Positions 1 to 43,452 of a stretch of DNA of 43,452 nucleotides are shown piece by piece. How positions within the stretch are numbered: the stretch's first letter is position 1; each line of letters starts with the position of its first letter. The notes below the pieces were generated by a model that searched no databases, was not told where the DNA came from, and saw nothing but the letters and a program-made list of their open reading frames with translations. The stretch lies in assembly GCA_947588895.1 (NCBI GenBank), contig CANQBF010000006.1, forward strand, positions 1 to 43,452, read 5' to 3'. The DNA is from an uncultured Bacilli bacterium. GTDB taxonomy: Bacteria > Bacillota_I > Bacilli_A > RF39 > UBA660. Made by a program: the position numbers and the translations under genes.

Positions 1-85
1 TTAAAATTTTGAGTGTTTTCTCTTTTATTTTAGAAAAAATTTATTTTCCCACATCTAGTTTACTACATCTAACTATACACCATAT

Positions 86-114
86 TTGACAAACCTTTAC
101 AAATGTGCTATACT
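86..114 (+). promoter_or_regulatory. Strong sigma-A promoter with extended -10
   Basis: A perfect -35 box TTGACA (86-91) is followed after 17 bases by TATACT (109-114), preceded by TGC (extended -10). Transcription should start near 121. This leaves a leader of about 97 bases before the first gene's start codon at 218. Confidence 0.8.
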
Positions 115-120
115 TATTTC

Positions 121-203
121 AGTTGCTGAGCAATGGGGGTTGCAATTTAACTAGTTTTCTTGAAGTATCTCATTGTTAGTAATGAGATTTTTTATTGAAA
201 TTG
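121..203 (+). promoter_or_regulatory. Leader with terminator-like hairpin before the first gene (possible attenuator)
   Basis: The leader holds a perfect 8-bp stem, ATCTCATT (167-174) with AATGAGAT (181-188), followed by TTTTTTATT. This is a classical intrinsic terminator, placed 15 bases before the ribosome-binding site. Upstream, AGCAATG (129-135) can pair with CATTGTT (171-177), which would disrupt the terminator 5' arm and act as an antiterminator. Further small stems (TTGC/GCAA at 123-133) are present. No known riboswitch class is recognised. The attenuator role is an inference. Confidence 0.5.
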
Positions 204-217
204 AGGGGGAAATTTTT

Positions 218-808
218 ATGAAAGAAAAAATACAAAGAATTACAATTACAGTAATAGCGTTAGTTACATTAATAAATGGGATAAAGGCCATGAATTCTAA
301 AAATAATATTAAAAATGAGGAAGAAAGTATTGCAGTATCAAATACTAGTATAGAAAATGTACAATCAAGCGAATTTAATAATTTATTATATGATAATGAA
401 ATAGATTATATTAATATTATTAATGATTATTTAGATAATAATAAAGATTTAGCTAATATTGAATATAATAAAGCTGTATATATGTTATTATATAATTCAA
501 ATGTTGATATGAATCTATATTTAGATGAATTAAATACAATACTTATGTATAATCAAGTACCTAGTGATATTTCTAAAGATAATTGGAATGAATCTTTAGC
601 TAACTTAATAACTGTATCAAAAACTAAAGGATTAACTAGTGATGCTTCATTAGAACTTGGTCGTTTAGTTTTACCTTTAGCAGCGTACATTCATGCTATA
701 TCTTGTCCTGAAAATTGTACAGGTCTTTATAATCCAGATACTGGAATGTCATATGAATGTCCTGTTTTAACAAATAATAAAATAACTAATTTATCATTAA
801 GAAAGTAG
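218..808 (+). CDS. Secreted or membrane-anchored hypothetical protein
   Basis: A 196-residue protein of unrecognised family. The start at 218 is chosen because GAGGGGGA (203-210) lies 7 bases upstream; an in-frame ATG at 173 lies inside the terminator hairpin and is rejected. Residues about 6-22 form a hydrophobic segment after Lys/Arg (signal peptide or N-terminal anchor). The body is Asn/Asp/Ile-rich and probably helical. The C-terminal 40 residues contain three cysteines (SCPENC and YECP), which could form a disulfide or bind metal outside the cell. It is transcribed alone between a strong promoter with a regulated-looking leader and its own terminator, so its expression is probably controlled. 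No function is assigned. Confidence 0.65.
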   Translation: MKEKIQRITITVIALVTLINGIKAMNSKNNIKNEEESIAVSNTSIENVQSSEFNNLLYDNEIDYINIINDYLDNNKDLANIEYNKAVYMLLYNSNVDMNLYLDELNTILMYNQVPSDISKDNWNESLANLITVSKTKGLTSDASLELGRLVLPLAAYIHAISCPENCTGLYNPDTGMSYECPVLTNNKITNLSLRK

Positions 809-824
809 CAATACTTTCTTTTTT
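799..824 (+). terminator. Intrinsic terminator after the first gene
   Basis: A 9-bp stem AAGAAAGTA/TACTTTCTT with a 4-base loop overlaps the stop codon and is followed by a T-run. Confidence 0.8.
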
Positions 825-830
825 ATATAA

Positions 831-853
831 TAAAAAAACACCATTAAGGTGTT
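831..853 (-). terminator. Intrinsic terminator of uppP
   Basis: On the minus strand AACACC pairs with GGTGTT across a 5-base loop and runs into a T tract. It overlaps the uppP stop codon, back-to-back with the terminator of the convergent gene. Confidence 0.75.
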
Positions 854-1655
854 ATCTAAAATATATAAAGATAAATAATGCTAAACATAAACAATAAATA
901 GAGAATTTCCATAATTTACCATTTTTAACAATATTACTTAACCATTGATAAGAGAAGTAAGTAACTATTAACGCTACTAACATACCAACAAAATAAGGCA
1001 TTAATAAACTAGTTTCAATCGTGGCTAAATCAGATACTTTTAATAACATTGTTCCAAAACTTACTGGGAAATATAACATAAATGTATATTTTAAAGCATC
1101 ATCTCTTTTTAATTTACATAGAAGACAAGCAACTAATACGGTACCACTTCGAGAAATACCAGGTACTATCGTAATACATTCAAATATACCAATAACTATT
1201 GCATCTCTAAAAGTAATATCTTTGCTATCTTTTGTACCTTTAATATTACGTACGATGTATAACATTAAAGCTGTAAATAGAAAAGCAAAACCTAAGATTT
1301 TTAAATTAGTAAAATGTTCTTCTAAATAATCATTAAGTAATATACCAGCAATTCCCACTGGAATAGTACTAACAATTAACTTCATGACATACATAAAGCC
1401 ATCTTTATATTTTGCTCTTTTCTTATTAAAAATAAATCCAAAAAAATCTTGAATTAATTTCATAATATCTTTTCTAAAAATAAACAATATAGCTAGAAAA
1501 GAACCAAAGTTAGATATAATTTCAAAGTTAAATGAATTAAACATTTCTGTTTCAAATAAATTTTTAAACAAGAAAATATGTCCACTACTAGAAATAGGAA
1601 GTGGTTCAGTTATACCTTGAATTAATCCTAAAATAATATATTTTATAAAATCCAT
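852..1655 (-). CDS. uppP: Undecaprenyl-diphosphatase (BacA/UppP family)
   Basis: Integral membrane phosphatase that recycles undecaprenyl diphosphate to undecaprenyl phosphate, the lipid carrier for peptidoglycan and wall polysaccharides; loss of this recycling underlies bacitracin sensitivity. Both family motifs are visible: the N-terminal (E/Q)xxxE motif in QGITEPLPISSSGH, with the first acidic residue replaced by the allowed Gln, and PGISRSGT in the second half. About seven hydrophobic segments and 267 residues match the family. I chose the ATG at 1655 because AGGTG lies 6 bases upstream; a GTG (1664) and an ATG (1661) just upstream overlap that ribosome-binding site. It is a single-gene unit divergent from the small membrane gene at 1719. 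Confidence 0.95.
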   Translation of the reverse strand: MDFIKYIILGLIQGITEPLPISSSGHIFLFKNLFETEMFNSFNFEIISNFGSFLAILFIFRKDIMKLIQDFFGFIFNKKRAKYKDGFMYVMKLIVSTIPVGIAGILLNDYLEEHFTNLKILGFAFLFTALMLYIVRNIKGTKDSKDITFRDAIVIGIFECITIVPGISRSGTVLVACLLCKLKRDDALKYTFMLYFPVSFGTMLLKVSDLATIETSLLMPYFVGMLVALIVTYFSYQWLSNIVKNGKLWKFSIYCLCLALFIFIYFR

Positions 1656-1718
1656 TTCCATCACCTATTTAATTATATAATAATTTTATTAAAATATAAA
1701 TAAAATATAGAGATAGAT

Positions 1719-1916
1719 ATGTTAAGTATGTGTTTATTTATATTAAGTTTTATAATGATGGTTATTGGTTTATTTTTTATCATGTTATATATAAATTTAT
1801 TAGTTATAGGGTATAGTTTTTTAGAATTTGTTAATTTTATTATTAGAAGTATCTATTGTGATTTATTTTTTATTGGTTTAATTTTATGGATTTATTTATT
1901 AGAAAGGAAAAAATAA
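1719..1916 (+). CDS. Small hydrophobic membrane protein
   Basis: A 65-residue protein made almost entirely of hydrophobic residues, with two or three predicted membrane spans and a positively charged C-terminus (LLERKK). It ends directly against the start of the next gene, so the two are probably co-translated. Upstream ribosome binding is weak (AGAGATAG); ATG 1728 is an alternative start. No family is recognised. Confidence 0.5.
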   Translation: MLSMCLFILSFIMMVIGLFFIMLYINLLVIGYSFLEFVNFIIRSIYCDLFFIGLILWIYLLERKK

Positions 1917-2549
1917 ATGGATTATTATTATGATGTAATGTTAAATTTTGGTGAATATTATTTTATGTTTTATGAATGGGATAAAGATGATACAATCGAA
2001 TATATTAAAAAAATTCCTCTTAAACATGTATCTAATAAAATAATAATTGATATGTTAAATAATAAAATAAAAGTTAATAATGAATTTTTAAATAAAATTA
2101 AAGATAAAACTAAATTAAAAGATAATAAAATATTAAGATATTGTTGTATTTTTAGTGATGGTAAAACATCTTTAGCCTTAGAATTTAATGATTCAGGAGA
2201 GTCTATATGTAAAAGTAGTATTTTATTAGATGATGAAATTAATATAAATGAATTTATGTATAATATTAAAGAAACAAATATTGAATATGAAATAATTAAT
2301 AAAGATGATTATTTTAATGAAACAAGACAAGAAAGAAAGATAAAAAATTTAATTAAAATGGAAATTGAAACTTTATATCAAAAACATAATGATAGTAAAC
2401 TTAAATATATTTATTTAGAATGGTTTAATAAATTAGAAGAAGAAAGAGATATTATGTATAAAAATATGCTTAATAAATTAAATGATAGTTTAACTAATAG
2501 AGAATATAAAATATATGAATTAATCAAATTATCTTATAATAATGTATAA
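1917..2549 (+). CDS. Hypothetical cytoplasmic protein (DUF3603-like)
   Basis: A 210-residue soluble protein with no membrane segment. The opening (DYYYDVMLNF), the YEW element and KKIPL resemble the DUF3603 group of Bacillota proteins as I recall it; this was not verified. The C-terminal half (about residues 130-205) is strongly charged and probably helical or coiled-coil. AAGGA (1904-1908) is placed 8 bases before the start, inside the end of the preceding small membrane gene, with zero intergenic distance. Function is unknown. Confidence 0.6.
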   Translation: MDYYYDVMLNFGEYYFMFYEWDKDDTIEYIKKIPLKHVSNKIIIDMLNNKIKVNNEFLNKIKDKTKLKDNKILRYCCIFSDGKTSLALEFNDSGESICKSSILLDDEININEFMYNIKETNIEYEIINKDDYFNETRQERKIKNLIKMEIETLYQKHNDSKLKYIYLEWFNKLEEERDIMYKNMLNKLNDSLTNREYKIYELIKLSYNNV

Positions 2550-2588
2550 AATATAATTTTAGAGAAATAATAAAGATAGGTGATAAAT

Positions 2589-3128
2589 TTGAAAAAATTA
2601 GTATCTTTATTATTTATTATAATTATGTTATGTGGATGTGGTAATAATTCAGCAAAAGGGGCAGTTGAAAGTTATTTAAAGAAGTATAAAACTTTAGATA
2701 GTGAAGTTTTAGTAGATATGGAAACAATTATTGAAAAAGAGAATCTTAGTGAAGATGCTAAAGATAAGTATCGTGAAGTATTAAAAAAACAATATAAAGA
2801 TTTAGCTTATGAAATAACGGATGAAGAAGCTGATGGGGACATAAGCTATGTAACTGTTAAAATTAAAGTATATGATTTATATCAAGCTCAAGTAGATGCT
2901 TATAATTATTTAGAAAATAATCGAAATGAATTTATGACTGATGATGTATATGATGAAAATAAATATATTGAATATAAATTAGATAAAATGCAAAGTACAA
3001 CTAATAAAATAGAGTATACAATAACTTTTACTGTTACTAAAGATGATGATGATAAATATTTAATTGTTCAACCAACAGAAAATGATTTATTAAAAATACA
3101 TGGTATATATAATTATGATTTAGATTAA
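2589..3128 (+). CDS. Lipoprotein of unknown function
   Basis: A 179-residue secreted lipoprotein. A Lys-led hydrophobic signal ends in the lipobox LCGC, giving a lipidated Cys at about residue 18, then a GNNSAKGAVESYL start to the mature domain. The mature part is acidic, with alternating strands and helices like small extracytoplasmic NTF2-like or DUF4878-type proteins; this fold is only a guess. I place the start at TTG 2589, because AGGTGAT (2578-2584) sits just upstream. The GTG at 2580 lies inside this ribosome-binding site. A shared bidirectional terminator follows. Confidence 0.7.
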   Translation: MKKLVSLLFIIIMLCGCGNNSAKGAVESYLKKYKTLDSEVLVDMETIIEKENLSEDAKDKYREVLKKQYKDLAYEITDEEADGDISYVTVKIKVYDLYQAQVDAYNYLENNRNEFMTDDVYDENKYIEYKLDKMQSTTNKIEYTITFTVTKDDDDKYLIVQPTENDLLKIHGIYNYDLD

Positions 3129-3158
3129 AAAAGGGAAGATTAACTCTTCGCCTTTTTT
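3127..3158. terminator. Bidirectional terminator between convergent genes
   Basis: An A6 tract, a GG..AAGA/TCTT..CC stem and a T6 tract make a symmetrical hairpin with a T-run on both strands. It serves the lipoprotein gene (+) and the Lys/Thr-rich gene (-). Confidence 0.8.
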
Positions 3159-3658
3159 GTTGTCTTTTTAGTTGTTGTCGTTTTTCTTGGAGTAGTAGTT
3201 TTCTTTGTTGTAGTTTTTGGACTACTAGTTTTAGTAGTAGTTTTCTTTTTAGTATTAGTCTTTTTGACTGGATTATTTTTTTGATAAGAAACATTATTTT
3301 TATAATTTGCTGTTTTTCTAGTCGTTGTTTTTCTTGTTGTCGTCTTTTTACTAGCTTTACGTTTAGTATTATTAGCTCTTTTCTTATTAGTAGTTTTAGT
3401 AGTAGTTTTCTTACTAGGTGTCTTTTTCTTTTCTTCTTTTTTAGGAGTACTCTTAATTTGTTTTTCATGAGGAGTACTTTTAACTTCTACAATAAGAGCT
3501 TTATTTTCAACTTTATTATTAGCAAGAGTTTTAGTTTCTTTTTTCTTATCGATAAAATATTGCATAATTAAAAGAGCAATAAAAGTAAATAAGAAAACAA
3601 AATAAGCTGAAATTAAACAAATAAAAAATATATCTACTTTATCAAACGTTTTTCCCAT
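3140..3658 (-). CDS. Single-pass membrane protein with Lys/Thr-rich basic tail
   Basis: A 172-residue protein. The start at 3658 is supported by AAAGGA 9 bases upstream; in-frame codons further upstream have no ribosome-binding site. Residues about 8-34 are one hydrophobic span (IFFICLISAYFVFLF...). Everything after about residue 75 is low-complexity Lys/Thr (repeats of KKTTTK and RKTTT), resembling the basic tails of histone H1-like or HU-extension proteins. If the tail is cytoplasmic, as its charge suggests, the protein could tether nucleic acid or another polyanion to the membrane. That role is inference. No catalytic domain is visible. Confidence 0.6.
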   Translation of the reverse strand: MGKTFDKVDIFFICLISAYFVFLFTFIALLIMQYFIDKKKETKTLANNKVENKALIVEVKSTPHEKQIKSTPKKEEKKKTPSKKTTTKTTNKKRANNTKRKASKKTTTRKTTTRKTANYKNNVSYQKNNPVKKTNTKKKTTTKTSSPKTTTKKTTTPRKTTTTKKTTKKAKS

Positions 3659-3712
3659 AACACCCATTCCTTTAGTTACTATTATATTATAACTTTTCAA
3701 AAAATAATAGAT

Positions 3713-3750
3713 AAAAAATGTCAAATAATAAAGAAAATTTGACATTTTTT
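3713..3750. repeat. Perfect 14-bp inverted repeat in a divergent intergenic region
   Basis: AAAAAATGTCAAAT (3713-3726) and ATTTGACATTTTTT (3737-3750) are exact inverse complements separated by 10 bases. The site lies between divergent genes starting at 3658 (-) and 3811 (+). It has the shape of a bidirectional terminator but sits upstream of both genes, so an operator or insulator is also possible. Each arm contains TTGACA, usable as a -35 box in outward or inward orientation. Confidence 0.55.
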
Positions 3751-3810
3751 GTGAAGATATAAAAAAATTAGTTTAAAATATGATAAAATAATTAAGAAAG
3801 TAGGTATGGA

Positions 3811-5547
3811 ATGAAAAATAAAATAGTCTTAAAAATATTTTTCTTTTTAACATTATTTTTATTTAATGTCATGTTTTGCCATGCTGAAATATATCGAGCT
3901 AAATTAACTGGTAATGCCGTTAATTTAAGAAGTGGACCAGGAACAAACTATTCTTCATTAAAAACATTACAAGTTAGTACGGAATATAATATGGTTGATA
4001 ATACTTTATATCCGGATGAAGGTGGATGTGAATCTGGTTGGTATAAAATTTATTATGAAGCTAGTGCAACGGGATATGTATGTAGTAAATATGTTACAGT
4101 TTCTACATTAGTATTTAGCGAAGAAGCTAAAACGGATTGTGAAAGCAAATTAAAAGAAGCAGGTTTTCCAGTTACTTATTGGACTGGTTTATGTAGTTTA
4201 AAACAGGTTCATCCTAACTGGGAATTTAGTCCCGTATTTACCGGTCTTGATTGGAGTAGTGCGGTGGAAGCTGAAAGTGCTTGTGGTAAAAGTTATATAG
4301 CGAGTAGTATTCCAACCAATATTGATAGTACGTGTAAAAATGAATATACCAAAACTTGGTATCCAGCCTCATCAACCGCAGTAGCATATTATATGGACCC
4401 TCGTAATTGGTTTTCCGAAAATACTATTTTTCAATTTGAATATTTAAAATATAGTGATGTTTTAAAAGATAAATATGTTGAGGCTGCAAATAATATAATT
4501 AAAAATGCTGAATTTTATAAATATCATATTGGTTTAGGTAATAATTTAGGTGAAATAATTAATCAAGCATCTTTACAAGCCAATATTAGTCCAATATTTG
4601 TTAGTAGTAGAATATTACAAGAACTAGGTAATCAAACATCTTTATATAATCTATATAGTGGGGTATATAGTGCTCAAAATAATGAATTTTTAGGATATTA
4701 TAATTTCTATAATTTTGGTGTCACAGATTGTTGCGCTACTAGTAGAGGTGCCACAATTTGTGGTCTTGAATATGCTAAAAAGAATAGTTGGAATAGTGTT
4801 TATAATGCTATTTATGGTGGAGCCAGTCAAATTGCTGCTTCTTATATTGCTGTCGGTCAATATAATGGTTATTTACAAAAATTTAATGTTGTACCTGTTC
4901 AAAGTTCAAAATTATATGGTCACCAGTATATGACTAATGTGGCAGCACCATCAAGTGAAGCTAAAACAACATATAATTCTTATAAAAATTTAGGAGTTTT
5001 AGATAGTGCTTTTGTTTTTTATATCCCTGTTTATAATAAAATGGATAATTCATTTTATGCTGGAGGAAGTGGAGCAGTAGATACTCCAGATGATCCTAAT
5101 ACTAAAACGACATTAGATATTAATACTATAGTTGTTAGTAGTGGTTATAAATATCAAAGTAATCTTATAAGTGGAATACCTTCAAATACTGATGTAAATA
5201 TTGTTAAAGGTAATTTAGAAAGTATTGCTGGTTCTGGTAATGTTATGATTAAAAATAAAGATGATGTTCTTGTAAGTGATGGTTTAATTGGTACAGGATT
5301 TAAAATAACTATTAAAAATCAAGATTCAGAAGCAACTTTAACAGTTGTTATTAATGGTGATACATCAGGTGATGGTATAATTAATGCCTTAGATTTATTA
5401 CAAGTTCAAAAAAATATATTAGGAACATATGAATTAAGTGGTGTCTATCAAAATGCTGGAGATACATCTGATGATGGTAACGTTAATGCGCTAGATTTAT
5501 TACAAATTCAAAAAAGTATTTTAGGCACATATACAATTAATTATTAA
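3811..5547 (+). CDS. Secreted SH3b/glucosaminidase peptidoglycan hydrolase with C-terminal dockerin
   Basis: A 578-residue exported wall hydrolase. In order: signal peptide (residues 1-26, ending CHA); an SH3b-like domain (about 30-100, NAVNLRSGPGTNYSSL); a region with YMDPRNWFSENTIFQFE, typical of Bacillota glucosaminidases; a GH73-like catalytic core (about 240-385) with the probable catalytic Glu in SRILQELGNQ and a YNFYNFGV motif; a beta-rich linker domain (about 430-510); and a dockerin (about 513-573). The dockerin has two calcium loops, GDTSGDGIINALDLL and GDTSDDGNVNALDLL, with Asp/Ser/Asp/Asn/Asp at ligand positions 1, 3, 5, 9 and 12. The partner cohesin-like protein is encoded 10 bases downstream. 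Cleavage between GlcNAc and MurNAc is the family activity; the exact bond here is not shown. Confidence 0.88.
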   Translation: MKNKIVLKIFFFLTLFLFNVMFCHAEIYRAKLTGNAVNLRSGPGTNYSSLKTLQVSTEYNMVDNTLYPDEGGCESGWYKIYYEASATGYVCSKYVTVSTLVFSEEAKTDCESKLKEAGFPVTYWTGLCSLKQVHPNWEFSPVFTGLDWSSAVEAESACGKSYIASSIPTNIDSTCKNEYTKTWYPASSTAVAYYMDPRNWFSENTIFQFEYLKYSDVLKDKYVEAANNIIKNAEFYKYHIGLGNNLGEIINQASLQANISPIFVSSRILQELGNQTSLYNLYSGVYSAQNNEFLGYYNFYNFGVTDCCATSRGATICGLEYAKKNSWNSVYNAIYGGASQIAASYIAVGQYNGYLQKFNVVPVQSSKLYGHQYMTNVAAPSSEAKTTYNSYKNLGVLDSAFVFYIPVYNKMDNSFYAGGSGAVDTPDDPNTKTTLDINTIVVSSGYKYQSNLISGIPSNTDVNIVKGNLESIAGSGNVMIKNKDDVLVSDGLIGTGFKITIKNQDSEATLTVVINGDTSGDGIINALDLLQVQKNILGTYELSGVYQNAGDTSDDGNVNALDLLQIQKSILGTYTINY

Positions 5548-5557
5548 GGAGGAATAC

Positions 5558-6994
5558 ATGAAAAAATATTTAAAAATCTTATTAATTAGTATTTTATTAT
5601 TACCTATAATGGTAAATGCAGCATCAGGTAAAATTACTGTTAGTAGTACAAGTACAGTTGTAGTAGGTAATAAAGTTACAGTAACAGTTAATTTAACAGG
5701 TAGTGATATTGGTAGTTGGGAAATGACTTTAAATTATGATAAAAGTTATTTACAATTAACTAATTCATCAGCAGAAGCTGGTGGAACGGTTATGGTTAAT
5801 TCATCTTCTAAAGCTATTACATCTAAAAAATATACTTTTACTTTTAAAACTTTAAAAAAGGGAAACACTACTGTTTCAGTTAAAGGTTATGAAGCATATG
5901 CTTTTTCAGATATGCAAGAAATAAATTTAACTAGTAGTGGTAAAACAATTAAAATTATTACCCAAGATGAATTAGAAGCTAGTTATTCTAAAGATAATAA
6001 TTTAAAAAGTTTAAGTGTTGAAGGATATGAACTTGATAAGCCATTTGCTAAAGATACTTTAAATTATAGTGTTACAGTTCCAGAAGGTACTAAAAGTGTT
6101 AAAATAAATGCTCAAGAAAACGATAGTAAAGCTAGTGTTAGTGGTGATGGTGATGTTAATGTTACTGAGGGTGCTAATACTTTTAAAATTGTTGTAAGAG
6201 CAGAAAATGGTAGTGAAAAAACATATACTTTAGTAGTTAATGTTATTGATCAAAATCCCATTAATGTAACTATAAATGATTTAAATTATACGGTTATTAA
6301 ATTAAGAGATAATTATGAATGTCCGGATGCTTTTAATGAAAGTAGCGTAACAATTAATGATTTAGAAATTCCATCTTGTTATAATGAAAACTTAAACTAT
6401 CAATTAGTGGGTTTAAAATTAGAAGATGGTACAATTGAAAACTATATTTATAATAATGGTAAATATGATAAATATAATGAAATAATAGGTACTAGTTTAA
6501 AATTAATAATTTTAGACTATAATGGTAATATTGAAGGTTTAGAAAAAACAACTTTAGAAATAAATGAAAATAAATATCCTGTATTTAAAACAAGTAATTC
6601 TCATAATTATGTAGTTTATGGTATTAATGTTGAAACAGGTAAAAAAGATTTTTATAATTATGATACAATTAATAAAACATTTACTTTATATGATAATAGT
6701 AATTTAAAAGATGTTTTACAATTAAATAAAATGTATTTATATATAATTATTGCATTTGCAGCATGTTTATTCTTTGCAATTATTTGTGTTATATCATTAC
6801 TTAATAATAAGAAAAAGATTCAAAGATTATTAAAAGAAACTAAACGTAAAATGGATGAATTACAAGAAGAAAGATTAAGAGAAGAAGAAGAAAAACAAAA
6901 AGAAGAAGTTAAAGAAGTAAAGAAACCTAAAAAGAAAAAGAAAAGTAATAAAAAAGTAGAAAAAGATAGTGATGAAAATCATGAAGATGAATAA
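5558..6994 (+). CDS. Membrane-anchored protein with cohesin-like and cadherin-like domains
   Basis: A 478-residue cell-surface protein. In order: signal peptide (1-22, MVNAA); a cohesin-like beta-sandwich (about 25-135; VVVGNKVTVTVNL, SWEMTLNYDKSYLQL and KKYTFTFKTLKKGNTTVSV fit the cohesin pattern); a cadherin-like beta-sandwich (about 148-232; LKSLSVEGYEL ... YTLVVNV); an unassigned extracellular region (235-385); one membrane span (about 391-413); and a highly charged Lys/Glu cytoplasmic tail (414-478), probably coiled-coil. A very strong AAGGAGG overlaps the stop of the dockerin hydrolase gene. The obvious inference is that it docks that hydrolase at the membrane. The cohesin call is by pattern only. 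Confidence 0.8.
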   Translation: MKKYLKILLISILLLPIMVNAASGKITVSSTSTVVVGNKVTVTVNLTGSDIGSWEMTLNYDKSYLQLTNSSAEAGGTVMVNSSSKAITSKKYTFTFKTLKKGNTTVSVKGYEAYAFSDMQEINLTSSGKTIKIITQDELEASYSKDNNLKSLSVEGYELDKPFAKDTLNYSVTVPEGTKSVKINAQENDSKASVSGDGDVNVTEGANTFKIVVRAENGSEKTYTLVVNVIDQNPINVTINDLNYTVIKLRDNYECPDAFNESSVTINDLEIPSCYNENLNYQLVGLKLEDGTIENYIYNNGKYDKYNEIIGTSLKLIILDYNGNIEGLEKTTLEINENKYPVFKTSNSHNYVVYGINVETGKKDFYNYDTINKTFTLYDNSNLKDVLQLNKMYLYIIIAFAACLFFAIICVISLLNNKKKIQRLLKETKRKMDELQEERLREEEEKQKEEVKEVKKPKKKKKSNKKVEKDSDENHEDE

Positions 6995-7475
6995 ATTTAT
7001 TAAAGAATTAATTCCCTATATTATTGTCATTATTATAGTTATTCTAATAAGAACATTTATTGTTACTCCGGTTATTGTTAATGGTGATAGTATGAAACCA
7101 ACATTAAATGAAAATGAAATATTACTATTAAATAAATATGATAAAGAATATAAACGTTTTGATATAGTAGTATTAGATAAATCAGTGGAAGGAGATAATC
7201 TTATTAAAAGAATTATTGCTCTTCCTAATGAAACATTAGAATATAAAGATGAAAAATTATATATTAATGATAAAGAAATAACTGATAAATTTAATTTTGG
7301 AACAACTAAAAAGATAGATAGAGTAACTTTAGGAGAAGACGAATATTATGTTATGGGAGATAATCGAAGTATATCACTAGATAGTAGAATATTAGGTAAA
7401 ATAAATAAAACTCAAATTGAAGGTAAAGTAAATTTTACTTTGTTTCCTTTTAATAAATTTGGAAAAATTAAATAA
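6987..7475 (+). CDS. lepB: Type I signal peptidase
   Basis: Membrane serine protease that removes signal peptides from exported proteins. One N-terminal span (LIPYIIVIIIVILI) precedes the catalytic Ser motif NGDSMKPTL. The general-base Lys lies in KRIIALPNE, and the family box D is MGDNRSISLDSR. About 162 residues is a normal Gram-positive size. The reading frame overlaps the end of the cohesin-like gene. ATG 6972, 6981 and 6987 are all possible and no ribosome-binding site decides, so translational coupling is likely; I use 6987 because it leaves the usual short charged N-terminus. Its place among secreted proteins fits its role, and it may process them. Confidence 0.9.
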   Translation: MNKFIKELIPYIIVIIIVILIRTFIVTPVIVNGDSMKPTLNENEILLLNKYDKEYKRFDIVVLDKSVEGDNLIKRIIALPNETLEYKDEKLYINDKEITDKFNFGTTKKIDRVTLGEDEYYVMGDNRSISLDSRILGKINKTQIEGKVNFTLFPFNKFGKIK

Positions 7476-7476
7476 G

Positions 7477-7499
7477 TCAAGTTCAATACTTGATTTTTT
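7477..7499 (+). terminator. Intrinsic terminator after lepB
   Basis: TCAAGT (7477-7482) pairs with ACTTGA (7488-7493) across a 5-base loop, extended by flanking A/T pairs and followed by TTTTTT. It closes the dockerin-cohesin-lepB unit. Confidence 0.7.
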
Positions 7500-7518
7500 A
7501 ATATATAAATTTTATAAT
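7490..7518 (+). promoter_or_regulatory. Promoter of the LRR/Ig-repeat gene
   Basis: TTGATT (7490-7495), a 17-base spacer, then TATAAT (7513-7518). The -35 box lies in the 3' arm of the preceding terminator. Confidence 0.65.
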
Positions 7519-7551
7519 TTTAATAGATAATAGAAGTGTAGGTTGTATAAT

Positions 7552-10500
7552 ATGAATAGTATTGTAGAAAAATTTAAATTAAAAAAACTCTTATTATTAG
7601 TAGTAATAACAATATTATGTTGTGTAGTATTAGTTATTCATAATACGAAGGCAGAATCAGCCAAACCAGCAAATGAGGCTTTTGAAGATTATAATTTTTA
7701 TATGGAAATTATCGATAAATATAATTATATAAATAAAAAAAGTTACGAATATAATCATAATTTGACAGATGAAGAATTATCAACAATAACTGAATTAAAT
7801 GCTGGCACAGGAACAAGTTCCATGTCACCGATAATATCAATTAAGGGAATAGAAAAATTAACTAACTTAGAAGATTTTAGACTTCAAAATAGTTTAACTA
7901 ATAAAATGGATTTTTCAAAAAATTTAAATTTAGATACTTTAGTATTAGATATAAATCAATTAGAAAATTTAGATGTCACAAAAAACGAAAATTTAAGATT
8001 ATTAAATATAGGAAGTAATAGAATATCTAATATTGATTTGACTAATAATTTAAAATTAGAAAGATTAGAAGCTTATTATAATAAAATTACCTCAATGAAT
8101 GTTACAGCGAATAAGAAATTAAAATATATAAATTTAACACATAACCCAATTAGTAATATTGATTTAAGTCAAAATAGTGAATTAATGGAAATAGATTTTG
8201 AATCAACTAATATAACTCAATTAGACATTAGAAATAACACTAATTTAATTAACTTAGATTTGGATAATAATAATATTAATACTCTAGATTTATCTTTTAA
8301 TAATAGATTACAATCATTACATTTAAAAAATAATAATTTAACTAATTTAGATTTATCACATAATAATGATATTACCCAAATGTATGTTGATGGAAATCAT
8401 TTAATGTCATTAGATATGAGTAATATGAACCCTATATATTGGAACGATGAATATATTGGAACTCAAACAATAGATTTACCTGTAAAAGTAGTAAGTAATA
8501 ATTATTCTTTGAATTTAAAAGAACATGATAATAATTTAAATCCAGAAAGAGTAACTATAACAACTGATAATGTAAATTATGATAATAAGACAGGTATTAT
8601 AACATTTTCAAATAAAATAGATACTATAAGTTATAAATATAATACTGGAATTAATGATGTACATATTATAGTTAATGTTTCATTAAAATATCCAACAAAA
8701 CTTAATAGTTTTTATATAGGTAATACTGCTAATGATGTATATACAAATTCATTAAATGTAAACATTCATTTAGAATCTGAAAATAGTAATGCCACTCATT
8801 ATTGTATTAGTACAGAAAATAATAGTGAACATTGCGACTGGAAATCTTATCGTGCAAGTGCAACATATACCCTAACTCCTGGTGATGGTGAAAAAACACT
8901 ATATGCATTCATCAAAAATAGTGATGGTTTGATTTCAAATGCTAAAAGTGATAGTATTATCTTAGATACAACTAAACCAGTAGTTCAAAGTGTATATATT
9001 GGAGGAAGTAATAATCCTGTTTATGCGACTAACACTAGTTCAAATATTTATTTTACATATCAAGATAGTGATGTAGCAAGTTATTGCATAAAAGATACTA
9101 ATGACAATAGTAATTGTACATGGAATAATGTTACAAGTAATACTATGACTATTCCATATACTTTAACAAGTAATAATGGTAATAAAGTAGTATATGTTTT
9201 TCTAAAAGATAGAGCAGGTAATATTTCTTTAGGTAAAGAAGATACCATAATTTTAGATACAATAAATCCAACAATTGATAAATTCTATATTGGTGGAAGT
9301 AATAATCCAGATGTAATTACCGATAATAATACTAATATTTATTTAAGTTGGCAAGATGAAGATGTAGCTAGTTATTGTATTAAAACGGAAAATGATATTA
9401 GTGATTGTGTATGGAATAATGTAAATGGTAAAAGTATTAATGCTTCTTATAATGTAGATGAAGTAAATGGAACAAAAACATTATATGCTTTTATTAAAGA
9501 TAAAGCTGATTTAGTATCAAGTGTAAAAAGTGATACTGTATTATTAGATTCTAAAAAACCAATAATAGATATCTTTTATATAGGAGGAAGAACTAATCCA
9601 GAAGAAATTGGAGATACAAATACAATAGTTTACTTAAAATGGAGTGATACTGATGTTGTTAAATATTGTATAAATACTGAAAATAACGCCAATAATTGTA
9701 CATGGAATAATACATCTAATCAAGAAGTAGAAACTGAATATATTTTACCAGGAGTTAATGGTGAAAAAACATTGTATGCTTTTCTGAAAGATTCATCAGG
9801 TTTAATATCAAATGGTAAAAGCGATACAATAACTCTAAATTCAACAAAACCATTAATAAAAAGTTTTGCTATTAATAATAATGCTAAATATACAACAAAT
9901 AAAGAAATTAGTTATAAGTTAATAACTGAAGAAAATAATATTGTAAGTTATTGTATTAATACTGTTAATAGTAGTAATAATTGTAATTGGATTAATAATA
10001 GTAATCAAGAAATAAATGGTAATTATACATTAAATAATCCAGATGGTAATAAAACATTATATGTATATTTAAAAAATAATTTAGATGTTATTTCTAATGT
10101 AGCAAGCGATAGTATTATTTTAGATACAACTAAACCAATAATTGATGAATTCTTTATTGGAGGAGTTGATAATCCAACATATATAAATAATAAAAATACT
10201 ACTATATATAGTGTATTTAAAGATTTAGATGTTGTAAGTTATTGTATTAATACAATTAATGATAGTAATAATTGTACATGGAATACTATTTCTAGTAATA
10301 AAATAAATACAAATTATACTATTTCTAATAATGATGGTAATATAACATTATATTTATTCTTAAAAGATGAAGCAGGTTTAATATCTAATTCTAAAAGTGA
10401 TAATGTTATATTAGATACTGAAAAACCAACAGTAAAAGATTTCTATTTTGGAAATACTACTGTTAGTAATGAAAAAATATTATTAGAAATAACTATTACA

Positions 10501-10875
10501 GAAGATGATGTTATTAGCTATTGTGTTAGTGATAAAAATAATAGTAATAATTGTAAATGGAAAGAAGTTACAAGTAAAAATATTAAAGAAGAATATATAT
10601 TAACTGGTGGTAATGGTGAAAAATCAATATATGTATATCTAAAAGATAAAGCTGGAAATATTACAAGTTCTAAAGAATTAAAAATAACATTACAAAAAAG
10701 TAATGTTGGAAGTAGTGTAGATAATAATTTAAATGAAAATGAAGCAGATAAACCACTTAATAATAGTCCTCAAACTGGTAGTTTAGAAATAAGTATACTA
10801 ATTATTCTACTTGCTATAACATCAATATATTGTTTTATTAAATTTAAGAAAAAGAATTATATATTTAAAGTATAA
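7552..10875 (+). CDS. Giant surface protein: leucine-rich repeats, seven Ig-like repeats, SPQTG wall-sorting signal
   Basis: A 1107-residue exported protein, probably an adhesin or surface-display protein. ATG 7552 is preferred (TAGG at 7539-7542). After a signal or anchor segment (about 10-33), residues about 95-270 hold roughly eight irregular leucine-rich repeats of the internalin-like NLxxLDLSxN kind. A spacer follows, then seven tandem repeats of about 93-97 residues (about 380-1050), each carrying FYIGGxxNP, a paired SYCI...NNCxW cysteine motif, a LYxFLKD strand and an ILDTTKP junction. The C-terminus has SPQTG (about 1071), a hydrophobic span and a KFKKKN tail, i.e. a variant LPXTG/(S/P)PXTG sortase signal. 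No sortase gene is in the window. It has its own promoter and terminator. Confidence 0.85.
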   Translation: MNSIVEKFKLKKLLLLVVITILCCVVLVIHNTKAESAKPANEAFEDYNFYMEIIDKYNYINKKSYEYNHNLTDEELSTITELNAGTGTSSMSPIISIKGIEKLTNLEDFRLQNSLTNKMDFSKNLNLDTLVLDINQLENLDVTKNENLRLLNIGSNRISNIDLTNNLKLERLEAYYNKITSMNVTANKKLKYINLTHNPISNIDLSQNSELMEIDFESTNITQLDIRNNTNLINLDLDNNNINTLDLSFNNRLQSLHLKNNNLTNLDLSHNNDITQMYVDGNHLMSLDMSNMNPIYWNDEYIGTQTIDLPVKVVSNNYSLNLKEHDNNLNPERVTITTDNVNYDNKTGIITFSNKIDTISYKYNTGINDVHIIVNVSLKYPTKLNSFYIGNTANDVYTNSLNVNIHLESENSNATHYCISTENNSEHCDWKSYRASATYTLTPGDGEKTLYAFIKNSDGLISNAKSDSIILDTTKPVVQSVYIGGSNNPVYATNTSSNIYFTYQDSDVASYCIKDTNDNSNCTWNNVTSNTMTIPYTLTSNNGNKVVYVFLKDRAGNISLGKEDTIILDTINPTIDKFYIGGSNNPDVITDNNTNIYLSWQDEDVASYCIKTENDISDCVWNNVNGKSINASYNVDEVNGTKTLYAFIKDKADLVSSVKSDTVLLDSKKPIIDIFYIGGRTNPEEIGDTNTIVYLKWSDTDVVKYCINTENNANNCTWNNTSNQEVETEYILPGVNGEKTLYAFLKDSSGLISNGKSDTITLNSTKPLIKSFAINNNAKYTTNKEISYKLITEENNIVSYCINTVNSSNNCNWINNSNQEINGNYTLNNPDGNKTLYVYLKNNLDVISNVASDSIILDTTKPIIDEFFIGGVDNPTYINNKNTTIYSVFKDLDVVSYCINTINDSNNCTWNTISSNKINTNYTISNNDGNITLYLFLKDEAGLISNSKSDNVILDTEKPTVKDFYFGNTTVSNEKILLEITITEDDVISYCVSDKNNSNNCKWKEVTSKNIKEEYILTGGNGEKSIYVYLKDKAGNITSSKELKITLQKSNVGSSVDNNLNENEADKPLNNSPQTGSLEISILIILLAITSIYCFIKFKKKNYIFKV
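8686..10710 (+). repeat. Seven tandem ~285-bp coding repeats (Ig-like modules)
   Basis: The translated modules share a FYIGG start, two conserved Cys and an ILDTxKP end. They differ enough at DNA level to be old duplications rather than a recent expansion. The first and last modules are the most divergent. Confidence 0.8.
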
Positions 10876-10883
10876 TTTAAGAT

Positions 10884-10912
10884 AAAGAAGGTTAATAAAT
10901 CTTCTTTTCTTT
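10884..10912 (+). terminator. Intrinsic terminator after the LRR/Ig gene
   Basis: AAAGAAG (10884-10890) pairs with CTTCTTT (10901-10907) over a 10-base loop and runs into a T-rich tract. Confidence 0.65.
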
Positions 10913-10950
10913 TTAATATTAATGGGGTATAATAAAAATAGGTGTTTTAA

Positions 10951-12003
10951 ATGAAGTGGATAATTAACGAGTACAATATATTAGAAATATTAATAGTTAC
11001 TTTTTTAGCTAGTGTCATTTTAGTTCCAGTAGCTAAAAAAATTGCTAATCATGTTGGAGCAATTGATATTCCCAACGAAAGAAAAGTTCATACTAAACCA
11101 ATGCCAAGATTAGGTGGGCTTGCTATTTATGGAGCTTTTTTAACTGGATATATCTTTTATGGAGAATTATCAACCCAAATGATATCAATCTTAATTGGCT
11201 CATTTATTATCCTACTAGTTGGTATATTTGATGATATTAAACCAATTAAAGCACGTTATAAATTTTTAGTTCAAGTTATTGCGGCTTTAATTGTCGTTAT
11301 TTATGGTAAAATGTATTTTGAAGAAGTTACTTTTTTATGGATTCAACTAAGATTTAATAGAATTATTAGTTATATCTTATCTACTTTTTTTATTGTTGCT
11401 ATCTCTAATGCAATTAATTTAATTGATGGGTTAGATGGACTTGCAGGAGGCGTTAGTACAATTTATTTTTTAACAATTAGTATTATAGCTTATATTTTAC
11501 ATAAAACAGGCGGGTTAGATATTATATTATCTTTAATTATGTTAGGAGCTTCTTTAGGTTTTTTAATTTGGAACTTTCCTCCGGCTAAAATATTTATGGG
11601 TGATTCCGGTAGTTTATTTTTAGGCTTTATGATTTCTGTTACAGCATTAATGGCTTATAAAGTTGCTACTTTAACAACATTAGTAATTCCCATAACAACT
11701 TTAGCTATTCCTATATTTGATACTATCCTTGCTATATTTAGAAGATTACTTAAACATGAAAGTATAGGTACACCAGATAAAGAACATTTTCATCATCAGT
11801 TATTAAAACTTAAATTTTCACCACGAGTAAGTATTTTAATTATTTATGGTATAAATTTATTATTTTCTATAGTATCAATTTTATATATTACTAATCATAA
11901 TAAATCATCAATCGTTTTATACTTATTATTAATGTTATTTTTATTATTTATTATATTAAAAACTGATATATTATATAAACATAAGGAGAAGAAGAAAAAA
12001 TGA
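10951..12003 (+). CDS. tagO: Undecaprenyl-phosphate GlcNAc-1-phosphate transferase (TagO/WecA family)
   Basis: Polytopic membrane enzyme that transfers a sugar-1-phosphate (usually GlcNAc-1-P) from UDP-sugar to undecaprenyl phosphate, the first step of teichoic acid or other wall glycopolymer synthesis. Family motifs: VHTKPMPRLGG, the DD motif in FDDIKPIKARYK, NLIDGLDGLAGG, FMGDSGSLFLGF and the C-terminal HFHHQLL box that distinguishes WecA/TagO from MraY. 350 residues, about ten spans. AGGTG precedes the ATG. It ends with TGA inside an ATGA overlap with galE, the only native TGA stop I found in the window. It opens the polysaccharide cluster and would use the lipid carrier recycled by UppP. 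Confidence 0.92.
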   Translation: MKWIINEYNILEILIVTFLASVILVPVAKKIANHVGAIDIPNERKVHTKPMPRLGGLAIYGAFLTGYIFYGELSTQMISILIGSFIILLVGIFDDIKPIKARYKFLVQVIAALIVVIYGKMYFEEVTFLWIQLRFNRIISYILSTFFIVAISNAINLIDGLDGLAGGVSTIYFLTISIIAYILHKTGGLDIILSLIMLGASLGFLIWNFPPAKIFMGDSGSLFLGFMISVTALMAYKVATLTTLVIPITTLAIPIFDTILAIFRRLLKHESIGTPDKEHFHHQLLKLKFSPRVSILIIYGINLLFSIVSILYITNHNKSSIVLYLLLMLFLLFIILKTDILYKHKEKKKK

Positions 12004-13004
12004 AAATATTTGTAACAGGTTGTACAGGTTATATTGGAAGTCATACATGTGTTGAGTTATTAAATGCAGGTTATGAAGTAGTTGGCCTTGATAATTTTAG
12101 TAATAGTAAAAGAGAAGTATTAGATAAGATTAAAGAGATTACTAATAAAGAAATTAAATTTTATGAAGGAGATATGTTAGATGAAAATATCCTTGATAAA
12201 ATTATGAATGACAATAATATTGATATAGTAATTGATTTTGCAGCTTTTAAAGCCGTAGGAGATAGTGTTGAACATCCAATTAGTTATTATATTAATAATG
12301 TTAGTAGTGTTCTTACATTAATAAAAGTAATGCAAAAACATAATGTTAAAAAGTTAATATTTAGTAGTAGTGCGACTGTATATGGTAAACAAGAAATAAT
12401 GCCGATAACTGAGGATATGCCCGTTGGTAATACTACAAATCCATATGGAACAAGTAAATTATTTGTAGAACATATTTTAGAAGATTTGTGTGCATCAGAT
12501 AATGAATTCAAAGTTATAATTTTTAGATATTTTAATCCTGTTGGAGCTCATAAATCTGGTTTAATTGGTGAAAATCCTAATGGTATTCCAGCTAATTTAA
12601 TGCCTTTTATAGCTAAAGTTGCTACTAAAGAATTAGAATGTTTAAATGTTTTTGGTAATGATTATAATACACCTGATGGTACTGGTGTAAGAGATTATAT
12701 CCATATTGTTGATTTAGCTAAAGCTCATCTTTCAGGAATTCAAAAGTTAAATGAAATAAAAGGTGGTTTATTAATTTATAATTTAGGAACAGGACATGGA
12801 TATAGTGTCTTAGAAATGATAAATACTTTTGAAAAAGCTAATAATGTCAAAATTAATTATAAAATTGCGCCAAGAAGAAGTGGCGATATTGATGTTTGTT
12901 TTGCTGATTCATCTAAGGCTCAAAAAGAATTAAATTGGACAGCAACTTTGGATTTAGAAGATATGTGCAAAGATGCTTATAATTTTGTCATAAAAAACAA
13001 ATAA
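12000..13004 (+). CDS. galE: UDP-glucose 4-epimerase
   Basis: Cytoplasmic short-chain dehydrogenase/reductase that interconverts UDP-glucose and UDP-galactose (possibly the N-acetyl forms), feeding the glycosyltransferases nearby. The NAD-binding GCTGYIGSH motif is at the N-terminus, catalytic Ser in FSSSATVYG, and the Tyr-x-x-x-Lys pair in PYGTSK; FRYFNPVGAH and GTGVRDYIHI are GalE hallmarks. At 334 residues it is full length. Its ATG overlaps the tagO stop (ATGA), implying translational coupling. Substrate breadth (Glc versus GlcNAc) cannot be read from the sequence. Confidence 0.95.
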   Translation: MKIFVTGCTGYIGSHTCVELLNAGYEVVGLDNFSNSKREVLDKIKEITNKEIKFYEGDMLDENILDKIMNDNNIDIVIDFAAFKAVGDSVEHPISYYINNVSSVLTLIKVMQKHNVKKLIFSSSATVYGKQEIMPITEDMPVGNTTNPYGTSKLFVEHILEDLCASDNEFKVIIFRYFNPVGAHKSGLIGENPNGIPANLMPFIAKVATKELECLNVFGNDYNTPDGTGVRDYIHIVDLAKAHLSGIQKLNEIKGGLLIYNLGTGHGYSVLEMINTFEKANNVKINYKIAPRRSGDIDVCFADSSKAQKELNWTATLDLEDMCKDAYNFVIKNK

Positions 13005-13086
13005 AATGTAAAAGTCCTTTGATTTTCGTGAAATGAATAATTATATATGCAACTTTTGCTATAAAGAATAAATAAATGATTATACT

Positions 13087-13120
13087 AAATATAGTAAATA
13101 AAGTGTTTACTATATTTTTT
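13087..13120 (+). terminator. Strong intrinsic terminator after galE
   Basis: A 12-bp perfect stem, AAATATAGTAAA (13087-13098) with TTTACTATATTT (13106-13117), is followed by T residues. A TGC-TATAAA extended -10 (13057-13065) lies just upstream, so a very short transcript ending here is possible. Confidence 0.85.
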
Positions 13121-13126
13121 ATTTAA

Positions 13127-13155
13127 TTGTATTATAATAATTATTATTATATAAT
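13127..13155 (+). promoter_or_regulatory. Promoter of the LCP gene
   Basis: TTGTAT (13127-13132), a 17-base spacer and TATAAT (13150-13155). The predicted start of transcription almost touches the ribosome-binding site AAGAGGG (13161-13167), giving a very short leader. Confidence 0.65.
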
Positions 13156-13172
13156 TAGTTAAGAGGGCAGTT

Positions 13173-14633
13173 ATGAAATTAAGTAAGAAAAAAGTAAAAA
13201 AAGCAAAAAAAATGATATCAATAATTATAGGATTAATACTTTTTGTTTTAATGTTAATAAATACATATTTAATTGTTAAATATAATGTTTTACCAGTTAA
13301 ATATTTAATATTATATACAATTATAATTATATTAATTCCTTTATTTATAATATACGCAACTATTTTTAGGAGACCTAAAAAGTCTTTTCGATGTTTTTTT
13401 AATGTCTTAGAAATTATTTATATAATAGTATTATTAATTGCTTTTATTTATTTAAATCAAACATTTAATTTCTTAGATAAATTTACTAATGGTTATGATT
13501 ATGAAACTAAGAATTATTATGTTATAGTAGCTAAAGATTCTAAAATAAATAAAATAGATGGATTAAATAATAAAAAAATAGGTTTTGCTAAAAATACTGA
13601 TACAAGTATTGATAAAGCAATTACTGAATTAGAAGATAAAATTAAATATGAACTTGTTGAAAAAAATACTTATAATGAGTTATTTGCATCTTTAGAAAAT
13701 AAAGAAATAGATGCCATATTAATGATAGATAGCTTATATAACTTATTAACTGAAGACGATGAAATATTACGAAGTAATATTAAAATACTATATCAATTTA
13801 ATATAAAAGAAAAAATTAAAGAAATTGGAAAAGATGTTAATGTAACTGAAGAACCTTTTAATATTTATATTTCTGGTATTGATTCTTATGGTAAAGTTAC
13901 AGATAAAGGACGTAGTGATGTTAATATTTTATTGAGTGTTAATCCCAAAACTCATAAAGTATTAATGATTAATATTCCAAGAGATTATTATGTTAAATTA
14001 AGTGGTGGTATTAATCAAATGGATAAACTTACTCATGCTGGTATCTATGGTGTTGATGTTAGTGTTGGTACAATTGAGAATCTATTAGATATTGAAATTA
14101 ATTATTATGTAAAAGTTAATTATAATGCGGTAATTAGATTAGTTGATGCATTAGGTGGTGTCGATGTTTACTCTGAATATAACTTTAGTAGTGCCGATTA
14201 TCATTATAAGATAGTTAAGGGTTATAATCATGTTGATGGAAAGATGGCTTTAGATTTTGTTAGAACTAGAAAGGCTTTTGTAGAGGCAGACAGAGTTAGA
14301 GGTGAAAATCAACAACGTATGATTGAAGCCATTATGAAAAAAGCAAATTCACCAAAAATATTAGTTAAATATGGGGATATATTAGAAGCTTTAGATGGAA
14401 CATTTACAACAAATGTTAGTACTGAAAAAATTATGAGTTTAGTTAATATGCAACTTGATAAAATGCCAACATGGGAAACTAAATCAATTAGTTTAAATGG
14501 TACTGATGGAAGTGGAATCACTTATAGTGTTCCAGGTATGGAATTGTATATTATGAATCCTGACGAAGAAACAATAAATGAAGCAAAAGAAGAAATTGAT
14601 CAAATGATGGAATTTGGTACATTTAAAGAGTAA
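13173..14633 (+). CDS. LCP-family (LytR-CpsA-Psr) wall glycopolymer ligase
   Basis: Membrane enzyme expected to transfer lipid-linked wall polymers onto peptidoglycan outside the cell. 486 residues: a Lys-rich N-terminus, about three membrane spans (12-110), an extracellular region (about 110-225) that looks like part of a type-3 periplasmic binding protein (IDGLNNKKIGFAKNTDTS, then IDAILMID), and a complete LCP domain (about 225-400). LCP landmarks are GRSDVNILLSVNP, the Arg/Asp in NIPRDYYV, LGGVDVYSEYNF, and the late Arg-rich DFVRTRKAF...DRVRGENQQR. It follows tagO-galE and precedes the glycosyltransferases, consistent with attaching their product. The inserted binding-protein-like segment is unusual for short LCP proteins. 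Confidence 0.9.
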   Translation: MKLSKKKVKKAKKMISIIIGLILFVLMLINTYLIVKYNVLPVKYLILYTIIIILIPLFIIYATIFRRPKKSFRCFFNVLEIIYIIVLLIAFIYLNQTFNFLDKFTNGYDYETKNYYVIVAKDSKINKIDGLNNKKIGFAKNTDTSIDKAITELEDKIKYELVEKNTYNELFASLENKEIDAILMIDSLYNLLTEDDEILRSNIKILYQFNIKEKIKEIGKDVNVTEEPFNIYISGIDSYGKVTDKGRSDVNILLSVNPKTHKVLMINIPRDYYVKLSGGINQMDKLTHAGIYGVDVSVGTIENLLDIEINYYVKVNYNAVIRLVDALGGVDVYSEYNFSSADYHYKIVKGYNHVDGKMALDFVRTRKAFVEADRVRGENQQRMIEAIMKKANSPKILVKYGDILEALDGTFTTNVSTEKIMSLVNMQLDKMPTWETKSISLNGTDGSGITYSVPGMELYIMNPDEETINEAKEEIDQMMEFGTFKE

Positions 14634-14660
14634 TAGTTAAGTTTACGATGGAGGTTTGCA

Positions 14661-14687
14661 ATGAATATTTTAAAAATGATGGCGTAA
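14661..14687 (+). CDS. Possible 8-residue leader peptide
   Basis: A GGAGG (14650-14654) stands 6 bases before an ATG that opens the mini-frame MNILKMMA and then stops, just upstream of the likely -10 (TATAAT, 14703-14708) of the next gene. Tiny frames are common by chance, but the ribosome-binding site is stronger than those of several real genes here. Low confidence. Confidence 0.2.
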   Translation: MNILKMMA

Positions 14688-14741
14688 TGTAAATTTCTAT
14701 GATATAATCTATTATAAATTGCAAAAAATGAGGTGGGATTA

Positions 14742-15575
14742 ATGGAAGAAAATAAATTTTCAGTTTTAATGTCAATATATATTAAAGAAAATGCTGAATT
14801 CTTTGATAAAAGTCTTGAAAGTATATTAGATACTCAAACAATAAAACCTACAGAATTAGTTTTAGTAAAAGATGGTCCTTTAACTAAAGAATTGGATAAA
14901 GTTATAAATAAATATTTAAAAAAATATCCAAAAATTATTAAAGTATTTTCTTTAAAAGAAAATCAAGGTTTAGGTAAGGCTTTGCAATATGGTTTGTTGC
15001 AATGTAAGTATGATTTAGTTATGAGGATGGATAGTGATGATATTTCTTTGCCTGATAGATTTAAAAAAGAACTTGAGTTTATGAATAACAATCCGGATAT
15101 TTCAGTAGTTGGAGGATATATAGAGGAATTTGAAGAAAATATTAACGAAGAAAAAAGACTTAAGATAATGCCGATAACATATGAAGATGAATTAAAATAT
15201 GCTCGTTTTAGAAATCCTTTAAATCATGTTACGGTTTGCTTTAGAAAAAAAGATGTTTTAGAAGTAGGTAATTATCAACCATTAGATTACTTAGAAGATC
15301 ATTATTTATGGTCTAGATTATTAGTAAATAAAAAGAAAATAGCAAATATTCCTGAAGTTTTAGTTTATGTTCGTATTGGAAATGGATTTAATAAAAGAAG
15401 AGGTAATAAAAAGTATATAAAAGGCTGGAAATTTTTACAAAATTATTTATATGAAAATAAATTTATCAATTTTTTTGAGAAATGTAGAAATCTTTTAGGT
15501 ATGTATACTATAGTGTATGTTCCACCTTTTGTTAGAGATTTTTTATATAAAAATATATTGAGAAAGAAAAATTAA
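14742..15575 (+). CDS. Family 2 glycosyltransferase
   Basis: Cytoplasmic, membrane-associated GT-A fold enzyme that probably adds a sugar to the lipid-linked wall polymer. 277 residues. Start ATG 14742 is preceded by AGGTGG; a GTG at 14733 falls inside this site. The nucleotide-sugar domain opens with FSVLMSIYIKEN, the metal-binding DXD region is RMDSDD, and LEDHYLWSRLL in the second half fits the acceptor-side ED motif of GT2 proteins. It sits 4 bases ahead of a second GT2 gene, so the two are one unit. Donor and acceptor are not predictable. The C-terminus has a weakly hydrophobic membrane-binding stretch. Confidence 0.88.
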   Translation: MEENKFSVLMSIYIKENAEFFDKSLESILDTQTIKPTELVLVKDGPLTKELDKVINKYLKKYPKIIKVFSLKENQGLGKALQYGLLQCKYDLVMRMDSDDISLPDRFKKELEFMNNNPDISVVGGYIEEFEENINEEKRLKIMPITYEDELKYARFRNPLNHVTVCFRKKDVLEVGNYQPLDYLEDHYLWSRLLVNKKKIANIPEVLVYVRIGNGFNKRRGNKKYIKGWKFLQNYLYENKFINFFEKCRNLLGMYTIVYVPPFVRDFLYKNILRKKN

Positions 15576-15578
15576 TTT

Positions 15579-16532
15579 ATGGAACCAATATTATCAATTA
15601 TAACACCTTATTATAATAGTAAAAGGTATATAGAAAGATTTTTAAATTCTTTAGAAAATCAAAGCTCTCAAAATTTTGAATTAATAATTATTGATGATCG
15701 TTATAGTGAAGAAGAATTTAATTATTTAAAAAAAATAATAAAGAAATATAATTTTAATTATCATATTTATCGAAATAGAAAAAATGAAGGCCCCGGAAAT
15801 ACTAGAAACTTCGGTATAAAAAAAAGTAAAGCTAAATATATAACTTTTGTTGACTCCGATGATTATGTAACCAATAATTTTGTGAAAGAAATTGAAAAAA
15901 TAATATTAACAGATAAATATGACTTAGTTTTGTTTGATTATTTTAGTATTGCTAATAATAAAATTAAGTCTCAAAGTTCTTTAGCTACAACAGAAACTGA
16001 ACCAAATATTTCGTTTGCTATGGCATTATCGAAAGGAATGTGTTGGGGAAAAGTTTATCGTAATGAAATCATTAAAAAGTATAATCTTTGGTTCCCGGAT
16101 TTAATGCGTAGTGAAGATTTAGCATTTACAAAAATTTATATGAATAAGTGCAAAAATTGTTATTATTTAAAAGAAAATTTATATTATTATTTTACATCAA
16201 ATAGTGATTCTCTAATGCATCGCAAAGACACATTAGATATTTCTAATAATATTTCAGCTTTTAATTATATTAAAGAAAATACAAATAATAAAGATGCAGC
16301 AGAAATGATTTTTTTACGAGAATATTTATATTTAATAGTACAAATTATGATAATAAAGGATTATAATATAAAAGATATTTTAAAATTTATTGATGATTCA
16401 TTATTGATGTATCCCCAATGTTTTGAAAATCCATATTTAAAATATCAGCCAATATATATAAGAATTATATTAAATATGATCAAAAAAAGATTTATTTTTC
16501 CATTAAAATTTATATTTAAATTAAAAAAGTAG
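15579..16532 (+). CDS. Family 2 glycosyltransferase
   Basis: A 317-residue GT-A enzyme for the same polysaccharide cluster. The fold signature is complete: ILSIITPYYNS at the N-terminus, LIIIDD, EGPGNTRNFGI, the DXD motif FVDSDDYV, and the later SEDLAF acceptor motif. Only 3 bases separate it from the preceding glycosyltransferase, and the next gene's ribosome-binding site overlaps its stop, so translation is coupled. It is more similar in pattern to EpsJ/WcaA-type enzymes than to the upstream paralogue. The sugar transferred is unknown. Confidence 0.88.
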   Translation: MEPILSIITPYYNSKRYIERFLNSLENQSSQNFELIIIDDRYSEEEFNYLKKIIKKYNFNYHIYRNRKNEGPGNTRNFGIKKSKAKYITFVDSDDYVTNNFVKEIEKIILTDKYDLVLFDYFSIANNKIKSQSSLATTETEPNISFAMALSKGMCWGKVYRNEIIKKYNLWFPDLMRSEDLAFTKIYMNKCKNCYYLKENLYYYFTSNSDSLMHRKDTLDISNNISAFNYIKENTNNKDAAEMIFLREYLYLIVQIMIIKDYNIKDILKFIDDSLLMYPQCFENPYLKYQPIYIRIILNMIKKRFIFPLKFIFKLKK

Positions 16533-16544
16533 GTGATTTACAAA

Positions 16545-18761
16545 ATGAATAATGATTTTTTAAAAATAAAAGTTCCATTAATAATTTATTTATTTATTCT
16601 TTTATTTTTACCTCCAATAGTAAAAGATATTAATATATTAATATTTATATCATGTTTTTCAAGTATTGTAATAATATTAAAATATTTAAAAAAAGCTATT
16701 AAATTAATTTTTTCTAAAGGAATAATGAGTATATTAGCTATTTTAATTATCTATTATTTATGGTACTTTATTGTTGTTTTAGGAAACAATTTATTTAATA
16801 GTCATCCTTTTAATTTATATAATTTTTTAATAACATCCTATTCCATGTTTTTAGTAGTACCATTAATTTTTATTTGTATTATTCATATTTTAATTTATAC
16901 TAGAGAAAAACAAATTGAATTTTATGAAATTGTAGAATGTATTATATATGCTGGATTAATTCAAGCATTTATTGCAATATTATGTTTCATATTACCGCCA
17001 TTTAAAACTTTTTTAATTAACATAATGTATTATAATACTGGAGATAAATTATTTTTGAATCAATATTATTTGGAAAGACGTTTTTTTGGCTTTTCAAATA
17101 ATTTATTAGACTCATATGGATATGGAACTGGTATTTTAGCAGTGATACCATTATTTCATTCTATAAAAAATGGAAAAAAATGGTTAATAACTGTTCCATT
17201 CCTTTTAATGATTCCCCTTTTAAACTCTAGAACAGGATTAGTTATATTTGCAACTGGATTTATTATTTGGATCTGTTACTTGATTAAATCTAATGAGATA
17301 GCTAATTATTATAAAATTTTAGGTTGGTTAATGGTCTGCTTTGGAGTAATTGTTTTTATTGTTAGTATTTTTTATCCAGCTATAATTAATTGGATTTTAA
17401 ATGACTTTTTATCATTCTTAAATATTTCTTCAGGAACTGCCAATGTTTTATTTAGTAAAAATTTTTGGCGTTTACCTTCATTAATTGGTATCATTTTTGG
17501 ATTAGGTGTAACTATTGCGGGTTATGGAAAACTAGGTCCTATATTACATTTTACATCTGATGTTGGTTATATAAATGAAATATGGAAAACTGGTATAATT
17601 GGTCTTTTAATTCTATTATATTTACTTTTTAAACTTGAAAAACAAAATATAGAAAACATTAAAAAAGATTATAAATATTTTGTTATATTTCTATTAATAA
17701 GTACGCTTATAGCCAATGTAAAATTTTATGTTTTTTCTTGTGGATCTGGTATGGTATTAATTATGTTATTTTATGTAATTACTTTGCCAAACGAACAGTT
17801 AATTAAACTAAAAACTAAAAATAAAAATCCTAAAAAGAAGATATCGATTATAATTCCTATTTATAATGTTGCTGATTATTTACAAAGATGTTTAGATAGT
17901 GTAGTTAATCAAACTTATAAAAATATAGAAATAATTCTTGTTAATGATGGTTCTCCTGATAATTCTGAAGAAATATGTAAACTATATTTCAATGATAAAA
18001 GAGTAAAATATATAAAACAAAAAAATGCTGGATTAAGTGCTGCTAGAAATACAGGAATTGAAAATGCTAGTGGGGATTATTTAGTATTTATTGATAGTGA
18101 TGACTACGTTAATATTCATTTTATAGAAAGTTTATATAATACGATATCAACAACTAATGCTGATATGGCAATTTGCAATTATAAAAAGGTTTTTGATGGT
18201 AATCATGATATAAATGAAAAGTCAAATAATAATGAAATTTTAATTCTAGATAATGACTTAAAATATCAAAACTTATATAATGACAAGAAAACGATTATGA
18301 CTGTAGCTTGGAATAAGATTTATGATAAAAAGATGTTTAATAATATTAGATATCCTAATGGTAAATATCATGAAGATGAATATATAGTTTGTGAGTTATT
18401 TAAAAAAGCTAAAAAAATTGCTTATATTGATAATAAATATTACTATTATTATCAAAGGGAAAATAGTATAACTGGAAAATATAATTTAAAAAATTATGAT
18501 GTTTTAGAAGCTTTTCATAGAAAATTGCAATTTTTTGAAAATATTGATGAAAAAGAATTATATGGTAAAGCACTATATGATTATTATTATCAATTGATTT
18601 ATCAAAGAAAAATGTTAGAGAAAAACTTTAGTGGTAAAGATGATTTAGTGTCTGAAATAAATAGTAATATTAAAAAATATCGTAAAAATTTTATATTAGA
18701 TTTTAATATTCCATTTTTAAAGAAAATAAAAATATTATTCATGGTACTTAACATTTTATAA
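16545..18761 (+). CDS. Wzy/O-antigen-ligase-like membrane protein fused to a GT2 glycosyltransferase
   Basis: A 738-residue fusion. Residues 1 to about 425 form ten or more membrane spans with the layout of Wzy polymerases/O-antigen ligases, including a long extracellular loop after about residue 280 and a late SDVGYINEIWKTGIIG element typical of that family. Residues about 430-738 are a full GT2 domain: ISIIIPIYNVADYL, ILVNDGSPDNS, NAGLSAARNTGI, FIDSDDYV and HEDEYIV. Start ATG 16545 follows AGGTGAT (16531-16537), which overlaps the upstream stop. One polypeptide could couple last-sugar addition inside with polymerisation outside. The frame is continuous, so it is not an assembly artefact visible here. 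It is the last gene of the polysaccharide cluster. Confidence 0.85.
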   Translation: MNNDFLKIKVPLIIYLFILLFLPPIVKDINILIFISCFSSIVIILKYLKKAIKLIFSKGIMSILAILIIYYLWYFIVVLGNNLFNSHPFNLYNFLITSYSMFLVVPLIFICIIHILIYTREKQIEFYEIVECIIYAGLIQAFIAILCFILPPFKTFLINIMYYNTGDKLFLNQYYLERRFFGFSNNLLDSYGYGTGILAVIPLFHSIKNGKKWLITVPFLLMIPLLNSRTGLVIFATGFIIWICYLIKSNEIANYYKILGWLMVCFGVIVFIVSIFYPAIINWILNDFLSFLNISSGTANVLFSKNFWRLPSLIGIIFGLGVTIAGYGKLGPILHFTSDVGYINEIWKTGIIGLLILLYLLFKLEKQNIENIKKDYKYFVIFLLISTLIANVKFYVFSCGSGMVLIMLFYVITLPNEQLIKLKTKNKNPKKKISIIIPIYNVADYLQRCLDSVVNQTYKNIEIILVNDGSPDNSEEICKLYFNDKRVKYIKQKNAGLSAARNTGIENASGDYLVFIDSDDYVNIHFIESLYNTISTTNADMAICNYKKVFDGNHDINEKSNNNEILILDNDLKYQNLYNDKKTIMTVAWNKIYDKKMFNNIRYPNGKYHEDEYIVCELFKKAKKIAYIDNKYYYYYQRENSITGKYNLKNYDVLEAFHRKLQFFENIDEKELYGKALYDYYYQLIYQRKMLEKNFSGKDDLVSEINSNIKKYRKNFILDFNIPFLKKIKILFMVLNIL

Positions 18762-19136
18762 GACTATTTAAACGTTAGGAAAGGAAATCAAGCAACTTTT
18801 AAAAAAGATAAATATATGAATTGCCCCTTAAAGTAGTCATCAATAAAAAGACTAAAAAAATATGATAAAATACATTTTTGAAAGAAGGTGTATTTTTCTT
18901 ATGTCTTAAAATATCAAAAATTTAATAAATATTCTAATAATTCAAAAAAAGAAACTTGATTATTTTAAAATTTAAGAAAGAAAAGTTAAAACTTTTAATA
19001 TAATATAAAAAGATAATTATATATATAAATATTATTAAAATTTTAATTAACATAAAATTAAATAATTAAAAATAAATTAAAATAATTCTTTTCTTTAAAA
19101 TTAATATAGTTTATAATGTATTTAGGAGTTGGTATG
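18762..19136. other. 375-bp gene-free stretch, possible gene decay
   Basis: No open frame of useful length. GACTA+TTTAA (from 18762) and TTAAAG+TAGTC (ending near 18839) form an imperfect inverted repeat about 78 bases across. Near 18860-18910 there are a TATGAT-type -10, an AGAAGGTG ribosome-binding site and an ATG that hits a stop after one codon. The rest is almost pure A/T, ending in TATAAT (19112-19117) for the next gene. This looks like decay of a small gene or element. No identity can be given. Confidence 0.35.
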
Positions 19137-20186
19137 ATGGAAAAAATAAAAGTTAAGAAAAAATATACGTTTGGAGCTATTGTAGTAGGATTAATTTTGG
19201 CTATAGCTCTTGGATTGGGTGTTTTATTTTTATTAAAAGATGAAGAAAAACCATCAGTTGAAATTAAAGATAAAGAGCCGCAAAAAGAAAAGAGTGTAAA
19301 AATAGTTGATTTAACAAGTAATAAACGTCCGATAGCTGTTATGATTAATACTCATAATGCAGCATTGCCTCAAGTAGGTTTAAATAGTGCCTTTATTGTT
19401 TATGAATTAATGGTTGAAGGCGGAATAACAAGAATGATGGCTTTATATGAGCAAGATTTTAATGAAACTAAAATTGGCTCTATTCGTAGTTCAAGACATA
19501 ATTATCTTGATTATGCTATGGAAAATGACGCTATTTATGTTCATTGGGGTGGTTCAGTTCCAGCATATAATGATTTAGACAAATTAAATATTGATCACCT
19601 TGATGGTATGGTTTATGGTGGAAAATACTTTACAACTGATAAAACATTAAATCGTTCTCTTGAACATACAAGATTTTCATCTAGTGATATGATAAGAGAA
19701 GGAATTGAAAAACTTAAATTAAGAACAACAACTGACAATGGTTATTTATTAAATTATACAGCTGATATAGTTGATTTATCTTCTAAAGAAGGAAGCAGTG
19801 TTGCTAATAATGTAGCAATTAAATATTCTAGCTATCGTACAGCTGAATATGAATATAATAGTGAAGAACAAGTATATTATCGCAGTATGAATGGTAAAAA
19901 ACATACTGATTTGCTAACTGGTGAGCAATATCATTTTAAAAATATAATAGCTTATGCAGTTCAATATGATAGTTATCAAGGTGAAAAATGGCGTGATTTA
20001 AAAAATATTGGAACTGGTGAAGGCGTTTATATTACTAACGGATATAGTATTCCAATTATATGGACAAAAGAATCAAGAGAATCTAAAACTAAATATACAT
20101 ATTTAGATGGTACGGAAATCGATGTATCTGATGGTAATACTTTTATTCAAATATATCCTACTGATGGTAGTATAACAATCGAATAG
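19137..20186 (+). CDS. YerB-like DUF3048 family membrane-anchored protein
   Basis: A 349-residue exported protein with an N-terminal span (about 10-34) and a DUF3048 body. Landmarks: RPIAVMINTHNAALPQVGL, YELMVEGGITRMMALY, KIGSIRSSRHNYLDYAMENDAIYVHWGG. The family (B. subtilis YerB) is widespread in Bacillota with no settled biochemical role; YerB itself is a lipoprotein, whereas here a plain membrane anchor replaces the lipobox. The start is set at ATG 19137 (AGGAG 19124-19128, 8 bases away; ATG 19134 also possible). An upstream ATG at 19116 overlaps the -10 TATAAT and cannot be used. Followed closely by the SpoVIF-like gene. Confidence 0.85.
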   Translation: MEKIKVKKKYTFGAIVVGLILAIALGLGVLFLLKDEEKPSVEIKDKEPQKEKSVKIVDLTSNKRPIAVMINTHNAALPQVGLNSAFIVYELMVEGGITRMMALYEQDFNETKIGSIRSSRHNYLDYAMENDAIYVHWGGSVPAYNDLDKLNIDHLDGMVYGGKYFTTDKTLNRSLEHTRFSSSDMIREGIEKLKLRTTTDNGYLLNYTADIVDLSSKEGSSVANNVAIKYSSYRTAEYEYNSEEQVYYRSMNGKKHTDLLTGEQYHFKNIIAYAVQYDSYQGEKWRDLKNIGTGEGVYITNGYSIPIIWTKESRESKTKYTYLDGTEIDVSDGNTFIQIYPTDGSITIE

Positions 20187-20231
20187 TAACAATAAGAATT
20201 ACTTAGGCATATACTTTAATAGAGGTGTAAT

Positions 20232-20471
20232 ATGTTAAGTGATTCTTTTTTTAATAAAGTAGAGAAAAAAACTAAAGTAGATAAAAATACAATTATTGGT
20301 TTAGCTGAAAAATTACAAAAAGGTAATATGAAAGATGAACAAACATTAAGAGAAGTAATTGATACATTAAGTAAAATGACAGGTAAAAAAATATCTAAAG
20401 AACAAAGTGATAAAATAATAGCGAAAGTTGTCGATGGAAATGTTCCTAAAAATATTGATAAAATGTTTTAA
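20232..20471 (+). CDS. SpoVIF-like small protein
   Basis: A 79-residue cytoplasmic protein matching by eye the pattern of stage VI sporulation protein F (B. subtilis YjcC): FF.KVEKKTKV near the N-terminus, IIGLAEKLQKGN, DEQTLREVIDTLSKMTGKKISKEQ, and a final KVVDGNVPKNI. AGAGGTG stands before the ATG. In Bacillus the family acts late in spore coat maturation; no sporulation genes that would need it are in the window, so here it may have a general role. The family assignment is moderately sure, the function is not. Confidence 0.6.
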   Translation: MLSDSFFNKVEKKTKVDKNTIIGLAEKLQKGNMKDEQTLREVIDTLSKMTGKKISKEQSDKIIAKVVDGNVPKNIDKMF

Positions 20472-20476
20472 TATTC

Positions 20477-20505
20477 TTGCATAATTATTTATTTTGTGAT
20501 AATAT
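20477..20505 (+). promoter_or_regulatory. Promoter of the acidic-tail membrane protein gene
   Basis: TTGCAT (20477-20482), a 17-base spacer and TAATAT (20500-20505) with TGA just upstream (extended -10). Confidence 0.55.
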
Positions 20506-20533
20506 CTATTATAGAATAAAGAGGTGCTTATAA

Positions 20534-21544
20534 GTGAAAGAATTTTTAGATAAATTATACAGTTATGAAAATTTTGGCTTATGGCTAATGATTTCAATAA
20601 TTATATTAGTATTACTATTTATTGTAATATTATTTTTGGGTAAAAAAGATAAGAAAAACAGAGAAATTGAAGCGACTAGAAAGTTACAACAATTAAATGA
20701 TGAAAATGCTTTTAAAGAAGAATCAAAAGTTGATACTGTTGAAACAAAAGAAGTTAAACAAGAAGAACCAGTTGTTAATTTAAATGATAAACCTTTAGAA
20801 GCACCATTAATTAATAACGTTGAAGTTAATAATGTTGAAGTAAAACCTGAAGTTCCAGTTCAAGAAGAAGCACCAATAATTAGTTTAAATGAACTTGATA
20901 AAAAGAATGAAGAATTAAATCAAAATAATGAAATTACTAAAGAATTTACTGCTCCAATTTTAGATGCAATTCAAGAAGAAATTAAATTACCTGATATCGA
21001 AATATCAAACGCTAATGAAGTAAATAACAATAATGATAATATTGAAATGCCTAAAATTAATGAAACTAATAATATTAATGTTGAGATGCCTAAAGAAGAA
21101 ATTGATAAAACTTTAGAAATGCCTTTATTATTTAATGAAGAAGCTGAACTTAATGTTGGAATGCAAGATAATAACAATAAAGAAGTAGTAAATGATACAA
21201 AAGAAGAAATTTTACCAGAAATAAAAGTTCCAGAATTTGATTTAGATAGTGTTATTAATGAAATAACTCAAGAAATTAAAATACCACAAGGAAATAGAGA
21301 AGTATTTAGTTCAGTATATACTAAAGAAGAAAATAATAATAAAGAAGAAGAAATGGAAGTTACTTTACCTGAATTAAAAAATGTTAATGATAGAGCAAAG
21401 GCACCTACTAGTGATGAATTAGATTTTGAACTTCCAACTCTAAAAAAAGAATATACTGAAAAAGAAGAAAAATTAGAAATACCAAAACTTAATAATTATA
21501 ATATTGATAATATATCTGGTGAATATTATAATATAAATCGTTAA
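20534..21544 (+). CDS. Single-pass membrane protein with long acidic, low-complexity tail
   Basis: A 336-residue protein. The GTG start follows AGAGGTG. One hydrophobic span (about 13-36) ends in GKKDKKNRE, a stop-transfer that puts the rest in the cytoplasm. Residues 45-336 are Glu/Asn/Pro-rich with imperfect repeats of the type EEAPIISLNE, IEMPKIN and LPELK, and are probably disordered with short binding motifs. No enzyme domain is visible. It lies directly upstream of parE but is separated from it by a terminator and a new promoter. A scaffold role at the membrane (division or envelope) is conceivable but unsupported. Confidence 0.6.
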   Translation: MKEFLDKLYSYENFGLWLMISIIILVLLFIVILFLGKKDKKNREIEATRKLQQLNDENAFKEESKVDTVETKEVKQEEPVVNLNDKPLEAPLINNVEVNNVEVKPEVPVQEEAPIISLNELDKKNEELNQNNEITKEFTAPILDAIQEEIKLPDIEISNANEVNNNNDNIEMPKINETNNINVEMPKEEIDKTLEMPLLFNEEAELNVGMQDNNNKEVVNDTKEEILPEIKVPEFDLDSVINEITQEIKIPQGNREVFSSVYTKEENNNKEEEMEVTLPELKNVNDRAKAPTSDELDFELPTLKKEYTEKEEKLEIPKLNNYNIDNISGEYYNINR

Positions 21545-21568
21545 GAGGTTATAATGACTTCTTTTTTT
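21543..21568 (+). terminator. Intrinsic terminator before parE
   Basis: AAGAGGT (21543-21549) pairs with ACTTCTT (21557-21563, one G-T pair), followed by T residues. Confidence 0.65.
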
Positions 21569-21590
21569 GTAAAGAAATGTCTATGTTTAG

Positions 21591-21619
21591 TTGCTACCCA
21601 AAAATTCTTATGATACAAT
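21591..21619 (+). promoter_or_regulatory. parE-parC promoter
   Basis: TTGCTA (21591-21596), a 17-base spacer, then TACAAT (21614-21619) preceded by TGA. Transcription would start at about 21626, right at the ribosome-binding site GGTGA, giving a very short leader. Confidence 0.65.
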
Positions 21620-21636
21620 GGTTATGGTGAATAGAT

Positions 21637-23547
21637 ATGGCAAAATATGATGAATCATCAATCAAAATACTTGAAGGATTAGAAGCAGTTAGAAAAAGAC
21701 CTGGTATGTATATTGGAAGTACCGATAAAAGAGGACTTCATCATTTAGTATGGGAAATTGTTGATAATGGTATCGATGAAATTATTAATGGCTATGGTAA
21801 TTATATAAAAATTTTATTACATAAAGATGGTAGTATTACTATTGCAGATAATGGACGTGGTGTTCCAATTGGTATGCACGAAAGTGGTATGTCTACTCCC
21901 GAAGTAATTTATACCATTTTACATGCTGGTGGTAAATTTGAAGAAGGAAACTATAAAGTAAGTGGTGGACTTCATGGTGTAGGTGCATCAGTTGTTAATG
22001 CTTTAAGTGCCAAAATGGATGTTATTATTTATCGTGATGGTTTAATTTCTAATATTAGATTTGCTGATGGTGGTAAAGTTGAATCACCCCTAAAAACAAT
22101 TGGTAAAACTAATAAAACAGGAACAGTTGTAACATTTATGCCTGATTATAATATATTTAAAAATTGTAATTTTTCATATACAACTATTTGTGAAAGAATG
22201 CAAGAAAGTGCTTTTTTAATTCCTAGTGTTACTATTGAAGTCATTGATGAAGAAAATAATCGTACAAATAAATATCATTATGAAGAAGGACTTACTAATT
22301 TCATTGAATTTATTAATGAAGATAAAAATCCATTACATAAAGTTTTAAATTTTACTGGTTCTAAAAATGGTATTGAAGTTAATATTGCAATGCAATATAC
22401 AGATACTTATAATGAAAATATTATATCTTTTGTTAATAATGTTAAAACAAGTGATGGTGGTACTCATGAAGTTGGATTTAAAACCGGTATTACTAAAGCT
22501 TTTAATGATTATGTTAAAATGAATAATTTACTTAAAGGTAAAGATAATACTTTTGAAGGTTCAGATGTAAGAGAAGGTTTAAGTGCCGTTATAAATTTAA
22601 GAATTCCTGAATCTAGTTTACAATTTGAAGGTCAAACTAAAGGTAAATTAGGTACTCCAGAAGCAAGAAGTATTACAGAAAGTATTACCTATGAAAATAT
22701 TAAATTTTATTTAGAAGAAAATAAAGAAGTAGCGTTAAATATTGTTGAGAAAGCAAGTAAAAGTAAAGTTGCTAGAGAAGCAGCGAGAAAAGCAAGGGAA
22801 GATGCTCGAAATGGTAAAGGTAAAAATAAAATTGAAAGAAATTTATCACAAAAATTAGCTCCAGCATCAGGTAAAAATCCGAAAATAAATGAACTTTTCT
22901 TAGTAGAAGGAGATTCTGCTGGTGGTTCAGCTAAAAGTGGAAGAGACCGTAAATTTCAAGCCATATTACCATTAAGAGGTAAAGTTTTAAATGCTGAAAA
23001 AACAAGTATTAGTGATATGTTAAAAAATGAAGAAATAAATACAATTATTCATACGATTGGTGCTGGTATTGGTAGTGATTTTATTGTTGAAGATTCTAAT
23101 TATGATAAAGTTATTATCATGACCGATGCCGATGTTGATGGTTCTCATATTCAAATATTATTAATAACTTTCTTTTATCGTTTTATGCGTCCTTTAATTG
23201 AAGCCGGTAAACTTTATATTGCTAAACCCCCTTTATATAAACTTGATTATGGTAAGAAACATTTTTATGCATATAGTGATGAAGAAAGATTTAAAATAGT
23301 TTCTGAAAATCCTGGTAAACCCGATATATCAAGAAACAAAGGTTTAGGTGAAATGAATCCCGATGAACTTTGGGATACTACTATGAATCCTGATACTCGT
23401 AGTTTAATTAGAGTTAATATTAATGATGTTGCTTTAGCAGAAAAAAGAGTAAATATCTTAATGGGAGATAAAGTAGAGCCAAGAAAAGAATGGATTGAAG
23501 AAAATATTGTCTTTACAATGGAAGATAGTTATAGAGTTGAGGGATAA
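21637..23547 (+). CDS. parE: DNA topoisomerase IV subunit B
   Basis: ATPase subunit of topoisomerase IV, which decatenates daughter chromosomes. 636 residues: a GHKL ATPase domain ([33 protein letters not shown]), a transducer domain with the Bacillota ParE-type stretch [19 protein letters not shown], and a TOPRIM domain with [17 protein letters not shown] and [10 protein letters not shown]. The C-terminal [19 protein letters not shown] is typical. I call ParE rather than GyrB because of the [10 protein letters not shown] and HYEEGL segments and because the partner is clearly ParC-like. The parC gene follows after 2 bases. No gyrase genes are in the window for comparison. Confidence 0.9.
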
Positions 23548-23549
23548 TT

Positions 23550-26021
23550 ATGCAAGAAATAGTAAAAAGAATTGAAGATTATGCACTTGAAGAAATTATG
23601 GGAGAAAGATTTGCTTCTTACGCTAAAGAAATTATTCAAGATAGAGCAATTCCCGATGTTAGAGATGGACTTAAACCTGTTCAACGAAGAATTCTTTATG
23701 CCATGTATAAAGCAGGAAATACTTATGATAAAAAATATTTAAAAAGTGCCGCTACTGTTGGTGATGTATTAGGTAAATATCATCCACATGGTGATTCATC
23801 AGTATATGATGCAATGGTTAGAATGAGTCAATGGTGGAAACAAAATGCCATCTTAGTTGATATGAAAGGTAATAATGGTTCAATGGATGGTGATCCAGCT
23901 GCTGCTTATCGTTATACTGAAGCAAGACTTTCTAAAATTAGTAATGAATTATTATGTGATTTAGATAAAGAAACAGTTGAGTGGGCACCAAATTTTGATG
24001 ATCGATTACTAGAACCAACTGTATTACCTGCTAAATTTCCTAATCTACTTGTTAATGGTGCAATGGGAATAAGTGCTGGATATGCAACTAATATTCCACC
24101 ACATAATTTAGGTGAAATAATTGATGCAACTATAAAAAGAATTGAATCACCAAATTGTCATTTAGATACTATTTTAGAAATTGTTAAAGGACCTGACTTT
24201 CCAACTGGTGGTATTGTCTGTGGTAAAGAAGGTATAATTGAAGCTTTTAAAACTGGTAAAGGAAAAGTTATTGTCAAATCAAGATATGAAGTAGTTAAAG
24301 AAAAAGGTAAAGAAAAAATTGTTATTACAGAAATACCTTTTGATGTTATTAAACAACAATTAGTTGGTAAAATTGAAGGTATAAGAATTGATAAAAAAAT
24401 TGAAGGTATTGCTGAAGTAAGAGATGAATCAGATAGAGAAGGTTTAAGAATTGTTATTGATTTAAAAAGTGGTGCCAGTAGTGATTTAATTATTAATTAT
24501 TTACTTAAAAATACTGATTTACAAATATCATATAGTTATAATATGGTTACTATTGTGAATCGTGCTCCCAAAACTTTAGGCATTCTAGAAATATTAGATG
24601 CTTATATTGCTCATCAAAAAGAAGTTATTTTAAGAAGAACTAATTTTGACTTAAAAGTTAAAGAAAAAAGATTACATATTGTTGAAGGTTTAATTAAATG
24701 TATTTCAATTTTAGATGAAGTTATTAAAGTTATAAGAGCTAGTAAAAATAAAACTAATGCTATAGATAATTTAGTTAGTGAATTTGACTTTTCTATTGAT
24801 CAAGCTAAAGCTATTGTTGAATTACAATTGTATCGTTTAACAAATACTGATGTTGTTGAATTAGAAGAAGAATTAGCTAACTTAAGAAAATTAATTGAAG
24901 GATTAAAAGCCATAATTAGTGATGAAGAAGCTCTTAAATATGTAATGAAAAAAGAATTAAAAATAATTAAAAAAGAATATGCAGTAGAAAGAAAAACTGA
25001 AATAGTTGATGAAATAACTGAAATTAAATTAGATATGCAAAGTATGATACCAAAAGAAAATGTATGTGTAATAGTTACAAATGAAGGCTATATTAAGAAA
25101 GTATCAGCTAAATCATATAGTCAAAGTGATGGTGAAACTTTATTAAAACCAGGAGATTATGTTACAAATATTTTTGAAACAACTAGTTTAGATAATATTA
25201 TTTTATTTACGAATTTAGGTAATTATTTATTTATTCCAATATATAAAATATTTGAAGCTAAATGGAAAGAACTTGGTAAACATATTAGTAATATTGTTCC
25301 ATTACAAGAAAGTGAAAAAGTTATAAATGCCTTTATTTTAGAAAATAATAAAGTCTTAACTTTATTTACTAAAAATGGTATGGTTAAAAAAGTATTAATG
25401 GATGATTTAATTGTTACAAGATATAATAAGACAATGACTGCTATTAAATTAAAAGATGATGATGAACTTGTAAGTGTTACTTATAATGATACAGATACGA
25501 TTATTGTTACAAATAATGGTTATTATTTACATTATAGTTCTAATGAAATACCTATTGTTGGTCCAAAAGCTAGTGGAGTAAAAGGTATTAAACTAACTGA
25601 TGATTATGTTATTAATGGTAGTTGTTATAACATTAATGCTGAATATTTAACAATCTTTACTAACAATAATACATCTAAGAGAATAAAGATAAGTGAATTA
25701 AAAGAATTAACTAGAGCTAAAAAAGGTAATATGTTAATTAAGAAAAATAAAACAGTAGATTATAAAATTTTATTTGCTTATATTACTAATAGTAGAGATA
25801 CTTTAATTATTAAAAAAGATAGTGAAATATTAGAAATAAAGAATAGTGAAATTCCAATAATGGACATTAATAGTAATGGTAGTAATATAACAAAAGGTCA
25901 TGTTGATAATTTTGCTCTTAAATATGAACCATTAAAAATAGTTAATGATACAGATAATAATAAAGAAAATGATGAAGATACTCAAATGTCATTAGACTTT
26001 ACTAAAGATTTTACTATATAA
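23550..26021 (+). CDS. parC: DNA topoisomerase IV subunit A
   Basis: Breakage-reunion subunit of topoisomerase IV. 823 residues. The N-terminal winged-helix and tower domains hold [21 protein letters not shown], the quinolone-determining [12 protein letters not shown] (Ser and Asp at the usual positions, i.e. no resistance substitution there) and the catalytic Tyr in YRYTEARLS. The C-terminal ~320 residues form an irregular beta-pinwheel with repeats such as [10 protein letters not shown] and [10 protein letters not shown]. The start overlaps parE's ribosome-binding region (GAGGG before the parE stop), so the two subunits are translationally coupled. A hairpin terminator follows immediately. 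Confidence 0.92.
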
Positions 26022-26022
26022 T

Positions 26023-26064
26023 AAAATCACTTAGTATAACATAATATATACTAGGTGATTTTTT
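26023..26064 (+). terminator. parC terminator that also buries the ylbD ribosome-binding site
   Basis: A 16-bp stem, AAAATCACTTAGTATA (26023-26038) with TATACTAGGTGATTTT (26047-26062, one T-G pair), ends in a T-run just before the ylbD ATG (26066). The 3' arm contains AGGTGAT (26053-26059), the ylbD Shine-Dalgarno. A TATAAT (26017-26022) abuts the hairpin, so a transcript starting inside the 5' arm would leave the site free. Confidence 0.7.
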
Positions 26065-26065
26065 A

Positions 26066-26431
26066 ATGAGTAAAATAGAAGACTTTAAAGAATTTATAAG
26101 AAATAAGCCTGAATTAGTTGAATATATTAAAAATAAAGAAATGACAATGCAGTCATTTTATGAAATATATGATGTTTATGGAAATAATGAAGAAGCATGG
26201 AAACCATATGAAAGAAGTATTTCTAATCCATCTAATAATATTATAAGTCCTAGTAAAATTACTGATATTATGAAAAATATTAATTTAGATGAAATTCAAA
26301 AACATATTAATACAGCTCAAAAAGCTTTAGGAGTAGTAGAAGATTTAACTACTAAAGGAACTGCTAATATTGAAAACGCCATTAAGGGACCCCTATCACC
26401 GAGACCTTTAAATAAATTCTTTGAGGATTAA
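26066..26431 (+). CDS. ylbD: YlbD-family protein
   Basis: A 121-residue cytoplasmic protein resembling B. subtilis YlbD (putative spore coat protein family). Shared features by eye: an N-terminal DFKEFIRNKPELVEYIKNK helix, SFYEIYDVYGNNEEAWKPY, and a C-terminal helical segment with MKNINLDEIQKHINTAQKAL. The adjacent gene is YlbE-like, the same order as in Bacillus, which strengthens the call. Its ribosome-binding site lies in the 3' arm of the parC terminator hairpin, so expression may need an internal promoter. Its role outside spore formation is unknown. Confidence 0.7.
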   Translation: MSKIEDFKEFIRNKPELVEYIKNKEMTMQSFYEIYDVYGNNEEAWKPYERSISNPSNNIISPSKITDIMKNINLDEIQKHINTAQKALGVVEDLTTKGTANIENAIKGPLSPRPLNKFFED

Positions 26432-26432
26432 A

Positions 26433-26654
26433 ATGGAATATTTTTTACAAAAAAAATTATTAGAAGATAAGAAATTTAAAAAATACTTAGATGAAAATTC
26501 ATATTATATAAAATATTTAAATCGTAATCCTGAAAATTATAAATTTTTTATGAAAGAAATGAAAGAAAAATATAAAGAAAGAACAACTGATAAATTAAGT
26601 GATATGGTTAATACTATTGATATTGTTTCTTCTTTATTAGATACATTTAAATAA
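26433..26654 (+). CDS. ylbE: YlbE-like protein
   Basis: A 73-residue protein resembling the YlbE family: a short N-terminal helix (YFLQKKLLEDKKFKKYL), the hallmark YIKYLNRNPENYKFF, and a final helix DMVNTIDIVSSLL. The start at ATG 26433 follows GAGGAT (26423-26428), which overlaps the ylbD end; a TTG at 26421 lies in front of this site and is rejected. It forms a two-gene unit with ylbD. Biochemical function is unknown in the family. Confidence 0.7.
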   Translation: MEYFLQKKLLEDKKFKKYLDENSYYIKYLNRNPENYKFFMKEMKEKYKERTTDKLSDMVNTIDIVSSLLDTFK

Positions 26655-26673
26655 TAACTCGACAAAATAAGAC

Positions 26674-26711
26674 AAAACATACCTCTTTACAAAAGGTATG
26701 TTTTATTATTT
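26674..26711 (+). terminator. Terminator of ylbD-ylbE
   Basis: A 10-bp stem AAAACATACC/GGTATGTTTT with an 11-base loop. The loop contains the -35 box of the next transcript. Confidence 0.7.
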
Positions 26712-26714
26712 AAT
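26686..26714 (+). promoter_or_regulatory. Promoter of the structured RNA gene
   Basis: TTTACA (26686-26691), a 17-base spacer, then TTTAAT (26709-26714). The predicted start near 26720 is four bases before the first paired base of the RNA. Confidence 0.55.
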
Positions 26715-26793
26715 AGAGAACTAAGGGCACTATGTTTGCGCCGTCATTCCAAATTTCAGGGGGTTTTGAATCTATTGAAAGGCGGTTGATAAA

Positions 26794-26886
26794 GTGAAGT
26801 CAAAAAACTTAATAAGAATTTTGATTATCATTATTTTTGTTTTATTGTACTTAATGTACTGTATAATTCAAAAGACGCATCCTTAG
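26794..26886 (+). CDS. Putative 30-residue hydrophobic peptide
   Basis: A GTG start preceded 8 bases upstream by AAAGGCGG opens MKSKNLIRI, then a run of Ile/Leu/Phe/Val, ending IIQKTHP. This is one membrane span with basic N-terminus and charged C-terminus, the layout of small type I toxins (Fst, TxpA, Ldr kinds). It lies wholly inside the closed RNA described at 26720-26989. The A/T-rich DNA could give a hydrophobic frame by chance, so coding is uncertain. No sequence match to a named toxin is claimed. Confidence 0.4.
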   Translation: MKSKNLIRILIIIIFVLLYLMYCIIQKTHP

Positions 26887-26961
26887 TAGTAATATCAGGA
26901 TAGCGTCGACTATCAAAATAGACGGCGTGATTCATACGCGTCCCTATTTAAATTATAACTT

Positions 26962-26989
26962 AAATATTGCTAATAAACAATATTTTTTA
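26962..26989 (+). terminator. Terminator of the structured RNA
   Basis: AAATATTG (26962-26969) pairs with CAATATTT (26978-26985) over an 8-base loop, followed by TTTAT. The T-run is on the plus strand, so it serves the RNA rather than the convergent membrane-protein gene. Confidence 0.7.
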
Positions 26990-26993
26990 TTAA

Positions 26994-27536
26994 TTATTTT
27001 TTTATTAAATAATCATTAATTCCATATTTTTCTTCATCTGTATCAAAAAATATTTCTTTATGAGGAGTCTTATATGTTAAAAATATCATGATACAATATA
27101 CTAATATAATAAAAACAATACTAATTTCTTTTTGAAAATTAATTCTATTTAATTTTAATATAAAATATTCTAAAATACTTACAATTAAAATAGTTATGTA
27201 TAATATAGCAAATGTAATTGGCATATTTTCACCAAAATTATAATAAAAAGGTAAAAAGATAGCTAAATAAATAGGGATACTTAATAAAGCTTTAGTAAAA
27301 ATAGCTAATAAAAAATTATGATAAGGAATATTAAATTTTTCTAATAGAAAATATTCAATAATACCATATAAAAGAATAGTGGTATAAAGCATTTTCATAT
27401 GTTCCCAAATTGATTCATTAACTGGAAAGAATATTGAAGTAATAAAATTGGGAAAAATATCGTAACCAAAATGTGTTAAAAAACATAAAAGAAAAGTTAA
27501 AATACTATTTAAAATAATCATTTTCTTTAAATTCAA
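26994..27536 (-). CDS. Polytopic membrane protein (DUF6512-like)
   Basis: A 180-residue protein with five or six hydrophobic spans. The motif FFPVNESIWEHMKML near residue 40 is what I associate with the DUF6512 group of Clostridia/Bacilli membrane proteins; this was not verified. A short hydrophilic tail (EIFFDTDEEKYGIND) ends the protein. I set the start at TTG 27536 because AAGGTGAT is placed just upstream; the GTG at 27545 is part of that site and ATG 27521 is the next alternative. Single gene, divergent from the TtcA-like gene. Function is unknown. Confidence 0.65.
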   Translation of the reverse strand: MNLKKMIILNSILTFLLCFLTHFGYDIFPNFITSIFFPVNESIWEHMKMLYTTILLYGIIEYFLLEKFNIPYHNFLLAIFTKALLSIPIYLAIFLPFYYNFGENMPITFAILYITILIVSILEYFILKLNRINFQKEISIVFIILVYCIMIFLTYKTPHKEIFFDTDEEKYGINDYLIKK

Positions 27537-27591
27537 AATAATCACCTTATTATTAATATATATTATCTTTTTAAAAATATACTCTTTGTGG

Positions 27592-27597
27592 TATAAT
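27592..27597 (+). promoter_or_regulatory. Extended -10 of the ttcA-like gene
   Basis: TATAAT preceded by TGG, with a poor -35 (TTTTAA at 27569-27574). Confidence 0.5.
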
Positions 27598-27616
27598 TTA
27601 CTAAGTTGGTGAAGTT

Positions 27617-28444
27617 ATGGAAAAATATCAAGAAATAGAAAGAAGTATTATTAAAAAATTTCGTAAAGGAATATGGCGAGAATTTACAAAAGCTATTAAA
27701 GATTATGAATTAATAAAAGAAAATGACAATATTATGGTATGTATAAGTGGTGGTAAAGATTCTTTTTTACTTGCTAAATGTATTCAAGAATTAGAAAGAC
27801 ATGGTAAAATTAAATTCAAAGTTCATTATGTAACGATGAATCCAGGTTATAATAAAGAAAATTATGATAAAATAATTGCTAATGCTAAAATATTAAATAT
27901 TCCATTAGAAGTATTTGAAAGTGATATTTTTGCAGTTGCTAATAAAATGAATCCGACAAATCCTTGTTATCTTTGTGCAAGGATGCGAAGAGGTCACTTA
28001 TATAATAAAGCTCAAGAACTTGGATGTAACAAAATTGCTTTAGGTCATCACTTTGATGATGTTATTGAAACAACTCTTTTATCAATGTTTTATGGTGCTG
28101 AAATAAAAACAATGCTTCCCAAACTTCATAGCGATAATTTTCCGGGATTAGAATTAATAAGACCAATGTATTTGATTAAAGAAAGTGATATAATTGCCTG
28201 GAAAAATAGTAATAATTTATCTTTTATTAATTGTGCTTGTCCTTTAACAAATAATGAGATTGATAAAGAAATGGGCAAAAGAGAAGAAATGAAAATATTA
28301 ATCAAAAAATTAAGAAGTGAACATAAAGGAATCGATAATAATATATTTACTGCTTTAAATAATATCAATATGAATTGTGTTCTTGGTTATAAAAAAGATG
28401 GTAAATATACTAGTTTTTTAGATGAATATGAAAAAAAGAAGTAA
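27617..28444 (+). CDS. TtcA-like tRNA 2-thiolation protein
   Basis: A 275-residue PP-loop ATPase of the TtcA family, which puts sulfur into tRNA (2-thiocytidine at position 32 in E. coli) using an iron-sulfur cluster. Seen here: the PP-loop CISGGKDSFLLAK, the central CxxC in NPCYLCARMRR followed by the typical GHHFDDVIETTLL, IRPMYLIKE, and a third cysteine in the INCACP stretch. Cluster binding by the CxxC plus a later Cys is known for the family. The nearby suf operon would supply clusters. A TtcA-family protein in Bacillota may modify another position, so I give no gene symbol. Transcribed alone. Confidence 0.8.
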   Translation: MEKYQEIERSIIKKFRKGIWREFTKAIKDYELIKENDNIMVCISGGKDSFLLAKCIQELERHGKIKFKVHYVTMNPGYNKENYDKIIANAKILNIPLEVFESDIFAVANKMNPTNPCYLCARMRRGHLYNKAQELGCNKIALGHHFDDVIETTLLSMFYGAEIKTMLPKLHSDNFPGLELIRPMYLIKESDIIAWKNSNNLSFINCACPLTNNEIDKEMGKREEMKILIKKLRSEHKGIDNNIFTALNNINMNCVLGYKKDGKYTSFLDEYEKKK

Positions 28445-28465
28445 GCAATTATTACTTCTTTATTT
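28436..28465. terminator. Bidirectional terminator between convergent genes
   Basis: AAGAAGTAA (28436-28444) pairs with TTACTTCTT (28452-28460). T-runs follow on both strands. It overlaps the stop codons of both genes. Confidence 0.75.
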
Positions 28466-29926
28466 TAATATTTTAATTAAAGTTCGACGATTTATTTCAA
28501 CATTTTGTTTAATATCAATTGCATCTAGTTCTTTAATAGCATTATTTTTAATTGATTCATATAAACGATTATTATTATTCAAACTTTCAATAAAATAAGA
28601 TACATTTAAATTATCATTATTATATTTAGCTAAAGCACATGCTTTATTAATAATTTCAATAGCTAAAAAAGGATTATGATATCTATCAAAATAAGTACCT
28701 GAAGATTTTGTAGTAGCTTTAATAATAATATTTATAATTTTATCTTTTAAATCTATATTAGAAAATTCTAATTCAAATTCCATTAATTTTTCATCAAAAA
28801 CTTTATTTAATATATTATATAATTCCGTTTTATTTGGTTCATTAACTTTAATGGCTTCAAAACGACGATTAATTGCTTTATTTGCAAAATATTGTTGATA
28901 TTCTTCTTCAGTTGTTGTACCAATTATTTTAATTTCTTTTCGATCAATAAAACCTTGTAACATTTTAGCTAAATCATTATCATTATTTCTAATTAAACCA
29001 GTTCCAAATATTTTATGAATTTCATCAATAAATAAAATACCATTATATTTTTTTAATATACTAATAATATCAGTAATTCTTTTTTCAAAAGTGCCAGAAT
29101 ACATCGTATCAGCGATTAATATTTGGGGGTCAACAGCATAAATTAAACGATTATCAAAGAAATTACTTTTTAATAAATTATGTTTAATACGATAGTTAAG
29201 TTCATCCACTAAAGCTGTTTTTCCTACTCCGGATAATCCAATTAAAATAGGATTCATATTAGAAATAAATGCTAATTCAATTTGTTTAATTTCTTTATCT
29301 CTACCAATAATTGGTTCAACATTATAATTACGAAAATTAATTACTTCACCATATTTTTCTAAGAATGCAATATCTCTTTCTGATAATTTATCAAAAAATA
29401 ATTCTTCTTTAAATTCTACATTTATTTCTTTAACTTCTTGTTCATTTATAAGAGAGTTACTCACTTCACATTTAGTTTCATTAATAATATCGTTACTTAA
29501 ATCATTATCAGTATTACTTTCTCTTATTTCATTATTATTTAAATTATCATCATCTTTATAATTACTAATATGTAAATTAATAATACTTATTATATTATAA
29601 TCTTTTATACAATTTAAAGTACCATCATAAGACCAATAATTATTTTTATATTTATTAGTATAGAATTTAATAAGTGTATTTAAATTATGTGTATAACTTT
29701 TTTTAATTTTATCATCAATGGTATCATCATCAAACCATACAATAGCGTTTTTAGGATTTTTAATATTAATTAATTTTGCATAAGGATATTTTTTACTATT
29801 AGTAAGTAGTTGTGAACCCCTAGTAATCCCAAAAACCATTTCTTTAAATTCTAATACTTCTAATTTTTTAAATTTATAAGGAATCTTATGAACTTTAAAT
29901 ATTGGTACTAATTTTATATCAGCCAT
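28460..29926 (-). CDS. Orphan Clp-type AAA+ ATPase (single ClpA/ClpC D1-like module)
   Basis: A 488-residue ATPase. Residues about 195-420 match the first AAA+ ring of ClpA/ClpC: GRDKEIKQIE, Walker A GLSGVGKT, Walker B ILFIDEIH, sensor-1 IIGTTT and the arginine finger in AINRRFE. There is no Clp N-domain and no second AAA+ ring with its ClpP-binding loop. Instead there is an unfamiliar ~180-residue N-terminal domain (VPIFKVHKIPYKF...) with an Asn/Glu-rich linker, and a C-terminal lid with a late helical tail. AAGGAG lies 6 bases before the ATG. It is likely a remodelling ATPase that does not feed ClpP. The substrate is unknown. Confidence 0.75.
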   Translation of the reverse strand: MADIKLVPIFKVHKIPYKFKKLEVLEFKEMVFGITRGSQLLTNSKKYPYAKLINIKNPKNAIVWFDDDTIDDKIKKSYTHNLNTLIKFYTNKYKNNYWSYDGTLNCIKDYNIISIINLHISNYKDDDNLNNNEIRESNTDNDLSNDIINETKCEVSNSLINEQEVKEINVEFKEELFFDKLSERDIAFLEKYGEVINFRNYNVEPIIGRDKEIKQIELAFISNMNPILIGLSGVGKTALVDELNYRIKHNLLKSNFFDNRLIYAVDPQILIADTMYSGTFEKRITDIISILKKYNGILFIDEIHKIFGTGLIRNNDNDLAKMLQGFIDRKEIKIIGTTTEEEYQQYFANKAINRRFEAIKVNEPNKTELYNILNKVFDEKLMEFELEFSNIDLKDKIINIIIKATTKSSGTYFDRYHNPFLAIEIINKACALAKYNNDNLNVSYFIESLNNNNRLYESIKNNAIKELDAIDIKQNVEINRRTLIKILK

Positions 29927-29997
29927 AGCTATCTCCTTTTGTAAAAAATATTATAGTATTATTTTATATATTTGTAAATAACTTTAATTAACATAAA

Positions 29998-30026
29998 TTT
30001 ACATAATTAGGGATAAGTGTTATAAT
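29998..30026 (+). promoter_or_regulatory. suf operon promoter
   Basis: TTTACA (29998-30003), a 17-base spacer and TATAAT (30021-30026) preceded by TGT (extended -10). Confidence 0.75.
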
Positions 30027-30043
30027 TTTATTTGGGTGATTTT

Positions 30044-30805
30044 ATGTTAAAATTACAAGACTTTAGTTTAAGTGTTAAAGATAAAATTTTATTTAATAAT
30101 TTGAATTTAACTATTAATGATGGTGAAATTCATGTATTAATGGGTCAAAATGGTGTAGGTAAAAGTAGTATTGCTAAAGCCATAATGGGTGATAATAATT
30201 ATCAAGTTCAAGGACATATTTATTATAATGATGAAGATATAACTAATTTAAGTATATACGAAAGAAGTCAAAAAGGTATTTATTTACTTAATCAATCCCC
30301 AATGCAAATTGAAGGCGTTACAAATGCTGAAATGTTACGAGTAGCAGTAGCATCTCGCTCAAACATTCCAATTAATATCTTTAAATTTAATCAAGAATTA
30401 GAAAATATATGTGCTAGTTTAGAATTAGATAAAAGCTTTATTCATCGCGATATTAATGTTGGTTGTTCTGGGGGAGAGCGAAAAAAAATTGAACTTTTAC
30501 ATATGTGGATGCTTAAACCATCATTAATAATTTTAGATGAAATAGATTCAGGATTAGATGTTGACGCCATTAAAATAGTTAGTAAATCTTTAAAAAAATA
30601 TTATGAATTATATAAACCAAGTATTATCATAATTACTCATTCTAGTTCTTTATTAAATACTTTTGATAACTATTATGTCCATGTTTTAAATAATCAAAAA
30701 ATAATTAAATCAGGTGATAAAACTTTAGCAGAAGATATATTAAATAAAGGTTTTAAAGAATTAACTGATACATTTGTTATAAGAAAGCGAAACGAAAATG
30801 AATAA
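30044..30805 (+). CDS. sufC: SUF system ATPase SufC
   Basis: Cytoplasmic ABC-type ATPase of the SUF iron-sulfur assembly scaffold. 253 residues: Walker A GQNGVGKSS, Q-loop LLNQSPMQIEGV, signature CSGGERKK and Walker B SLIILDEIDSGLD, then ITHSSSLL with the switch His. These are the usual SufC forms, without transmembrane partners. ATG 30044 is chosen because GGGTGAT sits directly in front; TTG 30032 is upstream of that site. It overlaps the next gene by 8 bases, indicating coupled synthesis with the SufD-like partner. Confidence 0.93.
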   Translation: MLKLQDFSLSVKDKILFNNLNLTINDGEIHVLMGQNGVGKSSIAKAIMGDNNYQVQGHIYYNDEDITNLSIYERSQKGIYLLNQSPMQIEGVTNAEMLRVAVASRSNIPINIFKFNQELENICASLELDKSFIHRDINVGCSGGERKKIELLHMWMLKPSLIILDEIDSGLDVDAIKIVSKSLKKYYELYKPSIIIITHSSSLLNTFDNYYVHVLNNQKIIKSGDKTLAEDILNKGFKELTDTFVIRKRNENE

Positions 30806-31448
30806 ATTATTAGTGAGTGATATTATTGATTTAAGTACGGGAACTTATTTATTAAAATGTCTTAATAATAAATTAAAAATAACTACTAATGGAGATATAA
30901 CAATTTATATTATTAATGAGTTAATAAATAATTTAGATATTTTAGTTAATGATAATAGTAATATAACAGTATTTATGATTAATAAAAATAATCCAAATAA
31001 TATAGATATAAATATTAATGAAGGAAATAATACTAAAATAGATTTTAATTATACATTTATTAATCATAAAGATAATACCTGTGTTATAAATAATAATATT
31101 AAAGGAAATAATAATAATTCAAATATTAATATTAGAAATATAAGTAATATAGGTTTAAGTAAAATAATCAATAATGTTTATATAGATAAGTTAACTAAGA
31201 ATAATATTGCCTTAGAAGATTTAAAGGGAATAAATAATGGTGGTTTAGTTCATATAGAGCCAAATATAATTTGTTTAAGTAATGAAGTTGAAGCTAATCA
31301 TTTAACTACTATTGGGGGACTTGATAAAGATTCACTTAATTACTTAATGAGTAAAGGAATAAATAAAGATAATGCTAAAGAATTACTATTAAAAGGATTT
31401 ATATATAGTAATATGGATGAGTATATCAAAAGTGTGGAGGTGATATAA
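30798..31448 (+). CDS. Short SufD/SufB-like scaffold protein
   Basis: A 216-residue protein, about half the length of usual SufD or SufB (400-470). The C-terminal signature is intact: GLVHIEPNIICL, EVEANHLTTIGGLD and LNYLMSKGI, which match the beta-helix end and SufC-contact helices of SufD, including a His in the NH position of the family. The N-terminal part is an Asn/Ile-rich beta-helix-like repeat. It lies between sufC (8-base overlap) and sufS (TAATG overlap). No SufB gene follows sufU, where Bacillota normally have it. It may act alone with SufC as a homodimeric scaffold, or sufB may be elsewhere. Confidence 0.75.
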   Translation: MNKLLVSDIIDLSTGTYLLKCLNNKLKITTNGDITIYIINELINNLDILVNDNSNITVFMINKNNPNNIDININEGNNTKIDFNYTFINHKDNTCVINNNIKGNNNNSNINIRNISNIGLSKIINNVYIDKLTKNNIALEDLKGINNGGLVHIEPNIICLSNEVEANHLTTIGGLDKDSLNYLMSKGINKDNAKELLLKGFIYSNMDEYIKSVEVI

Positions 31449-32644
31449 TGCATAGAGAAGATTTTCCCATGTTAAATCAAGATATAATATATTTAGATAA
31501 TGGAGCAACTAGTTTAAAACCAAAATCAGTTATTGATAAAACAATCGATTATTATGAAAATTATAGTGCTAATGCTCACAGAGGAGATTATGATATTTCT
31601 TATAAAGTAGATTTAGAATATGAAAATACAAGAGATTTAGTCAAAGAATTTATTAATGCTAGAAGAAAAGAAGAAATTGTTTTTACCAGTGGAACAACTG
31701 ATAGTCTTAATTTAATAGTTAATGGATTTTTTAGAAATTATTTAGAAAAAGGGGATGAAATAATTTTAACTAAAACTGAGCATGCTTCTAATATTATGCC
31801 TTGGTTTAGAATTGCTGGTTTAACGGGAGCAGTAATTAAGTATATACCTTTAGATGATAATAATTTTGTTACTTTAGATAATTTAAAAAAAGTTGTTACT
31901 CCCAATACTAAAGTTATTAGTTTAGCTGAAATTACTAATGTTATTGGGGATAAAAGACCAATTAAAGAAATTACTAAATTTGCTCATGAAAATGATATTT
32001 TTGTTGTAGTAGATGGAGCTCAAAGTGTTCCCCATACTAAAATAGATGTTATTGATACGGATATTGATTTTTTAGCTTTTTCATCTCATAAAATGTTAGG
32101 ACCTACTGGTGTTGGTGTTATGTATGCAAAATATGAACTTATGCAAAATATTGAACCAGTTAATTTAGGTGGTGGCATGAATGAGTCATTTGAAAGTCCA
32201 TCAAAAATGGTTTTAAAAGAAGTTCCAACTCGATTTGAAGCTGGTACTCCTAATATTGCCGGTGTTATTGCTTTTGGTGAAAGTATTAAATATTTAAATA
32301 AAATAGGAATGGATTATATTGAAAAATATGAAAAAGATTTACGAAAATATTTAATTGAAAAATTAATAAATATTCCTCATATTGATATTTTAAATTTAGA
32401 AGCTGATTCTGGAATTGTAGCATTTAATGTTGAAGGTATTTTCTCTGAAGATGTTGCTTATTATTTAAATAAATATGGTATATGTGTAAGAGCAGGTAGT
32501 CATTGTGCTAAGCTTACGAAAGACGTTTTAGGAGTAGCTAATTCAATAAGAGTTAGTTTATATTTTTATAATACTGAATCAGAAATTGATAGTTTAGTTG
32601 AGTTGTTAAAAGATAAAGATAAAATATTAAAAGAGATGTTATAA
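31448..32644 (+). CDS. sufS: Cysteine desulfurase SufS
   Basis: PLP enzyme that removes sulfur from cysteine for iron-sulfur cluster building, handing it to SufU. 398 residues, group II (NifS/CsdB-like). Visible: YLDNGATSLKPKSV, the substrate and PLP region DGAQSVPHTKID, the Schiff-base Lys in FSSHKMLGPTGVG, and the short catalytic-Cys loop RAGSHCAKL (His-Cys-Ala kept; RxGHHC is more usual). The start overlaps the preceding stop (TAATG). A terminator follows, then sufU from what looks like a separate promoter. Confidence 0.93.
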   Translation: MHREDFPMLNQDIIYLDNGATSLKPKSVIDKTIDYYENYSANAHRGDYDISYKVDLEYENTRDLVKEFINARRKEEIVFTSGTTDSLNLIVNGFFRNYLEKGDEIILTKTEHASNIMPWFRIAGLTGAVIKYIPLDDNNFVTLDNLKKVVTPNTKVISLAEITNVIGDKRPIKEITKFAHENDIFVVVDGAQSVPHTKIDVIDTDIDFLAFSSHKMLGPTGVGVMYAKYELMQNIEPVNLGGGMNESFESPSKMVLKEVPTRFEAGTPNIAGVIAFGESIKYLNKIGMDYIEKYEKDLRKYLIEKLINIPHIDILNLEADSGIVAFNVEGIFSEDVAYYLNKYGICVRAGSHCAKLTKDVLGVANSIRVSLYFYNTESEIDSLVELLKDKDKILKEML

Positions 32645-32669
32645 AGAAGTAGTGATATACTTCTTTTTA
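32644..32669 (+). terminator. Terminator between sufS and sufU
   Basis: AAGAAGTA (32644-32651) pairs with TACTTCTT (32658-32665), followed by TTTAT. Confidence 0.7.
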
Positions 32670-32671
32670 TA

Positions 32672-32700
32672 TTGACATTAAATTAATTTTGCTTTAAATT
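32672..32700 (+). promoter_or_regulatory. Probable sufU promoter
   Basis: A perfect TTGACA (32672-32677), a 17-base spacer, then TAAATT (32695-32700), a weak -10. Confidence 0.5.
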
Positions 32701-32722
32701 ATTAATGAAATGAGTGATTTTT

Positions 32723-33151
32723 ATGGATAAAGAATTAGGAAGAGAAATTATATTAGAAAATTTTCAGTATCCAATGAATAAAGAAGAAGTAAATGATTCA
32801 AATTATATTAAAGTAAATAGTAATAATCCTAATTGTATTGATAATTTAGATATTTATCTTTTAATTGAAGATAATAAAATTACTGATATTAAATTTATGG
32901 GAGAAGCTTGTGCTATTTCAACGGCATCAACATCAATTATGATTAAAAATTTAATTGGTAAAAGTATTAAAGAAGCTAAAGATTATATTAATAATTTTTA
33001 TCATATGTGTAATGAAGAAGAATATAATAAAGAAATATTAAATGAAGGTTTAGCTTTTCAAGATATTTATAAACAAAGTAATCGTAAAAATTGTGCTTTA
33101 CTTCCATATAAAGGAATATTAAAAGCTTTAGAAGATTATGAAAATAAATAA
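32723..33151 (+). CDS. sufU: SufU zinc-dependent sulfurtransferase
   Basis: A 142-residue IscU-like fold protein that in Bacillota accepts sulfur from SufS rather than acting as a scaffold. The zinc and sulfur ligands are all present: Cys and Asp in NPNCID, the second Cys in GEACAISTAS, and the third in NRKNCALLPYKGIL. Size is normal. The start at ATG 32723 is chosen over GTG 32714, which lies in the weak GAGTGAT ribosome-binding region. Unlike most Bacillota operons it is separated from sufS by a terminator and promoter, and no sufB follows. Confidence 0.9.
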   Translation: MDKELGREIILENFQYPMNKEEVNDSNYIKVNSNNPNCIDNLDIYLLIEDNKITDIKFMGEACAISTASTSIMIKNLIGKSIKEAKDYINNFYHMCNEEEYNKEILNEGLAFQDIYKQSNRKNCALLPYKGILKALEDYENK

Positions 33152-33171
33152 TTTTTAATTAGGGGGATATA

Positions 33172-33843
33172 ATGAATACAAAATGCGTTTATAATAATGA
33201 TTTTGTTTTAGTAGAGAATGAAAATAATGAATTAAGACAAGAAGTATATCAAGATAATATTAAAGATATATTAGATGAAGAAAATTTAATTGAACAATTA
33301 GAAAATAATTTTAATGATTTAAAATTAAGATTAAATAATAATAAAAAAATATTAGATAATGCTTTTTTAAATAGTTTTTCTTACTTTTTATTATTTATTT
33401 TACTAACTATTTTATTTTGGATTTTAAGTGGAATGAATATATTTTCATTTTTAGTAGGAAGTCTAGTTTCTTTTTGTTGTTATAGTATTTTTAATTTATG
33501 TGAATTAAAAAAATATTTAAAAGCTAAAAAAGAAATAAGAGTTCTTAGGGTAGTTTTACAAAGTCATCAAACAACAATTGCAAAAGAAAAAGAAGAATTA
33601 ACAAGATTAAAAAGTATTAAAAATAATAACAATAATAGTAAAGAAATAAAAGAAATAAAATTAAATTATCCAAAAGCATCAGATATGTATAGTGAATTGT
33701 TATATGATACTTGCTATAATATCGATAAATTATATGAATATTATAATAAAGGTAAATTAAAAGAAAAAGTAGATGATAAATATTATCATGTTGTTGAATT
33801 GTTTGTTAAAGAAAATGCTCCTAAATTAATTAGAAAAAAATAA
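33172..33843 (+). CDS. Hypothetical membrane protein with flanking coiled coils
   Basis: A 223-residue protein with AGGGGG before its ATG. An acidic N-terminal helix with heptad-like Leu/Ile (about 30-58) leads into two adjacent membrane spans (about 65-105, FSYFLLFILLTILFWILSGM then FSFLVGSLVSFCCYSIF). A second coiled coil (about 112-150) and a mixed C-terminal domain (160-223) follow. Both ends should be cytoplasmic. No family is recognised. Its position 20 bases after sufU probably reflects co-transcription only. Confidence 0.6.
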   Translation: MNTKCVYNNDFVLVENENNELRQEVYQDNIKDILDEENLIEQLENNFNDLKLRLNNNKKILDNAFLNSFSYFLLFILLTILFWILSGMNIFSFLVGSLVSFCCYSIFNLCELKKYLKAKKEIRVLRVVLQSHQTTIAKEKEELTRLKSIKNNNNNSKEIKEIKLNYPKASDMYSELLYDTCYNIDKLYEYYNKGKLKEKVDDKYYHVVELFVKENAPKLIRKK

Positions 33844-33847
33844 GTAA

Positions 33848-33872
33848 CTGGTGTAAAAAAACATCATTTTTT
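33848..33872 (+). terminator. Terminator after the coiled-coil membrane gene
   Basis: TGGTGT pairs with ACATCA across six A residues, followed by a T8 run. Confidence 0.6.
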
Positions 33873-33898
33873 TTAAAATACTTTAATATTCCTTTTAA

Positions 33899-33914
33899 AT
33901 ACTAGATATTGTCA
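33899..33914 (+). promoter_or_regulatory. Candidate single NrdR box
   Basis: The core CTAGATATTG differs at one position from the recalled NrdR core CwAtATaTwG. NrdR normally binds two boxes about 31 bases apart, and a convincing second box is missing: ACAAATATAGT at 33936 is one base short and badly spaced. Confidence 0.25.
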
Positions 33915-33981
33915 TTTTTTGACTAAAAATTATTAACAAATATAGTAAAAAAACTTTTACTCATTTTTACAAAAATTAAAT

Positions 33982-34097
33982 TGTAAAACGAACAAAAAAA
34001 TTTTAAAAAAGTTAAAAAAATAAAAATATAGGTAGAATCTAAGTTAAATGTTTTTTTAAAAGTAAAATTCCAAAATTATGTAATTGTTCGATTTACA
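33982..34097. repeat. Long-range inverted repeat upstream of nrdD
   Basis: TGTAAAACGAACAA (33982-33995) and TTGTTCGATTTACA (34084-34097) are inverse complements at 13 of 14 positions, 88 bases apart. The right arm ends 28 bases before the -35 box. Suits a repressor bound at two sites with looping, or a large RNA stem if transcribed from upstream. Confidence 0.5.
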
Positions 34098-34124
34098 TTT
34101 TTTAAATTTTTTTTAAAAAAAACA

Positions 34125-34152
34125 TTGATTGTGAAACAAGAAATGCTATAAT
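34125..34152 (+). promoter_or_regulatory. nrdD operon promoter
   Basis: TTGATT (34125-34130), a 16-base spacer and TATAAT (34147-34152) with TGC in front (extended -10). Confidence 0.7.
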
Positions 34153-34174
34153 GAAAGTGTAAGGGAGAAGTAAT

Positions 34175-36454
34175 ATGAAAGAAGATGTAATAAGTGATTT
34201 AATTGTTGTTAAGAGAAGTGGCCAAAGAGTCCCTTTTAACCGCACAAAAATAGCAATTGCTATCAAAAAAGGGTTTGATAGTGTTTATGAAGATTATGAT
34301 GAAAAAATCGTCAATAAAATACTAGAAAAAGTTGTTAAAACTATTGAAAAAGAATATCAAGAAAGAAAGACAATTGGGATTGAAGAAATTCAAGATATTA
34401 TTGAAAAAGAGTTACAAAAAACAGACGAAAGTGTTTATAAATCTTTCTCAGAATATCGTGAAAGAAGAGCAGCATCTCGTGAAGCTTTTGTCGGTTTAAG
34501 TAAACCTCAACATAAATTTGTTAAAGCGATTGAATCTTTAGGTCTTAAGAGTTCTAAAGAAGAAAATGCAAAAAGAGAAAATGCCAATATTGATGGTGAT
34601 GGTCCAATGGGAACAATGCTTCACTTTGGAGCAACAGTTTCTAAAGAATTTGGTAAAGCTTATTTAATGGATGCTAAATATGCTAGAGCTCATGATGAAG
34701 GTGCAATTCATATTCATGATTTAGATTTTCTAGCTATGGGAACTACTACATGTAATCAAATTGATTTAGAGAAATTATTTAAAAAAGGTTTTTCAACAGG
34801 TCATGGTCATTTAAGAACACCAAATGATATTATGAGTTATACCGCTTTAGCTGCTATATGTATTCAAGCTAATCAAAATGATCAACATGGTGGTCAAAGT
34901 ATTCCAATGTTTGATTATTATATGGCACCAGGTGTTAAGAAGACATTTAAAAAACAATTAAAACAAACATTATATGATTTCCTTGATTTAGATGGTTTCT
35001 TAGGGGAAGTTAATTTTGATAAAATTGTTGAAGTTATTAATAAACAAGATACAATAGCTTATAATCCGAAAGAAATATTTAAAGATTTTATAACAAGTGA
35101 TAGATTAGAAGAAATAATTCAAAAAGGTTATGATAAAGCAATGGCTAAAACTGATAGAATTACTTATCAAGCAATGGAAGCATTTATTCATAACTTAAAT
35201 ACAATGCATAGTAGAGCTGGAGCTCAAGTACCATTTTCATCAGTAAACTTTGGTACTGATACATCTCCAGAAGGAAGAATGGTAATTAAGAATTTCTTAC
35301 TAGCTACTGATGCTGGACTTGGTCATGGCGAAACACCTATTTTCCCAATTTCTATTTTCAAATTAAGAGAGGGTGTAAGTTATAATGTTGATGATCCAAA
35401 TTATGATTTATTTAAACTAGCTTGTAAAGTATCAGCTAAAAGAATGTTCCCTAACTTCTCATTTATGGATTCATCATTTAATAAACCATATTTAAAAGGT
35501 ATGGACCCAAAAACAGAAGTTGCATATATGGGATGTAGAACAAGAGTTATTGGTAATGTAGTTGACCCTGAAAAACAAATTACACCAGGAAGAGGTAACT
35601 TATCATTTACGACAATTAATTTGCCAAGACTTGGAATAAAACATGGTATAGTTGATGGTAGTAGAGAAAAAGCTGATATGAAAGGCTTTTATGAAGAACT
35701 TGATGAATTACTTGATTTATGTAAAGGTCAATTACTTCAAAGATTTGATATTCAATGTAGTAAATCAGTTGCTAATTTCAAATTCTTACTTGGCTCTCAT
35801 GTATGGCTTGATTCTGAAAAATTAGAGCCAGGACAAAAAATTAGAAAAGTATTAAAACATGGTACTTTATCAATTGGTTTCATTGGTCTTGCTGAATGTT
35901 TAAAAGCTTTAATTGGTGAACATCATGGCGAAAGTGATAAAGCTCAAAAATTAGGACTTGAAATAGTTTCTCATATGCGTAAAAAATGTGATGAATATTC
36001 TGAAGAAATGAAACTTAACTTTACTTGTCTTGCTACACCTGCTGAAGGATTAAGCGGTAGATTTGTTGGTATTGATAGATCAATTTATGGTAAGATTAAA
36101 GGTGTTACAGATAGAGAATATTATACAAATTCATTCCATGTACCAGTTTATTATAAAACAACTATTCAACATAAAATGGAAATTGAAGGTAAATATCATA
36201 AACTTACTAATGCTGGACATATTTCTTATATTGAAATAGATGGTGATACAGCCAATAATGTTGAAGCATTTGAAAAGATAATTCGTATAATGCATGATAA
36301 TGATATTGGTTATGGTGCAGTTAACCATCCAGTTGATAGAGACCCAGTTTGTGGCTATGTTGGAGTTATTAATGACGTATGTCCAAGATGTGGTCGAAGA
36401 AATTTTGAAGGGGTTCCGGTTGAAACAATAAATAGCTTAGAATGTGATTGCTAA
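34175..36454 (+). CDS. nrdD: Anaerobic (class III) ribonucleotide reductase, catalytic chain lacking the glycyl-radical domain
   Basis: Reduces ribonucleoside triphosphates to dNTPs without oxygen. 759 residues: an N-terminal ATP-cone (about 8-100, VVKRSGQRVPFNRTKI), then the ten-stranded barrel with GPMGTMLHFGATVS, HIHDLDFLAMGTTTCNQ, RAGAQVPFSSVNFGTD, LGHGETPIFPISIFKL, the thiyl-radical Cys in AYMGCRTRV, and GRGNLSFTTINLPRLG. The protein ends soon after a zinc-binding cysteine cluster (VCGYVG, DVCPRCGRR, ECDC). The glycyl-radical segment that normally follows is absent; it is encoded by the next gene. The stop is followed by a strong independent ribosome-binding site. Operon with the radical peptide and nrdG. 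Confidence 0.92.
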   Translation: MKEDVISDLIVVKRSGQRVPFNRTKIAIAIKKGFDSVYEDYDEKIVNKILEKVVKTIEKEYQERKTIGIEEIQDIIEKELQKTDESVYKSFSEYRERRAASREAFVGLSKPQHKFVKAIESLGLKSSKEENAKRENANIDGDGPMGTMLHFGATVSKEFGKAYLMDAKYARAHDEGAIHIHDLDFLAMGTTTCNQIDLEKLFKKGFSTGHGHLRTPNDIMSYTALAAICIQANQNDQHGGQSIPMFDYYMAPGVKKTFKKQLKQTLYDFLDLDGFLGEVNFDKIVEVINKQDTIAYNPKEIFKDFITSDRLEEIIQKGYDKAMAKTDRITYQAMEAFIHNLNTMHSRAGAQVPFSSVNFGTDTSPEGRMVIKNFLLATDAGLGHGETPIFPISIFKLREGVSYNVDDPNYDLFKLACKVSAKRMFPNFSFMDSSFNKPYLKGMDPKTEVAYMGCRTRVIGNVVDPEKQITPGRGNLSFTTINLPRLGIKHGIVDGSREKADMKGFYEELDELLDLCKGQLLQRFDIQCSKSVANFKFLLGSHVWLDSEKLEPGQKIRKVLKHGTLSIGFIGLAECLKALIGEHHGESDKAQKLGLEIVSHMRKKCDEYSEEMKLNFTCLATPAEGLSGRFVGIDRSIYGKIKGVTDREYYTNSFHVPVYYKTTIQHKMEIEGKYHKLTNAGHISYIEIDGDTANNVEAFEKIIRIMHDNDIGYGAVNHPVDRDPVCGYVGVINDVCPRCGRRNFEGVPVETINSLECDC

Positions 36455-36485
36455 AATAGATAGAAAGAAAGAGGAGGAATATAAT

Positions 36486-36671
36486 ATGGAAGCAAATACT
36501 AAAAAATGTAAAACTATTGGAGAAGGAGTAGGATTTGAAAATATCCGTCGTATTACAGGTTATCTTGTAGGTACACTAGATAGATTCAATAATGCTAAAA
36601 AAGCAGAAGAACATGATCGTGTTAAACACACTGGTGTAACTGCTAACGAGAGTTGTAACAAAGCTGCATAA
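36486..36671 (+). CDS. Detached glycyl-radical domain of class III ribonucleotide reductase
   Basis: A 61-residue protein consisting essentially of the C-terminal radical segment of NrdD. RRITGYLVG carries the probable radical Gly, followed by TLDRFNNAKKAEEHDRVKH, the usual NrdD ending. A 20-residue lead (MEANTKKCKTIGEGVGFEN) precedes it. AGGAGG (36472-36477) stands 8 bases before the ATG, the strongest ribosome-binding site in the operon, so it is made independently rather than by frameshifting; the frame can be read 14 codons further upstream into the end of nrdD, but without a site. It would be activated by NrdG and inserted into NrdD, much as GrcA (YfiD) complements pyruvate formate-lyase. 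The split role is inferred. Confidence 0.85.
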   Translation: MEANTKKCKTIGEGVGFENIRRITGYLVGTLDRFNNAKKAEEHDRVKHTGVTANESCNKAA

Positions 36672-36681
36672 GGAATAAATT

Positions 36682-37245
36682 ATGAAGATAAGACTAGCAG
36701 CACCACTTCAATGTGATAGTGTTGTTGATGGTTTTGGAGTTAGGACAGTTATTTGGACACAAGGATGTTCTCATAATTGTCCTTTTTGCCAAAATCCTAG
36801 TACACATGATTTTAATGGTGGTGCCGATTTTGAAATAGATGACATTTGTGCCGAATTACAAGATATAAAAAAGAATAAAAAGCAAGATGGTATAACTTTA
36901 AGTGGGGGAGACCCAATGTTTCAAGTTGATAGTGTGCTAGAAATTGCTAAATTTGCTAAAAAAATCGGTTTAAATGTATGGTGCTATACTGGTTTTACTT
37001 ATGAACAAGTATTAGATTTAGGCAAAAAAAATAAAAACTATTTAGAATTACTAAAATATCTTGATGTTTTAGTTGATGGTAGATTTGAAAATGATAAAAA
37101 AGATTTAACTTTACTTTTTAGAGGTTCATCAAATCAAAGATTAATTGATGTTCCCCAAACTTTAAAAAGAGGAGTAGTTACATTAGTACCTGAAAGTGAT
37201 GGTATAATGGAAAAATTTAAGAATAAAGAAAAATTATATATTTAA
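36682..37245 (+). CDS. nrdG: Anaerobic ribonucleotide reductase activating protein
   Basis: Radical-SAM enzyme that abstracts hydrogen from the radical glycine of NrdD, here from the detached peptide encoded 10 bases upstream. 187 residues with the CxxxCxxC cluster motif in GCSHNCPFCQNP, the GGE-like LSGGDPMFQ, and WCYTGFTYEQV typical of NrdG. AGGA overlaps the preceding stop region. Last gene of the operon. The [4Fe-4S] cluster would come from the SUF system encoded a few kilobases away. Confidence 0.95.
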   Translation: MKIRLAAPLQCDSVVDGFGVRTVIWTQGCSHNCPFCQNPSTHDFNGGADFEIDDICAELQDIKKNKKQDGITLSGGDPMFQVDSVLEIAKFAKKIGLNVWCYTGFTYEQVLDLGKKNKNYLELLKYLDVLVDGRFENDKKDLTLLFRGSSNQRLIDVPQTLKRGVVTLVPESDGIMEKFKNKEKLYI

Positions 37246-37279
37246 ATGTTGAAAAGTGTCTAGTTTTCGACATTTTTTA
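37244..37279 (+). terminator. Terminator of the nrd operon
   Basis: A 12-bp stem AAATGTTGAAAA/TTTTCGACATTT (one T-G pair) with an 8-base loop and T-run begins at the nrdG stop codon. Confidence 0.8.
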
Positions 37280-37340
37280 TTTTTTCTAAAATTTATAATA
37301 AAAATATTATATAATTATTATGAATAGAAAGTTGGTAAGT

Positions 37341-39092
37341 ATGAAAATATTAAATAAATTAATATTTATATTATTGTTGGTATTATTAAGTACTTATCAA
37401 GTATCTGCTTTAGAGCAATTTGTATTTGAAAAAAGTAATCCTAAACTAGGAAATGTTTCTTTAAATGATCCTTATTTTAATTTAAAAGATTATGGTTTAT
37501 TAACTACAGTAAAAAATCAAAGTTCAACTAATTCTTGTTGGATATTTGCTACTAATGCATCTATTGAATCAAATCTACTAATGAATGATTATGGTTTTAA
37601 TGATTTATCGGAAGCTCATCTTGAAATGTCCACCCAAAATACCTATGTTTATAATCGTAATACTTTTTTAAGAAAAATTAATACCGGTGGTAATTATAAT
37701 ATTGCTGCAAGTTATTTAATGAATTCATGGGGTCCAGTTAAAGAATCAGAATTAAGTTTATATGATTTACAAAATTTATATAATAATAATGTTTTAATTG
37801 ATGAGAATAAAATAATAAATGTAAAACCAAGTGTTGATGTTAATTCAATTGCTTTTATAGGTAATAATGGTAAATGTTCAAAAGATACAATTAATGATAT
37901 TAAAGAGTATTTAATTACTAATGGAGCTTTAGCAGCAACTATATATACCGATAATAGTGATGTTTTTAAAAAATATTATTATTATGATGGTAAAGAATTT
38001 ACTACTAAAGATGGTAAAGTAATTTCTAAAAATCAAAATGTTAATCATGGTGTAACTATTGTTGGGTGGGATGATACCATTTCAAAAGATAAATTTTCTC
38101 AAACTAATCCACCTTCAACTAATGGAGCTTTTATAATTAAAAATTCTTACGGAGAAAAAATGAGTATAGGTGGTATTAACGCTGTAAAAACTAATATGTA
38201 TCGTAAATATCATAATAATATTAATATTAGTAGTATTAATGATATAACTGATAGTATGCTTACAACTTTAATTGCTAAAGAATATGATGTTTCTCCTGAA
38301 GATATATCTTATCGTTATAATGAAGTTTATATTAATATTGGCAATGCAGGATATAATTATATTTCCTATGATGATATTTATGTTTGTAATTCTGTAGTCG
38401 GTTTTTTTGATACATCAACGAATGTTGAAGATTATAGTTATTATTATGATTATTTAGGCTATAATGCTGTTTATCAATTAACTAATCAAAATAAATTATA
38501 TTTAATGAGTATATTTAATAAACAAAGTTTAGAAAATGAAAAATTAGAAGAAGTATCTTTATATTTTCCAAAAATAAATGAAAAATATGAAGTATATTTT
38601 GCTAATGGTAAAGAAAAAGATGTTAACAAAATGGTTAAAATAGGTGAGGGAGTATCCAAATTTATTGGTTATGCTACTTTAAATTTAAATAATAAACCAA
38701 TAATAAGTAATGATAAATATACAATTATAATTAAAATAAATGATAAAGATGTAAATATTGGGGTATCTACTAAATCAAGTGGTAATTATCTTAATATGGA
38801 ACTGATACCTGATGTGCAGTTTATATCTAGAGATGGTAAAAATTATTCTGATGTTACTAAATTAGCTAATAATCAATTTCATTTAACAATGAAAGCCTAT
38901 AATAATAAAGCAACAAAGGATAATTTAATTGAAGATGTTAATCCTGAATTAGGTAATATACCTACATTAGATGTAAACATTAATACTAATAAAAAGTATA
39001 CTTTTAAAGAAACGTTTAATAAAATATTACCATATATTTTAATTGTTGATGTCATTATAATTATTATAGTTATGATTTTAATATTTGTTTAA
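37341..39092 (+). CDS. Membrane-anchored papain-like (C1A) cysteine protease
   Basis: An exported protease of about 583 residues. A signal segment (about 2-24, LIFILLLVLLSTYQVSA) leads to a C1A catalytic domain (about 40-300) with the oxyanion Gln in VKNQSS, catalytic Cys in NSCWIFATNASIES, His in NHGVTIVGWDD and Asn in FIIKNSYG. After it comes a beta-rich domain (about 310-540) like the lectin-type extension of clostridial C1 proteases, then a C-terminal span (ILPYILIVDVIIIIIVMILIF) that anchors it outside. I prefer ATG 37341, because the only good -10 (TATAAT 37310-37315) would start transcription past the ATG at 37320. Target proteins are unknown. Confidence 0.82.
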   Translation: MKILNKLIFILLLVLLSTYQVSALEQFVFEKSNPKLGNVSLNDPYFNLKDYGLLTTVKNQSSTNSCWIFATNASIESNLLMNDYGFNDLSEAHLEMSTQNTYVYNRNTFLRKINTGGNYNIAASYLMNSWGPVKESELSLYDLQNLYNNNVLIDENKIINVKPSVDVNSIAFIGNNGKCSKDTINDIKEYLITNGALAATIYTDNSDVFKKYYYYDGKEFTTKDGKVISKNQNVNHGVTIVGWDDTISKDKFSQTNPPSTNGAFIIKNSYGEKMSIGGINAVKTNMYRKYHNNINISSINDITDSMLTTLIAKEYDVSPEDISYRYNEVYINIGNAGYNYISYDDIYVCNSVVGFFDTSTNVEDYSYYYDYLGYNAVYQLTNQNKLYLMSIFNKQSLENEKLEEVSLYFPKINEKYEVYFANGKEKDVNKMVKIGEGVSKFIGYATLNLNNKPIISNDKYTIIIKINDKDVNIGVSTKSSGNYLNMELIPDVQFISRDGKNYSDVTKLANNQFHLTMKAYNNKATKDNLIEDVNPELGNIPTLDVNINTNKKYTFKETFNKILPYILIVDVIIIIIVMILIFV

Positions 39093-39094
39093 AA

Positions 39095-39133
39095 TGTACG
39101 AAAAATTTATAAAAAATGTACAAATTGTACGAA
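39095..39133 (+). promoter_or_regulatory. Cluster of TGTAC(G/A)AA sites upstream of murI
   Basis: Three copies, at 39095, 39117 and 39126. The last two form a 15-bp near-palindrome, TGTACAAATTGTACG. It looks like a repressor or activator site. No known regulator is assigned. Confidence 0.35.
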
Positions 39134-39225
39134 ATTGTGATAGTATATAAAAAGATTATCTGTGCTAATATATGTTATATTTTGCATAAAATAAAGAAGA
39201 AAAACTATTAAAGATGAAAGCAAAA

Positions 39226-39234
39226 TGCTATAAT
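39226..39234 (+). promoter_or_regulatory. Extended -10 of murI-murD
   Basis: TGC followed by TATAAT; the -35 region is poor (TATTAA). The ribosome-binding site AGGGTGG lies between it and the start. Confidence 0.55.
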
Positions 39235-39251
39235 GAATTAAGGGTGGTTAA

Positions 39252-39971
39252 ATGAAAGTTGGTATATTTGATTCCGGTGTTGGAGGTTTAACAATTTTAA
39301 AATCATTAATTAATAAATATCCCCATAATACTTATATTTATTATGGAGATACAATCCATGCACCATATGGTAATAAAAAAATAGAAGAAATAGTAACTTA
39401 TAGTAAAAATATTATTAAATTTTTAGAAGATGAAAATGTTGATTTAATTATTATTGCCTGTGGAACATTAAGTTCTAATAAAGAATATTTACATAGTAAT
39501 AAACCATTAATTGATTTATTAACACCACTAGATAATAAACTTGATAATTATCATAAAATAAGTATTATGGCAACACCTTTAAGTATCAAAACTAATGCTT
39601 TTAAAAAATATATTCATAATAATTTAAATTTAATTGCCTGTGATAAATTAGTTGATATTATTGAAAAATGTGAATTTAATAAATTAGATGAAATTTTACA
39701 AGAATATATGAAAAGTACATTTGATAGCGATGCTTTATTACTTGGATGTACTCATTATCCAATTATTAAAGAATATATAGCTAAATATTTTAATAAAAGA
39801 ATTATTACATTTGATGAATATTTAAAAGATTTAATAACTGAAGATATAAATGATAAGGGAAGTATTAAATTATATTTTAGTTATATAGATGATAATGTTT
39901 TAAAAAATATTAATAATATTTTAAATAAAGATGTAAATATAGAGAGGAAGATATTAGATGTTAGAAAATAA
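39252..39971 (+). CDS. murI: Glutamate racemase with altered active-site loop
   Basis: Makes D-glutamate for peptidoglycan. 239 residues, about 25 shorter than usual. Clear landmarks: GIFDSGVGGLTILK, YYGDTIHAPYGNK, the first catalytic Cys in IIACGTLSS and the second in LLGCTHYP. The first loop normally reads ACNTAS; here the substrate-contacting Asn is Gly, and the following VIEPG element is replaced by LLTPLD. Both catalytic cysteines remain, so racemase activity is likely but not certain. It overlaps murD by 14 bases, coupling D-Glu supply to its ligase. Confidence 0.85.
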   Translation: MKVGIFDSGVGGLTILKSLINKYPHNTYIYYGDTIHAPYGNKKIEEIVTYSKNIIKFLEDENVDLIIIACGTLSSNKEYLHSNKPLIDLLTPLDNKLDNYHKISIMATPLSIKTNAFKKYIHNNLNLIACDKLVDIIEKCEFNKLDEILQEYMKSTFDSDALLLGCTHYPIIKEYIAKYFNKRIITFDEYLKDLITEDINDKGSIKLYFSYIDDNVLKNINNILNKDVNIERKILDVRK

Positions 39972-41286
39972 AAAAATATTAATATTAGGATTAGCTAGAA
40001 GTGGCTATTATGTAGCTAAATTACTATATCAAAATAATGATATTATTTTAACTGATCGTAGTGATAAAGAAATAGATAAAATTAAAGAATTAGAAAGTTT
40101 AGGAATTAAGTTTATTAAAAGTGAAACTGGTGAAGAATTACTTGATGGAATAGATATTTTAATTAAAAATCCTGGTATTGAGCCATTTCATCCATGTATT
40201 AAAAAAGCTGAAAGTTTAAATATTCCAATAGTTAATGAAATGGAAGTTGCTTATCATTATTTACCTAAAAATGTTTTTATTGTTGGTATAACAGGTTCTA
40301 ATGGTAAAACAACCACTACCACAATGTTATATGAACTTTTAAAATTACATCAAGTTAATGTTACTTTAGGAGGTAATATTGGTTATCCATTAAGTGAAGT
40401 TATTAAAGATGTTAAAGAAAATTCAACATTAGTTTTAGAAATATCTGACCATCAATTAAATGATTTACATGATTTTAAAACAGATATGAGTATCTTAACT
40501 AATTTATGTCCAACTCATTTAGATTTTCATGGTACTTATGAAAGATATATAAATACTAAAAAGAAAATATTTAATCATCATACTAAAGATAATAAAGCAT
40601 TTATTAATTATAAAAATGAAGATAGTTTAAAAATAACTGAAGATATAAATTCAACAAAAATATATTTTAATAATGATAGTAATTATTTTGATGATAAAGG
40701 AATTTATATAGATAATGAGTTAGTTATTAATTTAAGTGATATTAAAATAAAGGGTAATCATAATTATGAAAATATTACTGTTATGTTATTAGCGTTAAAA
40801 AATATTTTAAATGATAAATTAGATATGAATATTGTTAAAGATTATTTAAAGAAATTTAATGGAGTAGAACATAGAATTGAAGTAGTAGATACAAATACTA
40901 ATATTGATTTTTATAATGATTCAAAAGCTACTAATCCAACATCTACTTTAATTGCTTTAAAAACAATGAATAAACCAACTAGAATAATTCTTGGTGGTAA
41001 AGAAAGATTCCAAGATTTTGAAGAAATTGATAGTGAATTAAATAAAATATGTTATATATATGCGATTGGGGAAATTACAGATCGAGTAGAAGAATTTGCA
41101 TTAAAACATAATATTTTATGTAAAAAATGTTATACATTAGAAAATGCTATGGAAGAAATAAAAAAAGATGTTAAAGATGGAGAAGCAGTTTTACTATCTC
41201 CAGGTAGTGCTTCTTGGGATCAATATGATAAATTTGAAACAAGAGGCGAAGAATTTAAAAAATTAGTTGAAAAATTATTTAAATAA
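39958..41286 (+). CDS. murD: UDP-N-acetylmuramoyl-L-alanine:D-glutamate ligase
   Basis: Cytoplasmic Mur ligase adding D-glutamate to UDP-MurNAc-L-Ala. 442 residues: an N-terminal UDP-binding domain (LILGLARSGYYVAK), ATP-binding GITGSNGKTTTTT, LTNLCPTHLDFHGTYERY, the third-domain entry EHRIEVV and FYNDSKATNPTS, GGKERFQDFEE, and LLSPGSASWDQYDKFETRG. All fit MurD. It starts inside the end of murI (ATG in a GAGAGGAAG context), consistent with translational coupling. With murI and uppP it shows that the organism makes peptidoglycan. Confidence 0.95.
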   Translation: MLENKKILILGLARSGYYVAKLLYQNNDIILTDRSDKEIDKIKELESLGIKFIKSETGEELLDGIDILIKNPGIEPFHPCIKKAESLNIPIVNEMEVAYHYLPKNVFIVGITGSNGKTTTTTMLYELLKLHQVNVTLGGNIGYPLSEVIKDVKENSTLVLEISDHQLNDLHDFKTDMSILTNLCPTHLDFHGTYERYINTKKKIFNHHTKDNKAFINYKNEDSLKITEDINSTKIYFNNDSNYFDDKGIYIDNELVINLSDIKIKGNHNYENITVMLLALKNILNDKLDMNIVKDYLKKFNGVEHRIEVVDTNTNIDFYNDSKATNPTSTLIALKTMNKPTRIILGGKERFQDFEEIDSELNKICYIYAIGEITDRVEEFALKHNILCKKCYTLENAMEEIKKDVKDGEAVLLSPGSASWDQYDKFETRGEEFKKLVEKLFK

Positions 41287-41295
41287 AGTTATAAT
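41267..41295 (+). promoter_or_regulatory. Promoter of the Pro/Thr/Asn-rich surface gene
   Basis: TTGAAA (41267-41272), a 17-base spacer and TATAAT (41290-41295). The -35 box lies in the murD end. Confidence 0.6.
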
Positions 41296-41325
41296 TGATA
41301 TAGTAGTCGAAGGGGCTTGATAAAG

Positions 41326-42783
41326 ATGAATAATGGTACTAATAATTTAAATGGGAATAATGTAGGTACAGGGGTAAATCCAACTCCAAATCCTAATACT
41401 CCTAATACACTGAATAATGGAAATATAAATCCGGGATTTACAGTTATGTTAAATGATACACCAAGATCAAATCCAACACCTGCACCACAACCAGCACAAG
41501 CAACTCCTGTAACTCCTAGTACTTCAAATGTAGTAGGGGTAAATCCACCTCCTGCATCTTCTAATTCAGTACCACCAGTAAGTCCTGTTCCTCCTGTAAA
41601 TGGAGCACCAAATCCGACTCCGCTTACAACACCAACGAATAGTGCTTCAACAGCTGCACCACTTAATAATCCAGCTTCAAGTCAAACACCATCAATAGAA
41701 CCAGCATATACTAATCCGCAAACGATAGCAAATGGTTTAAATAGTATGCCTGGATTTGAAGATAATGTGGTAGGTACAACACCTCCAATATCTTTAGAGC
41801 CAGATAAACAACCTAAGAAAAAAAATAATAAAGTATTATTTATTATTCTAATTGTTGCATTACTTGTTGCAATTGGTGGAGGTACCTATTATTTATTGAA
41901 CAATACAAATTTATTTAAAAAAGGTCAAAATATAACTGTTGAACCTATTGATTTTGAATTAAGTATTGGTGATACTTTACCTGATGATTTAAATAAATAT
42001 GTTAAAGTAAGTGGAACAGACATTGCTAATTGTGAAAAAAATGTAACTGGCGTTAATTTGAAAAAAGCAGGTGTATATGAATTTGAAGTAAGCTGTGGAG
42101 GAACCGTTAGAAAAGGTAAAATAACAGTTGTTGATAATAGAGATATAGAGTATGAACCGGTTGTAGTTTATAAAAAGATAAATGGGACAGTAAATGCTCA
42201 AGAATTTGCCAAAATTACTAATGGAATAGATGCAAACATTGAATTTGTTGATAAAACAACAGTTGATACTAATTTAAAAACTCCAGGAGTTTATACAGTT
42301 AAAGTTAAAGCAACAAGTAATAATGGTAAATCAATTGAATTTGATTCTAAACTTATTGTTCTTCAATACGACGTAAAAAAAGATTATAATTGTGTTCTTC
42401 AAGATAATGTTGATATAGAAAATAATAATGCTAAATTAAAACAAACATATCGTTTTAAAATTTCAGATAGTGATACAGCAAAAAATATCTATGGTGGTTT
42501 AACTCAAGATATTTATGAAATTACTTTTAATAATCAAGAAGAATATAATAAAATAATTGAAGAATTTAAAACTAATAATAAAGTGACAATTAATAATATT
42601 GAAATTACAAATTTAAATTCCCAATTTGATTCAGATAATAAGAAAATAATTGTTACTAATGAACTTGATAATCAAGCATTAGTAAACAATTATGGAGCAG
42701 CAACTTTTGATAGTTATAGTAGTCTTTCTAAAAAGTTTAAGACTCAGTTACAATATGTTTGTACTGTAGATGATCCACAATAA
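41326..42783 (+). CDS. Membrane protein with Pro/Asn/Thr-rich N-terminus and Ig-like extracellular domains
   Basis: A 485-residue type II-like protein. Residues 1-160 are disordered and rich in Pro, Asn, Thr and Ser (TPNPNTPNT, PVSPVPPV). A Lys-rich stop (KQPKKKNNK) precedes one span (about 168-192). The outer part has two short beta-sandwich modules, each with a VYEFEVSCGG or VYTVKVKATSNNG strand like DUF5011/Ig-like domains (about 205-275 and 280-350), then an alpha/beta C-terminal region with a few cysteines. ATG 41326 follows GGGG; TTG 41317 is too close to that site. The codons in the N-terminal part are less A/T-biased because Pro and Ala are frequent. Function is unknown. Confidence 0.65.
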   Translation: MNNGTNNLNGNNVGTGVNPTPNPNTPNTLNNGNINPGFTVMLNDTPRSNPTPAPQPAQATPVTPSTSNVVGVNPPPASSNSVPPVSPVPPVNGAPNPTPLTTPTNSASTAAPLNNPASSQTPSIEPAYTNPQTIANGLNSMPGFEDNVVGTTPPISLEPDKQPKKKNNKVLFIILIVALLVAIGGGTYYLLNNTNLFKKGQNITVEPIDFELSIGDTLPDDLNKYVKVSGTDIANCEKNVTGVNLKKAGVYEFEVSCGGTVRKGKITVVDNRDIEYEPVVVYKKINGTVNAQEFAKITNGIDANIEFVDKTTVDTNLKTPGVYTVKVKATSNNGKSIEFDSKLIVLQYDVKKDYNCVLQDNVDIENNNAKLKQTYRFKISDSDTAKNIYGGLTQDIYEITFNNQEEYNKIIEEFKTNNKVTINNIEITNLNSQFDSDNKKIIVTNELDNQALVNNYGAATFDSYSSLSKKFKTQLQYVCTVDDPQ

Positions 42784-42791
42784 TGATTAAG

Positions 42792-42818
42792 AAGTTGAAA
42801 TAATTTCAACTTTTTTTG
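42792..42818 (+). terminator. Terminator before the insertion element
   Basis: AAGTTGAAA (42792-42800) pairs with TTTCAACTT (42804-42812) over a 3-base loop, followed by T residues. Confidence 0.8.
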
Positions 42819-42926
42819 ATGCAAATATTGACCCGAAGTTTCAGCAACAGGTTCAGGCCACGTGCTTTAGCACGTAAATCCTTCCAGGATTTAGAGGCAA
42901 TTTATTGCCGCATGTAAGTAAAAAGA

Positions 42927-42935
42927 TGCTATAAT
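42927..42935 (+). promoter_or_regulatory. tnpA extended -10
   Basis: TGC followed by TATAAT, downstream of the left-end hairpins. Confidence 0.55.
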
Positions 42936-42966
42936 AGAAAGCAAAAAAACTGGAGGGAAAAGTAAA

Positions 42967-43386
42967 ATGAGAAAAGGAAGTCACGTACAATATGAAATAG
43001 AATATCATTTAGTATGGACAACAAAATATAGATATAGAGTATTAGAAGGTAGAATAGCGGAAAGATGTAGAGAAATAATAAGACAAAGTTGCAATAGCAT
43101 GGAAATAAATATAATGAAGGGGAGTATAGGAAGAGATCATGTACATATGTTGATATCAGCACCACCAAATATAAGTGTATCAAAGATATTGCAACAATTA
43201 AAAGGAAAAACGTCAAGAGTATTGTTAAGCGAATATAAAGAGTTAAAAAAGAGATATTGGGGACAACATTTGTGGGCCAGTGGATATTTTTGTAGAAGTG
43301 TAGGAGATGTAAGTAAAGAAATAATAAAAGAATATATAGAAAATCAAGCAGATGAATATGAAGAAAATTTCCGGATAGTACGGTGA
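42967..43386 (+). CDS. tnpA: IS200-family Y1 HUH transposase TnpA
   Basis: A 139-residue single-strand DNA transposase. The HUH metal-binding pair is in RDHVHMLIS, the nucleophilic Tyr is in SKEIIKEYIENQ, and the N-terminal YEIEYHLVWTTKYR and the WGQHLWASGYFCRSVG segment are typical. TGGAGGG precedes the ATG at 42967. It ends with TGA, unlike almost all host genes, and uses codons such as CGG that are rare around it, as expected for a mobile gene. No TnpB/IscB partner is present. Full length and apparently intact. Confidence 0.93.
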   Translation: MRKGSHVQYEIEYHLVWTTKYRYRVLEGRIAERCREIIRQSCNSMEINIMKGSIGRDHVHMLISAPPNISVSKILQQLKGKTSRVLLSEYKELKKRYWGQHLWASGYFCRSVGDVSKEIIKEYIENQADEYEENFRIVR

Positions 43387-43452
43387 GTTTACTCGCAATA
43401 ATGTGCTTTCAGCACTCAAGCAAGCCATGTAATTTATTACATGGTACTTGAC

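Follow-up and report, generated by a model that had tools for sequence, protein, structure and literature searches.

The two genes described here lie in tandem on the + strand of the window, by which we mean the whole stretch of 43,452 nucleotides analyzed. The first, hereafter the cargo gene (3811-5547, 578 aa), encodes a secreted protein that combines an SH3b domain, a SagB-like N-acetylglucosaminidase and a C-terminal dockerin. Inspection revealed a hydrophobic stretch at its start, taken as the signal peptide (residues 1-25, 3811-3885), and the enzyme has no other transmembrane segment. A bacterial SH3 domain follows (PF08239, residues 36-95, 3916-4095; SH3_3 at 34.5 bits), and then the catalytic region (residues 140-425, 4228-5085), assigned by profile and PDB matches. 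This part resembles the crystal structures of SagB and AtlE (6fxo, 4pi7, 6u0o_B and 6fxp, with E-values from 6e-11 to 4e-7), and the codon of its catalytic glutamate, Glu271, is at 4621-4623; the residue is E in 82/82 homologues. The Pfam profile search of the protein did not list PF01832 (Glucosaminidase), and the NCBIfam SagB model NF052642 scored 45.9 bits, far below its cut-off of 425. Judged by these profiles, the cargo is a distant relative of SagB and not SagB itself.

The type I dockerin (residues 516-571, 5356-5523) carries two calcium loops and a duplicated recognition helix. It matches PF00404 (Dockerin_1) at 41.1 bits, the cut-off being 22.9, and PDB dockerins at an E-value of 2e-6. 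Ala-Leu occupies positions 10-11 of both loops (INALDLLQVQK and VNALDLLQIQK). The original prediction, an SH3b/GH73-like glucosaminidase with two dockerin loops and Ala-Leu in both, is confirmed by these matches. Ahead of the dockerin, inspection identified an X-module-like spacer (residues 436-512, 5116-5346). A module of about 75 aa without a Pfam name is conserved at this place in unrelated cargo (loci L097, L146 and L147, besides the window), and it resembles the X module of X-dockerin dyads.

Ten bases separate the cargo stop from the ATG of the second gene, exactly as had been noted, and this gene, hereafter the dock gene (5558-6994, +, 478 aa), encodes a membrane-anchored cohesin protein. 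Its Shine-Dalgarno sequence, AAGGAGG (5546-5552), overlaps the cargo stop codon, an overlap from which translational coupling of the two genes is likely. The dock starts with a signal peptide, again a hydrophobic stretch seen by inspection (residues 1-21, 5558-5620), followed by the cohesin domain (residues 22-135, 5621-5962), a cadherin-like beta-sandwich domain matching the PF12733 profile (residues 149-228, 6002-6241) and a conserved region that reaches from there to the membrane and contains a YGxNxxTG motif (6242-6742). A single hydrophobic stretch forms the predicted transmembrane helix (around residues 396-414, 6743-6799), in agreement with the membrane anchor originally proposed, and a charged cytoplasmic tail of 64 aa with a net charge of +4 ends the protein (6800-6991). 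In a promoter and terminator scan, sites were no commoner than in shuffled sequences. The last 26 bp of the dock gene are shared with a signal peptidase I gene (6969-7475). An S26 signal peptidase gene occurs in 0/86 of the relatives' loci and was therefore rejected as a conserved partner of the pair. Soon after the signal peptidase gene comes a leucine-rich repeat (LRR) and repeat surface protein of 1110 aa with an LPxTG-like end, PQTG (7543-10875).

The fold of the dock N-domain

The original prediction had read a cohesin pattern in the first domain of the dock and proposed HMM and structure comparisons, both of which we ran and both of which agree with it. In a search of the reading frames, PF00963 matched 5630-5881 at 29.1 bits (cut-off 24.1). 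An hmmscan of the whole 478-aa protein listed no cohesin, in contrast to the frame search and to searches with isolated domains; with phmmer, the dock cohesin gave weak matches to the PDB (E 0.11). We then modelled the N-domain with AlphaFold2 from six sequences (pLDDT 93.4). Cohesins alone filled the top 28 rows of the structural alignment, with Z-scores from 13.2 to 10.9, and many of them superposed at about 2 Å over 110-114 residues; against 1g1k_A, for example, Z was 12.4 and the rmsd 2.0 over 113. According to the model, therefore, the N-domain has a cohesin fold.

Among the homologous N-domains, 47/82 matched PF00963 at E<=0.01. Profile-profile comparison related each of the four N-domain classes to the cohesin class with 96-98% probability, and class to class with at least 96%, the adjoining cadherin-like domain, used as the control, giving <1%. 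One divergent N-domain, from Clostridia (L065), was modelled as a shorter, general Ig-like sandwich; its best rows were CARDB, PKD and transglutaminase domains (Z<=9.8), and no cohesin appeared in its list of structural matches. In view of the profile-profile links, this one model does no more than raise the possibility that N-domains lacking a Pfam cohesin match have changed fold.

Conservation of the pair and of its cargo

The cargo dockerin and the dock cohesin are the sole dockerin and cohesin matches in the 1.1-Mb genome (82.9% complete). A search of this genome for other dockerin proteins that could share the dock, as had been suggested, thus returned the cargo dockerin alone. We looked for the pair among relatives, which are mostly metagenome-assembled genomes. 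Within the family, 145 genomes were searched, almost every one from a genus of its own; 109 had dockerins and 90 had PF00963 cohesins. Reading from the dockerin side gave 82 pairs, in which the two genes are separated by -28 to +24 bp. A dock-side profile, built from the cadherin-like and juxtamembrane parts alone, matched 162/193 genomes of the GTDB order, the sampled genomes being all from one family. This added 80 docks, of which 79 were readable, and every one of the 79 had a dockerin-ended enzyme directly upstream. The arrangement also occurs in other families of the class. Because the genome holds a single dockerin and a single cohesin, and the pair is conserved across many genera, chance pairing is excluded. 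The closest named relatives (L063 and L064) are uncultured Bacilli MAGs whose isolate names start with Lapin, and therefore they are probably from rabbit.

The slot upstream of the dock is filled by a SagB-like enzyme in most genomes, by a PF01832 glucosaminidase in others and by a GH25 muramidase in one. To judge from their sequences, all docked enzymes hydrolyse glycan strands: the enzymes are of three types, but they share one class of substrate, the glycan strands of peptidoglycan. Envelope genes are often found near the pair, with Glycos_transf_4 downstream in 10 loci and LytR_cpsA_psr homologues in 31/86. In three Clostridia loci (L065, L066 and L068), a third gene, downstream of the dock, encodes another SagB-like glucosaminidase (357-361 aa) that itself has an N-terminal transmembrane segment, so that a docked and a directly anchored form lie next to each other.

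Covariation and joint replacement of the interface

We compared distances between domains across 77 genera by partial Mantel tests, with the catalytic and cadherin-like distances partialled out. Dockerin and N-domain distances were correlated (partial r=0.589), a value reached in 0/5000 permutations, the best of which gave 0.225. The dockerin showed r=0.029 with its own catalytic domain and r=0.064 with the other domain of the dock. The recognition positions, assumed here to be those canonical for type I dockerins, accounted for this signal: given the rest of the dockerin, they correlated with the N-domain at r=0.70 (0/2000), and the remaining dockerin positions at r=-0.04. Within one protein the two recognition helices agreed at 6.85 of 8 positions, compared with 3.18 between proteins. 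By sequence comparison, the dockerin recognition residues change in step with the partner N-domain and not with the catalytic domain.

The same relation was seen when the interfaces were sorted into classes. In 160 pairs, four dockerin motif classes matched independently clustered N-domains almost one to one (QK with cluster 2, 87 pairs; Y-K with 4, 28; LR with 6, 21; ILR with 5, 9), and QK dockerins were never paired with another N-domain class. In a tree built from the conserved part of the dock, 7 independent pairs on supported branches changed in the same direction for the Y-K class and 0 in the opposite direction (p=0.016); the QK class had too few pairs on this tree. Two classes are present inside the window's own genus. 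When genomes of the same genus were compared, 58 pairs differed in dockerin and N-domain alike; a difference confined to the N-domain was seen in 0, and one confined to the dockerin in 3, all borderline.

Two genomes of one genus, G239 and G110, reveal how both halves can change together. Their catalytic parts are 95% and their dock bodies 94% identical, in contrast to 38% for the dockerins and 39-40% for the N-domains. The DNA of the two loci is 90.6% identical as far as the dockerin start and again 86.5% identical from the start of the cadherin-like domain onward; the roughly 550 bp in between, exactly from dockerin to cohesin, cannot be aligned. The matching block in the window is contiguous (5356-5995, +) and comprises the dockerin, the stop codon with the Shine-Dalgarno sequence, the dock signal peptide and the cohesin; in G239 and G110 the pre-dockerin module lies outside the swapped cassette. 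Between G110 and G187, of the same genus, 67-83% identity is maintained across the block, and therefore the cassette has a G187-like source. One event can exchange dockerin and cohesin because the 3' end of the first gene adjoins the 5' end of the second. We consider it fairly probable that this wall-complex interface is diversifying, with many mutually exclusive private classes, some of whose N-domains have possibly changed fold, and with the ~550-bp cassette exchanged horizontally while enzyme and anchor stay unchanged.

A proposed tether for a wall enzyme

Our model, to which we assign a probability of about 0.8, suggests that the two genes encode a private, one-to-one tether that would hold the glucosaminidase near the membrane and whose matched interface classes could be replaced together. 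The glucosaminidase would be secreted and fold outside the cell, where its calcium-loaded dockerin would bind the cohesin that forms the outer end of the dock protein, carried on a cadherin-like stalk and one transmembrane helix. The wall-cutting enzyme would then be kept by the membrane where new glycan strands emerge and would trim or release them, a logic comparable to that of SpdC positioning SagB in Staphylococcus aureus. As matched dockerin and cohesin classes diversify, a single recombination would replace lock and key together. As a guess, privacy is perhaps favored to avoid the capture of neighbors' secreted hydrolases. We infer the dockerin-cohesin binding, the membrane-proximal location and the role on glycan strands. 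Some points count against the tether. In one genome, G066 (locus L149), the dock is kept beside an enzyme that has many SH3b repeats and no dockerin, so that wall binding has possibly replaced docking there. The related Clostridia N-domain was modelled as a general Ig-like sandwich and not as a clear cohesin. Finally, the cargo might bind the wall through its SH3b domain and act away from the membrane.

The dock could instead be a minimal anchoring scaffoldin, as in cellulosomes, serving several dockerin enzymes for polysaccharide digestion with the glucosaminidase as one client. PMC11557425 lists single-cohesin proteins with a C-terminal transmembrane helix as possible anchoring scaffoldins, some relatives have up to 12 dockerins, and dockerins are also carried by an M6-like protease and by LRR proteins. 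We nevertheless consider this reading very unlikely, given one dockerin and one cohesin in the window's genome, a single dockerin in 64/109 of the dockerin-positive relatives, and an adjoining cargo that is always a glycan-strand hydrolase and never a plant-polysaccharide enzyme. A surface assembly that displays the enzyme outward against other cells or debris, for nutrition or competition, would also fit the signal peptides, the stalk-like dock, the SH3b wall-binding domain and the diversifying interface. Such a membrane anchor would, however, hold the enzyme beneath the cell's own wall; moreover, envelope-biosynthesis genes are common nearby, the catalytic domain is of the SagB type, and the presence of the pair in nearly the whole of an order with small genomes points to a housekeeping task, all of which makes outward attack very unlikely.

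The original prediction had joined a dock for a wall enzyme to a tail for signalling or positioning, and the two parts fared differently. A dockerin-cohesin membrane dock is well supported by the predicted cohesin fold, the conserved pair, the dockerin-cohesin covariation and the constant cargo class. The tail, 64 aa and charged here and up to 173 aa in some relatives, could make the dock a sensor that reads enzyme docking or the state of the wall. Among 77 homologues, however, its length is not conserved, ranging from 7 to 173 aa with fewer than 20 aa in 15/77, its sequence also varies, and a profile search of the dock found no signalling domain. The case for a signalling role is weak, and a sensor is the most improbable of these readings.

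Cohesin-dockerin pairs are known mainly from cellulosomes, many-part machines for plant fibre. The pair described here shares with cellulosomal type I pairs (Clostridium thermocellum CipA/Xyn, C. cellulolyticum) the domain families, the canonical calcium loops, the duplicated recognition helix and the cohesin fold. It differs from them in having one cohesin and one dockerin per genome, a wall hydrolase as cargo, a transmembrane anchor and an interface exchanged as a cassette. In the 82.9%-complete genome of the window, a single cohesin match stands in place of a several-cohesin scaffoldin, and a single dockerin, on a glucosaminidase, in place of many dockerin-bearing plant-polysaccharide enzymes. 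The best structural matches of the dock cohesin are the non-cellulosomal cohesins 2jh2 and 2vo8 of Clostridium perfringens, which likewise place cohesin-dockerin binding outside cellulosomes; those cohesins are presumably parts of glycoside hydrolases that act on the glycans of the host, not of a membrane dock.

In the peptidoglycan release complex of S. aureus, the membrane partner SpdC positions SagB (PMC10581084). Both systems have a SagB-like glucosaminidase and a positioning membrane partner, but SagB itself associates with the membrane, and SpdC is an integral membrane protein resembling CAAX proteases (PMC10581084), whereas our enzyme is free of transmembrane segments beyond its signal peptide and the partner consists of a cohesin, a cadherin-like domain and one transmembrane helix. 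The NlpC/P60-XDoc protein RflaF_05439 of Ruminococcus flavefaciens was reported to bind the ScaE cohesin (PMC3573020), so there too a wall-hydrolase-like protein, in that case a peptidase, is held on the surface by a cohesin-dockerin contact; it differs in that this cohesin, attached by sortase, is shared with other clients in a large cellulosome, and there is no dedicated two-gene pair. The proposed anchoring scaffoldins of PMC11557425, whose partners are unclear, have the same broad anchor design, and the available text describes neither an adjoining wall hydrolase nor a matched interface. Dockerins on wall-hydrolase-like proteins (PMC3573020) and single-cohesin transmembrane proteins (PMC11557425) had already been noted. 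The open literature searched contained no account of a pair dedicated to wall glycosidases that is one-to-one, order-wide and made up of matched classes exchanged as a cassette. What is new here is that private interfaces match and are exchanged together, in a single cassette spanning the gene boundary; this most unusual feature was beyond the reach of the original prediction.

Our model implies that a cohesin-dockerin contact serves, one to one, a probable core task of wall building across an order of bacteria with reduced genomes. The relatives would provide a natural collection of matched protein pairs with specificities altered by recombination, of use for studying how interfaces evolve without loss of function and for orthogonal protein tethers. 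It also becomes testable how wall hydrolases are kept at their sites of action and why an interface of this kind diversifies.

Several other arrangements were seen among the relatives. The SagB-like catalytic domain is apparently circularly permuted in L103, L126 and the loci of G020, G024, G026, G029, G031, G054, G071, G094, G099 and G130: the C-terminal block PWxSPKKAIxGGA...HQYM...APSSEA comes right after the SH3b domain, ahead of the HPNW/YMDPRN part, and many of these domains are paired with the LR dockerin class. Locus L147 (G015) encodes, at 4344-7217, an M6-like metalloprotease (HEFGH) that ends in the spacer module and a Y-K dockerin, with no adjoining dock. In L142 (G140), an LRR protein with a dockerin is followed by a protein with a cohesin-like domain and a dockerin and then by a transmembrane cohesin-like protein, a series that resembles a chain of adaptors. 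In G126:C10, G010:C8, G083:C6, G131:C4 and others, giant proteins (about 2,400-3,200 aa) show both a cohesin and a dockerin match in a single frame.

Follow-up and report, generated by a model that had tools for sequence, protein, structure and literature searches.

In the DNA analysed here, a 43,452-nt stretch from an uncultured Bacilli bacterium (hereafter the window), the catalytic chain NrdD of an anaerobic (class III) ribonucleotide reductase (RNR) lacks its glycyl-radical domain (GRD), which is encoded by a small gene of its own, and the sequences make it very probable that the two products form an obligate two-chain enzyme with the GRD acting in trans. That the GRD is a separate subunit is strongly supported by sequence comparison: the arrangement is conserved in many genera, has more than one origin and is under selection. 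Since the NrdD partner lacks a GRD, the GRD peptide of the window would be an obligate subunit. A search of the available literature found no description of a class III RNR with the GRD as a separate chain.

Organization of the Locus

The nrdD gene (34175-36454, forward strand) codes for 759 aa and ends with a TAA stop. Its product comprises an ATP-cone (PF03477, 56.7 bits, above the curated cut-off), a barrel, a finger loop with Cys454 in AYMGCRT, a zinc knuckle (Cys726, Cys736 and Cys739) and a tail ending in LECDC; it matches NF005497 (996 bits, cut-off 764), and its fold resembles that of Prevotella copri NrdD (fold match to 8p2s/8p23). Cys454 is invariant in both alignments, A1 and A2. 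Missing from this chain is the C-terminal glycyl-radical domain: the match to PF13597 (619 bits, likewise above the curated cut-off) covers model positions 1-533 of 562 and stops there. The end of the same model (positions 522-562; 33.7 bits, cut-off 26.2) is matched by the product of the stand-alone GRD gene (MEANTKKCKTIGEGVGFENIRRITGYLVGTLDRFNNAKKAEEHDRVKH...; 36486-36671, forward strand, starting with the ATG at 36486), a small protein of 61 aa, followed by a stop, that bears the glycyl-radical motif RRITGYLVG...DRVKH. Gly25 in RRITGYL, the presumed radical glycine, is encoded at 36558-36560 (forward strand), a position read from the sequence; we take this residue to carry the radical from what is known of the NrdD family. 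The GRD gene begins 31 nt downstream of nrdD and is read in frame +1 with respect to it, a spacing too short for an inserted intron, intein or endonuclease. It is followed by nrdG (36682-37245, forward strand; TIGR02491, 156 bits, cut-off 126.1), coding for the radical-SAM activase expected to place the radical on Gly25. These coordinates and the limits of the PF13597 matches bear out an earlier note on this DNA, according to which NrdD ends past its zinc site and the radical-glycine segment is a 61-aa gene with its own start, followed by nrdG.

The same note mentioned the zinc cysteines of NrdD. The site is indeed present, but as three cysteines rather than the set of four, Asp723 being aligned with the first zinc cysteine of P. 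copri NrdD. This three-cysteine knuckle with Asp723 also occurs in intact relatives and is therefore not tied to the split.

The AGGAGG Shine-Dalgarno (SD) sequence of the GRD gene (36472-36477, forward strand) has a duplex energy of -11.9, compared with -8.5 (nrdD) and -5.1 (nrdG), and is thus the strongest of the three genes in the window, as had been noted earlier. The idea drawn from it, that the radical subunit is over-produced, does not describe a general feature: of 51 complete loci, only 20 have their strongest SD at the GRD gene (medians: nrdD -9.3, GRD -8.7, nrdG -2.7), whose SD does not consistently exceed that of nrdD.

Other Reductases and Candidate Partners in the Source Genome

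The source genome was searched for a second, full-length NrdD, for a class I/II RNR and for a pyruvate formate-lyase (PFL) or GrcA partner, none of which was found. This genome is a metagenome-assembled genome (MAG; 82.9% complete, 81 contigs) in which only NrdD and the GRD peptide match PF13597, a missed second NrdD being possible at this completeness; the full-length NrdD elsewhere that would have spoken against the split was thus not found in the assembled part. Neither a class I/II RNR (PF02867) nor a PFL (PF01228) was matched in the source genome, and the GRD peptide itself gave no match to PF01228, the PFL glycyl-radical domain (E up to 1). The finger loop of NrdD is of the MGCR type, which is linked to formate, yet the genome has no PF01228 match. 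In the wider family, NRDD is matched in 136 of 145 genomes, so that some of the nine other members may manage without NrdD, and PF02867 in two of 141, only one of them above the cut-off. These matches suggest that many of these anaerobes have no route to DNA precursors other than class III RNR.

Distribution of the Split among Relatives

Whether related genomes carry the split had been left open in the earlier note; it is in fact widespread. Of the 145 genomes of the family, at least 61 show it, as judged from the model coordinates or from a stop in frame; 35 of the 61 were read directly. Loci L015, L020, L024-L028, L031, L053 and a few others, with no NrdD recognized by motif, were not classed. 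The best 80 named loci comprise 58 split and 17 intact ones, two that are GRD-less, two at a contig edge and one that is cut. In split loci of the window's relatives the two genes are adjacent and in one order, and an nrdG-like open reading frame comes next after the GRD in 52 of the 58 split loci examined. One locus (L237) has two GRD genes in tandem. Against four near relatives, dN/dS of the GRD is about 0.17-0.32, and by this measure the peptide is under purifying selection.

An artefact, a pseudogene, a frameshift and stop read-through were each ruled out against these relatives. An assembly error or pseudogene, for which the fragmentation of the source MAG might speak, is extremely improbable in view of 93 distinct split NrdDs (counted from family genomes and named MAGs), of purifying selection and of the fact that the enzyme is usually the sole RNR. 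Almost as improbable is a programmed frameshift or read-through yielding one full-length chain. The GRD frame is open back to 36444, where it overlaps the end of nrdD, and some relatives have both parts in one frame with a single stop; however, the frame of the GRD relative to nrdD is scattered over offsets 0, 1 and 2 in the 58 split loci (27, 18 and 13, respectively), the spacing ranges from -29 to 47 nt, and most GRDs come with an ATG and SD of their own (L157 showed no ATG), while those of the Ruminococcus genus described below are not linked to nrdD.

Unlinked, Additional and Viral Glycyl-Radical Domains

The two GRD-less named loci with no adjacent GRD belong to Ruminococcus MAGs. In the genus of a Ruminococcus MAG (L184), NrdD stops before the GRD in all 16 genomes (10 read), and an unlinked GRD match of about 90 aa is found in 12 of the 16; incomplete assemblies may explain the four genomes with no GRD match. 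In G277, the NrdD of this type has no GRD and a stand-alone GRD lies more than 1 Mb away, and in G325 a GRD was found but no NrdD match, which incomplete assembly may likewise explain. Stand-alone GRD genes also make up 74 of the best 80 viral-contig matches.

Among Bacilli of families other than that of the window, a stand-alone GRD was found in seven genomes, five of which also have an intact NrdD. In these five (G293, G323, G349, G390 and G437) the stand-alone GRD measures about 90 aa, and the arrangement resembles that of a spare part. They speak for regarding the stand-alone GRD as a repair part only, replacing the tip of an oxygen-cleaved full-length NrdD, for which PFL offers a precedent and which has been speculated on for other glycyl radical enzymes (available part of PMC8683613). 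Such a role is nevertheless very unlikely for the window, in whose genome no full-length NrdD that could be repaired was found; likewise, in none of the 58 split named loci does the NrdD next to the GRD contain one itself.

Origins of the Split

A single origin of the split was rejected in all three tests (AU p of 5e-5 or lower), whether one clade was imposed on the split NrdDs within the family (p 4e-8), on all GRD-less rows (p 4e-60) or on the family together with adjacent splits of the Oscillospirales type (p 5e-5). The trees were quick ones with SH-aLRT support only. L065-L067 (short cores) and L001 and L002 (copies of the window) were left out; for one of the trees, the split rows of the family were thinned (122 to 91 rows in all), with L113 and L226, at contig edges, counted as split. 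The split in this gut bacterium and those in other gut lineages and some phages are apparently independent.

The split could be a neutral gene fission, the chains assembling tightly and permanently after translation with no exchange or repair, and we regard this as a serious possibility, if less likely than not. The ribosome sites of the GRD and nrdD are of similar strength, and the adjacency and constant gene order among the window's relatives agree with it. Against it, a use for a free GRD is suggested by the repeated origin of the split, the unlinked genes of the Ruminococcus genus, the GRDs alongside intact NrdD, the tandem genes of L237 and the GRDs on viral contigs.

Proposed Mechanism and Role of a Separate Radical Domain

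In the two-chain enzyme that we favor, we infer binding in trans, action of NrdG on the small subunit, and catalysis. NrdD would supply the barrel, the ATP-cone, the thiyl-forming Cys454 and the zinc knuckle, and the separately translated 61-aa subunit the glycyl-radical loop. NrdG would activate Gly25 of the small subunit, free or bound; the subunit would dock in the NrdD barrel, and the glycyl radical would oxidise Cys454 as in one-chain NrdD. In AlphaFold predictions, NrdD read through into the GRD (A2, 34 rows) gave a barrel of fair confidence and no confident docking (pLDDT below 50 for residues 746-804 and 22-25 for the glycine region); for NrdD alone (A3, 23 rows), the barrel was again of fair confidence and the placement of the tail unusable.

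The C-terminal tail of NrdD after CPRCGR (RNFEGVPVETINSLECDC; 36398-36451, forward strand) resembles the segment preceding RRITGY in the GRD and ends in Cys-x-Cys. Over 58 pairs, the mean best 9-mer identity between tail and segment is 4.5; shuffling the tails lowers it to 2.3. GRD-less NrdDs or their GRDs commonly end in CxC or CC; such a C-terminal cysteine pair occurs in 82 of 110 detached systems vs. none of 28 intact ones. Its presence on one chain does not significantly exclude its presence on the other (Fisher p 0.72 for the family and 0.08 for the Oscillospirales loci).

Oxygen destroys the glycyl radical and cleaves the NrdD chain at the radical glycine, with loss of the tip. A separate GRD would make the damaged piece exchangeable, since cleavage falls at that glycine; in principle, a radical-carrying tip made as a separate small protein could be replaced like a cartridge. 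A GrcA-like replacement or repair of the GRD after oxygen damage is plausible by analogy, and the chances are about evenly balanced that the separate GRD provides such an exchangeable tip and that the split is the final, fixed stage of a spare-part system like that of GrcA. Intact NrdD with a stand-alone GRD, as in other Bacilli families, would then be the earlier state, and GRD-less NrdD with an unlinked GRD, as in Ruminococcus, a parallel end state. A wider scenario is tentative and rather unlikely to hold: the tip would be exchangeable in gut anaerobes, phage GRDs would plug into the GRD-less NrdD of the host or of the phage itself and keep dNTP synthesis going, and the C-terminal end set free by detachment, which often gains a cysteine pair, might with that pair re-reduce the active site as in class I/II enzymes, alternating with radical supply in one docking site.

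Comparison with Known Systems

One-chain class III RNRs (P. copri, 8p23; S. thermophilus, 9d3x; phage T4, 1h79) share the barrel, the MGCR finger loop and the nrdG neighbor with the enzyme of the window, and the first two share its ATP-cone; in them, however, the GRD forms the C-terminal end of NrdD itself. The split RNR NrdJa/NrdJb also consists of two chains divided toward the C-terminus, but it is a class II enzyme. Phages likewise have RNR genes in pieces, namely nrdD broken up by introns, inteins or endonucleases and the split nrdA of Aeh1, whereas here no insert lies at the break. In phages nrdD is the RNR gene most often split, with six cases; these are sporadic, tied to mobile elements or to fragmentation of unexplained origin, and the accessible text describes no separate conserved GRD protein (PMC3653736). 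The terminal CxC or CC recalls the C-terminal cysteine pair of class I/II RNRs; class III enzymes are said, in the accessible part of PMC4390871, to be without the requisite cysteines.

The closest parallels are GrcA/YfiD of E. coli and Y06I of phage T4, small stand-alone glycyl-radical domains that likewise serve a large barrel enzyme, in their case PFL. As in the present system, an overlapping segment is found on both partners and a phage version exists (PMC8683613, as far as available), but the window peptide matches PF13597 and not PF01228. The GrcA/PFL parallel drawn in the earlier note is therefore apt for the architecture and fails for the partner, which in the GrcA system has a GRD of its own; such a partner is absent from the window genome and present in the five Bacilli genomes. 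In the available part of PMC8683613, the spare-part idea is extended, as speculation, to glycyl radical enzymes beyond PFL. A radical domain that is detachable, has become separate repeatedly and is carried by phages would open that speculation to direct test, and its separable parts would lend themselves to the study of radical transfer, of recognition by the activase and of repair after oxygen damage.

Operon Layout and Translation Signals

The nrdD gene (34175-36454), a 61-aa gene running from an ATG at 36486 to 36671 and nrdG (36682-37245) lie in the window in the layout read from the sequence in the earlier note, and the match to the class III ribonucleotide reductase (RNR) profile PF13597 is divided between two chains: NrdD covers positions 1-533 of 562, and the 61-aa peptide, a separate glycyl-radical domain (GRD), positions 522-562. 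The peptide passes the Pfam cut-off (33.7 vs. 26.2 bits) but scores below cut-off with every NCBIfam model (best 48.4 bits vs. 764). In the NrdD chain an ATP-cone is present, Cys454 occupies the finger loop (AYMGCRT), the zinc-type cysteines number three, and the last residues of the tail are CDC. By eye, ORFs upstream of the operon (31448-33151) look like genes for a SufS-like cysteine desulfurase and a scaffold protein of the SufU type, and those behind nrdG (37320-39971) like genes for a secreted papain-like protease and a glutamate racemase.

Frameshift or decay of a one-chain gene is rejected by the relative frames, spacing, gene order and substitution rates of split loci, i.e., those coding for an NrdD without GRD and an adjacent GRD gene. 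Among 58 such loci the GRD occupies frames 0, 1, and 2 relative to NrdD in 27, 18, and 13 cases, and its start lies -29 to 47 nt from NrdD in the window and 57 loci (L157, in which no ATG was found, was excluded from the spacing count). An nrdG-like ORF comes next in 52 of the 58, one more being at a contig edge and five being without it by pattern. Against four near relatives, the GRD has a dN of 0.15-0.27 and a dS of 0.58-1.03 (dN/dS about 0.17-0.32), the dN/dS of NrdD being about 0.12-0.14.

Within the window's operon, the 61-aa gene does carry the strongest Shine-Dalgarno (SD), as had been noticed, but the over-produced radical subunit proposed alongside does not hold as a general feature: over 51 complete loci the GRD has the best SD in only 20, beats nrdG in 47, and has a median (-8.7) near that of nrdD (-9.3; nrdG, -2.7). 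Judged from these signals, the pattern fits a GRD made in amounts similar to NrdD, with less of the activase.

Sole Visible dNTP Route

A full-length NrdD elsewhere in the genome, which the earlier note set against its own reading, was not found: the two chains are the only PF13597 matches in the window's metagenome-assembled genome (MAG; 1.1 Mb, 81 contigs, 82.9% complete). Because this genome has no other PF13597 match and no match to PF02867 (class I/II RNR) by profile search, the two-chain enzyme is its sole visible de novo dNTP route. Across the family, i.e., its UBA660 relatives, PF13597 matches 136/145 genomes and PF02867 2/141, one of them above cut-off. PF01228 (pyruvate formate-lyase [PFL]/GrcA) matches 96/141, NrdD cross-matches included, so that true PFL is present in fewer. 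The profile search found no PF01228 in the window's MAG, nor in its genus-mate G088. According to section 2.5 of PMC9669993, the MGCR finger loop points to formate as reductant; both genomes code for an NrdD with this formate-associated loop, yet lack a PFL match.

Distribution of the Split

The split is common in related genomes. Among the best 80 loci kept from at least 580 confirmed stretches (at least 590 matched) in the named genome collection, 58 are split, 17 are intact (GRD within the NrdD chain), two lack both GRD and an adjacent GRD gene, two are at a contig edge and one is cut. The expectation that NrdD homologues of the clade end before the GRD stands for at least 61/145 family genomes by model coordinates (35 of them read directly), in which the match stops at 530-538 (50) or continues only past an in-frame stop (11); it fails for others, which have an intact NrdD of the window's type (YMGCRT). 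Many family genomes also carry a second, divergent, intact NrdD (C/PMGCRS). In three loci (L076, L077, L078) a divergent second-type NrdD is cut off ahead of the zinc knuckle or inside it, and no GRD was found close by; these may be pseudogenes or another split. The 58 split loci include those of Candidatus Pelethosoma (L121), Candidatus Faecimonas (L128), and Candidatus Onthousia (L132), placed by NCBI in Bacilli or Mycoplasmatota without order, and whose lineage we take to be GTDB's RF39.

In two MAGs titled Ruminococcus (L184, L186), NrdD lacks the GRD and ends in TERIKRIKMPDCCN and HERLRRICCD, respectively; unlinked GRD matches number one in the genome of L184 and three in that of L186. 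Throughout the genus of L184 the NrdD match ends before the glycine (16/16 genomes, 10 of them read), and 12/16 have an unlinked GRD match, some of them two. In its order, presumably Oscillospirales, 147 genomes were searched and 140 gave a match; NrdD stops at 530-539 in 27 of these. In the 20 of these 27 loci that were fetched, every NrdD lacks the GRD. A GRD gene sits next to it in 17, among them L237 with two in tandem behind one GRD-less NrdD; two more show no GRD within the ~2.7 kb fetched, and one is at a contig edge. Additional GRD paralogues occur in Ruminococcus-type genomes (L193, L214/L216), that of L193 near a topoisomerase-like ORF resembling, by eye, a mobile element.

Number of Origins

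Trees built on the NrdD core, without GRD and tail, show split rows mixed in among intact ones. A single origin of the split is rejected by constrained trees in all three sets, which force together the split rows of the family (p 4e-8; 39 vs. 16 rows), all GRD-less rows (p 4e-60; 65 vs. 26) or the family's adjacent splits with those of the Ruminococcus order (p 5e-5; 49 vs. 42). These trees argue for more than one origin of the two-chain form, to which refusion and lateral transfer can contribute.

NrdD Tails and the Cysteine Pair

The NrdD tail resembles the pre-glycine segment of the GRD, with a mean best 9-mer identity of 4.5 vs. 2.3 for shuffled tails (58 related, non-independent pairs), and in the Ruminococcus genus the end of several NrdDs all but coincides with the site expected for the radical glycine (ERIRRITCSC vs. 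FERIRRITGYL). A Cys pair lies in the last 8 residues of 68/93 split NrdDs of the family set and ends all 11 Ruminococcus-type tails read; it is absent from the NrdD end in two loci (L238, L239) and in genome G277. On either chain, it is found in 70/93 family pairs, 12/17 Oscillospirales pairs and 0/28 intact NrdDs, these being non-independent counts of related sequences. Class III enzymes are said in PMC4390871 to be without such a pair; that it serves as reductant is a guess.

Stand-Alone GRDs and Viral Contigs

Stand-alone GRDs of ~90 aa bear about 45 extra residues (V.V.NG.LS..EI.AYI...YP...I..L.I..DG.YVD..Y) ahead of FERIRRITGYLVG. They are found in 7/245 Bacilli genomes, five of which, belonging to three families, carry an intact NrdD as well. 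The G277 genome, a single contig, codes for a window-type NrdD without GRD ending in LERIPRINLESE, for a stand-alone GRD located over 1 Mb away and for a second, divergent, intact NrdD. The locus L071 (G325, 96% complete) has a stand-alone GRD, and its genome no NrdD match.

Viral contigs (up to 251 kb), each viral by its collection's label, were searched with stand-alone GRDs of this ~90-aa type, and the best 80 of 364 confirmed places were kept by likeness to the query. Stand-alone GRD ORFs of <200 aa were found at 74 of the 80 (L240-L319; six missed by motif), which is not a frequency since the query favours such GRDs. A GRD-less NrdD flanks three places (L251 and the near copies L304 and L305), and L251 has the GRD, GRD-less nrdD and an nrdG-like ORF together. 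Genes for a tail protein (L302) and a virion structural protein (L278) are among the other neighbours, and four of the 10 proteins searched have no match in PHROGs. In Eggerthella phage EL753P1 (L054, about 3935-4140), a GRD-less nrdD is followed by another ORF and then by a GRD with a frame change just before its glycine loop, FERIRRI and TTGYL being read in different frames.

Structure and Comparison with Known Systems

For the read-through NrdD-GRD chain, the model is similar in fold to P. copri NrdD (8p2s_B), at a TM-score of 0.87 by target length. In the predicted structures of this chain and of NrdD alone, the barrels are fair and the GRD and tail are placed without confidence. No recognisable description of a separate class III GRD was found among the literature matches listed, subscription papers being mostly outside the search, and database records may carry such small proteins under automatic names. 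The two-chain class III RNR is real, conserved and has arisen more than once; it presumably works by the same chemistry as one-chain NrdD, the radical domain being supplied in trans. GRD replaceability and the roles of phages and of the Cys pair are put forward as hypotheses. PFL, as described in PMC8683613, offers parallels: in PFL/YfiD a strand is present on both partners, to which the resemblance between the NrdD tail and the GRD compares, and Y06I of phage T4 is for PFL the counterpart of the GRDs on viral contigs.
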